From contig VGAZ01000006.1 in the NCBI GenBank assembly GCA_016870615.1, positions 1 to 40,275 on the forward strand: a stretch of DNA of 40,275 nucleotides. Reading direction: 5' to 3'. The DNA is from Actinomycetota bacterium (lineage in GTDB: Bacteria; Actinomycetota; Humimicrobiia; Humimicrobiales; Humimicrobiaceae). Positions 1-40,275 of this stretch are shown here, piece after piece; position 1 is the first letter of the stretch, and each line of letters begins with the position of its first letter. The position numbers and the translations under genes were made by a program. The notes below the pieces were generated by a model. It was not told the DNA's origin. It did no database searches and was given only the letters and a program-made list of their open reading frames with translations.

Positions 1-431
1 AAGTAAATTACAGTGACGGGCAAATGGTGCTTTTGCCGTCTTCTGATTCCAAAAGGCTTGCCGGAATGCACGGGCTTTACAGGAATCTTCTGAGCAATAT
101 GGTCACAGGTGTAAATGAAGGATTTGAAAAAACCTTAAAAATTATAGGCGTGGGATACAGGGCTTCAAAAAAAGGCGAGGACCTTGAAATACTTGTAGGC
201 TATTCTAATCCAGTGGTTTTCAAGAAACCCGGGGATATATCATTTGAAATGCCGGATAATACAACTATAGTGGTAAAAGGTATAGACAAACAGAGGGTTG
301 GCCAGGTTGCTGCAGACATAAGGGATATAAGGAAACCTGAGCCGTATAAAGGCAAGGGCATAAGATACCTGAATGAAGCAGTTAGAAAGAAAGTCGGAAA
401 AGCTGCGGCATCTGCAAAAGGCGGCAAGTAA
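1..431 (+). CDS. rplF: 50S ribosomal protein L6 (5' end outside window)
   Basis: Primary-binding protein of the large subunit that contacts 23S rRNA near the GTPase-associated region. The reading frame is open from base 3 to a TAA at 429-431, so the N-terminal part lies upstream of the window. What remains is the second L6 domain, with the family signatures VGYRA near the start, GKQ/DKQ-type VGQVAADIR and the RKPEPYKGKGIRY block near the C terminus. The ATG at 24 is internal. The stop codon overlaps the Shine-Dalgarno sequence (TAAGGAG) of rplR, typical of tight spc-operon coupling. Identification is certain; only completeness is missing. Confidence 0.97.
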   Translation, partial: VNYSDGQMVLLPSSDSKRLAGMHGLYRNLLSNMVTGVNEGFEKTLKIIGVGYRASKKGEDLEILVGYSNPVVFKKPGDISFEMPDNTTIVVKGIDKQRVGQVAADIRDIRKPEPYKGKGIRYLNEAVRKKVGKAAASAKGGK

Positions 432-441
432 GGAGTAATAA

Positions 442-801
442 ATGAAAAGCAGGACAATAAGAAAAGATAAAAGTTTAAGAAGGAAAACAAGAGTTGCCTA
501 TAAAGTAGGGTCAAGCAGTGACAGGCCCAGGCTTTATGTTTTCAGGTCAAACAAGTATATTTATGCCCAGATTATTGACAGTTCGGGAAATACAGTTGCG
601 GGTATTTCAAGCAAATCCTTAGAGTCAGACAAGTCCGCAAAGGGCAATATTGATATAAGTTTTAAGACAGGCAAAGCTCTTGCTGAAAAAGCAAAGGGAA
701 AGAATATACAGGAAGTTGTATTTAATCGCGGCAGCTATAAATACCATGGGAGAATAAAGGCTTTAGCTGACGGTGCAAGGGATGGCGGATTGAAATTTTA
801 A
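442..801 (+). CDS. rplR: 50S ribosomal protein L18
   Basis: Binds 5S rRNA and joins it to the large subunit. The product has 119 residues, the usual length, with a basic N-terminal tail (RTIRKDKSLRRKTR) and the conserved RPRLYVFRSNKYIYAQIID strand and the GRIKALADGARDGGLKF C terminus. ATG start, preceded by AAGGAG at 430-435 which overlaps the rplF stop. It sits between rplF and rpsE as in nearly all bacterial spc operons. Confidence 0.98.
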   Translation: MKSRTIRKDKSLRRKTRVAYKVGSSSDRPRLYVFRSNKYIYAQIIDSSGNTVAGISSKSLESDKSAKGNIDISFKTGKALAEKAKGKNIQEVVFNRGSYKYHGRIKALADGARDGGLKF

Positions 802-848
802 TAATAAATAAACAGAGTTATTAAGTAAAAAATAAGGAGGAAAGGCTC

Positions 849-1343
849 GTGCCGGAATTTTCTGCAGCGGAAGAATATTCAGAAAAAGTAATTAAAATAA
901 ACAGGGTTGCAAAGGTTGTCAAGGGCGGAAGAAGGTTCAGCTTCAGCGCGCTTGTGGCAGTTGGAAATATGAATGGAAGAGTTGGCGTTGGGTTTGGGAA
1001 AGCAAATGAAGTATCAATTGCAATCCAGAAAGCCATAAATGCGGCAAAGAAAAATTTATTTGATGTTCCTATTATTGAAGGAACAATACCTTATATGGTC
1101 AATATGAAATATGGCGCCGGACATGTTTTTATGAAGCCTGCCGCACACGGCACAGGAGTTATTGCCGGCGGCGCAGTAAGGGCAATTATGGAACTTGCCG
1201 GGGTAAAGGACATACTTACAAAGTCACTCGGCAGCGCAAATGCTTTAAGCATAGCAAATGCAACAATAGAGGGATTAAAATCATTAAAAACAAGAGAACA
1301 GGTACTGGCCACAAGGCTGGTTAATAGTAAAGCAGAAGCCTAG
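849..1343 (+). CDS. rpsE: 30S ribosomal protein S5
   Basis: Small-subunit protein at the mRNA entry and fidelity centre. 164 residues; double-stranded RNA-binding-like N domain ([21 protein letters not shown]) followed by the C domain with [19 protein letters not shown]. Starts at GTG with AAGGAGG at 834-840 and 8 bases of spacing. Ends only 25 bases before rplO: the gene for L30, normally between these two, is not there. Confidence 0.98.
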
Positions 1344-1368
1344 TATTTAGGTTTTTAAGGAGGAAGTT

Positions 1369-1827
1369 TTGAAACTCTGCGACATAAAACCGGATAAAAG
1401 TTTAACTAAAAAAAGAAAAAGAGTTGGAAGGGGCAATGCTTCGGGCCACGGCACCACAAGCGGCAGGGGCAGCAAAGGCCAGCTTTCGCGCTCAGGCGGT
1501 AATCTGCGTGTTGGATTTGAGGGCGGCCAGATGCCACTGCACAGGCGCATACCTCATTTAAGGGGATTTAAAAACACAAGGAAAAAAGAGTTTAATATAG
1601 TAAATGTCGGAAGCCTTGAAAAGTTCAGCGAAAAAGATACTGTTGATTTTGGTTTTCTTTTAAAGAATGGAATGATAAGAAAAGAAGAAAACTTGCTCAA
1701 AATACTTGGAAATGGCAAACTCACAAAAAAACTGGCAGTAAAGGCTAATTATTTCAGTGCTGCTGCCATTTCTAAAATAGAGGCTGCCGGAGGCAGTGCA
1801 GAGATAATTGATGCCGGTAAAAAATAG
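1369..1827 (+). CDS. rplO: 50S ribosomal protein L15
   Basis: Late-assembly protein of the large subunit. 152 residues with the diagnostic glycine-rich N-terminal stretch (GRGNASGHGTTSGRGSKGQ) and the GFEGGQMPLHRRIPHLRGF motif. TTG start, chosen because AAGGAGGA (1358-1364) lies just upstream and family alignment begins at this residue. The following 72 bases to secY hold no gene. Confidence 0.97.
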   Translation: MKLCDIKPDKSLTKKRKRVGRGNASGHGTTSGRGSKGQLSRSGGNLRVGFEGGQMPLHRRIPHLRGFKNTRKKEFNIVNVGSLEKFSEKDTVDFGFLLKNGMIRKEENLLKILGNGKLTKKLAVKANYFSAAAISKIEAAGGSAEIIDAGKK

Positions 1828-1899
1828 TTGTTATGTAAAAAAGATGCAGGCATTTTTGTGCAGCTTATCTAATTAAAAGATTTTTAAGAGGAAAATATT

Positions 1900-3162
1900 A
1901 TGTGGAAAGCAATTATAAATGCTTTTAGGATTAAAGAAATAAGAAACAGGATTTTTTACACTCTTGCAATACTTGCGCTTTACAGGTTCGGGTCAAATAT
2001 TACAGTTCCCGGCGTTGACGCAAAAGCAATAACCGAGCAGGTGCAGTCCGGGCTGCTGGGCATAATGGACCTTTTTTCAGGCGGGGCGCTTTCAAGGTTT
2101 GCAGTTTTTTCACTTGGAATAATGCCATATATTACCGCGACCATTATTATGCAGCTTTTGCAGGTTGTCATACCAAAGCTTGCGCAGCTTTCAAAAGAAG
2201 GCGAAATAGGCAGGAAAAAAATCAACCAGATTGCAAGGTATATGACAACAGGCCTTGCTCTTATACAGTCAGTTGCCATGGTTTTTTATTTTCGTAATTT
2301 CAATGCAATACCAAGATTTGATGCAATGCACATAATACTTATAGTCATAACGCTTACAGCTGGAACAACACTTATAATGTGGCTGGGCGAGCTTATAAAT
2401 ATACATGGCATAGGCAATGGCATATCACTCATTATATTTGCATCCATAGTCTCAAGGCTTCCCGGCCAGATACTGGGTATGTTCAGGCTGCAAACTGTAA
2501 ACATTATTTTTGTAATAATCCTTGCTGCACTTGCAGTAGGAGTCATAATGGCAATTATAGAAATGACACAGGGTGAGCGAAGAATTCCAGTACAGTATGC
2601 CAAAAGGATCGTTGGAAGGAAAGTCTTTGGCGGCCAGAGCACTTATATACCGTTAAAAGTCAACCAGGCTGGAGTAATGCCGATTATATTTGCTGTTTCT
2701 GTGCTTCTTTTTCCTGCAACTATCGCACAATTTACAAATGTGGCGTGGCTTCAGAGGATAGCAGATATGTTCACTCCAAGCGCAGAGGGCAAAATAAATC
2801 CCGTTTATGCGGTTGTTTATCTTATCCTGATAATATTCTTTGCATATTTTTATGGTGCGATTACTTTTAACCCAATGGATACTGCAGATAATTTGAGGAG
2901 ATACGGCGGTTTTATACCAGGAATTAGGCCTGGCAAAAATACTGCTGACTATCTGTCCCATATATTAAACAGGATTACTCTTCCGGGCGCAGTTTTTCTT
3001 GCAATGATAGCGTTATTACCGGAAATACTTATAACTTACGGAAATATGCCATTCAGGTTTGGCGGGACTTCAATACTTATTGCTGTAAGTGTTGCGCTTG
3101 AGACAATGCGGCAGCTTGAGTCCCAGCTTATAATGCGTGACTATGAAGGGTTTTTAAAATGA
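1900..3162 (+). CDS. secY: Protein translocase subunit SecY
   Basis: Channel-forming subunit of the SecYEG translocon in the cytoplasmic membrane. 420 residues with about ten hydrophobic segments. Visible family marks are the N-terminal RIFYTLAILALYRFGSNITVPGV, the plug region GALSRFAVFSLGIMPYITA, the GERRIPVQYAKR cytoplasmic loop, and the C-terminal FRFGGTSILIAVSVALETM. ATG start with a weak AAGAGGAAAA upstream. Its TGA overlaps the adk ATG by four bases (ATGA), so adk is probably translated by reinitiation. Confidence 0.98.
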   Translation: MWKAIINAFRIKEIRNRIFYTLAILALYRFGSNITVPGVDAKAITEQVQSGLLGIMDLFSGGALSRFAVFSLGIMPYITATIIMQLLQVVIPKLAQLSKEGEIGRKKINQIARYMTTGLALIQSVAMVFYFRNFNAIPRFDAMHIILIVITLTAGTTLIMWLGELINIHGIGNGISLIIFASIVSRLPGQILGMFRLQTVNIIFVIILAALAVGVIMAIIEMTQGERRIPVQYAKRIVGRKVFGGQSTYIPLKVNQAGVMPIIFAVSVLLFPATIAQFTNVAWLQRIADMFTPSAEGKINPVYAVVYLILIIFFAYFYGAITFNPMDTADNLRRYGGFIPGIRPGKNTADYLSHILNRITLPGAVFLAMIALLPEILITYGNMPFRFGGTSILIAVSVALETMRQLESQLIMRDYEGFLK

Positions 3163-3794
3163 GGCTTATACTGCTTGGCGCGCCTGGCGCCGGCAAGGGG
3201 ACACAGGCAAAAAATATTGTGTCAAAATTTAAAATTGCGCATATCTCTACAGGAGATATTTTAAGGGATGAAGTTAGAAACAGTTCCGGGCTTGGAATAA
3301 AAGCCAACCAGTATATGAAAGAGGGAAAGCTTGTCCCTGATGAGCTTATAATTGAAATTATCAGGAATATGCTGGTAAAAGGCGGCGGTAAAAGCGGTTT
3401 TTTAATGGATGGTTTTCCGAGGACTATGGTCCAGGCTGAAAAATTTGATGAAATGCTTGCAGGCCTGGGGCAGTCAATAGATAGAGTTATAAACATTTCT
3501 GTGGATAGCGAAAGGCTTATAAAAAGGCTTACTTCCCGAAGGGTTTGCAGTAGCTGCAATAATATATGCAGCATAAGCAATAATGAAGAGGACAAGGAGG
3601 GCTGCCCATCATGCGGAGGCAGTCTTTATAAAAGGAAGGATGACCGGGAGGAAGTAATAAAACACAGGTTAAAAGTTTATGAGCAACAGACAAAACCACT
3701 TATAGATTATTACAAAAAAAGCGGGCTTCTATTTGAAGTTGACGGCTCAGGAACTGAAACAGCAGTTACGGAAAGGATACTTTCAATCCTATGA
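3159..3794 (+). CDS. adk: Adenylate kinase, zinc-LID type
   Basis: Interconverts ATP + AMP and 2 ADP in the cytoplasm. 211 residues: P-loop GAPGAGKGTQ (7-16), AMP-binding region (TGDILRDEV), DGFPRT (84-89), and a long LID with four cysteines, C130-x2-C133 and C149-x2-C152, which in this family bind structural zinc as in many Gram-positive bacteria. Overlaps secY upstream and map downstream by four bases each, so secY-adk-map is a tightly coupled unit. Confidence 0.97.
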   Translation: MRLILLGAPGAGKGTQAKNIVSKFKIAHISTGDILRDEVRNSSGLGIKANQYMKEGKLVPDELIIEIIRNMLVKGGGKSGFLMDGFPRTMVQAEKFDEMLAGLGQSIDRVINISVDSERLIKRLTSRRVCSSCNNICSISNNEEDKEGCPSCGGSLYKRKDDREEVIKHRLKVYEQQTKPLIDYYKKSGLLFEVDGSGTETAVTERILSIL

Positions 3795-4555
3795 TTATAT
3801 GCAAGTCGTCAGATGAGATAAAGCTGATGGGGCAGGCAGGTAAAATAGTAACAGAAGTTCTTTTACAAATTGAAAATAGTTTAAAACCGGGGGTGCAGAC
3901 TTTTTTTCTTGATAAACTGGCAGAAGGGTTGATATACAAAATGGGCGCTCTGCCTGCTTTTAAGGGCTATATCGGTAAATTAAATTCCACGCCATACCCG
4001 GCAAGCATATGTGTTTCCATAAATGAAGAAGTTGTTCATGGAATCCCGGGGAAAAAAACAGTTAAAGAAGGAGATCTTGTATCTGTTGATGTTGGGGTAA
4101 AATACCGGGGTTATTATGGAGATGCTGCAAGGAGTTTTATAGTCGGCGATGCAGATAAAACTGTCCGTAGATTGTTTGATGCTACTCTTGATGCGCTTAA
4201 CAAAAGCATTGATAAATGTGTAATCGGCAGCCGTCTTTCTGATATATCCCACGCAATTGAGGCAAGAGCGCAGAAGGATAATTTTTCCGTGGTTCGCATA
4301 TTTGTAGGCCATGGCATCGGGAAAAGAATGCATGAGGATCCGCAGATATTAAATTACGGTCCCCCTGGACAGGGTCCTCCTCTTAAAAAAGGAATGGTGC
4401 TTGCAATTGAACCTATGCTTAATGCGGGAACTTCAGATGTTGAAGTGCAGCCTGATAACTGGACAGTTGTTACTGCTGACAGGAAACTATCCTGCCATTT
4501 CGAGGATACAGTGGCAATAACTTCTGACGGTCCATTAATTTTAACCAGGGGCTGA
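3791..4555 (+). CDS. map: Methionine aminopeptidase type I
   Basis: Removes the initiator methionine from nascent proteins. 254 residues, pita-bread fold without an N-terminal extension (type Ia). All five metal ligands can be read: D100 (SVDVG), D111 (YYGDAAR), H174 (GHGIG), E207 (AIEPM) and E238 (FEDTV); H83 in the substrate pocket is also present. ATG overlaps the adk stop (ATGA). Followed by 97 bases of non-coding DNA before infA. Confidence 0.97.
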   Translation: MIICKSSDEIKLMGQAGKIVTEVLLQIENSLKPGVQTFFLDKLAEGLIYKMGALPAFKGYIGKLNSTPYPASICVSINEEVVHGIPGKKTVKEGDLVSVDVGVKYRGYYGDAARSFIVGDADKTVRRLFDATLDALNKSIDKCVIGSRLSDISHAIEARAQKDNFSVVRIFVGHGIGKRMHEDPQILNYGPPGQGPPLKKGMVLAIEPMLNAGTSDVEVQPDNWTVVTADRKLSCHFEDTVAITSDGPLILTRG

Positions 4556-4588
4556 ATTAAAAAGTATAGACTTTTTTTTGATTATTTG

Positions 4589-4628
4589 ATAACCTACATG
4601 TTTGCGCCTTAAAATAGGGTGTAGTTAT
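4589..4628 (+). promoter_or_regulatory. Possible hairpin in the infA leader
   Basis: The map-infA gap holds an inverted repeat: ATAACCTACA (4589-4598) can pair with TGTAGTTAT (4620-4628) with one bulged base, enclosing a 21-base loop. It ends 12 bases before the infA Shine-Dalgarno AGGGAGG. There is no following U-run, so it does not look like a terminator. A role in controlling infA is only a guess. Confidence 0.35.
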
Positions 4629-4652
4629 TTATAATTTAACAGGGAGGCCAAT

Positions 4653-4874
4653 ATTTCTAAAAAAGAAGGCATTATTGAGGCTGAGGGCACAATTCTTGAA
4701 TCTCTGCCGAATGCCATGTTCAGGGTCGAGCTTGACAATGGACATAAGGTACTGGCGCATATCTCAGGCAAAATGAGGATGCACTATATAAAAATACTGC
4801 CTGGAGATAAGGTAAGAGTGGAAATTTCACCATATGACCTTACAAGGGGACGTATAACATTCAGGAAAAAGTAG
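4653..4874 (+). CDS. infA: Translation initiation factor IF-1, apparent ATT start
   Basis: OB-fold factor that binds the ribosomal A site and works with IF2 and IF3. 73 codons including the first, matching normal IF1 length. After the start it reads [19 protein letters not shown] and contains the family core [19 protein letters not shown] and [12 protein letters not shown]. The codon at the family's Met position is ATT (4653-4655). An in-frame TAA lies at 4632-4634 and no ATG, GTG or TTG occurs between it and the ATT; the next in-frame ATG is residue 22 (4716), inside the fold. AGGGAGG at 4641-4647 is 5 bases upstream of the ATT, ideal for use. ATT initiation is otherwise best known for infC. 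A sequence error at the start cannot be excluded. Confidence 0.93.
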
Positions 4875-4991
4875 TAAAGACAAGGCTTTTACCGGTTTAA
4901 TAATTTAAGGTTTAGCGCGGTGCCGGCCAGCCGCTTAAAATAAAAATAAAGTTTTTAATAAACTTTTAAATATTTTAGAAAAGGATTTGCA

Positions 4992-5105
4992 ATGAAAGTA
5001 AAACCATCAGTAAAAAAAATATGCAGCAGCTGCAGGATAATAAGGCGGGAAGGCAAAGTAATTATTATTTGTAAAAATCCCCGGCATAAACAAAAACAGG
5101 GTTAA
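4992..5105 (+). CDS. rpmJ: 50S ribosomal protein L36, zinc-binding form
   Basis: Smallest large-subunit protein, 37 residues, basic. It begins [14 protein letters not shown] and carries the zinc-ribbon ligands C11, C14, C27 and H32, so it is the zinc-containing (C+) form. AAAAGGA precedes the ATG, and the stop TAA overlaps the AAGGAGG of rpsM. Position between infA and rpsM is canonical. The 117-base gap upstream has a GC-rich patch (about 4915-4935) and an AT-only inverted repeat (4948-4966) of no clear meaning. Confidence 0.96.
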
Positions 5106-5118
5106 GGAGGTTTTTAAG

Positions 5119-5493
5119 TTGGCAAGAATTTCAGGAGTAGATATTCCGAGGGATAAACATATTGTAATTGCCCTCACTTATATTTTTGGCATTGGCAAAT
5201 CGCTGGCAGAGAAAGTACTTAAGGATCTGGGTATTGACCAGGCAAGGAAAACCAGGGATTTGACTGAAGATGAAATAATTAAAATAAGGGCATATATTGA
5301 TAATAATTTTAAAGTCGAAGGTGATCTTAGAAGGGAAGTCACCCAGAATATAAAAAGGCTGATTGAAATAAATTCCTACAGGGGGATAAGGCATAAAAGA
5401 GGCCTGCCTGTAAGGGGACAGAGAACACACACAAATGCAAGGACAAGAAAAGGCAGGAAAAGATCTGTAGGAATAAAGGCAAAAGCAAGATAA
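5119..5493 (+). CDS. rpsM: 30S ribosomal protein S13
   Basis: Head protein of the small subunit contacting tRNA and S19. 124 residues: helix-two-turn-helix N part ([25 protein letters not shown]) and the basic C terminus [20 protein letters not shown] followed by a lysine/arginine tail. TTG start supported by AAGGAGG at 5104-5110. Confidence 0.97.
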
Positions 5494-5549
5494 TGTCTTT
5501 CATGCAGGCGATAGATAATACGCAACAGATATTTATATGGAGGTAAATT

Positions 5550-5948
5550 TTGGTAAAGAAAACCACTGCTGTTAAAAGGATAAAAAGAAAAGATAAAAAG
5601 AATATTCCTTATGGCGTTGCTCATATACAGTCCACTTTTAATAATACTATTGTTACTATTACTGACCAGAAGGGCAACACGATCTCATGGGGCAGTGCGG
5701 GGGCAATGGGCTTTAAAGGTTCGCGCAAGAGCACACCATTTGCGGCGCAGGTAACTGCTTCCAATGTTGCAAGAGCTGCCCAGGAACATGGTGTTTCCCG
5801 CGTGGATGTGCTTGTAAAGGGAATAGGTTCCGGAAGGGAAACTGCAGTAAGATCCCTGCAGGCCGCAGGACTTGAAATAGGTGCAATTACCGACATTACA
5901 CCTATGCCGCATAACGGTTGCAGGCCCCGAAAACGTAGAAGAGTTTAA
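5550..5948 (+). CDS. rpsK: 30S ribosomal protein S11
   Basis: Platform protein of the small subunit. 132 residues with the conserved [35 protein letters not shown] and the C-terminal [21 protein letters not shown] start after TGGAGG at 5538-5543. A 110-base spacer separates it from rpsD; it includes a 7-bp inverted repeat around 5958-5989 that is too weak to call. Confidence 0.97.
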
Positions 5949-6058
5949 AAAGTAATTCTGCAGTACTGTATTTTAATTAAAAACTGCAGTCTTTTATTTA
6001 TTAATTATACTGGTTTTAATTTAGCAAATATTGCTGATTATTAGGAGGATTATTTTAT

Positions 6059-6688
6059 ATGGCCGCTATTACAGAGTACTCCTGCAAACTTTGCAGAAGA
6101 GAAAAACAGAAACTGTTTTTGAAGGGCTCAAGATGCTTTACTGACAAATGCGCCATAGAGCGAAAACCGTATGTGCCTGGACAGAAAGCAAAAATGAGGC
6201 TTATTGAAAGCGAGTACTACCTTCAGCTTCGTGAAAAACAGAAAGCAAAAAGGTATTATGGAGTTCTTGAAACACAATTCAGGAATTATTATAAAAAAGC
6301 TGTAAGGAAAAAGGGAATAACCGGTGAAGTGCTGCTTCAGCTGCTTGAAACAAGGCTTGATAATGTAATTTACTCTATGGGCCTTGCAGTTTCAAGAAGG
6401 CAGGCAAGGCAGCTTATTTCGCATGGTCATGTTGCAGTAAATGATAAAAAAGTTGATATTGCATCCTATATGTTAAAAGAAGGCCAGACTGTAAGCATTT
6501 TGCCGTCAAGCTCAGAGATAATCCCTGTTCTTGAAGCAAAAGAGTCTGCGGGAAGTCTTACCATTCCTGAATGGCTCAAAGTGGATATTGCAAATCTTAA
6601 AGGCCAGGTAATAAGGCTTCCGGAAAGAAATGAAATAAAGGCCCCTGTAAATGAGCAGATGATTGTAGAGCTTTATTCAAAGGTTTAG
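6059..6688 (+). CDS. rpsD: 30S ribosomal protein S4, zinc-finger form
   Basis: Nucleates assembly of the small-subunit body. 209 residues. The N terminus has C9-x2-C12-x13-C26-x4-C31, the zinc-binding version. The S4 RNA-binding domain is visible from about residue 98 (RLDNVIYSMGLAVSRRQARQLISHGHVAVN). ATG start with TAGGAGG at 6041-6047. It lies between rpsK and rpoA as in the standard alpha operon. Confidence 0.97.
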   Translation: MAAITEYSCKLCRREKQKLFLKGSRCFTDKCAIERKPYVPGQKAKMRLIESEYYLQLREKQKAKRYYGVLETQFRNYYKKAVRKKGITGEVLLQLLETRLDNVIYSMGLAVSRRQARQLISHGHVAVNDKKVDIASYMLKEGQTVSILPSSSEIIPVLEAKESAGSLTIPEWLKVDIANLKGQVIRLPERNEIKAPVNEQMIVELYSKV

Positions 6689-6801
6689 TTTTTCTTTTAA
6701 AAGCCGCTGCAATTTTATGGTTTAAATGGCAGGCAAATTAGTTTATTTGTAAATTTTTTTAATTATTTTTTCTTTTTAATACTATAGGAGGTTGATATAA
6801 A

Positions 6802-7731
6802 TTGCTTAAAATGCACAAGCCAAATGTTTCGACAGAACAAAAAGATGAGTTTGAAAGTATTTTCACTATTGAACCTCTTGAACGCGGATTTGGGCATACC
6901 CTCGGCAACTCCATAAGAAGGGTCCTGCTTTCATCTATTGAAGGTGCCGGGATAACCAAGGTAAAAGTTGAAAACATAAGCCACGAGTTCTCAGTAATAG
7001 AGGGCTTAAAAGAAGACATACTTGAGCTTATAGCCAACTTAAAAAACATTGTATTTAAAATGGAGGGTGAGGAGCCTGTAAAGATAAGGCTTAAAAAAAG
7101 CTCTTCCGGGGAAATAAAGGCTGCAGACATGAAGCTGCCTGCAGGAGTTGAAATTATAAACCCGGACTCATTTATTGGCACTCTTGCAGATAATGCAAAA
7201 ATTGATCTCGAGCTTACGCTTGAAAAAAATAAAGGCTACTTTTCTGCTGAGGAAAATACTACAGAGAACATGCCTATAGGAGAAATACCGCTTGATACGA
7301 TTTTTTCTCCAATAAGAAGAGTAAGTTTTAAAATTGAAAATACCCGTGTGGGCCAGATGACAAACTTTGATAAACTGGTTCTTGACATAAAGACAAACGG
7401 AAGCATAAAACCTGAAGATGCTTTAAGCCAGGCATCAAAAATAATAAATGATTATATGGCGCTTTTAATTGATCTTTCTGAAAATAATTCACATGACCCG
7501 ATATTTGATGAAGCTCCTGAAAAAGAAGAGCCTGCAAAAGATATGACTATTGACGATATGGAGCTGTCTGTAAGGGCAACGAACTGCCTTAAAAGGGAAC
7601 ATATTGATACGCTTGACCAATTGCTCAATTACAGGGAGGATGAACTTTTGCAGATAAGAAATTTCGGGCAAAAATCAATTCAGGAAGTAAAGGATAAGGT
7701 AAAGGAAATGGGACGTTCTTTCAGGAAATAA
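6802..7731 (+). CDS. rpoA: DNA-directed RNA polymerase alpha subunit
   Basis: Forms the dimer on which the core polymerase assembles. 309 residues: N-terminal domain about 1-225 with LERGFGHTLGNSIRRVLLSS, and C-terminal promoter- and activator-contact domain about 245-309 with RATNCLKREHIDTLDQLL and RNFGQKSIQEV. TTG start chosen because AGGAGG (6786-6791) is 10 bases away; the ATG at 6811 would be 19 bases away. The 113-base upstream gap is AT-rich and shows no gene. Confidence 0.97.
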   Translation: MLKMHKPNVSTEQKDEFESIFTIEPLERGFGHTLGNSIRRVLLSSIEGAGITKVKVENISHEFSVIEGLKEDILELIANLKNIVFKMEGEEPVKIRLKKSSSGEIKAADMKLPAGVEIINPDSFIGTLADNAKIDLELTLEKNKGYFSAEENTTENMPIGEIPLDTIFSPIRRVSFKIENTRVGQMTNFDKLVLDIKTNGSIKPEDALSQASKIINDYMALLIDLSENNSHDPIFDEAPEKEEPAKDMTIDDMELSVRATNCLKREHIDTLDQLLNYREDELLQIRNFGQKSIQEVKDKVKEMGRSFRK

Positions 7732-7793
7732 GCATGACCTTTATTTATTTTGATTGTATAAAAAACAGGAAGTTTTAAATAGGAGATACAGCA

Positions 7794-8147
7794 ATGGTAG
7801 TACCAAAAAAAGCAAGAAGACTGGGGAAAAGTGCAAGCAACCAGAAAGCGATTCTTAAAAATCTTGCAATTTCCCTTTTTGAAAATGGCAGGATAACAAC
7901 AACTGTTACCAGGGGAAAGTATTTGAGAGGTTATGTTGACAGGCTCATTATTTTTGCCAAAAAAGGTGATCTTGCATCAAGGAGGCAGTGCCTGAAAACA
8001 ATTGATAATGTCGATGCTGTAAAGAAATTGTTTGATGAAATTGGTCCTGCAGTTTATGAGAGGACAAGCGGCTTTACGAGGATAATCAAGTCAAATAACA
8101 GGCTCGGCGACGGTGCAGAGATGGTAATAGTTGAGCTGATTCGTTAA
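7794..8147 (+). CDS. rplQ: 50S ribosomal protein L17
   Basis: Large-subunit protein near the polypeptide exit. 117 residues starting with a shortened head (VVPKKARRLGKSASNQKAILKN) followed by the conserved TTVTRGKYLRGYVDRLI and GFTRIIKSNNRLGDGAEM. ATG with an upstream AGGAGA. Follows rpoA as in almost all bacteria. Confidence 0.96.
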   Translation: MVVPKKARRLGKSASNQKAILKNLAISLFENGRITTTVTRGKYLRGYVDRLIIFAKKGDLASRRQCLKTIDNVDAVKKLFDEIGPAVYERTSGFTRIIKSNNRLGDGAEMVIVELIR

Positions 8148-8170
8148 TTTGAAAATTAATATATATTATT

Positions 8171-8911
8171 ATGCACACTTATTCTGCTGTTATTGAATAT
8201 GACGGCACATGCTTTAAAGGTTTCCAGAAGCAGCCTTCAAATGTGCGGACAGTGCAGCAAGAAATCTGCAGGGCGCTGGATGTTCTTGCGCCCGGATTTA
8301 CAGGTTTCAGCTATGCGGGGCGTACGGATGCAGGAGTGCATGCAAGAAATCAGGTAATAGGTTTTAAGTGTAAGAATGCGCTTGATATTTACAGGTTTTC
8401 CTGGAAATTTAACTGCCTTTTGCCTGAGGATATAAGTGTTAAAAGTGTGCAGGAGCAAAGTGCAGGCTTTGATGCAAGAAAAGATGCAAAGCTTCGCCGC
8501 TACAGTTATTATATTGTAAACAGCAGCTGCCATAGTGTTTTTTTGAAAAAGTACAGCATAATGATAACCAGGAAACTGGACATGCAGGCAATGAAAAAGG
8601 CCGCAGAAAAGTTTATCGGGATTAAAGATTTTTCTGCTTTCTGCAATGATAACCTGAAAACAGGCCAAAATATAAGGCAGGTTAATGACTGCCGCATAAA
8701 AATGCATGCGGGAAGCCTTATAATAATTGATATTTGTGCAAATGCTTTCCTGTATAATATGGTAAGAATTATTGCAGGCACTTTAATTGAGATAGGAAAA
8801 GGCCAGAGGGATGCAGAAAGTATTGAAGCTGCATTTGCAAGCAAAGACAGGCAAATGGCCGGCAGGATAGCTCCGGCAAAAGGATTATTCCTTTCAGGTG
8901 TAGTTTACTGA
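8171..8911 (+). CDS. truA: tRNA pseudouridine(38-40) synthase
   Basis: Isomerises uridines 38-40 in the tRNA anticodon stem. 246 residues, usual length. The active-site motif YAGRTDAGVHA puts the catalytic aspartate at D53; NAFLYNMVRIIAG near the C terminus is also typical. No strong ribosome site precedes the ATG, which lies 23 bases after rplQ, so coupling to rplQ is likely. The rplQ-truA-rplM-rpsI order is common in Actinomycetota and Firmicutes. Confidence 0.96.
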   Translation: MHTYSAVIEYDGTCFKGFQKQPSNVRTVQQEICRALDVLAPGFTGFSYAGRTDAGVHARNQVIGFKCKNALDIYRFSWKFNCLLPEDISVKSVQEQSAGFDARKDAKLRRYSYYIVNSSCHSVFLKKYSIMITRKLDMQAMKKAAEKFIGIKDFSAFCNDNLKTGQNIRQVNDCRIKMHAGSLIIIDICANAFLYNMVRIIAGTLIEIGKGQRDAESIEAAFASKDRQMAGRIAPAKGLFLSGVVY

Positions 8912-8965
8912 TTTTACTAAATATAAATTATTAAAGATTAAGCAACAGTTTACTTTGGAGGTAAG

Positions 8966-9409
8966 ATGGTTAGCGCAGGCACAAAAACCTACAGTGCTAA
9001 AAAAGAGGATATTGAAAGAAAATGGTACCTGGTAGATGCCAAAGATAAAAATCTTGGCAGGCTTTCAACCAGGATAGCTAAAGTATTAAGGGGCAAGGAC
9101 AAAGTCCTTTTTACTCCGCATGTTGACTGCGGCGACTTTGTAATTGTCATAAATGCAAAGCACATAAAGGTTTCAGGAGATAAAATTGACGACAAGCTTT
9201 ATTACAGGCACAGCGGGTATGTCGGTAATTTAAAAAGCACGAATTTGCGTGATATGCTTGCCAAAAAACCGGAATTTGTCCTGAGGCATTCAATTAAGGG
9301 AATGATACCGCACAATATACTGGGAAGGCAGATACTTAAAAAATTAAAAATATATGCGGGCGACAGTCATCCGCACGAGTCCCAGAAACCAGAAGTTTTA
9401 GAAGTATAA
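8966..9409 (+). CDS. rplM: 50S ribosomal protein L13
   Basis: Early-assembly protein of the large subunit. 147 residues; conserved [43 protein letters not shown] and the YRHSGYVG and [11 protein letters not shown] motifs. ATG with GGAGG seven bases or so upstream. Forms a pair with rpsI 22 bases downstream. Confidence 0.97.
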
Positions 9410-9431
9410 GTTTTAGGCAAGGAGAAATAAT

Positions 9432-9827
9432 TTGGCAGAGAAAATAATATACTATGCTACCGGTAAGCGAAAAGAATCAATTGCAAGGGTAAGGCTTACG
9501 CCAGGCACAGGAAAAATTACAGTTAATGACAGGGAATTTAATGCCTATTTCAGCAGTGCAGCGCAAAAAACAATGATAGTGGAACCGCTTAAACTGACGG
9601 GAACAGAAACTGTTTATGATGTTCTTGCAGATATAACCGGCGGAGGGGTTTCCGGGCAGGCAGGAGCCCTAAGGCACGGGATTTCCAAGGCGCTTCTTGA
9701 TGTAAATGAAGAGTTCCGCCAGATTTTAAAGCGTGAAGGTTTTTTAACAAGAGATTCAAGAATAAAGGAAAGAAAGAAATACGGCCTTAAAAAAGCAAGA
9801 AAGAGACCCCAGTTCTCAAAACGATAG
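9432..9827 (+). CDS. rpsI: 30S ribosomal protein S9
   Basis: Small-subunit head protein whose C-terminal tail reaches the P-site tRNA. 131 residues: [16 protein letters not shown] at the start, [19 protein letters not shown] in the middle, and the terminal [12 protein letters not shown] with the usual final KR. TTG start after AAGGAGA at 9419-9424. Its TAG shares one base with the GTG of the next gene. Confidence 0.97.
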
Positions 9828-10837
9828 TGCATTATCCTTGTTTGAAAATTAACCTTTCAAAGGTTGAAAATAATATAAGAATAATAAACGGCCGGTGTGC
9901 CACAAGTGGCATATCGGTCGTTGGCGTTTCTAAATGTTTTTTCGGCGATGCAGTAATTGCAGGGCTGTTTAAAAAAAACGGGATAAAAATATTCGGGGAC
10001 AGCAGGATTTTAAACCTTATTAAGCTGAGAAAACACTTTGGCCCAGCTCAGGACCTTTATATGCTCAGAACACCCATGATAACTGAAGTTAAGGAACTGG
10101 CAGGGATATGCAACACAAGTATGAATACTCAGAGAGAAACAGTAAAGGCAATATCGGGGCAATGCCAAAGCCTTGGCAAAAGGCACAAAATAATAGTAAT
10201 GGTTGAAACCGATGACCGTCGTGAAGGGCTGCTGCCCGAGCAGGTACTGTCTTTCTGTGCATATGTGCAGAAAAATTGTCGAGCCATTGACATGCTGGGC
10301 ATAGGAACGAATGCCAGGTGCATAACAAATAAAAGGCCTAAGCGCAAAAGCCTTGAGCTGCTGGTTGAGCTCAAAGAAGAGATTGAACATAAGCTTGGCA
10401 TAAATATACAGGTTGTTTCAGGAGGTAATTCAAGCATCTGGGATTTAATTGAAAATGACGACGTGCCATCAGGCATTAACCAGGTAAGGATTGGCGAAGC
10501 AATACTTCTTGGCCATGAGACTGCACAGTATAAAGCTATAAAAGGAACATATAGCGATGCTTTCATCCTTGAGGCTGAAATTATTGAAACAAAAAAACGC
10601 TCTGGGGGCTCCGCTTCACACAGGGCAATTGCAGCTCTTGGGCTGCAGGATGTTTATTTCAAAAACATCAAAGCTGCAGAGCCGCCAGCGGTAATTGAAA
10701 GCCAGAGTAGTGATCACAGTGTTATTGAAACAGCCGTCAAAATAAAAACCGGTGATATCATATCCTTTAAGCCTGATTATTTCGGTATACTTTCATGCAT
10801 GAGCTCACCATTTGTTAAAAAGGTATATATAATTTGA
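9827..10837 (+). CDS. PLP-dependent alanine/ornithine racemase family protein
   Basis: Fold-type III PLP enzyme of 336 residues resembling clostridial ornithine racemase (Orr) throughout. The PLP lysine is probably K36 in VVGVSKCFFGD. Shared blocks are the DSRILNLIKLRKHF region, RTPMITEV, ETDDRREG, DMLGIGTNA, VVSGGNSS, GINQVRIGEAILLGHETA and the SPFVKKVYI end. Orr interconverts L- and D-ornithine; a different amino acid is possible here because a true alr lies further on. The GTG start shares one base with the rpsI stop, so the gene is cotranscribed with the ribosomal operon. In Actinomycetota this slot usually holds glmM. Confidence 0.8.
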   Translation: MHYPCLKINLSKVENNIRIINGRCATSGISVVGVSKCFFGDAVIAGLFKKNGIKIFGDSRILNLIKLRKHFGPAQDLYMLRTPMITEVKELAGICNTSMNTQRETVKAISGQCQSLGKRHKIIVMVETDDRREGLLPEQVLSFCAYVQKNCRAIDMLGIGTNARCITNKRPKRKSLELLVELKEEIEHKLGINIQVVSGGNSSIWDLIENDDVPSGINQVRIGEAILLGHETAQYKAIKGTYSDAFILEAEIIETKKRSGGSASHRAIAALGLQDVYFKNIKAAEPPAVIESQSSDHSVIETAVKIKTGDIISFKPDYFGILSCMSSPFVKKVYII

Positions 10838-10842
10838 ATTGT

Positions 10843-10866
10843 CTTTTATTTAAATAAAAGTTTTTA
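10843..10866 (+). terminator. AT-rich hairpin with T-run, probable terminator
   Basis: Perfect 18-base palindrome, CTTTTATTT (10843-10851) and its complement (10852-10860), directly followed by TTTTT (10861-10865). This has the shape of an intrinsic terminator but the stem has only two G-C pairs, so it may be leaky. It would end the long ribosomal transcript before glmS. Confidence 0.45.
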
Positions 10867-10905
10867 GTAAAATTTCCTTAAGATTAATTAAGCAGGGAGG
10901 TGCCG

Positions 10906-12798
10906 ATGTGCGGCATAGTGGCATATATTGGAAATAAAAACTGTAAGAATATCCTAATAAACGGACTTAAAAGGCTTGAGTACAGGGGTTATGACTCCGC
11001 AGGGATTGGCATTCTTATTAAGTCCTGCAATAAAAATGCAGAATCAGAATCTCACGAAGCAGGCCTGGAAAGAAACAGGCTTGAAATAAAGGTAGTCAAG
11101 CAGTCCGGAAAAATAAACGATCTTGAAAAGCTGCTTGAGGGACAGGAAGTTGAAGGAACGGTTGGTATAGGACATACCAGGTGGGCAACTCATGGCCAGC
11201 CCAACCAGTTAAATTCCCACCCCCATTATGACTGCAGTAAAAAAATTGCTGTAGTTCATAACGGAATAATTGAAAACTATGCCGAAATAAAAGAGGAGCT
11301 TATTAAAAAAGGGCATAAGTTTATCTCTGAAACTGACACTGAGGTCCTTCCGCACCTGCTCGAGGAAATCCTGAAGACAGACCCTTGCGCAAATCTGCTT
11401 ATTGCAATGCAGATACTGCTTAAAAAAATAAAAGGCTCCGGCGCAATTGTAGCCCTGGGCACGGACTATCCGGATGAGCTTATTGCAGGCAGGATTGCAA
11501 GCCCTTTAATAGCCGGAATTTCAAAAGATGGCAATTTTTTTGCATCAGATATGCCCGCCATTCTTGAGCACACCCATGATTTTGTTGTAATAAATGATTA
11601 TGAAACTGTGAGGCTTACAAGGGATAAGGTAGAAATTTATAATCCTGAAGGAATACTTATTCAAAGGGATGTTTTTAAAGCAACATGGACGCTTGAGAGC
11701 GCAGAAAAGGCCGGATATGAAGATTTTATGCTAAAAGAGATATTTGAGCAGCCATACGGCATCAGGGAAACCATGAGGGGCAGGATTACTAACGGGATAT
11801 TTAATTTTGATGAGCTTGAACTTGACGATGATAAAATAAAAAACCTGAAAAAAATCCAGATTATTGCCTGCGGAACATCATATCACTCAGCTCTTACAGG
11901 AAAACTTGTGATTGAAAAATGGGCAAAAATACCCGTTGAGGTTGATATTGGCTCAGAATACCGCTACCGCAGTCCATTAGTCGATGAGAATTCTCTATTT
12001 ATTGCAATTACACAATCAGGAGAGACCATTGATACTCTTGCAGCAGTTAAAGAAGCAAGGAAAAAGGGAGCAAAAGTCATGGCTATTACAAATGTTGTGG
12101 GCAGCACCATTTCAAGGGAGTCTGACTCGGTAATATATACACATGCCGGGCCTGAAATAGGCGTATGCGCGACAAAGACATTTACCGCCCAGATAATTGT
12201 AATGTATCTTATCGGCCTGTATCTTGCAAAAAGAAAAAATCTTTTAAGTGAAGATGCACTCAATGGATTTATAAATGAACTCGAAATAATGCCGGCTAAA
12301 GTCCAGCAGGTTTTAAATAATGCAGGCAAAATTAAAAAGATAGCAGATAATACTTACAGGCACACATGCTTTTTATTCCTGGGACGTATTTACGGATTTC
12401 CCATGGCTCTTGAAGGCGCGCTTAAACTTAAGGAAATATCATATATCCATGCGGAAGGGTATGCCGCAGGGGAAATGAAGCACGGTCCGATTGCATTAAC
12501 AGATACAAAAACAATAGTTGTGGGAGTAATTCCCGAAGATTTTGTATATGACAAAATGCTTTCCAACCTGCAGGAAGTAAAAGCAAGAAATGCAAAAATC
12601 TTTGCGCTGGTAACTGAGGGTGACGCCAATACTTCAAAATATGCAGATTACACGTTTGAAATGCCCAAAACATTTGAAGAGCTTTACGGCATACTCGAAG
12701 TGGTGCCGCTGCAGCTTTATGCATACTATATCGCAAAAAACCTGGGAAGAAATGTTGACCAGCCAAGAAACCTTGCAAAAAGCGTTACCGTTGAGTAA
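10906..12798 (+). CDS. glmS: Glutamine--fructose-6-phosphate aminotransferase (isomerizing)
   Basis: Makes glucosamine-6-phosphate from fructose-6-phosphate and glutamine, the first step to UDP-GlcNAc. 630 residues. The start is fixed by the catalytic cysteine: mature GlmS begins with Cys, here the second codon (MCGIVAYIG), so ATG 10906 is right and the in-frame GTG at 10900, which lies in the Shine-Dalgarno AGGGAGG, is not. Glutaminase domain to about 245 (GHTRWATHGQPN), then two SIS domains (ACGTSYHSAL, TQSGETIDTLAA) and the usual end PRNLAKSVTVE. About 20 residues longer than typical because of a charged insert near 35-60. No glmS ribozyme fits in the 68-base leader. Confidence 0.97.
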   Translation: MCGIVAYIGNKNCKNILINGLKRLEYRGYDSAGIGILIKSCNKNAESESHEAGLERNRLEIKVVKQSGKINDLEKLLEGQEVEGTVGIGHTRWATHGQPNQLNSHPHYDCSKKIAVVHNGIIENYAEIKEELIKKGHKFISETDTEVLPHLLEEILKTDPCANLLIAMQILLKKIKGSGAIVALGTDYPDELIAGRIASPLIAGISKDGNFFASDMPAILEHTHDFVVINDYETVRLTRDKVEIYNPEGILIQRDVFKATWTLESAEKAGYEDFMLKEIFEQPYGIRETMRGRITNGIFNFDELELDDDKIKNLKKIQIIACGTSYHSALTGKLVIEKWAKIPVEVDIGSEYRYRSPLVDENSLFIAITQSGETIDTLAAVKEARKKGAKVMAITNVVGSTISRESDSVIYTHAGPEIGVCATKTFTAQIIVMYLIGLYLAKRKNLLSEDALNGFINELEIMPAKVQQVLNNAGKIKKIADNTYRHTCFLFLGRIYGFPMALEGALKLKEISYIHAEGYAAGEMKHGPIALTDTKTIVVGVIPEDFVYDKMLSNLQEVKARNAKIFALVTEGDANTSKYADYTFEMPKTFEELYGILEVVPLQLYAYYIAKNLGRNVDQPRNLAKSVTVE

Positions 12799-12802
12799 GT
12801 AT

Positions 12803-12835
12803 TTATTTTTTTACCACGAAATTTTAGACACTAAC
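12803..12835 (+). repeat. Solo copy of an inverted-repeat element end
   Basis: These 33 bases just after the glmS stop match the right end of the element at 36550-36582 at 29 of 33 positions, sharing TTATTTTTTTA, CACG, AATTTTAGA and CTAAC in register. No partner arm is seen nearby, so this is a solo end or a remnant. Confidence 0.6.
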
Positions 12836-12931
12836 CTGTCAAAGCATTCCTTAAAATAAAAATGACTATTTTATGAGATAATATATATTTAGTGATTGGA
12901 AAACTTACTGAGTTTAAACACTGGTATTTTT

Positions 12932-13330
12932 ATGGATAATCTTAATATTTACGGTATCGGGACCGATATAATTGAAGTACAAAGAATAAAAAATGCAATC
13001 CTGAAATTTTCCGGATTCAGGGAAAGAATTTATACTGCCAGGGAAATAAGTTACTGTGAAAACAAGAAAAACCCCTCAGCAAAATACATAAGCTATGCGC
13101 AGAGGTTTGCAGCAAAGGAAGCAGTGGCCAAGGCCCTAGGCACCGGGCTTGGAAAGCATGTTTTTTTCAGTGAAATAGAGGTTATAAACCGCGATAGCGG
13201 CAAACCGGAAATTAATCTTTATGGAAAGTCAAAAAATTTCTGCATGGCTAATTTCATTTCTGAAATTTTGATCTCATTAACCGGCACAAAAGATTATGGC
13301 GCAGCATTTGCAATTGCAGTAAGAACATAG
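12932..13330 (+). CDS. acpS: Holo-[acyl-carrier-protein] synthase
   Basis: Transfers 4'-phosphopantetheine from CoA to acyl carrier protein. 132 residues from the ATG at 12932. The family begins close to the GIGTDIIEV motif (metal-binding Asp), so the longer TTG start at 12896 (12 extra residues) is less likely, although neither has a clear Shine-Dalgarno. RFAAKEAVAKALGTG supplies the second catalytic Glu/Lys block. A glmS-acpS-nnr-alr order is normal for Actinomycetota; here nnr comes 2.4 kb later. Confidence 0.92.
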   Translation: MDNLNIYGIGTDIIEVQRIKNAILKFSGFRERIYTAREISYCENKKNPSAKYISYAQRFAAKEAVAKALGTGLGKHVFFSEIEVINRDSGKPEINLYGKSKNFCMANFISEILISLTGTKDYGAAFAIAVRT

Positions 13331-13366
13331 AATAAAGTGCCTTAATCCTAAAACCACTTTTTCCTT

Positions 13367-13384
13367 AATACTGGTGTCAGTATT
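13367..13384. other. Short perfect hairpin in the acpS-toxin gap
   Basis: AATACTG (13367-13373), four-base loop, CAGTATT (13378-13384). No T-run follows on either strand, so it is not a standard terminator. The rest of the 213-base gap between the convergent acpS and toxin genes shows nothing recognisable. Confidence 0.3.
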
Positions 13385-13543
13385 GCTGGGCATCGTAACT
13401 AATCAGCCTTATCTCTACCTTTTCCACCTTTTTTTCACCGATTTGGACCAGGGAGCCTGCAGCTACTCCTGACTTAATTGATCTTTTTTATACAATTTGC
13501 CATCTTAATAATATAAACTAATTAATTTGGTCATGTATATAGA

Positions 13544-13921
13544 TTAATATATCGTCCTGAAGTAATTTTTAGTTATTTTTTCATCTTTGGATATCAGGGT
13601 TAAATCCATATACTTTGCATGTGCGACTATTATCCTGTCAAAAGGATCCCTGGTCCACTTTTCATTTAACGAGATTTTTATTATTTCCTTAAAGTCGCTG
13701 TTTTGGACTCTAAGACCTATATTTTTTTCCAGATAACCGAGAATAGTTTCAGAATTATCTTTGATTTTTTCAATTTCAAACAAATATTCTATTTCCATGT
13801 TTACAATCGGTGAAATAAGCAAATCATTTTCTTCAATATATTTTTTTGCTTTTTCCGATAACAGGTTTATTCTTTTTTCATAAAGCCATATTATAATATG
13901 AGTATCAAGAAAGCAGCTCAT
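13544..13921 (-). CDS. PIN-domain toxin (VapC-like)
   Basis: Predicted Mg-dependent ribonuclease toxin. 125 residues from the ATG whose first bases form an ATGA overlap with the antitoxin stop. PIN-domain acids can be read: D6 in CFLDTHIIIWL, a Glu in IVNMEIEYLF, and Asp in the conserved TRDPFDRIIVAHA, followed by LISKDEKI. The DTHIIIWL and RDPFDRII signatures mark the PIN subgroup that pairs with Phd/YefM antitoxins, as here. A longer reading starting at 13942 is unlikely because it would run further into the antitoxin. Confidence 0.88.
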   Translation of the reverse strand: MSCFLDTHIIIWLYEKRINLLSEKAKKYIEENDLLISPIVNMEIEYLFEIEKIKDNSETILGYLEKNIGLRVQNSDFKEIIKISLNEKWTRDPFDRIIVAHAKYMDLTLISKDEKITKNYFRTIY

Positions 13922-14151
13922 AGATTTTCCTTTTCCTTCCACTCGTTATCAAAGTTTATACTAATAATGCTTTCAGGATCACCAATAATAGTACTATGCT
14001 CTGTTAGCCTTTCAAGTTTGCTCTTCTTTTTTTCCGGCATAATCTTCAGTATTTCACCTTTTCTGTTTATTTTTACCGGGATACCCGAGTCAAGTATTTC
14101 ATCAAGTATCCTGTAAAGGTTTTGCCTTAATTTAGTGGCAGTTATAATCAT
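13918..14151 (-). CDS. Type II antitoxin, Phd/YefM family
   Basis: Predicted DNA-binding antitoxin that neutralises the downstream PIN toxin and represses the operon. 77 residues from ATG 14151; a GTG at 14157 would add two residues. The N-terminal ITATKLRQNLYRILDEILDSG with IPVKINRKGEILKI is the usual Phd fold, followed by a charged toxin-binding tail. Overlaps the toxin gene by four bases. Confidence 0.85.
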   Translation of the reverse strand: MIITATKLRQNLYRILDEILDSGIPVKINRKGEILKIMPEKKKSKLERLTEHSTIIGDPESIISINFDNEWKEKENL

Positions 14152-14223
14152 ATTCACCCCGCATTTTTTAATTCAAAATTATATTTTTTACATCTCTAAA
14201 TCTATTTATATTTTAGTATAAAC

Positions 14224-14254
14224 ACGTATGTATTACAATATATAATATGTACGT
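14224..14254. promoter_or_regulatory. Inverted repeat, possible operator of the toxin-antitoxin pair
   Basis: ACGTATGTATTA (14224-14235) and TAATATGTACGT (14243-14254) are complementary at 10 of 12 positions with a 7-base centre. It lies 73 bases upstream of the antitoxin start within the 309-base gap (14152-14460) between the divergent antitoxin and msrAB genes. A second small palindrome, ATACTA-N6-TAGTAT, is at 14413-14430 close to msrAB. The remaining gap is AT-rich without a gene. Confidence 0.35.
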
Positions 14255-14460
14255 AATTTTATTGTTTAAATAAATACATTGCTATATAAACTCCCATTCT
14301 CAGATGGAAAGCCAGGTATTATAATTATAGGGTGATATGCCTGTGGCGCGCACTTATACTTTTGCAGATTACCTTGATTTAAGAATCATATTAACGAATT
14401 TATTTATATAATACTAAATTAGTAGTATATGAATAAATAAATAATAATGAAGAGGAAAAA

Positions 14461-15651
14461 ATGAAAATAAATTTATTGAAAATTTTTCTTATAATGGCCT
14501 TTGCTGTTTTTCTGCCTTTACTGGCAATAACTTCATGCAGTCCAGGCGCCAGCGCAGAAAGCAGTGTGGCTAAAGAAGATATCAACGAGAAAGAATCCGG
14601 GCTTAAAAAGAGCGTGGATGAAAATAAAATTGAAGATAAAAATGCAATGGAGGAAGAAATGGTCAGTAGTGAAACTTTAATTGTTGCTCCCAATTACAAA
14701 GATAGCAGGTATAAAGAAATATATTTGGCCGGAGGGTGTTTTTGGGGCGTACAGGCTTATATTGATAGCATAATCGGAATCGAGTACACAAGCGTAGGGT
14801 ATGCAAATGGCGAAAGTGAAGAAACAGATTACTATTCCATTAAAAAAACGGGACATACGGAAACTGTGTATGTTGTTTATGATCCTGATAGAATTATGCT
14901 GGAAGAGCTTTTAGGATATTTTTATGGGATTATAGAGCCAACAAGTTTAAACAGGCAGGGAAATGATGCCGGCACACAATACCGTACTGGAATTTATTAC
15001 ACAGATAAAGAAGATAAAGAGATAATTGATTCTGTAACGCAAAAAGAACAGGCTAAATACAGTGAAAAAATTGTAACAGAAATCGAGCCTCTAAAGAATT
15101 ATGTTTTAGCGGAGGACTATCACCAGGATTATCTGGATAAAAACCCCGGAGGTTATTGCCACATAGATTTGACCAGTATACCGCAGGAAAAACCAAAAGT
15201 CAGCCGTGCGGAATATCCAAAGCCGCCTGTTGATGAAATAAAGGAAAAACTGACTGATTTGCAGTATAGCATTACCCAGGAAGATGCTACAGAAAGTCCT
15301 TTTAATAATGAATACTGGGACAATAAAAAGGCTGGAATTTACGTTGATATAGTGACCGGGGAGCCCCTGTTTTTATCTATAAATAAATATGATTCGGGTA
15401 CAGGCTGGCCATCTTTTACAAGGCCCATACAATGGGATGTTATAAATTATTATGTGGATTCTTCATCGGGTATGAATCGAATAGAGGTCAGAAGCAGAAG
15501 CGGGCACAGCCATCTGGGGCATTTATTTTATGATGGGCCTGTAGAAGAAGGAGGGCTTCGTTACTGCATTAACAGCGGTTCACTGGATTTTATTGCGCTT
15601 GATGAAATGGAAGAATACGGGTATGGCAAGTTTATAGTATTATTTGAATAA
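14461..15651 (+). CDS. msrAB: Lipoprotein MsrA-MsrB methionine sulfoxide reductase fusion
   Basis: Reduces both S and R epimers of methionine sulfoxide in oxidised proteins outside the membrane. 396 residues: signal peptide with lipobox ITSC (lipidated C26), a charged linker to about 80, MsrA domain with catalytic C93 in GGCFWG and GYCHIDL (C233), then MsrB from about 255 with [22 protein letters not shown] and catalytic C369 in RYCINSGS. The two CxxC zinc pairs of many MsrB proteins are absent. ATG with GAGGAAAAA upstream. MsrA-MsrB fusions are common; membrane anchoring by a lipobox indicates an extracytoplasmic repair role. The electron donor is not visible nearby. Confidence 0.93.
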
Positions 15652-15748
15652 AGAAATCTATTCCCTTAGACATTCTTATAAGTCTTTATAATTTTCTTTT
15701 TTTTGCTTATACTTTTAAAAAATCACTTGATTTAAGGCTGGTAATAAA

Positions 15749-17365
15749 TTGGGAGCAAATATAATCTTAAAAGGAAGCAGGGTGGCGGAAGTTGATGCCA
15801 AATGTATTGCTGGCGGCATTGATTCAAAATGGCTAATGCAGAATGCAGGCAGCAGCGTTGCAGCAGAAATCATAAAAGATTACCGAAGGCTTCTTAAGAC
15901 AAAAAAAATAAAAGGCATTATTGTTTGCGGAGGTGGAAATAACGGGGGAGACGGTTTTGTCGCCGCAGCAGACCTTGCCGCTGCCGGGATTTTCATAGAT
16001 GTATTTTTTATAAGCCCGCCTGAAAAATTTTCTGGGGACTCAAAATTTTATTTTGACAGACTGCCGGACTCAAAAGTCGAGAATATAAAATACATTGATT
16101 CAAGTATTGCGGAAGATAAAGAATATTTTACAAATAAAGCCAGGGCTGCCGATTTTGTGCTGGATGCGATATTTGGCACGGGCCTTCATAAAAATGATGT
16201 CAGGGGCCAGGCAAAAGATATAATCGGGATTATAAACAGCATAAAGGATGAACGGAAAAAATCTGTGCGCCTTTCAGTTTATGCATGCGACATACCTTCA
16301 GGAGTTGATTCTGATAATGCACGCATACTTGGAAATGCAGTAAAAGCGGATAAAACAGTGACTTTCGGCTGCATAAAGCTGGGAATAGCACAATATCCGG
16401 GAAAGCAATACGCAGGCCAAATCACAGTAAGCGATATTGGCATCCCTGATAAATATTACGGGGAATATGAAAAAATATTCCAGGTTGACCTTTCGTGGGT
16501 TGCAGAAAAAATACCCATGGCAGGACCCCTGTCATATAAGCATTCAGTAGGTAAACTTCTTGTCATTGCAGGTTCGCCCGGATTTACAGGAGCTGCATCA
16601 ATGACATGCCAGGCGGCAATGCGTGCAGGCGCAGGAATAGTGACCCTGGTATGCCCATGGGAATTAAACAGCATATTTGAAATAAAGCTTACTGAGGTAA
16701 TGACATATCCTGTAGAGCAGACTGATGACATAACAATACATATTGATGCATATGAGGAAATAGAAAAACTGGCCCAGGACTATGATGCACTTGCAATAGG
16801 CCCTGGACTTTCAAAAAACCCGAGCACAATACGCCTTGTAAGGGAGATACTTAAAAATATAAAAAAACCCACGGTCCTTGATGCTGACGGCCTGCGCGCG
16901 CTTTATGGCCCAAAGGAAATTGAAACAGGCAAAAGCCCTGATTTTTCCCATGTTATAATAACCCCTCATGCTGGAGAGCTTGCAGCTATACTTGGCATTG
17001 AAAAAATACCGCTGCAGGACAGGCTTAAATATAATTACCAGGCAGCCCATAAATATGGAGTTATATCAGTTTTAAAAGGGGCCGCAACCCTGGTTACATC
17101 TCCTGGCGGCACAACTTATATAAACCCTGCGGGAAGCTGGGCTCTTGCAACTGCAGGTACAGGGGATATACTAACAGGCATTACCGGTTCGCTGCTTTGC
17201 CGGAAAATGAGCCTTGCAGAAGCTGCAGTTTGCGCAGTATTTATACATGGTATGGCTTCTGATATAATGGCAGCAAAAACCTCAAGGACCTGCCAGTTAG
17301 CAACTGATTTGCTGGAGGGAATTAAAGAGGTATTTATTGAAATTGAGAGATTAAAACAGGAGTAA
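15749..17365 (+). CDS. nnr: Bifunctional NAD(P)H-hydrate epimerase / ADP-dependent dehydratase
   Basis: Repairs damaged NADHX and NADPHX. 538 residues: N-terminal YjeF_N epimerase domain (about 1-215) with GGGNNGGDGF at 61-70 and the DAIFGTG motif, then the ribokinase-like dehydratase domain with AGSPGFTGAASM, ALAIGPGLS, VLDADGL, ITPHAGELA and GTGD at 470-473. TTG start, weak ribosome site (AAGGCTGG). The CBS gene follows after 4 bases and alr soon after, so nnr-CBS-alr is probably one operon. The nnr-alr neighbourhood is well known in Gram-positive bacteria. Confidence 0.93.
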   Translation: MGANIILKGSRVAEVDAKCIAGGIDSKWLMQNAGSSVAAEIIKDYRRLLKTKKIKGIIVCGGGNNGGDGFVAAADLAAAGIFIDVFFISPPEKFSGDSKFYFDRLPDSKVENIKYIDSSIAEDKEYFTNKARAADFVLDAIFGTGLHKNDVRGQAKDIIGIINSIKDERKKSVRLSVYACDIPSGVDSDNARILGNAVKADKTVTFGCIKLGIAQYPGKQYAGQITVSDIGIPDKYYGEYEKIFQVDLSWVAEKIPMAGPLSYKHSVGKLLVIAGSPGFTGAASMTCQAAMRAGAGIVTLVCPWELNSIFEIKLTEVMTYPVEQTDDITIHIDAYEEIEKLAQDYDALAIGPGLSKNPSTIRLVREILKNIKKPTVLDADGLRALYGPKEIETGKSPDFSHVIITPHAGELAAILGIEKIPLQDRLKYNYQAAHKYGVISVLKGAATLVTSPGGTTYINPAGSWALATAGTGDILTGITGSLLCRKMSLAEAAVCAVFIHGMASDIMAAKTSRTCQLATDLLEGIKEVFIEIERLKQE

Positions 17366-17369
17366 TAGC

Positions 17370-17834
17370 ATGGCAGAATTGACTGCAAAAGACATAATGA
17401 CTGAAAAAGTAATAACTATTAGCCAGGATGCTTCTATTGAAGAGCTTTCTGAAACTCTTTTAGAAAACAAAATCAGCGGAATGCCTGTAACAGACAGCAG
17501 CGGGAATCTTGTTGGAATTGTCACTGAGGCTGATATAATGGTGAGGAATACGGAGCTTCATTTCCCCAGGTATTTCAAGCTGCTTGATGCAATAATATAT
17601 CTTGAAAGTTTTACAAAATTCAGGGAAAACCTTAAAAAACATCTTGCTACAAAAGTTGGAGATATAATGACAAAAAAAGCTTTTACAATAAATACCCAAA
17701 CGCCTGTAAGTGACGCTGCAGAAATAATGCTTCAGAAGAAAATAAACAGGCTGCCCGTAATGGACAGTGATGGAAGGCTTGCAGGCATTGTGACAAGGGC
17801 TGATATTGTAAAATCAATGACACTAAAAAAATAA
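17370..17834 (+). CDS. Tandem CBS-domain protein
   Basis: 154 residues made almost only of two CBS domains. The first runs from AKDIMTEKVITI to IVTEADIM (1-55), the second from VGDIMTKKAFTI to GIVTRADIV (95-150), with a helical linker (FPRYFKLLDAIIYLESFTKF) between them. Such stand-alone pairs usually bind adenine nucleotides and sense energy state; the target here is unknown. Placed four bases after nnr with its ribosome site (AGGAGTAAT) over the nnr stop, and 12 bases before alr. Confidence 0.88.
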   Translation: MAELTAKDIMTEKVITISQDASIEELSETLLENKISGMPVTDSSGNLVGIVTEADIMVRNTELHFPRYFKLLDAIIYLESFTKFRENLKKHLATKVGDIMTKKAFTINTQTPVSDAAEIMLQKKINRLPVMDSDGRLAGIVTRADIVKSMTLKK

Positions 17835-17846
17835 CTGATATCAAAT

Positions 17847-19025
17847 ATGCTGAAAGCAAATCTGCGAAATAAAAGATTTACAAGAATTGATATAAACCTG
17901 TCTTATTTATCAAACAATGTAGCAGTATTAAAATCATGCCTTAAAAACCCTTCCACAAAAATAATGGCAGTTGTAAAGTCAAATGCATACGGGCATGGAG
18001 TTATTGAAGTATCCAAACACCTTGTAAAGAATAAAATAAATGCGCTTGGAGTAGCTCTTGCAGAGGACGGTATACGCTTAAGGAAAGCAGGCATAAAGGT
18101 GCCGATATATATTCTTGGCGAACCTCCAATGGAAATTGTTGCCGATGCAATTAAGTATGATTTCACTCTCTGCCTCAATTCCTTTACTAAAGCGGATGCA
18201 GTCTCCCAAAAAGGAGCCAAATTCGGTAAAAAAGTTGCCGTGCATTTAAAAGTTGATACAGGCATGAACAGGGTCGGTATAAATTACAGGGATGCGGTCC
18301 AGGCAATTTCAGCAATAAAAGAGCTTAAAGGTATAAAAGCAGATGGAATTTTTACGCATTTTTCATGCGCAGGCGATGCTGAACAGGATTATACAAATAT
18401 GCAGTATAAAAGATTTACTGACATTTTAAAAAGCCTTGAAAACATGAGTATCAGGTTTAAAACAGTTCATTGCGCCAATAGCGCAGCCTTTTTAAGGGAC
18501 AACAAATATCATTTCGATATGGCAAGGATAGGAATTGCCCTTTACGGTCTCAGCCCTTTTGCTCCGGAAAGCCTCAAATCCCTTAACGATGATGCTGCCG
18601 GTGCACTTAACAGGCTAAAGCCAATTCTCAGCCTTAAATCAAAAATATCTTTTGTAAAAAAAGTGCCCGCCGGTGAAAGCATTTCCTATGGCGCATCTTT
18701 TAAGACTTTGCGCAATTCTTTAATTGCTACTGTGCCGATTGGCTATGCTGATGGCTATTCAAGGCTGCTTTCAAATAAAGCGGGAGTACTTATAAACGGC
18801 GCCATAGCTCCTGTTGCAGGAAATGTTACGATGGACCAGCTAATGATTGATGTGACTGACATTCCTGAAAAAAGCAGCATTGCAGAGGGTACAGAAGTTA
18901 CTCTAATTGGAAATTCAACATTCAGGCAAATAAGCGCAGATTACCTGGCATCGCTTATGGGTACCATAAACTATGAAATACTCTGCATGCTTAAAGACAG
19001 GATACCAAGAGTATATATATGTTAA
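17847..19025 (+). CDS. alr: Alanine racemase
   Basis: Supplies D-alanine for peptidoglycan. 392 residues. PLP lysine K44 in AVVKSNAYGHG; the opposite-face catalytic tyrosine is Y281 in ISYGASF; GVFTHF-type GIFTHFSCAGDA and MARIGIALYGLSP also match the family. The C-terminal beta domain has GNVTMDQLMIDVTD. ATG with no clear Shine-Dalgarno 12 bases after the CBS gene. The tsaE/tsaB genes that often follow alr are not here. Confidence 0.95.
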   Translation: MLKANLRNKRFTRIDINLSYLSNNVAVLKSCLKNPSTKIMAVVKSNAYGHGVIEVSKHLVKNKINALGVALAEDGIRLRKAGIKVPIYILGEPPMEIVADAIKYDFTLCLNSFTKADAVSQKGAKFGKKVAVHLKVDTGMNRVGINYRDAVQAISAIKELKGIKADGIFTHFSCAGDAEQDYTNMQYKRFTDILKSLENMSIRFKTVHCANSAAFLRDNKYHFDMARIGIALYGLSPFAPESLKSLNDDAAGALNRLKPILSLKSKISFVKKVPAGESISYGASFKTLRNSLIATVPIGYADGYSRLLSNKAGVLINGAIAPVAGNVTMDQLMIDVTDIPEKSSIAEGTEVTLIGNSTFRQISADYLASLMGTINYEILCMLKDRIPRVYIC

Positions 19026-19092
19026 AAATACAAGGCGATAATTAGCTTAGATTTAAAGAAAAAATTAGTATTTTGAAACAAGGGGGATTTTT

Positions 19093-19683
19093 ATGAAAGT
19101 AATTGCTTTAAACGGCAGCCCAAAAGCCAAAGGCAATACATCAGTTGCGCTCGGTATTATATGCGCTGAACTGCAAAACAATGGTATTGAAACTGAAATT
19201 TTGCAAGTTGGCGGTAAAATATACAATCCCTGTAAGGTCTGCATGAAGTGCAGGAAGGAAAAAGACGGATACTGCCATGGTTATACAAATGACAGTGAAG
19301 ATGTTTTAAACCAGTACCTTGAAAAGATTTATAGCGCCCAGGGGCTTGTAATAGGATCCCCCGTTTATTTTGGTTCAATAACACCGGAAGTAAAGTCATT
19401 TATTGACCGTGCAGGCTACTGCTCAAGGGGAGGCAGCGGCAATCTTATTAAAAGAAAGGTTTGCGCGCCGGTTGCAGTTGTCAGGCGCCACGGGGCAAAT
19501 GAAACTATTGCCCAGATCACAAATTTTTTTGCCCTTGGAGAAGCTATTGTTCCGTATTCCAGCTACTGGAATTTTGCAATTGGAAGGGAACCGGGTGAGA
19601 TTTTAAATGATGCGGAGGGTGTGGGCACTTTAAAAACACTTGGTGAAAATATGGCATGGCTTTTAAAGAAGCTTTATGAATAA
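19093..19683 (+). CDS. Flavodoxin-fold NAD(P)H-dependent FMN reductase / iron-sulfur flavoprotein-like
   Basis: 196 residues. The N terminus has the FMN-phosphate loop (LNGSPKAKGNTS, 6-17). It then has a compact cysteine cluster C47-x2-C50-x2-C53-x7-C61, which resembles the 4Fe-4S motif of archaeal-type iron-sulfur flavoproteins (Isf), and the flavin-contact GLVIGSPVYFGSITPEVK segment. Probably an electron carrier or reductase in the cytoplasm. ATG with AAGGGGG upstream. It is a single gene between alr and a small membrane protein; partner unknown. Confidence 0.82.
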   Translation: MKVIALNGSPKAKGNTSVALGIICAELQNNGIETEILQVGGKIYNPCKVCMKCRKEKDGYCHGYTNDSEDVLNQYLEKIYSAQGLVIGSPVYFGSITPEVKSFIDRAGYCSRGGSGNLIKRKVCAPVAVVRRHGANETIAQITNFFALGEAIVPYSSYWNFAIGREPGEILNDAEGVGTLKTLGENMAWLLKKLYE

Positions 19684-19842
19684 TACAGGCCTGGACTTTT
19701 ATTATTTGTATTTAAAAATCAAATCAGAGCGCTCCGCATTTCTGGATATCATTGAGTGAATCTGTTAGTATATAATAAAAATGTGAAGGCTTTATTTTAA
19801 TATTAAAATTTAAAGGCAAACTTGCAAGAAATAAAAAGACTC

Positions 19843-19862
19843 AAGGGGACAGTTCCTTTTTT
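19843..19862 (+). repeat. Short near-palindromic GGGGACAGTTCC motif
   Basis: The stretch AAGGGGACAGTTCCTTTT is nearly self-complementary. Similar GGGGACAG-TCC motifs are known from scattered REP-like sequences in many genomes. Read in the frame of the following gene it gives KGTVPFF, a typical false N-terminal extension, which is one reason to prefer a later start for that gene. Only one copy is seen in this window. Confidence 0.4.
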
Positions 19863-19908
19863 CATGCAATTTTATGCCTTGGACAAAGTGAAAGGAAAAG
19901 TTATTAAA

Positions 19909-20298
19909 ATGAAAACTGAAAAGCTAAAAATAAAAAAAAGGCCGGGATTTTTACTATTATTTGCAGCTGCAGCACTGATGTTTCTTTTATTTTCTCTTTC
20001 TTCATGCAGTGAAGAAACTGCAGCAGCTACAGGGGTAACTGCAATTGCCGGTTTTGCGGGCCTTTATATCTGCATTATAGCAATAGCCTGGCTTGCAGGA
20101 ATTTTCTTTTTTGTCGTATGGATAATTATGCTTGTTGACTGCGCAAAAAGGGAAAATGAAGATTTTCCTGATGCAAACCCGAATTCAAAGATGATGTGGA
20201 TACTCATAATTGTTCTTGCAGGCGGAATCGGGGCAATAATATATTATTTTATTGTAATGCGCAAAATGCCAAAAAAGAAAGAGATTACAAAAGCTTAG
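19909..20298 (+). CDS. Small membrane protein with PLDc_N-like domain
   Basis: 129 residues from ATG 19909, which has AAAGGAAAAG upstream; the open frame extends to a TTG at 19822 but that part covers a repeat-like motif. The protein has a hydrophobic N terminus ending LLFSLSSCSEE, which may be a lipobox, then two more membrane segments around VWIIMLVDCAKRENEDF and WILIIVLAGGIGAIIYYFIVMRK. The aspartate-basic turn followed by a GAIIYY helix resembles the PLDc_N module (stand-alone phospholipase-N-like membrane domain) whose function is unknown. Confidence 0.65.
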   Translation: MKTEKLKIKKRPGFLLLFAAAALMFLLFSLSSCSEETAAATGVTAIAGFAGLYICIIAIAWLAGIFFFVVWIIMLVDCAKRENEDFPDANPNSKMMWILIIVLAGGIGAIIYYFIVMRKMPKKKEITKA

Positions 20299-20417
20299 CT
20301 TCCTGTAAAAAGCAATAAAACCAGACTGTGCATGCAATAGTTTCTAAAAAAAGCGCCCTGGCTAAAAGCATTTTGCCAAATATGGCTTGTTAAAAGGAAA
20401 TGTTCCCGTTTAAAGAG

Positions 20418-20633
20418 TCATTCTTCCAGGTCAAAGTCATTCTCCTGGTTTTTGTTAGTAAATTCAGATATTGTTTCCATTAAAGTTTCAGGAATGATTT
20501 TTTTTGTTTTAAGAACATTTAAAACATTTTTAAAGCCGACTTTTTTGACAATGTATCCTGCCACCGCACCGACTGCCGCCCCGCCAAGTACATAATAAAC
20601 TAATGTTTTATCAATCTTTTTGTCACTGTCCAT
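20418..20633 (-). CDS. Hypothetical small membrane protein
   Basis: 71 residues. A very good ribosome site (CAGGAGGGC on the minus strand) precedes the ATG. One glycine-rich membrane helix (VYYVLGGAAVGAVAGYIVKK, GxxxGxxxG spacing), then an amphipathic segment and an acidic tail (ENDFDLEE). Not recognised. It is convergent with the PLDc_N-like gene and divergent from the YhhQ gene. Plausibly a real gene because of its ribosome site and composition. Confidence 0.6.
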   Translation of the reverse strand: MDSDKKIDKTLVYYVLGGAAVGAVAGYIVKKVGFKNVLNVLKTKKIIPETLMETISEFTNKNQENDFDLEE

Positions 20634-20759
20634 AATTTAGCCCTCCTGAAAAAATTCATTTAAAATATATATAATGATAAAAATATTTCCAATGTTTATA
20701 GTATTATTATACTAAATATAAAATCTATTAAAAAGGGCAGCTTAAATCAGAGGTTAATT

Positions 20760-21473
20760 ATGCATGTAAAAGAAAACGAAAGTTTAAAAAACACGCAGGG
20801 AAGGCAGGATTACAGGTATATCAGTCTTATCACCGGACTTTTTGTAGCCGTGCTGCTTATATCAAATATCGCCTCGACAAAAATTGTGCAAATCTGGAAA
20901 TTCACTTTTGACGGCGGGACAATATTGTTTCCTCTTTCATATATATTCGGGGATATACTGACTGAAGTTTATGGGTACAAAACGGGAAGAAAAGTAATTT
21001 GGATAGGATTTATGTCTGCAGCTTTAATGTCTGCAACCCTGGGAATAATCGGCCTTATAAAACCTGCTCCCGGCTGGGAGATGCAGGATGCTTATATGAA
21101 AATACTGGGCCAGACGCCAAGAATAGTCACCGCGTCCCTTATAGCGTATTTTGCAGGGGAGTTCTCCAATTCATTTATTCTTGCAAAAATGAAAATACTT
21201 ACGCAGGGCAGGCATTTGTGGACAAGGACAATAGGCTCAACAATAGTGGGCCAGGGGCTTGACACAGCATTATTTGTATTAATTGCATTTGCAGGCCTTT
21301 ACAGCTGGAATCTTGTATTTCTTATAATAATTTCTAACTATATTTTCAAAGTTGGCTTTGAAATAGTACTGACTCCAGCCACTTACCAGGTGGTAAAATT
21401 TCTTAAAAGACATGAGAAAACAGATTACTATGATACAAGTACAAACTTCAGCCCATTCCGGTTTTTTGATTAA
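20760..21473 (+). CDS. yhhQ: Queuosine precursor transporter, YhhQ/VUT family
   Basis: Integral membrane protein of 237 residues with about six hydrophobic segments. Family marks are LLISNIASTKIVQIWKFTFDGG, FPLSYIFGDILTEVYGYKTGR and FSNSFILAKMKILTQGRHLW followed by TIGSTIVGQGLDT. Members take up preQ0/preQ1 or queuine for queuosine tRNA modification. No preQ1 riboswitch is evident in the 126-base upstream region. ATG with AGAGGT upstream. The queuosine synthesis genes are not in this window, consistent with salvage. Confidence 0.9.
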   Translation: MHVKENESLKNTQGRQDYRYISLITGLFVAVLLISNIASTKIVQIWKFTFDGGTILFPLSYIFGDILTEVYGYKTGRKVIWIGFMSAALMSATLGIIGLIKPAPGWEMQDAYMKILGQTPRIVTASLIAYFAGEFSNSFILAKMKILTQGRHLWTRTIGSTIVGQGLDTALFVLIAFAGLYSWNLVFLIIISNYIFKVGFEIVLTPATYQVVKFLKRHEKTDYYDTSTNFSPFRFFD

Positions 21474-21502
21474 AATAATGAAAACAATAGCGCCGGTTTT
21501 TT

Positions 21503-22405
21503 TCAGTCTTCTTCATATGGGTTAGGATACCTGAAATGCTCTACTATTGTGTATTCCAGCAGTTTATCAATTTCGCTTACTTTGCCAAGGTCCTTTGATA
21601 TCATTATTACAAGAGGGACTCCACGCTCATTTGTCCTTGATGAAATAAAACCTCCAAGGTCCTGGTAAGGATTATCAGGGTCAAACTGGAAATATACAAT
21701 ATCGCCGGGCTGCCATTGTATATCTTTATTGTCAAGGTTAAATTCAATCTCAAGCTCAAGAGCATTTCTTTTGAAGAATTTTTCCTGGAAAAAAACATCC
21801 CTGAAGTCTATATGCTTGATTGGGGCTTTCCTGTTTTTTATATCAAGGGGGTAGTCCTCCTTGTGATTTATCATATCTTCATAAATAAGTTCCATAAGGT
21901 CAAAGCCTGCATCTTTTAACACCATTGATATTACATCTGTTGAGATCCATATATTTTCAGAGGGATATCCTGTTTCAGGATATACTTTATACCCGTATTC
22001 TATATCTTCTTCAAGTAGAGCCATGAGCCGAAGAATTATTTTTTTCTGCACCTCATTTAATTCATAAGCCCCCGAGTTTTGGGCAGTTGTCTCTTCAGTT
22101 TCTTTATCTTCAGCAACTATTGTTTCAACAGTGCTTTCAAGCGGCTCCTTCTTAATGGATGATTCTGTTTCAGCCTCCGCCACTGCAGTTTCACTTTCAG
22201 GTGGAACATATGGAGAATTAATAATAAATTCTGAAACAGGCAAGGGTTTGGAGTATACAAATAAATTCTCAGGTATTTTTATTATTATATCCCTGTAATT
22301 TGAGTACAGCACCCAGACCTGTACAGCAGAAAGAATTATAACGGCAAATACAAGTACTTTAAAACCCTGGCTTTTCCTTATGTGTATTTTTTTTACTTTT
22401 TCCAT
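21503..22405 (-). CDS. Membrane-anchored DUF1287 family protein
   Basis: 300 residues. Basic N terminus, one membrane segment (about 15-36), then an acidic/threonine-rich linker (about 60-115) and a C-terminal domain resembling DUF1287 (YijF-like): TDVISMVLKDAGFDLMELIYEDM, the DIKNRKAPIKHIDFR segment, WQPGDIVYFQFD and a following strand. DUF1287 proteins share features with NlpC/P60-like folds but have no assigned reaction; the domain is placed outside the membrane here. It faces the YhhQ gene convergently, 29 bases apart. Confidence 0.72.
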   Translation of the reverse strand: MEKVKKIHIRKSQGFKVLVFAVIILSAVQVWVLYSNYRDIIIKIPENLFVYSKPLPVSEFIINSPYVPPESETAVAEAETESSIKKEPLESTVETIVAEDKETEETTAQNSGAYELNEVQKKIILRLMALLEEDIEYGYKVYPETGYPSENIWISTDVISMVLKDAGFDLMELIYEDMINHKEDYPLDIKNRKAPIKHIDFRDVFFQEKFFKRNALELEIEFNLDNKDIQWQPGDIVYFQFDPDNPYQDLGGFISSRTNERGVPLVIMISKDLGKVSEIDKLLEYTIVEHFRYPNPYEED

Positions 22406-22586
22406 ATATTTTTAAATTTTTATTTTTTATTTTAACCTGCAGTATACGTCGTTTTGCCAGAATAATAAAACCGCAGCTTAGAAAAGGTTTCAATTATAAT
22501 CACTGGCTTAACTATAATATATTAAAATAGCCTAAAAATAAAATCAAATCAGCCAGCTCAATAAAAAAACAGCGAAGTTTTTAAGC

Positions 22587-22614
22587 TTTACATTTAATTA
22601 TTCTTATATATACT
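22587..22614 (+). promoter_or_regulatory. Candidate sigma-70 promoter for iorA
   Basis: TTTACA (22587-22592), 16-base spacer, TATACT (22609-22614), about 60 bases before iorA in the 268-base gap 22406-22673. The gap is very AT-rich, so chance matches are likely; nothing else was identified in it. Confidence 0.35.
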
Positions 22615-22673
22615 ATATAACTTAATTTACAAAAATTTTACAAAATAATTCATATTTAAACCGGCAAAAAATA

Positions 22674-24590
22674 TTGGCAGATAAATTGGAAAACAAGAAA
22701 AATTTCATGCTTTTGACAGGAAATGAAGCCATAGCAAGAGCTGCTTATGAAGCCGGGGTCAGCGTTGCTACCGCTTATCCTGGAACGCCTTCCACTGAAA
22801 TCCTTGAAAACATATCAAAATATAAAAGTATTTACTGCCAGTGGTCTGTAAATGAAAAAGTGGCGCTTGAAGTTGCATCAGGTGCCAGTATTGCAGGTTC
22901 CAGAACCCTTGTTGCAATGAAACATGTCGGTTTAAATGTTGCAGCCGATCCGTTCATGACACTTTCATATACAGGAGTTACCGGGGGCCTGGTAATAATT
23001 AATGCAGACGACCCCTTTATGCACAGCTCCCAGAATGAACAGGATAACAGGTTTTATGCAAAATTTGCAAAAGTGCCGCTCCTTGAGCCTTCTGACAGCC
23101 AGGAGGCACTGGATATGGTAAAAGACGCATTTGATATAAGCGAAAGGTTTGACACACCGGTATTGGTAAGGACAACCACAAGGATTTCGCATTCCCGTTC
23201 ACTTGTAAATATTAATCCTGTAACTGAGGTTACTCCAGTAAAATATGTAAAAAATGCACAGAAATTTGTAATGATACCAGCATATGGCAGGCAAAGGCAT
23301 CATTTTGTCCTTGAAAGATGGGAAAAACTGCAAAAACTGTCTGAACTGGATATTTACCACAGGGTGCATGAACCGGAAGGCAGCAGAAAAAACAAAACTT
23401 TATTTAAGCATACGGGCATAATCACCTCAGGTGTTTCATTCCAGTACGCAAGGGAAGTTTTTGATAATATTGCTATACTTAAGCTTAATATGACAAACCC
23501 GGTATGCAAAGGCGCCATTGCTTCTTTTACTGAGGGTAAAAAGCTTATAATTGTTATAGAAGAACTAGAGCCATTTCTTGAAGAACATATCCGCCTTTTA
23601 AATCTTAAGGCAGATATTGCGGGCAAGGAGTTTTTTCCTGCATATGGGGAACTTGGCACACGGGCCCTTGAAGAAGCTTACAGCAGGCTATTTGGAAGGG
23701 AAGTTTACACGTCAAATGCTGAAAGGGGCAAAGCGGGGCAGAGATTACATTCTTCAGATACAGGTTCCGCTGCTGATTTAAAAACAGGAAATTTTTCTGA
23801 TGATGGAATTAATGATAAGTCCTGTGAAATAAGCAGCATTATCAATGAGCTACCCCCAAGGCCGCCCGTTCTTTGTGCCGGATGTCCTCACAGATCGGTT
23901 TTTTATATTTTAAAGAAGCTCAAAGCTGTTGTTATGGGTGATATCGGCTGCTACACTCTTTCTGTGCTTCCTCCCCTTAACAGCCTTGACAGCTGTTTAT
24001 GTATGGGTGCAGGAATAGGGCAGGCGCTCGGTATGGAAAAAGCCAATCCTGAATTTAAAAACAGGGTTGTTTCTGTAATAGGGGACTCAACATTTTTCCA
24101 TTCAGGAATTACCGCAACAATTGACAATGCGTATAACAATGGTACAAATCTTATAATTGTCCTGGATAATGCCACTACTGCCATGACAGGGCACCAGGAC
24201 CACCCTGGAACAGGCAAAACTCTCGGGGGTGACAGCACAATATGTTTAAAACCCGAGGATTTTGCAGAAGCTGCAGGCATAAAGAATATACAGGTTGTTG
24301 ATCCCTACAAGCTGAGAAAGCTTGAAGCAGTTATCAAGCAGGAGCTTGCAAGAGATGAAATGTCTTTTATTGTTTGCAGGAGAATATGTGTTTTAATTGA
24401 AAAAGAAAAAGAGCTCCCGGTCGCATATATTGACCAGCATAACTGCAGGGAGTGCGGCCAGTGCCTTAAATTCGGATGCCCTGCAATTGAGCTTAAGGAC
24501 GGAAAATATTCAATTAACAGCATACTCTGCACTGGCTGCGGAGTCTGTGTGGATATATGTAAATTTAAAGCTATAGGCACAGTAAAATAA
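22674..24590 (+). CDS. iorA: Indolepyruvate:ferredoxin oxidoreductase, alpha subunit
   Basis: With IorB, oxidises aryl pyruvates (indole-, phenyl-, hydroxyphenylpyruvate) to aryl-acetyl-CoA, CO2 and reduced ferredoxin; the reverse is possible in anaerobes. 638 residues: pyrimidine-binding domain (TGNEAIARAAYEAGVSVATAYPGTPSTE), TPP domain with CAGCPHRS, GDIGCY, GDSTFFHSG and DNATTAMTGHQDHPGTG, and a C-terminal two-cluster ferredoxin domain (C591, C594, C597, C602; C619, C622, C625, C629). TTG start without an obvious Shine-Dalgarno; an ATG at residue 12 is the alternative. IorB follows after 139 bases. Confidence 0.95.
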   Translation: MADKLENKKNFMLLTGNEAIARAAYEAGVSVATAYPGTPSTEILENISKYKSIYCQWSVNEKVALEVASGASIAGSRTLVAMKHVGLNVAADPFMTLSYTGVTGGLVIINADDPFMHSSQNEQDNRFYAKFAKVPLLEPSDSQEALDMVKDAFDISERFDTPVLVRTTTRISHSRSLVNINPVTEVTPVKYVKNAQKFVMIPAYGRQRHHFVLERWEKLQKLSELDIYHRVHEPEGSRKNKTLFKHTGIITSGVSFQYAREVFDNIAILKLNMTNPVCKGAIASFTEGKKLIIVIEELEPFLEEHIRLLNLKADIAGKEFFPAYGELGTRALEEAYSRLFGREVYTSNAERGKAGQRLHSSDTGSAADLKTGNFSDDGINDKSCEISSIINELPPRPPVLCAGCPHRSVFYILKKLKAVVMGDIGCYTLSVLPPLNSLDSCLCMGAGIGQALGMEKANPEFKNRVVSVIGDSTFFHSGITATIDNAYNNGTNLIIVLDNATTAMTGHQDHPGTGKTLGGDSTICLKPEDFAEAAGIKNIQVVDPYKLRKLEAVIKQELARDEMSFIVCRRICVLIEKEKELPVAYIDQHNCRECGQCLKFGCPAIELKDGKYSINSILCTGCGVCVDICKFKAIGTVK

Positions 24591-24729
24591 AAACAGGGCC
24601 GGTAGTAATTATAAAAAACAAAATAATTGCATGATTATAATGTAATTGCTAGGTTTTTTGTAAATTATGCATAAAATATATTATTTTAATTAAAATATTA
24701 AAAAAATATAAAATAATTAAAACATTTTT

Positions 24730-25386
24730 ATGATAAAAAACGACAATAATAACAACAATTACAAGATTAATTACCAGAGCATTGCCGGCAGTAGCAGCAG
24801 TTCTTTAAAAAATGGAGAAACGCTTTCAGTTTTGTTTACCGGTGTTGGCGGCCAGGGGATAATACTTGCAACGACTGTTCTTGCAAATGCAGCCATAAAT
24901 GCAGGATATGATGTTAAAGTATCAGAGGTTCATGGAATGGCGCAAAGAGGCGGAAGCGTGGAAGGAAGTGTAAGGATAGGCAAAAAAGTTTTTTCCCCTA
25001 CTATAAACAGTGCAGATTTTATTGTGGCGCTTGAAAAGCTTGAGGCTCTTCGTTATGCCCGGAAACTTAAAGAAGGCGGCTTTATGCTTGTAAGTGATTA
25101 CAGCATTTATCCGTCAACAGTTTTTTCAGGGGATGTATCATACCCGGAAAATGCGGAAGAGATGCTGTTTAAGTTTACTGAAAATTTCTTTTTTATAAAT
25201 GCAGTTGAAAAAGCTAAAAACCTTGGAAACACCAGGGTTTCAAATACTATTATGGTAGGGGCATTATCTTTAATGATGCCGTTTGGGCAGGATTGCTGGC
25301 TTGATGCAATAAAGGATAGCGTACCCGGAAAAGCACTGCAAATTAATATTGAAGCATTTAAATCAGGCAGGGATTTTTTAAAATAA
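24730..25386 (+). CDS. iorB: Indolepyruvate:ferredoxin oxidoreductase, beta subunit
   Basis: The gamma-type 2-oxoacid oxidoreductase domain subunit that pairs with IorA. 218 residues; the family core begins at FTGVGGQGIILA (about 36-47) and includes EVHGMAQRGGSVEGSVRIG. The first 30 residues are unusual: an asparagine run (NDNNNNNY) and a serine run (SSSSS), low complexity that the family lacks. ATG 24730 has no clear ribosome site, but no other good start codon lies between it and the core, so the extension is probably real. Confidence 0.92.
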   Translation: MIKNDNNNNNYKINYQSIAGSSSSSLKNGETLSVLFTGVGGQGIILATTVLANAAINAGYDVKVSEVHGMAQRGGSVEGSVRIGKKVFSPTINSADFIVALEKLEALRYARKLKEGGFMLVSDYSIYPSTVFSGDVSYPENAEEMLFKFTENFFFINAVEKAKNLGNTRVSNTIMVGALSLMMPFGQDCWLDAIKDSVPGKALQINIEAFKSGRDFLK

Positions 25387-25411
25387 AATATTTTTAAAGC
25401 TGGAGGTGGCA

Positions 25412-25804
25412 ATGCCTGTAAAACAACTTACAATATTTCTTGAAAACCAGGCCGGAAGGCTTGCAGAGGTAGCCAAAATATTAAAGGACGGAAATATTAA
25501 TCTTCAGGGTTTCTCTACTACAGAGGCAAGGGATTACGGGATTTTAAGGCTTGTTGTTTCTGATACCGAAAAGGCAAGGCAGATGTTAAAAGATGCGGGT
25601 TTTACTACGCATGTTGCTGAAGTTATCTGCTTTGCTGTACAGGACAGGCCGGGGGAGCTTTTCAACATACTGGAAATACTCGCAGCCCAAAAAATAAATA
25701 TAGACTATATATATGTAATTGCCGGCACAAGGCTTGTAATAAGTGTTGACGATATTGCAAAGGCTGTGGATGTTCTGGAAAAAAAAGGCATTCAGTTATG
25801 CTGA
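25412..25804 (+). CDS. Tandem ACT-domain protein
   Basis: 130 residues with two ACT domains: KQLTIFLENQAGRLAEVAKIL (5-70) and ICFAVQDRPGELFNILEIL (75-130). Stand-alone ACT pairs bind amino acids or related ligands. Next to iorAB this probably senses an aromatic amino acid or aryl acid, but the ligand is inferred. The ATG at 25412 is 5 bases after GGAGG; the GTG at 25406 overlaps the ribosome site and is rejected. Confidence 0.85.
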   Translation: MPVKQLTIFLENQAGRLAEVAKILKDGNINLQGFSTTEARDYGILRLVVSDTEKARQMLKDAGFTTHVAEVICFAVQDRPGELFNILEILAAQKINIDYIYVIAGTRLVISVDDIAKAVDVLEKKGIQLC

Positions 25805-25814
25805 TTGTTTATTT

Positions 25815-25852
25815 AGATTTTATCCCTGGCAATATTACAGGGTATAAAATCT
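25815..25852 (+). other. Stable hairpin between the ACT gene and the symporter unit
   Basis: AGATTTTATCCCTG (25815-25828) pairs with CAGGGTATAAAATCT (25838-25852) leaving one bulged base and a 9-base loop. No T-run follows, so it may be a transcript-end stabiliser, a weak terminator or a processing site. The 163-base gap 25805-25967 shows no gene. Confidence 0.5.
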
Positions 25853-25967
25853 GGCCTTATGCAGCTTAGATTTATAAATATTAGATATTATTGTTATTAG
25901 CAGGCAAGAAGTTTTTTAGTTTTTGCATTAATAATTAAATCTTTAATGATGAAAGGAGGGATTGCAG

Positions 25968-26075
25968 ATGCTTGGTTTTGCAGGTTTTTCAGTTTTTCTT
26001 GCATATATTCTATGCATAGTTTCTACTATTATCTGTATTATATACGGCGCGATAATGTGGAACAAGGACAAGTAA
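25968..26075 (+). CDS. Symporter small accessory protein
   Basis: 35 residues, nearly all one membrane helix (FAGFSVFLAYILCIVSTIIC) ending in a polar tail (MWNKDK). A strong ribosome site (AAAGGAGGG, 25953-25961) precedes the ATG. It lies 35 bases before a sodium:solute symporter. Very small hydrophobic proteins of about this size, directly upstream of SSS-family symporters, are known as symporter small accessory proteins and are likely structural partners of the transporter. Confidence 0.82.
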   Translation: MLGFAGFSVFLAYILCIVSTIICIIYGAIMWNKDK

Positions 26076-26110
26076 TTAATAAAAATGAATTATAGGAAAG
26101 GAGAAATCGA

Positions 26111-27724
26111 GTGAATTTAACAACATTTATTATTGTTACTGTTATTTATCTTATAATAACAGCGGTACTTGGCTGGCTCGGCTGGAGGCATACAAAAACT
26201 GCAAATGATTATATGGTAGCAGGCAGGCAGGCGCATCCTTATGTTATGGCAATGTCTTATGGGGCTACATTTATTTCAACATCAGCAATTGTAGGCTTCG
26301 GGGGCCAGGCTGCAAATCTGGGCCTGGGCCTTCTCTGGCTGACTTTTTTAAACATTTTTATAGGTATTTTTATTGCTTTTGTATTCTTTGGCAAGAAAAC
26401 CAGAATGATGGGCCATAATCTAGAGGCTCAGACTTTTCCTGAGCTTCTTGGCAAAAGGTACGGTTCCAGGGCGATACAGAGAATTGCCGGAATTATCATA
26501 TTTGTTTTAATGCCTCTTTATGCAGGAGCAGTAATGATAGGCGCTGCAAGGTTTATTGAAGAAACTCTGCAGCTTCAATTTATTTGGTCACTTGTTATAT
26601 TTACTCTAATAATTGCCGTATTTGTTATTTTAGGCGGTATTAAAGGTGTTTTATATAATGACACCTTTGAAGGGACAATTATGCTTATAGGAATGATTGT
26701 TCTTCTTATTTTTGCCTATATTAAAACTCCAGGCGGATTTGTTGAAACCCATAAAACACTAACAGACCTTGCCTCACAGATGCCGGAGCCCCTTGCAAAG
26801 GGCGGAATGATTGGATGGACCACAATGCCCACTCTGGGATCGCCTATCTGGTGGACACTGGTATCAACAATTATTCTTGGTGTTGGAATAGGGGTTCTTG
26901 CACAACCTCAGCTGGCTGTAAGGTTTATGATGGTAAAAAATAACAAGATGCTGAACAGGGGTGTCCTTATTGGCGGAATATTCATTTTGATGATGACAGG
27001 TGTTGCATTTATGGTAGGAGGGCTTTCCAATGTTTATTTTTTCAACGAAACAGGAAAGATAGCAATAGCAAATATTGAAGGCGGAAATGTTGATAAAATT
27101 ATTCCGCTTTTTATCAATATGGCAATGCCGAAATGGTTCGTTTATCTATTTATGCTGACACTGCTTTCAGCTGCTATGTCTACAATCAGCAGCCAGTTCC
27201 ATACTATAGGAACCTCGTTCGGAAGAGATATTTTTTCAAAGTCCAGATATGATGCAGGATATAAAGAAGAGAAATCATTAAAGGCTGTAATTGCAACAAA
27301 AGTGGGTCTTATTATTGGGATTGGTTTAAGCTTTGTTTTAGGTTTAAGACTTCCGATAAGCATTATTGCAAGGGCAACTGCGGTATTTTTTGGCGTTTGT
27401 GCAGCTGCATTCCTTCCGATGTTTATACTTGGATTATTCTGGAAAAGGGCTAACAAGGCTGGTGCGCTTGCAGGAATGATTACCGGCATAGTTTCAAGCC
27501 TTTTCTGGATGCTGTTTATTCATGAAGCAAACTCAAAATTGATTGGACTTGTAAACCTTCTTACAGGAAAGACGAGCCTTCTTGGGGCCCCATGGAGCAG
27601 CATAGACCAGATTGTTATAGCATTTCCGCTGGCTTTTATAGTTACGCTTATTGTAACAGCACTTACAAAGCCCATGCCTAAAGAATTAACTGAAAAAGCG
27701 TTTATGAAAGAAAAATCAGCATAG
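26111..27724 (+). CDS. Sodium:solute symporter (SSS family)
   Basis: 537 residues, about thirteen membrane helices. Matches the SSS/LeuT-fold family: WLGWRHTKTANDYMVAGRQ at the start, SYGATFISTSAIVGFGGQA (first unwound helix with Na-site residues), GGIKGVLYNDTFEGTIM, LSAAMSTISSQFHTIGTSFGRDIF and FLPMFILGLFWKRANKAGALAGMITG. GTG start with AAAGGAG at 26097-26103. Substrate is not readable. Between iorAB-ACT and two aryl-CoA ligases, an aryl acid or aromatic amino acid is a reasonable guess. Confidence 0.9.
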   Translation: MNLTTFIIVTVIYLIITAVLGWLGWRHTKTANDYMVAGRQAHPYVMAMSYGATFISTSAIVGFGGQAANLGLGLLWLTFLNIFIGIFIAFVFFGKKTRMMGHNLEAQTFPELLGKRYGSRAIQRIAGIIIFVLMPLYAGAVMIGAARFIEETLQLQFIWSLVIFTLIIAVFVILGGIKGVLYNDTFEGTIMLIGMIVLLIFAYIKTPGGFVETHKTLTDLASQMPEPLAKGGMIGWTTMPTLGSPIWWTLVSTIILGVGIGVLAQPQLAVRFMMVKNNKMLNRGVLIGGIFILMMTGVAFMVGGLSNVYFFNETGKIAIANIEGGNVDKIIPLFINMAMPKWFVYLFMLTLLSAAMSTISSQFHTIGTSFGRDIFSKSRYDAGYKEEKSLKAVIATKVGLIIGIGLSFVLGLRLPISIIARATAVFFGVCAAAFLPMFILGLFWKRANKAGALAGMITGIVSSLFWMLFIHEANSKLIGLVNLLTGKTSLLGAPWSSIDQIVIAFPLAFIVTLIVTALTKPMPKELTEKAFMKEKSA

Positions 27725-27763
27725 TCTGTAAAACAGATATAAAACAGAAAATTTTATTTTATT

Positions 27764-27803
27764 ATACCTGCCGTATTATAATGAAAATACGGCAGGTATT
27801 GTT
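27764..27803 (+). terminator. Probable terminator after the symporter
   Basis: A perfect 14-bp stem: ATACCTGCCGTATT (27764-27777), 8-base loop, AATACGGCAGGTAT (27786-27799), then TGTT, only a partial T-run. It sits 40 bases after the symporter stop and 73 bases before the first ligase gene. Likely an intrinsic terminator or at least an mRNA 3' end. Confidence 0.6.
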
Positions 27804-27871
27804 AAAATGGTAATAAAAACTTTTAGTTCTTTTATTTGAGGAAACTACCTGGGAAAAAATAGGAGGGTTTA

Positions 27872-29188
27872 ATGGAGAAATTTTACTGGGAAGAAGAATA
27901 CGAAACTCTTCCCCGGGAAAAAATCAGGTCCCTTCAGGCTGAGAGGCTAAAAAAAACACTTATAAATGTATACGAGAATGTAAAATTCTATAAAAATAAG
28001 CTTGATGATGCAGGTGTGAATCCGTATAAATTTAAAAATCTTGAGGATATTGAAAAACTCCCCTTTACAACCAAAGAAGATTTACGCTTAAATTATCCTT
28101 TTGGCCTTTTTGCAAAACCTTTAAGTGAAATAGTAAGAATCCACTCTTCATCGGGCACAACAGGAAATCCCACAGTTGTCAGTTATACTAAAAATGATAT
28201 TTCTATGTGGGGCGGTCTTATTGCGAGAGATTTGTACAGCACAGGGGTTCGAAGCCAGGACATAATACAGAACAGCTATGGCTATGGGCTATTTACCGGT
28301 GGACTGGGCCTTCATTATGGAGCAGAGCTTCTTGGGGCCACAGTAATACCATCATCCGGCGGCCTTACAGAAAGACAGATAAAAATAATGCAGGACTACG
28401 GATCAACTGTTATATGCTGCACCCCTTCCTATGCATTATACATTGCTGAAGTCGGGAAAGAGCTTGGTATTGATTTTGCGAATATGCCTCTTAGAATAGG
28501 TATTTTTGGGGCTGAGCCGTGGACAGAAGAAATGCGGAAAGAAATAGAAGCAAGGCTTTTTATTGATGCAATTGATATATATGGTTTAAGCGAAATCATA
28601 GGTCCGGGTGTTAGCTGTGAATGCAGCCTTAAATGTGGGCTCCATGTTGCAGAGGATCACTTTTTACCGGAAATAATAGATCCTGCAGCCACAAAACCGC
28701 TGCCGCCCGGCAGCACCGGGGAAATAGTATTTACTTCGCTTACAAAGGAAGCCATGCCCCTTATCAGGTACAGGACAAGGGATCTTTCAATACTTGATGA
28801 TTTGCCGTGCCAGTGCGGCAGGACTCATTCAAGAATGAAAAAACCCATGGGCAGAACAGATGATATGCTGATTATAAGGGGGGTAAATGTCTTTCCGTCC
28901 CAAATTGAAGAAGTTTTAATGCAGGTAAAAGAGATCGAGCCTCATTACCTTATTGTAGTGGACAGGCAGAATTATCTTGACACAATAGAGCTGTGGGTTG
29001 AAGTTTCAGAAGATGTTTTTGCTGAAAAAATAAATGATCTTGAAAAATTTGAATCTTCCATTGAAAATAAACTTTACGGGGCGACCGGTATAAATATAGA
29101 CGTAAAATTAAAGGAGCCCAAAACAATTAAAAGAAGCGAAGGAAAAGCAAAAAGGGTTATTGACAGAAGAAAAGGCGAGAAGATATAA
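27872..29188 (+). CDS. paaK: Phenylacetate--CoA ligase family protein, copy 1
   Basis: AMP-forming aryl-CoA ligase. 438 residues with the adenylation motif SSSGTTGNP (92-100), [18 protein letters not shown] and [20 protein letters not shown]. The C-terminal subdomain carries the lysine region [12 protein letters not shown] after AGGAGG. Typically activates phenylacetate or other aryl acids, and in IOR-containing anaerobes it can feed or drain the aryl-acetyl-CoA pool. Paralogue of the next gene but clearly diverged. Confidence 0.92.
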
Positions 29189-29302
29189 ACCTGGAAGAAA
29201 TATGGAAAAATGACACAGCCCCATTTTTTACCCTGAGTGAAGTTAAAGCAATGGCTATAAAAATAAATACTATAAATTTGGTAAGCGGCACCGGGAGATT
29301 AA

Positions 29303-30643
29303 ATGAATAAAATTAAAGATAAAAGCAATAAAACCCCAGAACTTTATGATCCCCAAATCTCGGCAGCGGGAAGGCAAGAAATAAACCAATTACAGCTTTT
29401 AGCACTGAAGCAGACACTTAAGCACTGCTATGCCAATAATGAATTTTACAAAAAAAGGTTTGATGAAGCAGGAGTTGATCCGGACAGGATAAAAGAGCTT
29501 TCAGACATTGAAAAACTTCCTTTTACTACCAAGGAGGAACTGAGATTAAATTACCCTTTCGGCCTTTTCTGTACGCCGCTTGACCAGGTAATCAGGGTGC
29601 ATTCCTCCTCAGGCACAACAGGCAATCCCACAGTGGTCGGGTATACAAGACAGGATCTTGATGTATGGGCCCACTGTCTTATAAGGATAATGTATGATAC
29701 TGGTGTGAAAAAGGATGACATTGTCCAGGTAAGCCATGGTTTTGGAATGTTTACGGGTGGCTTTGGATTCCAGTACGCAGCAGAAAAACTTGGAGCACTT
29801 GTTGTTCCTATTTCCGGAGGAAACACCGAAAGGCAATTGAAAATTATGGCTGATTTTAAGTCAACCGTTTTATGCTGCACGCCTTCTTATACTTTGCATA
29901 TTGCTGAAGTGGGGGAAAAAACCGGTGTTGATTTTTCAAAACTTAATTTGAAAGTTGGTTATTTGGGTGCAGAACCCTGGACCGAACCGATGAGAGATGA
30001 AATTGAGCAGCGGATACATATGACAGCACTTAACAGCTACGGTTTAAGCGAGGTTATAGGCCCGGGTGTTTCATGTGAATGCCTCCGAAAAAATGGGCTG
30101 CACATAAACGAGGACCATTTTCTTGCAGAAATAATAGATCCCGATACAGGCAAAGTACTGCCAAACGGAAGCAAAGGCGAGCTTGTCTTTACATCCCTGA
30201 CTAAAAAAGCATTCCCGGTAATCAGGTACAGGACAAAAGATATTTCATATCTTTTTGAGGATGACTGCCCATGCGGAAAAAAGCTTTTAAAGATGGCAAG
30301 GCCAATGGGACGCACGGATGACATGCTCATTATAAGGGGTGTAAATGTCTTTCCATCACAAATCGAGGAAGTCCTGATGAAAGTCAAAGATCTTGAGCCC
30401 CATTATTTAATAGTGCTGACTACAGAAAACTACCTTGATAAAATAGAAGTCTGGGTTGAAGTTTCTGACAGCATATTCCATGAAAAATTAATGGACCTTG
30501 AATTTTTTGAAAAATCAATAGAAAGCCGGCTTTATTCTGCCATAGGCATTCATATCAAAGTGAGCCTTAAAGAGCCCAGGACAATAGCGCGAAGCGAGGG
30601 AAAAGCCCAGAGAGTCTGGGACAGAAGACAGGAAAAGAATTGA
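29303..30643 (+). CDS. paaK: Phenylacetate--CoA ligase family protein, copy 2
   Basis: 446 residues, same architecture as copy 1: SSSGTTGNP (101-109), [39 protein letters not shown], and SEGKAQRVWDRR at the end. It differs at many positions and has a polar N-terminal extension of about ten residues, so the two enzymes may prefer different aryl acids. ATG with GGGAG upstream. Its TGA overlaps the TTG of the next gene (TTGA), so translation is coupled into the prenyl-related genes. The 114-base gap before it holds no convincing gene. Confidence 0.92.
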   Translation: MNKIKDKSNKTPELYDPQISAAGRQEINQLQLLALKQTLKHCYANNEFYKKRFDEAGVDPDRIKELSDIEKLPFTTKEELRLNYPFGLFCTPLDQVIRVHSSSGTTGNPTVVGYTRQDLDVWAHCLIRIMYDTGVKKDDIVQVSHGFGMFTGGFGFQYAAEKLGALVVPISGGNTERQLKIMADFKSTVLCCTPSYTLHIAEVGEKTGVDFSKLNLKVGYLGAEPWTEPMRDEIEQRIHMTALNSYGLSEVIGPGVSCECLRKNGLHINEDHFLAEIIDPDTGKVLPNGSKGELVFTSLTKKAFPVIRYRTKDISYLFEDDCPCGKKLLKMARPMGRTDDMLIIRGVNVFPSQIEEVLMKVKDLEPHYLIVLTTENYLDKIEVWVEVSDSIFHEKLMDLEFFEKSIESRLYSAIGIHIKVSLKEPRTIARSEGKAQRVWDRRQEKN

Positions 30644-31491
30644 AACCGGTCCACAGACACATAAAGACAATAATAAACAAAGAACTGGATAATTTAGTTA
30701 AACTCTACCCCTACAATACCAGGAATTTTTATGATTCTGGCATGCTGCATGCTTCAAGCATGCTTTCATTTTATGATTATAACACAAGTTTGGATGCAAG
30801 CTTTTACAGCAAATTCTTAAATTTAATGGCAGGAATGGAACTTCTTGCTTTAGGAATAAGAACACACAGCTTTAATCCTGATGATTTTATGCTGCTTGTA
30901 AAAGATATTAAATCAGCCAAAACCCTTAATAAAAAAAGTATTGAAAAAAACGCCGGAAAATACACCCTTGATTTGCTCTTCGGGGATATCTTTTATTCAA
31001 GGGCATCAGTTTATATCATGAAATATTGCGACCACGAACTTTTTAATACAATACTTGAGTCGCTGAAGTCAGTACATAAAAACAAGCTTATGCTACACCA
31101 GGAAATGGTTGAAATAATAAAAACAGCCAGGGCCAGTAATCAAGACTTCATGAATAATAAAATCATCGATTTTATAAATGAAAATGAGGCCATAATATCA
31201 GGCATCAATGATCTTCTTAAGACATCTTTTATTACAGGCTGGGGGATATTCTGCAGTTTTGATAATATAAATTTTCCTTACAGCATTATTAATGATTTTA
31301 TATTATTAAAAACCTATAATGACCTTGAAGGTTTTTTTGAAAAACTTCCTGCAAAGTTCAGTTATCTTAAAAAAGCAGGTTTTATCCAGGAACGTAAAAA
31401 AGCCATAAAGCAAAATCTTGCGAAAAGAGTTGGCTGCCTGGACCCTTTATGGCTGAAAACAAACTTCCTGGTGCTCCAGAAGCAGTATTAA
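30640..31491 (+). CDS. HepS-like protein (possible small subunit of a heterodimeric polyprenyl diphosphate synthase)
   Basis: 283 residues, mostly helical. It is not confidently recognised from sequence alone, but a stretch around 60-160 resembles heptaprenyl diphosphate synthase component 1 (HepS, HEPPP_synt_1): LLALGIRTHSF, then DLLFGDIFYSRASVYIMKY with a following NKLMLHQEM helix. HepS lacks catalytic aspartate motifs and sets product length for the catalytic subunit, and a catalytic polyprenyl synthase is two genes downstream. TTG start overlaps the ligase stop (TTGA). If this reading is wrong it remains a helical protein of unknown role. Confidence 0.5.
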   Translation: MKPVHRHIKTIINKELDNLVKLYPYNTRNFYDSGMLHASSMLSFYDYNTSLDASFYSKFLNLMAGMELLALGIRTHSFNPDDFMLLVKDIKSAKTLNKKSIEKNAGKYTLDLLFGDIFYSRASVYIMKYCDHELFNTILESLKSVHKNKLMLHQEMVEIIKTARASNQDFMNNKIIDFINENEAIISGINDLLKTSFITGWGIFCSFDNINFPYSIINDFILLKTYNDLEGFFEKLPAKFSYLKKAGFIQERKKAIKQNLAKRVGCLDPLWLKTNFLVLQKQY

Positions 31492-31533
31492 GGCAAAGGC
31501 TAGGCAATAATATTAAAAATATACAATAGATGC

Positions 31534-31629
31534 ATGGATAAAGGGTGCGGCAAGGTATTTGAAATGCTGGCAGATGCAGCAGAAATATGGACGCTTGCAG
31601 CTTTTAATGCTAATATATCAATCTTATGA
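31534..31629 (+). CDS. Possible 31-codon peptide, coupled to the radical SAM gene
   Basis: ATG 31534 opens a 31-codon frame (MDKGCGKVFEMLADAAEIW...) whose TGA overlaps the ATG of the radical SAM gene (ATGA), the pattern of translational coupling used elsewhere in the window. No Shine-Dalgarno is seen and no family is recognised. It may be a leader or a chance frame. Confidence 0.25.
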   Translation: MDKGCGKVFEMLADAAEIWTLAAFNANISIL

Positions 31630-33386
31630 AGAATCAAACTGACTTGATTTTACTTCATCCACCGAGTGTGTATGATTTCAGGGAAAAAAGCATAATGTTT
31701 GGCCCCATGAGCGACCTTGTGCCCTCATCGCCCATATTTGAAATGTATCCAATAGGTTTCCTGACTATTATAAATTACCTGCAGAAAAGAGGTATAAGAA
31801 CACGCATAATAAATCTTGCCTACAGGATGTACCATGAGCCCGGCTTTAATGTTGAAAAATTCATTAAAAAATTAAGTACCTATGCATTCGGCATAGATCT
31901 GCACTGGCTGGCTCACTGCCAGGGCTCCACTGAAATTGCAAAAATAGTTAAAAAATACCACCCCAAAACCCCTGTTATTTTTGGGGGATTTTCGGCATCC
32001 TATTTTTACAGGGAATTAATAGAATTTGAAGGCGTTGATTATATTATAAGAGGGGATTCTGCAGAGGAACCGTTATGCAGGCTGGTCAGTTTATTAAAAA
32101 ATCCGGCATATGCCCACAGCCAGGGCGGATCAGGCAACAATACCTTTTATAAATTTCTTGAAGAAATACCCAACCTTGTTTACAGGCGCAATGGCAAAGT
32201 TTTTGCAAACCCAATTAAGTGCATATCCCCTGATTTGGAAGATATAGATTTTGACTACAGTGTTATGTTTAAAGATGTGCTTAAATACAGGGATATCAGA
32301 AGTGCGGTGCCGTTCTGTGACTGGTTCAGGTACCCGATTACAACAATACCTGTTGTGCGCGGCTGCAATAATAACTGCGCAAACTGCGGCGGGTCAAAAT
32401 CAGCTTTTGAGCTGTTCGGAAACAGGACAAAGCCTGCATTCCGCAGCCCGAAAAGGCTTGTAGACGAGATCAGTATAATAAGCAAATATATAAACGCGCC
32501 TGTTTTTTTGCTTGGTGATTTAAACAGCAATGGCAAAGATTATGTAATGGAGTTTTTCAAGTCTGCGCAAAAACTTGATAAAAATATGCAGCTTTTTTTT
32601 GAGTTCTTTACACCACCTCAAAAATGGTTTTTTGATGAGGCGGCCAGGATTTTTAAGAATGTCTGTTATGAAATATCGCCTGACAGCCATGATGAGGGCA
32701 TCAGGCGCAAGATGGGCAAAACCTATACAAACAGCCAGCTATATGAAAGCATTTCATATGCGCTTTCAAAGGGAGCATTAAGGTTTGACCTTTATTTTAT
32801 GACAGGGCTTCCATACCAGGGCGCCGGCTCCATTCTTGAAACTGTAGATTACTGCAGGGGTTTATATGAAAAGCTTGGCTGGGACAAAAGATTCATGCCG
32901 TTTATCTCACCTATGGCCCCATTTCTTGACCCCGGCAGCAGGATATTTGAAAATCCCCAAAAGTTTGGCTACACGCTTCTTTTTAAAGATTTAAAATCAC
33001 ATATAAAAGCAGTGACTAATCCTTCATGGAAATACATTTTAAATTATGAAAGCCACTTTATAACTGCAGATGGACTGGTGCGCTGTACATATGAAGCCGC
33101 AAAAGGCTTAAACCGCCTTAAAGGTGAAGCCGGCGCAATAACAGGCAATGTAATGCTTGAAAATGAGCAGAGGATTCTAAAGGCCCAGCAAATAATGAAA
33201 AAAATTGATGAAATAATGTCACTTCAGGACGGGCAGGTAAAGGAACAGAAACTAATGGAGCTGAAGGAAGATACATACAAATACAGCCTTTCCACAGTTT
33301 GTGAAAAAAAGGAGCTTGAATTCCCGTTTTCAAACAGGAATTTCAAATGGCTTGAAATAATAAAAACTTCAATTGGGATAAAATGA
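31626..33386 (+). CDS. B12-binding domain radical SAM protein
   Basis: 586 residues. N-terminal cobalamin-binding-like Rossmann domain (about 1-155; LLHPPSVYDFRE, PIGFLTIINYLQKRG, VIFGGFSASY, YIIRGDSAEEPL). The radical SAM core follows, with the 4Fe-4S motif C247-x3-C251-x2-C254 (VRGCNNNCANCGGS) and a Y-DLYFMTGLP strand. The C-terminal part after 420 is a long subfamily-specific extension. Cobalamin radical SAM enzymes often methylate unreactive carbons or rearrange rings; the reaction here is unknown. It lies between the HepS-like and polyprenyl synthase genes, and may belong to the Ta0216-type subfamily, which I cannot confirm. Confidence 0.88.
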   Translation: MKNQTDLILLHPPSVYDFREKSIMFGPMSDLVPSSPIFEMYPIGFLTIINYLQKRGIRTRIINLAYRMYHEPGFNVEKFIKKLSTYAFGIDLHWLAHCQGSTEIAKIVKKYHPKTPVIFGGFSASYFYRELIEFEGVDYIIRGDSAEEPLCRLVSLLKNPAYAHSQGGSGNNTFYKFLEEIPNLVYRRNGKVFANPIKCISPDLEDIDFDYSVMFKDVLKYRDIRSAVPFCDWFRYPITTIPVVRGCNNNCANCGGSKSAFELFGNRTKPAFRSPKRLVDEISIISKYINAPVFLLGDLNSNGKDYVMEFFKSAQKLDKNMQLFFEFFTPPQKWFFDEAARIFKNVCYEISPDSHDEGIRRKMGKTYTNSQLYESISYALSKGALRFDLYFMTGLPYQGAGSILETVDYCRGLYEKLGWDKRFMPFISPMAPFLDPGSRIFENPQKFGYTLLFKDLKSHIKAVTNPSWKYILNYESHFITADGLVRCTYEAAKGLNRLKGEAGAITGNVMLENEQRILKAQQIMKKIDEIMSLQDGQVKEQKLMELKEDTYKYSLSTVCEKKELEFPFSNRNFKWLEIIKTSIGIK

Positions 33387-33393
33387 AAAACCA

Positions 33394-34413
33394 ATGAATA
33401 TAAACCACCCATCCTTTCTGCCGGAACTGGCATTTTTAAAAAATGATCTGTCAAGGCTTGAGGAATTGCTGCTAAAATTTACCGAAAGTCTTGATGGCCT
33501 ATTGCATGAAACTGTCAAAAACACATTAAATGCCGGCGGTAAAAGAATAAGGCCCCTGCTCTTTTTAATATGTGCTGCCGGGAAAAATTATAATGCAGAT
33601 TTCGTTCTGCCTGCGGCTGCCGCCATTGAAATGCTGCATACAGCCTCACTTATACATGATGATATAATAGATAATGCAGTGCTGCGCAGGGGTGAAAAAA
33701 CAGTATATTATACCTACGGCAAGGATACGGCAAAATTTGTCGGGGATTACCTTTTTACCCAGACTTTCTCGTTTTTAAACAGCTACAGCAACCCGATTAT
33801 ACTTACGGAGATGTCTGATACCGCAAGGCTGCTTGTAAAAGGCGAATTTGACCAGATAAAGACAAAAAGGAAATTTTTCCAGGACCAGGAAATCTATTTT
33901 GAGAAAATAAGGGAGAAAACTTCCGCGCTGTTTGTGTTAAGCTGCGCCCTTGGCGGCATGCTTTCAAAATCAGGTAGCCAGGATATTGAAAACATGAAAA
34001 ATTATGGCAATTATATTGGCATATCTTTCCAGATTAATGATGATTTGATGGATGTGGATGCTGATTTTCCAGCAGGTAAAGGTCTTGCTTCCAGGAAGGC
34101 AGGCAAACCGGTTGGAAATGATTTAAGGCAGGGAAATATAACTCTGCCTTTCATATATGCCTTTGAAGATGCAGGGTTTAAAAAAGAAGTAATGCCCCTT
34201 CTTAAAAAAGGAAATCTTTCAGACAGTGATTTAAAAAACGTCTATAAATTGCTGCTCAATACGGATGCAATTTACAGGGCAAAAAAGAAATTTGAATATT
34301 ATCTTTTAAAGGCAAGGCAGACAGCAGGGCTCATTAAAGGCAGAAAGCGGCAGAAAGGACTTGCCGCTGTTTGTGATTTTATCCTGTCAGAAACAGGTGC
34401 AGGTAAAATTTAA
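33394..34413 (+). CDS. Polyprenyl diphosphate synthase (HepT-like)
   Basis: Condenses isopentenyl diphosphate onto an allylic primer. 339 residues. Both aspartate motifs are intact: DDIID at 89-93 (SLIHDDIIDNAVLRRG) and DDLMD at 216-220 (FQINDDLMDVD). GGKRIRPLL at 48-56 binds diphosphate. Residues before the first motif (MLHTASLI) suggest a long-chain product, but length cannot be read safely. ATG 7 bases after the radical SAM stop. Probable product: the side chain of a quinone or another prenyl lipid. Confidence 0.9.
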   Translation: MNINHPSFLPELAFLKNDLSRLEELLLKFTESLDGLLHETVKNTLNAGGKRIRPLLFLICAAGKNYNADFVLPAAAAIEMLHTASLIHDDIIDNAVLRRGEKTVYYTYGKDTAKFVGDYLFTQTFSFLNSYSNPIILTEMSDTARLLVKGEFDQIKTKRKFFQDQEIYFEKIREKTSALFVLSCALGGMLSKSGSQDIENMKNYGNYIGISFQINDDLMDVDADFPAGKGLASRKAGKPVGNDLRQGNITLPFIYAFEDAGFKKEVMPLLKKGNLSDSDLKNVYKLLLNTDAIYRAKKKFEYYLLKARQTAGLIKGRKRQKGLAAVCDFILSETGAGKI

Positions 34414-34432
34414 ACCTGTAAACCTGCCGCCT

Positions 34433-34936
34433 TTAATTTATCTTTTTAGCTTCTTCTATAACTTTTATATAAATTTCTTCTTTTAATCTAAAACCTGATT
34501 CTATGAGCTGATTTAAGATATCTAAAAAATCATTGAATGTAATATTTTTTAACTTTAAATTTTTCAAGAGAACATATAAGGTTCCCCTTGGAATAAGCCC
34601 AATAATTTTAGCAGCAGTACGTCCTAATGTTTCATCAATTAAAACCTCATTTATTTTTATTTTTTTTGCCAGCGATAAAGTTGATAATTTACCTAATTCA
34701 AGTTCAAGAGCTGTTTCTATTAGTTTGTTGACTTTTTTTACTTCGATAAAGCCTCTCTCTATCTCTTTTTCTATTAGTAATGCGTCCGGCTTATTCAATT
34801 TTTTTCCTTCATCAACTATCTCAATTTTAACTTCCTGGGAGATTATGATTTTATTATACAGGGATTTGAAAAGACTGTATTTTTTGATTTTAGCAAGATG
34901 AATAAGAGGGGTTGCATTTGATACTATTTCACTCAT
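34433..34936 (-). CDS. DUF3368 PIN-like toxin
   Basis: 167 residues, resembling DUF3368 (PIN-like nuclease) proteins that pair with UPF0175/RHH antitoxins: IVSNATPLIHLAKI at the start and VLIDETLGRTAAKIIGLIPRGTLYVLL, then a helical end. The usual GE motif before the LALA helix reads GK here (82-83, LGKLSTLSLA), and the first motif has Asn where many PIN proteins have Asp; nuclease activity is therefore uncertain. Overlaps the upstream antitoxin gene by eight bases. Confidence 0.78.
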   Translation of the reverse strand: MSEIVSNATPLIHLAKIKKYSLFKSLYNKIIISQEVKIEIVDEGKKLNKPDALLIEKEIERGFIEVKKVNKLIETALELELGKLSTLSLAKKIKINEVLIDETLGRTAAKIIGLIPRGTLYVLLKNLKLKNITFNDFLDILNQLIESGFRLKEEIYIKVIEEAKKIN

Positions 34937-35231
34937 TTACTGCTCTCAAATCGTCCTTTAGATCCTCGATAGTATAAGGGAAATAAATTTTTTTGTTTTT
35001 GACTTCTTCTATTATTTCCCAGAGTGACAGGCCTGAAATTTTTGCAGCCTGTCTTAGTGTCAATTTGCCTTCCTGGTATTCTTTTAGAGATTTTTCTAAA
35101 AACCAGTTCTTTGTTGACTTTTCAAGAAATCTTCTTAGCACTGTAGACCTGTCCATACCTTCATTTTTTGCTATCTTATCTATTAGTTTTGCAAGGTTAT
35201 CACTGACTCTTGTGGTTATTGTAACAGGCAT
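34929..35231 (-). CDS. Ribbon-helix-helix / UPF0175-type antitoxin
   Basis: 100 residues. N-terminal ribbon-helix-helix (TITTRVSDNLAKLIDKIAKNEGMDRSTVLRRFLEKS, about 4-38), then a UPF0175-like helix-turn-helix (KLTLRQAAKISGLSLWEIIEEV) and an acidic end. It overlaps the DUF3368 gene by eight bases and precedes it, as expected of an antitoxin. Confidence 0.8.
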   Translation of the reverse strand: MPVTITTRVSDNLAKLIDKIAKNEGMDRSTVLRRFLEKSTKNWFLEKSLKEYQEGKLTLRQAAKISGLSLWEIIEEVKNKKIYFPYTIEDLKDDLRAVNE

Positions 35232-35659
35232 TTTACACCCCCATATTAAATTTATTCATTTTAATACAAAATATAACAAATTTAAATCTAAAAAACAAAA
35301 TGATAGTATCTATTTATAATTCGGCATATTGATTTTGTTATCAAATAATCATTAAATAAAAAACCTGTAATAAAACAATATGCAAAAATACACAGATTTT
35401 TAAACAGGGGGGGGGTTATGCCTTCCAATATAAGATCCATACCCAAAACAGGTTTATACACTTACAGATTTACATAAATTACATTGACTAAAAGATAGCT
35501 CTTCCTGATTTTATTCCTGAGATTTACGTTTTTAAATTGTTAATTGAAAAATGACGGTTTATCATAAAAATTTAAGACAAAGATGGCAAAAAATGAGTTT
35601 ACACCAACAGATGGCAAATTTTGGAAGTGAAGCTTCCAGGGCAACAGCCAGGCAGAAAG
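35232..35659. other. Gene-poor AT-rich stretch with a G9 tract
   Basis: 428 bases between two toxin-antitoxin pairs. It contains nine consecutive G bases at 35407-35415, rare in a low-GC setting, followed by TTATG opening a 19-codon frame. Another short frame starts at 35583. Neither frame resembles a known protein. Perhaps the remnant of a mobile sequence. Confidence 0.5.
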
Positions 35660-36058
35660 CTATAACCAGTTAAGCAAGTTAATCCCATTTATTTTGCTGA
35701 ACTCCTTTACATTATTTGTAACAAGGGTATAACCTTCAGAAAGAGAATGGGCTGCAATCAGTAAGTCATAAGCTCCAATAATCTGTCCCCTGTTTTCAAG
35801 ATCGGCCCGGATTTCGCCATAATAAACTGCTGCTTTATCTGAAAAAGGCAAAATATCAATTGGCGCAAGAAAATTAATCAGCGCAATTTTATTCTTTTCC
35901 TTATGCTCGCTTTTGAATATGCCGTATTGCAGCTCTGCATAAGTTATGGATGAGATACAAATATCCCCGACACTTAGAGAAGAAAAAACCTGGAAAATCT
36001 TTGCCGGTTTTTTCTTTATGATGTATATGCAGATATTTGTATCAAGCATGTATTTCAT
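35660..36058 (-). CDS. vapC: VapC toxin, PIN-domain ribonuclease
   Basis: 132 residues with a full PIN active site: D6 (MLDTNICIYII), E42 (TYAELQYGI), D98 (GAYDLLIAAH) and the LVTNNVKEF motif. The DTNICIYIIK and AELxYGI signatures identify the VapC class that cleaves tRNA or rRNA. The ATG overlaps the antitoxin stop by four bases. Confidence 0.93.
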   Translation of the reverse strand: MKYMLDTNICIYIIKKKPAKIFQVFSSLSVGDICISSITYAELQYGIFKSEHKEKNKIALINFLAPIDILPFSDKAAVYYGEIRADLENRGQIIGAYDLLIAAHSLSEGYTLVTNNVKEFSKINGINLLNWL

Positions 36059-36282
36059 ATTTCTTTTCTTTCCTGGACTGCAGGCTGGCTCCTCTGTTTT
36101 AAATAATCTGATGTAAAATAATCCACACCTGATTCAAGGACTTTCCAGGCAGCATCTTTCGGCACCAAAATTACCAGATCATTTATTTTCTTAACATAAA
36201 CTTCCTGCACATCAAAACGGCAGCTTTTTGGCAAACGTACAGCCTGGCTCCTGCCGTTTTTAAATATTTTTGCAGTATCCAT
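36055..36282 (-). CDS. vapB: VapB antitoxin, AbrB/SpoVT type
   Basis: 75 residues; the N-terminal swapped-hairpin DNA-binding fold reads AKIFKNGRSQAVRLPKSCRF, followed by VYVKKINDLVILVP and a flexible toxin-binding tail. Cognate of the following vapC, with a four-base overlap. A CCCCCC run just upstream (36290 region) supplies a GGGGGG ribosome site on the minus strand. Confidence 0.9.
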   Translation of the reverse strand: MDTAKIFKNGRSQAVRLPKSCRFDVQEVYVKKINDLVILVPKDAAWKVLESGVDYFTSDYLKQRSQPAVQERKEI

Positions 36283-36359
36283 ACCAATTCCCCCCCGTAA
36301 TAAGAATATATCATAGTATATACCATTATAAAAGGCAATTATACCAAATTGTTATAATT

Positions 36360-36582
36360 GTTAGCATCTAAAACTCCGTGATAGTAATAAAGGATAATTC
36401 TAATGGCCGGGACAGGTATTTTAAAAACACGCAGTCTTTTTCCCGGCGAGGAAAAGCCAGCTCGGTTTTCAGGCTTTGCTCTCCTCCTGGTGGAGGAACC
36501 ATGCCCGCTTAAGCCTTCAAATGGTTTTCTCAATACCTGTCCCGGCCCATTATTTTTTTATCACGGAATTTTAGATGCTAAC
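36360..36582. mobile_element. Inverted-repeat element with structured core (MITE-like)
   Basis: 223 bp. Ends GTTAGCATCTAAAA-N-TCCGTGATA (36360-36383) and its complement (36559-36582) match at 23 of 24 positions. Inside lies a second arm pair with CCGGGACAGGTATT (36407-36420) perfectly complementary to 36532-36545, extended by AATGG/CCCATT with one bulge. The 111-base centre is richer in GC than its surroundings and has small hairpins (e.g. CCTCC-TGGT-GGAGG near 36483). No open frame fits a transposase. The outer end recurs after glmS (12803-12835). A MITE is the simplest reading; a structured RNA is possible. No clear target-site duplication was seen. Confidence 0.65.
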
Positions 36583-36665
36583 ATTTTTGTCTATGAAGTG
36601 TTATAACTATAAAAATTAAGATACAATAAGCATTATTTTAATACTACAGGGCAGGGACAGTATAT

Positions 36666-37616
36666 TTGGAAGTTTTTTTTAAGGTGATACTGGAAGTACT
36701 TGGTGTTACATTTCCTGTATTTGCAGTAATTGCAATAGGATTTATCATAAAAAAGAAAAACATGCTTAAAGAGGAGCATGTGCCAGTCCTGAACAGCCTC
36801 ACATATAATTTCGGCCTTCCTGCACTTGTATTCTCAGGAATTGTAAAAAACAGCTTCAGCCAGATATTTGACGCTGATATTATCAAAGTTATATTTCCGG
36901 CTTACTTCATTTATATTTTTTTTATTATTGCATCTTTTTATTTCTTAAAAATAGACAACCGGGTAAAAAGCGCCGCAATTGTATCCTCATTCCGGAACAA
37001 TATGGCCTTTATTGGGCTTCCTATACTTCTTTATGCATATGGCAGCCTGGCTGCTGCGCGGGCAAGCATTGTCATAGCGCTGCTACTTCCGATCAATATA
37101 ATGCTTACAGCCCTTTTTTTCCAGCTTCAGGCAAGAGCAACAAAAACATTTAGAATCAAAAACCTTTTAAAGGAAATATTTCTTGACCCTGTAATTATTT
37201 CAGTAATTGCAGGGCTTATAATATCATATTTCAGTGTCACTGTGCCCGCACCTGCAGGCAGGCTGCTTGAGATTCTTTCAAATATTGCAGTACCTCTTGC
37301 CCTTTTATCAATAGGGGCGTCATTTAAATTTGCTTATATTAAAAATAATATAAAATACATTACAATTATATGCATTGCAAAACTGGTACTTTTTCCGCTC
37401 CTTACACTGGTTTTCAGTATTTTTGTATTTAAAGTGGCAGCGCTTAACAGGGATATCATATGCGTTCTTTTTGCAACCCCGGTTGCAGTGGCAACATACA
37501 TTCAGAGCCGCAAATACAGCACTGACTCGGATTTTGTATCTGCTGTAATAATTATATCAACAATAGCGTCTGCGCTTACACTCAGCGGGTGGCTGTTTGT
37601 ATTGAAACTGCTGTAA
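36666..37616 (+). CDS. AEC-family transporter (auxin-efflux-carrier type)
   Basis: 316 residues with about ten membrane helices. The start ILEVLGVTFPVFAVIAIGFIIKK, NSLTYNFGLPALVFSGI, SSFRNNMAFIGLPILLYAYG and the second-half NIAVPLALLSIGASF are typical of AEC (YwkB/MleP-like) permeases for small organic acids. TTG start with only a weak ribosome site. It stands alone after the accessory segment; substrate unknown. Confidence 0.88.
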   Translation: MEVFFKVILEVLGVTFPVFAVIAIGFIIKKKNMLKEEHVPVLNSLTYNFGLPALVFSGIVKNSFSQIFDADIIKVIFPAYFIYIFFIIASFYFLKIDNRVKSAAIVSSFRNNMAFIGLPILLYAYGSLAAARASIVIALLLPINIMLTALFFQLQARATKTFRIKNLLKEIFLDPVIISVIAGLIISYFSVTVPAPAGRLLEILSNIAVPLALLSIGASFKFAYIKNNIKYITIICIAKLVLFPLLTLVFSIFVFKVAALNRDIICVLFATPVAVATYIQSRKYSTDSDFVSAVIIISTIASALTLSGWLFVLKLL

Positions 37617-37633
37617 AAAATTCAGGGCTCAAA

Positions 37634-40120
37634 TTATCCATAAAGCATTTTATAAAAATAATAACTGCCCATTACCTTTTTTACATAATTTCTTGTTTCT
37701 TCATAGGTAATATGCTCAATAAACTCATCAATATCCCTGTCTCCGAAATTGTTTATCCAGCGGTTCATGGCCCCTGGCCCTCCGTTGTATGCTCCGCATG
37801 CATAGTATTTGCTCTGGCCAAAACTTTCAAGCTGCCTGGCAAGATAGTATGCCCCCATTTTGATACTTGTCTCGGGATCATAAAGCATATTGTCGCTGAA
37901 ATTTTTTATTCCCAGGGCATTTGCTATTTCCTTGCCTGTTGCAGGCATTACCTGCATCAGGCCAAGCGCCCCGGCATGAGAACCTGCATCAGGGTTATAT
38001 CTTGACTCTTCCCTCATTACTGCAAGTATAAAAAGCGGGTCGACCCCGAACTGGCTGCTGTATTTATCAACATACTCTTTAAAACCATATGGATACATAA
38101 GATAGTGAAGATAATCCTTATATGGAGCCTGCAGGTTTGAAATTAATTTTGAATAATTCTTTGCGACTATTCTCTGTGAGCTGGTATAGTCTTTTGCCAT
38201 TAGATATAATGTTGATATCTGGAGCAGCCCGTACTCATCGTCCTCATATTCCCTTACAGCTGCTTCTATCTCGATATCTGCGCTGCTGTAAAACCCGATT
38301 ATTAAAAGTTCTTTTGCCTTGCTTGTGTGATTAAAAACTTTATTGGCGGTTTCCCCGCTGCTGCTGCCTGTCTCTGTAAAATCCCCGGTATTTATGCTCT
38401 CTTCAATTTCACTGGCTGTGCCTGTATCTTCAGTGCCAGATTCGCTTAAATCACTGTTGTCTTCATTAAATAGATTATCATAGATTTCAGGCAGGTATTT
38501 CTTTATCTGCTGGTTGTCAGGCTGGGCATTATTGTTTATTGACCCTATTGAAACTGCAATGCCTTTTTTTTCGAGAATGTCTTTTGCTGCAAATATGTAA
38601 TATGAATAATTCTTTGAAGCCGCTATTTCCTTATAAAGCAAAACGGCATCCTGGACATTTCCTGCTTTTTCCAGGGATTTTGCCTGCCAGAACATGGCTT
38701 TTTCACCAAGATTGCTGCCCTTGAATTTTGCTGACATGTTTTTAAAAGTATTAAGCGATGCGCTGTAATCCTGGCTTTTGTAGTGGATCCAGCCAAGCTC
38801 CCAGTAAGCATCATTGATCTTATCCCCTGAAGGGTATATGTCTGCTATTTTCTGGTAGCTTTTCGCAGCATTTTCAAGATCACCGGCCAGAAAATAAATT
38901 CTTCCCATCCTGTAAAGCGCATCATCTGCGTAATTGCTCTGAGGAAAGCTTTTTAAAAGTTTTTCATAATTACTTATTGCAGAGTCCCGCCTGTCAAGAT
39001 TTGTTTCCGTCCTCCCAAGAAAGTAAAGGCTGTCATCGGCAAAGCTTCCCGGTGGAGCTAAATTATAGCATGCAAGAAGATAATCCTTTGCTGATTTATA
39101 GTCCCTTAAATTAAAATAGCACATACCAAGCTTAAAAAGTGTTTTAGCCTCAAGGGCTGAACCTGCCCCTGATGACTTTAAATTTTCAAGCACCTTCATA
39201 AATTCAGGAATTGCGCTTTTATACATATACAGCTCAAAAAAACGTTCTCCTCGCCTGTATATCTGGTCATTGGTAAAATCAAATTTCATATCGGGATTTT
39301 TTTCTATTATTGACTGCATTGCAGAATAGGCGCTGCCTGCATACTCGCTTTCAGGGTGCAAAAGCCAGATTTTTTTATAGTTTTCCAGCGCATCGGTTAA
39401 ATTTTCATTTTTTTGCTGGCAGACTGCAAGCTGGAATATACTGTAAGAAACCAGCAGGGATTTGCTGTAATTTTTAATAAAACTTTTATACTCTTCCTGC
39501 GCATTTAAATATTGCTCCTGCATAAAAAATAAGTCAGCATATTCAATGGAAGCCTTTTCCGAAAAAATCGAATCGGGAAAATTTTCTCTGAGCCTTAAAT
39601 AATTTTCCTGCGCATAGTCAAACTTTTGGCGCATAAGCAAGCTTTTTGCAAGATAATAAATTATGTGGTCCTGGAGTATGAAGTATGTGTCTTTTACCTG
39701 GTTGAAGTAGTATTCTGCTATAACATAGTCTTTTATTTCAAGAGCCTCCACTCCCTTAACAAAATATTCCCGCTGCCTTTCAAGCTCCTTGATTCCGTAT
39801 GGATTGGTGTCATAATCTTTAAGCGCGCTGTTGTATTTTATGCCTTTATCTTCAGAAGATTCAGGAACCTGCCCAGCGGTTTCAAGGCTGTCTTTGCCCG
39901 GCAAATCCTCTCGGGTGTCTTGTGCATGCAAAATGCCGGATTGTTCTGCGCTCTCCTGGCTATCAGTGCTGGATGCAGCATTTTCTTCAGGGACAATTTT
40001 ATCAATAACACCGCATCCCGGAAACAGGGAGAAAAAAACAGCAAAAAGCAGAAGAACAGCCACTGTTATTAATAATGTGGAAACAGTTTTATTTCTGCAG
40101 TATGTATTTTTAACTTGCAT
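37634..40120 (-). CDS. Lipoprotein soluble-lytic-type transglycosylase with TPR repeats
   Basis: 828 residues. Cuts peptidoglycan between MurNAc and GlcNAc. Signal segment 15-35 ends in a possible lipobox (LFPGC, C36), then an acidic linker. From about 90 to 530 come tetratricopeptide repeats similar to YbgF/Slt superhelices (for example YYFNQVKDTY, ALYRMGRIYFLAGDLENAAKSY). A Ser/Thr/Glu-rich insert lies at about 550-600, and the catalytic SLT domain from about 680 has E705 (REESRYNP), GALGLMQVMPATG and AYNGGPGAMNRWI. The minus-strand ribosome site CAGGAAAAA precedes the ATG. It ends 17 bases from the AEC gene, convergent. Upstream 155 bases (40121-40275) show no gene. Confidence 0.9.
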   Translation of the reverse strand: MQVKNTYCRNKTVSTLLITVAVLLLFAVFFSLFPGCGVIDKIVPEENAASSTDSQESAEQSGILHAQDTREDLPGKDSLETAGQVPESSEDKGIKYNSALKDYDTNPYGIKELERQREYFVKGVEALEIKDYVIAEYYFNQVKDTYFILQDHIIYYLAKSLLMRQKFDYAQENYLRLRENFPDSIFSEKASIEYADLFFMQEQYLNAQEEYKSFIKNYSKSLLVSYSIFQLAVCQQKNENLTDALENYKKIWLLHPESEYAGSAYSAMQSIIEKNPDMKFDFTNDQIYRRGERFFELYMYKSAIPEFMKVLENLKSSGAGSALEAKTLFKLGMCYFNLRDYKSAKDYLLACYNLAPPGSFADDSLYFLGRTETNLDRRDSAISNYEKLLKSFPQSNYADDALYRMGRIYFLAGDLENAAKSYQKIADIYPSGDKINDAYWELGWIHYKSQDYSASLNTFKNMSAKFKGSNLGEKAMFWQAKSLEKAGNVQDAVLLYKEIAASKNYSYYIFAAKDILEKKGIAVSIGSINNNAQPDNQQIKKYLPEIYDNLFNEDNSDLSESGTEDTGTASEIEESINTGDFTETGSSSGETANKVFNHTSKAKELLIIGFYSSADIEIEAAVREYEDDEYGLLQISTLYLMAKDYTSSQRIVAKNYSKLISNLQAPYKDYLHYLMYPYGFKEYVDKYSSQFGVDPLFILAVMREESRYNPDAGSHAGALGLMQVMPATGKEIANALGIKNFSDNMLYDPETSIKMGAYYLARQLESFGQSKYYACGAYNGGPGAMNRWINNFGDRDIDEFIEHITYEETRNYVKKVMGSYYFYKMLYG

Positions 40121-40275
40121 ATTTTTTTCCTGTTTGCAGTATAATAAATATTTAATGCAATTATATTTTTTATATATTGGTATATTAATAAAAACAACAA
40201 TATATTTTCACTAATTCTTTTAATGTATTGTACCACAATTTTGTGCCGGCGCGCCAAATCTTAACAACTTTACGT

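Follow-up and report, generated by a model that had tools for sequence, protein, structure and literature searches.

Does the gene for translation initiation factor IF1 begin with AUU in a deep actinobacterial lineage, and what would such a codon mean for the synthesis of the factor? The question is raised by infA in the window, i.e., the whole stretch of 40,275 nucleotides from an Actinomycetota bacterium that has been analysed here. Autogenous control via a forbidden start codon is textbook knowledge for infC, and we know of no such start-codon autocontrol for bacterial infA. IF1 is an abundant protein and AUU is normally a weak start, which counts against an infA start at AUU under feedback control.

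The infA Locus

The genes of the window follow the usual order adk, map, infA, rpmJ, rpsM, rpsK, rpsD, and the following features are of relevance here:

3791..4555, plus strand: map, type I methionyl aminopeptidase with ATG start, upstream of infA (TIGR00500, 299 bits)
4586..4615, plus strand: weak sigma-70-like promoter candidate (TTGATA, 18 nt, TAAAAT), part of a block kept 5' of infA in most relatives
4632..4634, plus strand: in-frame TAA stop, 21 bases 5' of the infA ATT
4641..4647, plus strand: Shine-Dalgarno site AGGGAGG, ending 5 bases before the ATT
4653..4655, plus strand: infA start codon ATT, read directly and conserved in relatives
4653..4874, plus strand: infA (IF1, TIGR00008), 72 residues after the start residue, TAG stop at 4872-4874
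4716..4718, plus strand: first downstream in-frame canonical codon of infA in the sequence, ATG, codon 22
4993..5106, plus strand: rpmJ with ATG start, downstream of infA, a control for canonical starts
5119..5493, plus strand: rpsM with TTG start, a further control for canonical starts

The sequence-only reading had described an intact, full-length IF1 frame with ATT at the first-Met position of the family, a stop 21 bases upstream with no ATG, GTG or TTG in between, and a well-spaced AGGGAGG, and each of these points has been confirmed. The 72 residues encoded downstream of the ATT score 129.8 bits with TIGR00008 (infA), against a curated cut-off of 61.15, and cover the full length of the model (positions 1-69 of 69), which identifies the product as a member of the IF1 family. 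The ATT is followed by the codons TCT AAA AAA GAA GGC ATT ATT GAG, and the six codons between the TAA and the ATT read TTT AAC AGG GAG GCC AAT. A start at the ATG in 4716 would cost IF1 its first 21 residues and is therefore too late for the whole protein. AUU is very probably the true start codon of infA.

Further upstream, a block at 4565-4615 (TAGACA/TGGACA ... TTTGATAACCTAC..TTTGCGC) is kept 5' of infA in most loci of the family and may represent an internal infA promoter after map, and a terminator-like stem at 4602-4624 overlaps it. The promoter signal itself is weak, with three promoter-like sites upstream of infA vs. 1.6 in shuffled sequences. Folding of the infA leader RNA in the window has been found to be no better than in shuffles (z 0.77), and consequently no structural regulator is claimed.

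Conservation of the Start Codon Within the Class

The genomes compared are 40 members of the window's class of uncultured Actinomycetota, from three families and 17 genera, and the infA start is readable in 37 of them. It is ATT in 31, ATA in four (family f3) and ATC in two, and the canonical ATG, GTG or TTG, which would have spoken against the earlier proposal, has not been seen at this position inside the class. Aligned loci show ATT, ATC or ATA (ATH) in 36/36 cases, and the 37th genome, G037, carries ATA. The Shine-Dalgarno site, predicted to be kept along with the codon, is preserved as well, since the score before the ATH codon is ≥5 in all 36 loci and ≥6 in 35 of them at a spacing of 4-7, values which are reached at 10% and 3.5% of random positions, respectively. 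Residue 0 of IF1 is I-coding in 36/36 loci and is followed by [SAPT][KEN]KE, so that the ATH codon marks the beginning of protein conservation; the six codons ahead of it (-6 to -1) include stops and are not conserved. An internal Ile codon as the cause of this Ile conservation has been excluded by the closed frame and by the lack of conserved upstream residues.

The genes adjoining infA behave differently. ATG has been found as the start of map in 18/18 and of rpmJ in 28/28 readable related loci, and all 25 readable rpsM starts are canonical (TTG 19, GTG 5, ATG 1). That infA is never canonical although map, rpmJ and rpsM stay so points to selection for the non-canonical codon class. The infA gene thus shares with autoregulated genes of the infC type an AUH codon as sole usable start, a Shine-Dalgarno site at normal spacing, and a conserved non-canonical codon of a kind that the genome does not use generally. 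The start codon, its conservation, the Shine-Dalgarno site and the absence of such codons from the adjoining genes are well supported by the sequences compared.

AUH Starts in Other Genes of the Lineage

Start codons of the same group recur in a small number of other genes, class-wide for infA, nearly so for infC, in two families for rplU and in one for rsmD. For infC, a canonical start is absent from the stretch of 22 in-frame codons displayed ahead of the conserved motif in 29 of 30 class loci, and most loci carry ATT, ATC or ATA after a Shine-Dalgarno site. The gene encoding bL21, rplU, has ATT, in one case ATA, behind a strong Shine-Dalgarno site in 30/30 loci of family f1, mostly without a canonical alternative, and ATT in 4/4 genomes of f3; it has ATG in f2 (loci L088 / G000:C8 near 15249 on the minus strand, L302-L331 and L443-L446). 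The 16S m2G966 methyltransferase gene rsmD starts with ATT, ATC or ATA in every f1 locus read, with TTG in f2 and with ATG in f3 (L410 / G000:C12 near 24750 on the plus strand, and L382-L411). Of the gene products, IF1, IF3 and RsmD are connected with the fidelity of initiation, and bL21 is not.

Several loci depart from this picture. The infC of the window's own genome (L081 / G000:C3 28594-29113) has no canonical start, and its nearest ATH codon is an ATC separated from GGGAGG by 12 bases; this spacing is unusually long and leaves the codon a candidate start only. In genus g6, infC (L061, L064, L068, L069, L070, L080) shows TTT or TTC in frame after AGGAGG where the relatives have ATT, and the g6 ATT lies one base upstream and out of frame. 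ATT or ATC has also been seen as the apparent start of ruvB in a few members (L417, L419, L437), and other members, the window's genome among them, have ATG; owing to this variable start, ruvB has been rejected as a further conserved AUH gene. The frr gene of the window's genome (G000:C18) possibly starts with ATT after GGGGTGA, but a GTG overlaps that Shine-Dalgarno-like stretch, and frr in G012 starts with ATG.

Feedback Control or a Fixed Weak Start

IF3 discriminates against AUU, AUC and AUA but not against AUG, GUG and UUG, and both IF3 and IF1 counteract the locking of the 30S complex when its ligands are non-canonical (PMC4611024). As IF3, helped by IF1, rejects precisely these codons, infA should respond to the strictness of initiation. 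The AUU of infA would be recognised by the ordinary initiator tRNA and fixed as the start by the strong Shine-Dalgarno site, which would give adequate output from a weak codon. Translation would then be repressed when initiation is strict, with IF1 and IF3 plentiful, and relieved when it is lax. The result would be negative feedback as in infC, here reaching IF1 and, within family f1, also RsmD, with the supply of IF1 tied to IF3 and to the accuracy of initiation, which the cell may monitor and adjust in this way. IF3 is the main discriminator in such a system and IF1 its accessory, and a sensor consisting mainly of IF3 with IF1 as a helper is a candidate arrangement. We infer that infA output is controlled by IF1/IF3 activity in this organism, and we consider it rather likely that AUU is the real infA start and places IF1 under this start-codon discrimination feedback, as for infC. 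The infC-like control suggested by the sequence-only reading has been supported in part.

The most serious competing explanation accepts AUU as a real start and regards it as fixed and weak, either a translation dimmer or the product of drift in a tolerant lineage, with no feedback from IF1 or IF3. It is favored by the conserved ATT of rplU, a non-fidelity gene, in both f1 and f3, and by the ATH codons of ruvB in some genomes; together with perhaps frr, these genes suggest that the lineage may simply tolerate weak starts. A precedent is given by E. coli pcnB, which like infA here has an AUU start and whose expression is limited by it (PMC1780047); unlike for infA, an expression limit is all that is described, and the product is not an initiation factor. 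For lepA of Borrelia and of B. licheniformis, an AUH start has likewise been inferred (PMC1780047). Against a fixed weak start, the infA codon varies among ATT, ATC and ATA over 37 genomes and never becomes ATG, GTG or TTG, and the other conserved AUH genes include infC and rsmD, both of which are tied to initiation fidelity. We regard a fixed weak start as a genuine though less probable explanation.

RsmD is linked to initiation through the m2G966 that it makes, which contacts the initiator tRNA, and loss of RsmB/D relaxes the scrutiny of initiation (PMC7949028). One may tentatively postulate a class-wide fidelity circuit in which IF1, IF3, RsmD (in one family) and rplU carry AUH starts and lower accuracy raises their synthesis. 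This extension is more doubtful than the feedback on infA itself. Since rplU has no known role in start-codon choice, the AUH set may mix genes under feedback with simple weak starts.

Position of Initiation and Generality of AUH Starts

Initiation could alternatively occur elsewhere, i.e., at an upstream non-canonical start or by coupling or frameshifting from map. In 32 of 36 class loci, no ATG, GTG or TTG lies between the ATH codon and the preceding in-frame stop; the remaining four have an in-frame GTG or TTG at -7 or beyond, which would allow an upstream start, but these codons are unconserved and no upstream residue is conserved with them. In the window, a stop closes the frame 21 bases 5' of the ATT, about 97 bases separate this codon from the end of map, and the Shine-Dalgarno site is correctly spaced for the ATH codon in all loci. 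Considering any frame, a canonical codon at -8 to +12 occurs in only 3/36 loci, in each case out of frame and immediately next to the Shine-Dalgarno site (-8 or -7). Initiation at a place other than the AUU is thus very unlikely.

A general reading of AUU, AUC and AUA as ordinary starts throughout the genomes of the class appears more improbable still. Several genes besides infC do use such codons, but the large number of AUH-after-Shine-Dalgarno genes to be expected from an altered initiation code has not been found. Genome-wide, Shine-Dalgarno sites are no commoner before ATT than before other non-start codons, and are clearly enriched before ATG and TTG. Of the 482 pairs of orthologues compared for the window's genome (728 kb sampled) and the relative G012 (1.49 Mb), those with a shared Shine-Dalgarno-preceded start are mostly canonical in both genomes (135), and conserved ATH starts without a canonical rival are confined to a few genes. 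The initiator tRNA of G012 is standard and has three G-C pairs in the anticodon stem, which has ruled out an altered initiator tRNA; with an ordinary one in this relative, start-codon discrimination is expected to operate. Canonical neighbours, the lack of an ATT excess, the few ATH pairs and the ordinary tRNA together indicate that ATH starts are gene-specific. A one-base sequencing or assembly error at the infA start, for which only the fragmented state of the draft genome (235 contigs) would speak, is of negligible probability, as it is refuted by the same codon class with all three third bases in 37 independent assemblies.

Distribution Outside the Class

Over 397 Actinomycetota genomes, the strict in-frame pattern of an ATH-started infA has given 35 matches, all in the window's class. 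With a looser pattern of the same spacing, 37 matches have been obtained over the same genomes, of which two lie outside the class (G305 and G321). TTG follows the ATH codon in G305 and is its likely start. The G321 locus (C361:2416-2475, minus strand) reads ATC CTG GCT AAA GAA and is ambiguous, with CTG or ATC as possible start; G049 from the same family has TTG at the infA start. The other common N-terminal spacing of IF1 combined with an ATH start has been found in 0/397 Actinomycetota genomes. An ATH codon as the only possible infA start has been found in none of the ~358 out-of-class Actinomycetota genomes, G321 being ambiguous, as far as the strict pattern can tell, which with DTG in place of ATH matches 24 of 136 out-of-class genomes and hence samples just part of the phylum. 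Among out-of-class infA loci that have been read directly (14 taken, 12 parsed), 11 show ATG, GTG or TTG at the homologous position or beside it, and L037 offers only a distant TTG.

A degenerate DNA scan of all genomes for a Shine-Dalgarno site, ATH and IF1 has returned at least 120 matches. It seemed to place ATT-started infA in many Clostridia, a candidate that has been rejected because 109 of the 120 matches listed are canonical (almost all TTG) and reflect an out-of-frame A-TTG. The other 11 of the 120 listed are real in-frame ATH starts (L129, L147, L151, L160, L163, L175, L185, L205, L206, L220, L240); these resemble the window's class, and all titled ones among them are Actinomycetota MAGs, e.g., ADurb.Bin346. 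The apparent lack of ATH-started infA beyond Actinomycetota is judged from these listed matches.

Comparison With Known Non-canonical Starts

The closest parallel to infA here is E. coli infC, likewise an initiation-factor gene with an AUU start, against which IF3 discriminates and thereby represses its own synthesis (PMC5472188; PMC9410913). The two differ in that the feedback has been demonstrated for infC, whereas we infer it for infA. Among actinobacteria, infC of Streptomyces starts with ATC, and sigR with the non-canonical GTC, which is repressed by IF3 (PMC5472188); unlike infA here, sigR encodes a sigma factor and its GTC is not a class-wide feature of a deep lineage. The S. aureus genes infC (AUA), cvfC1 (AUU) and ccpN (AUA) resemble the present case in their conservation and their strong, extended Shine-Dalgarno sites, but their starts have been mapped experimentally and none of them is infA (PMC13009471). 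A non-AUG start of infA itself has been described for chloroplasts of Chlorella and tobacco, where UUG is used with low efficiency (PMC9845219). In contrast to the bacterial gene, this is an organelle gene, and UUG counts as canonical with respect to IF3 discrimination. Within the open-licence full-text literature, this chloroplast UUG start is the only infA case encountered, and no report of a bacterial infA starting with AUU (ATT) has been found.

Implications

For annotation, gene finders limited to ATG, GTG and TTG truncate or miss the essential infA in this lineage, and likewise rplU, rsmD and infC. Should the proposed feedback be true, IF1 would, after IF3, become the second initiation factor for which control by the start codon of its own gene is known. 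The class-wide start of infA within the group of codons rejected by IF3 and IF1 offers a natural test of the reach of the feedback principle.
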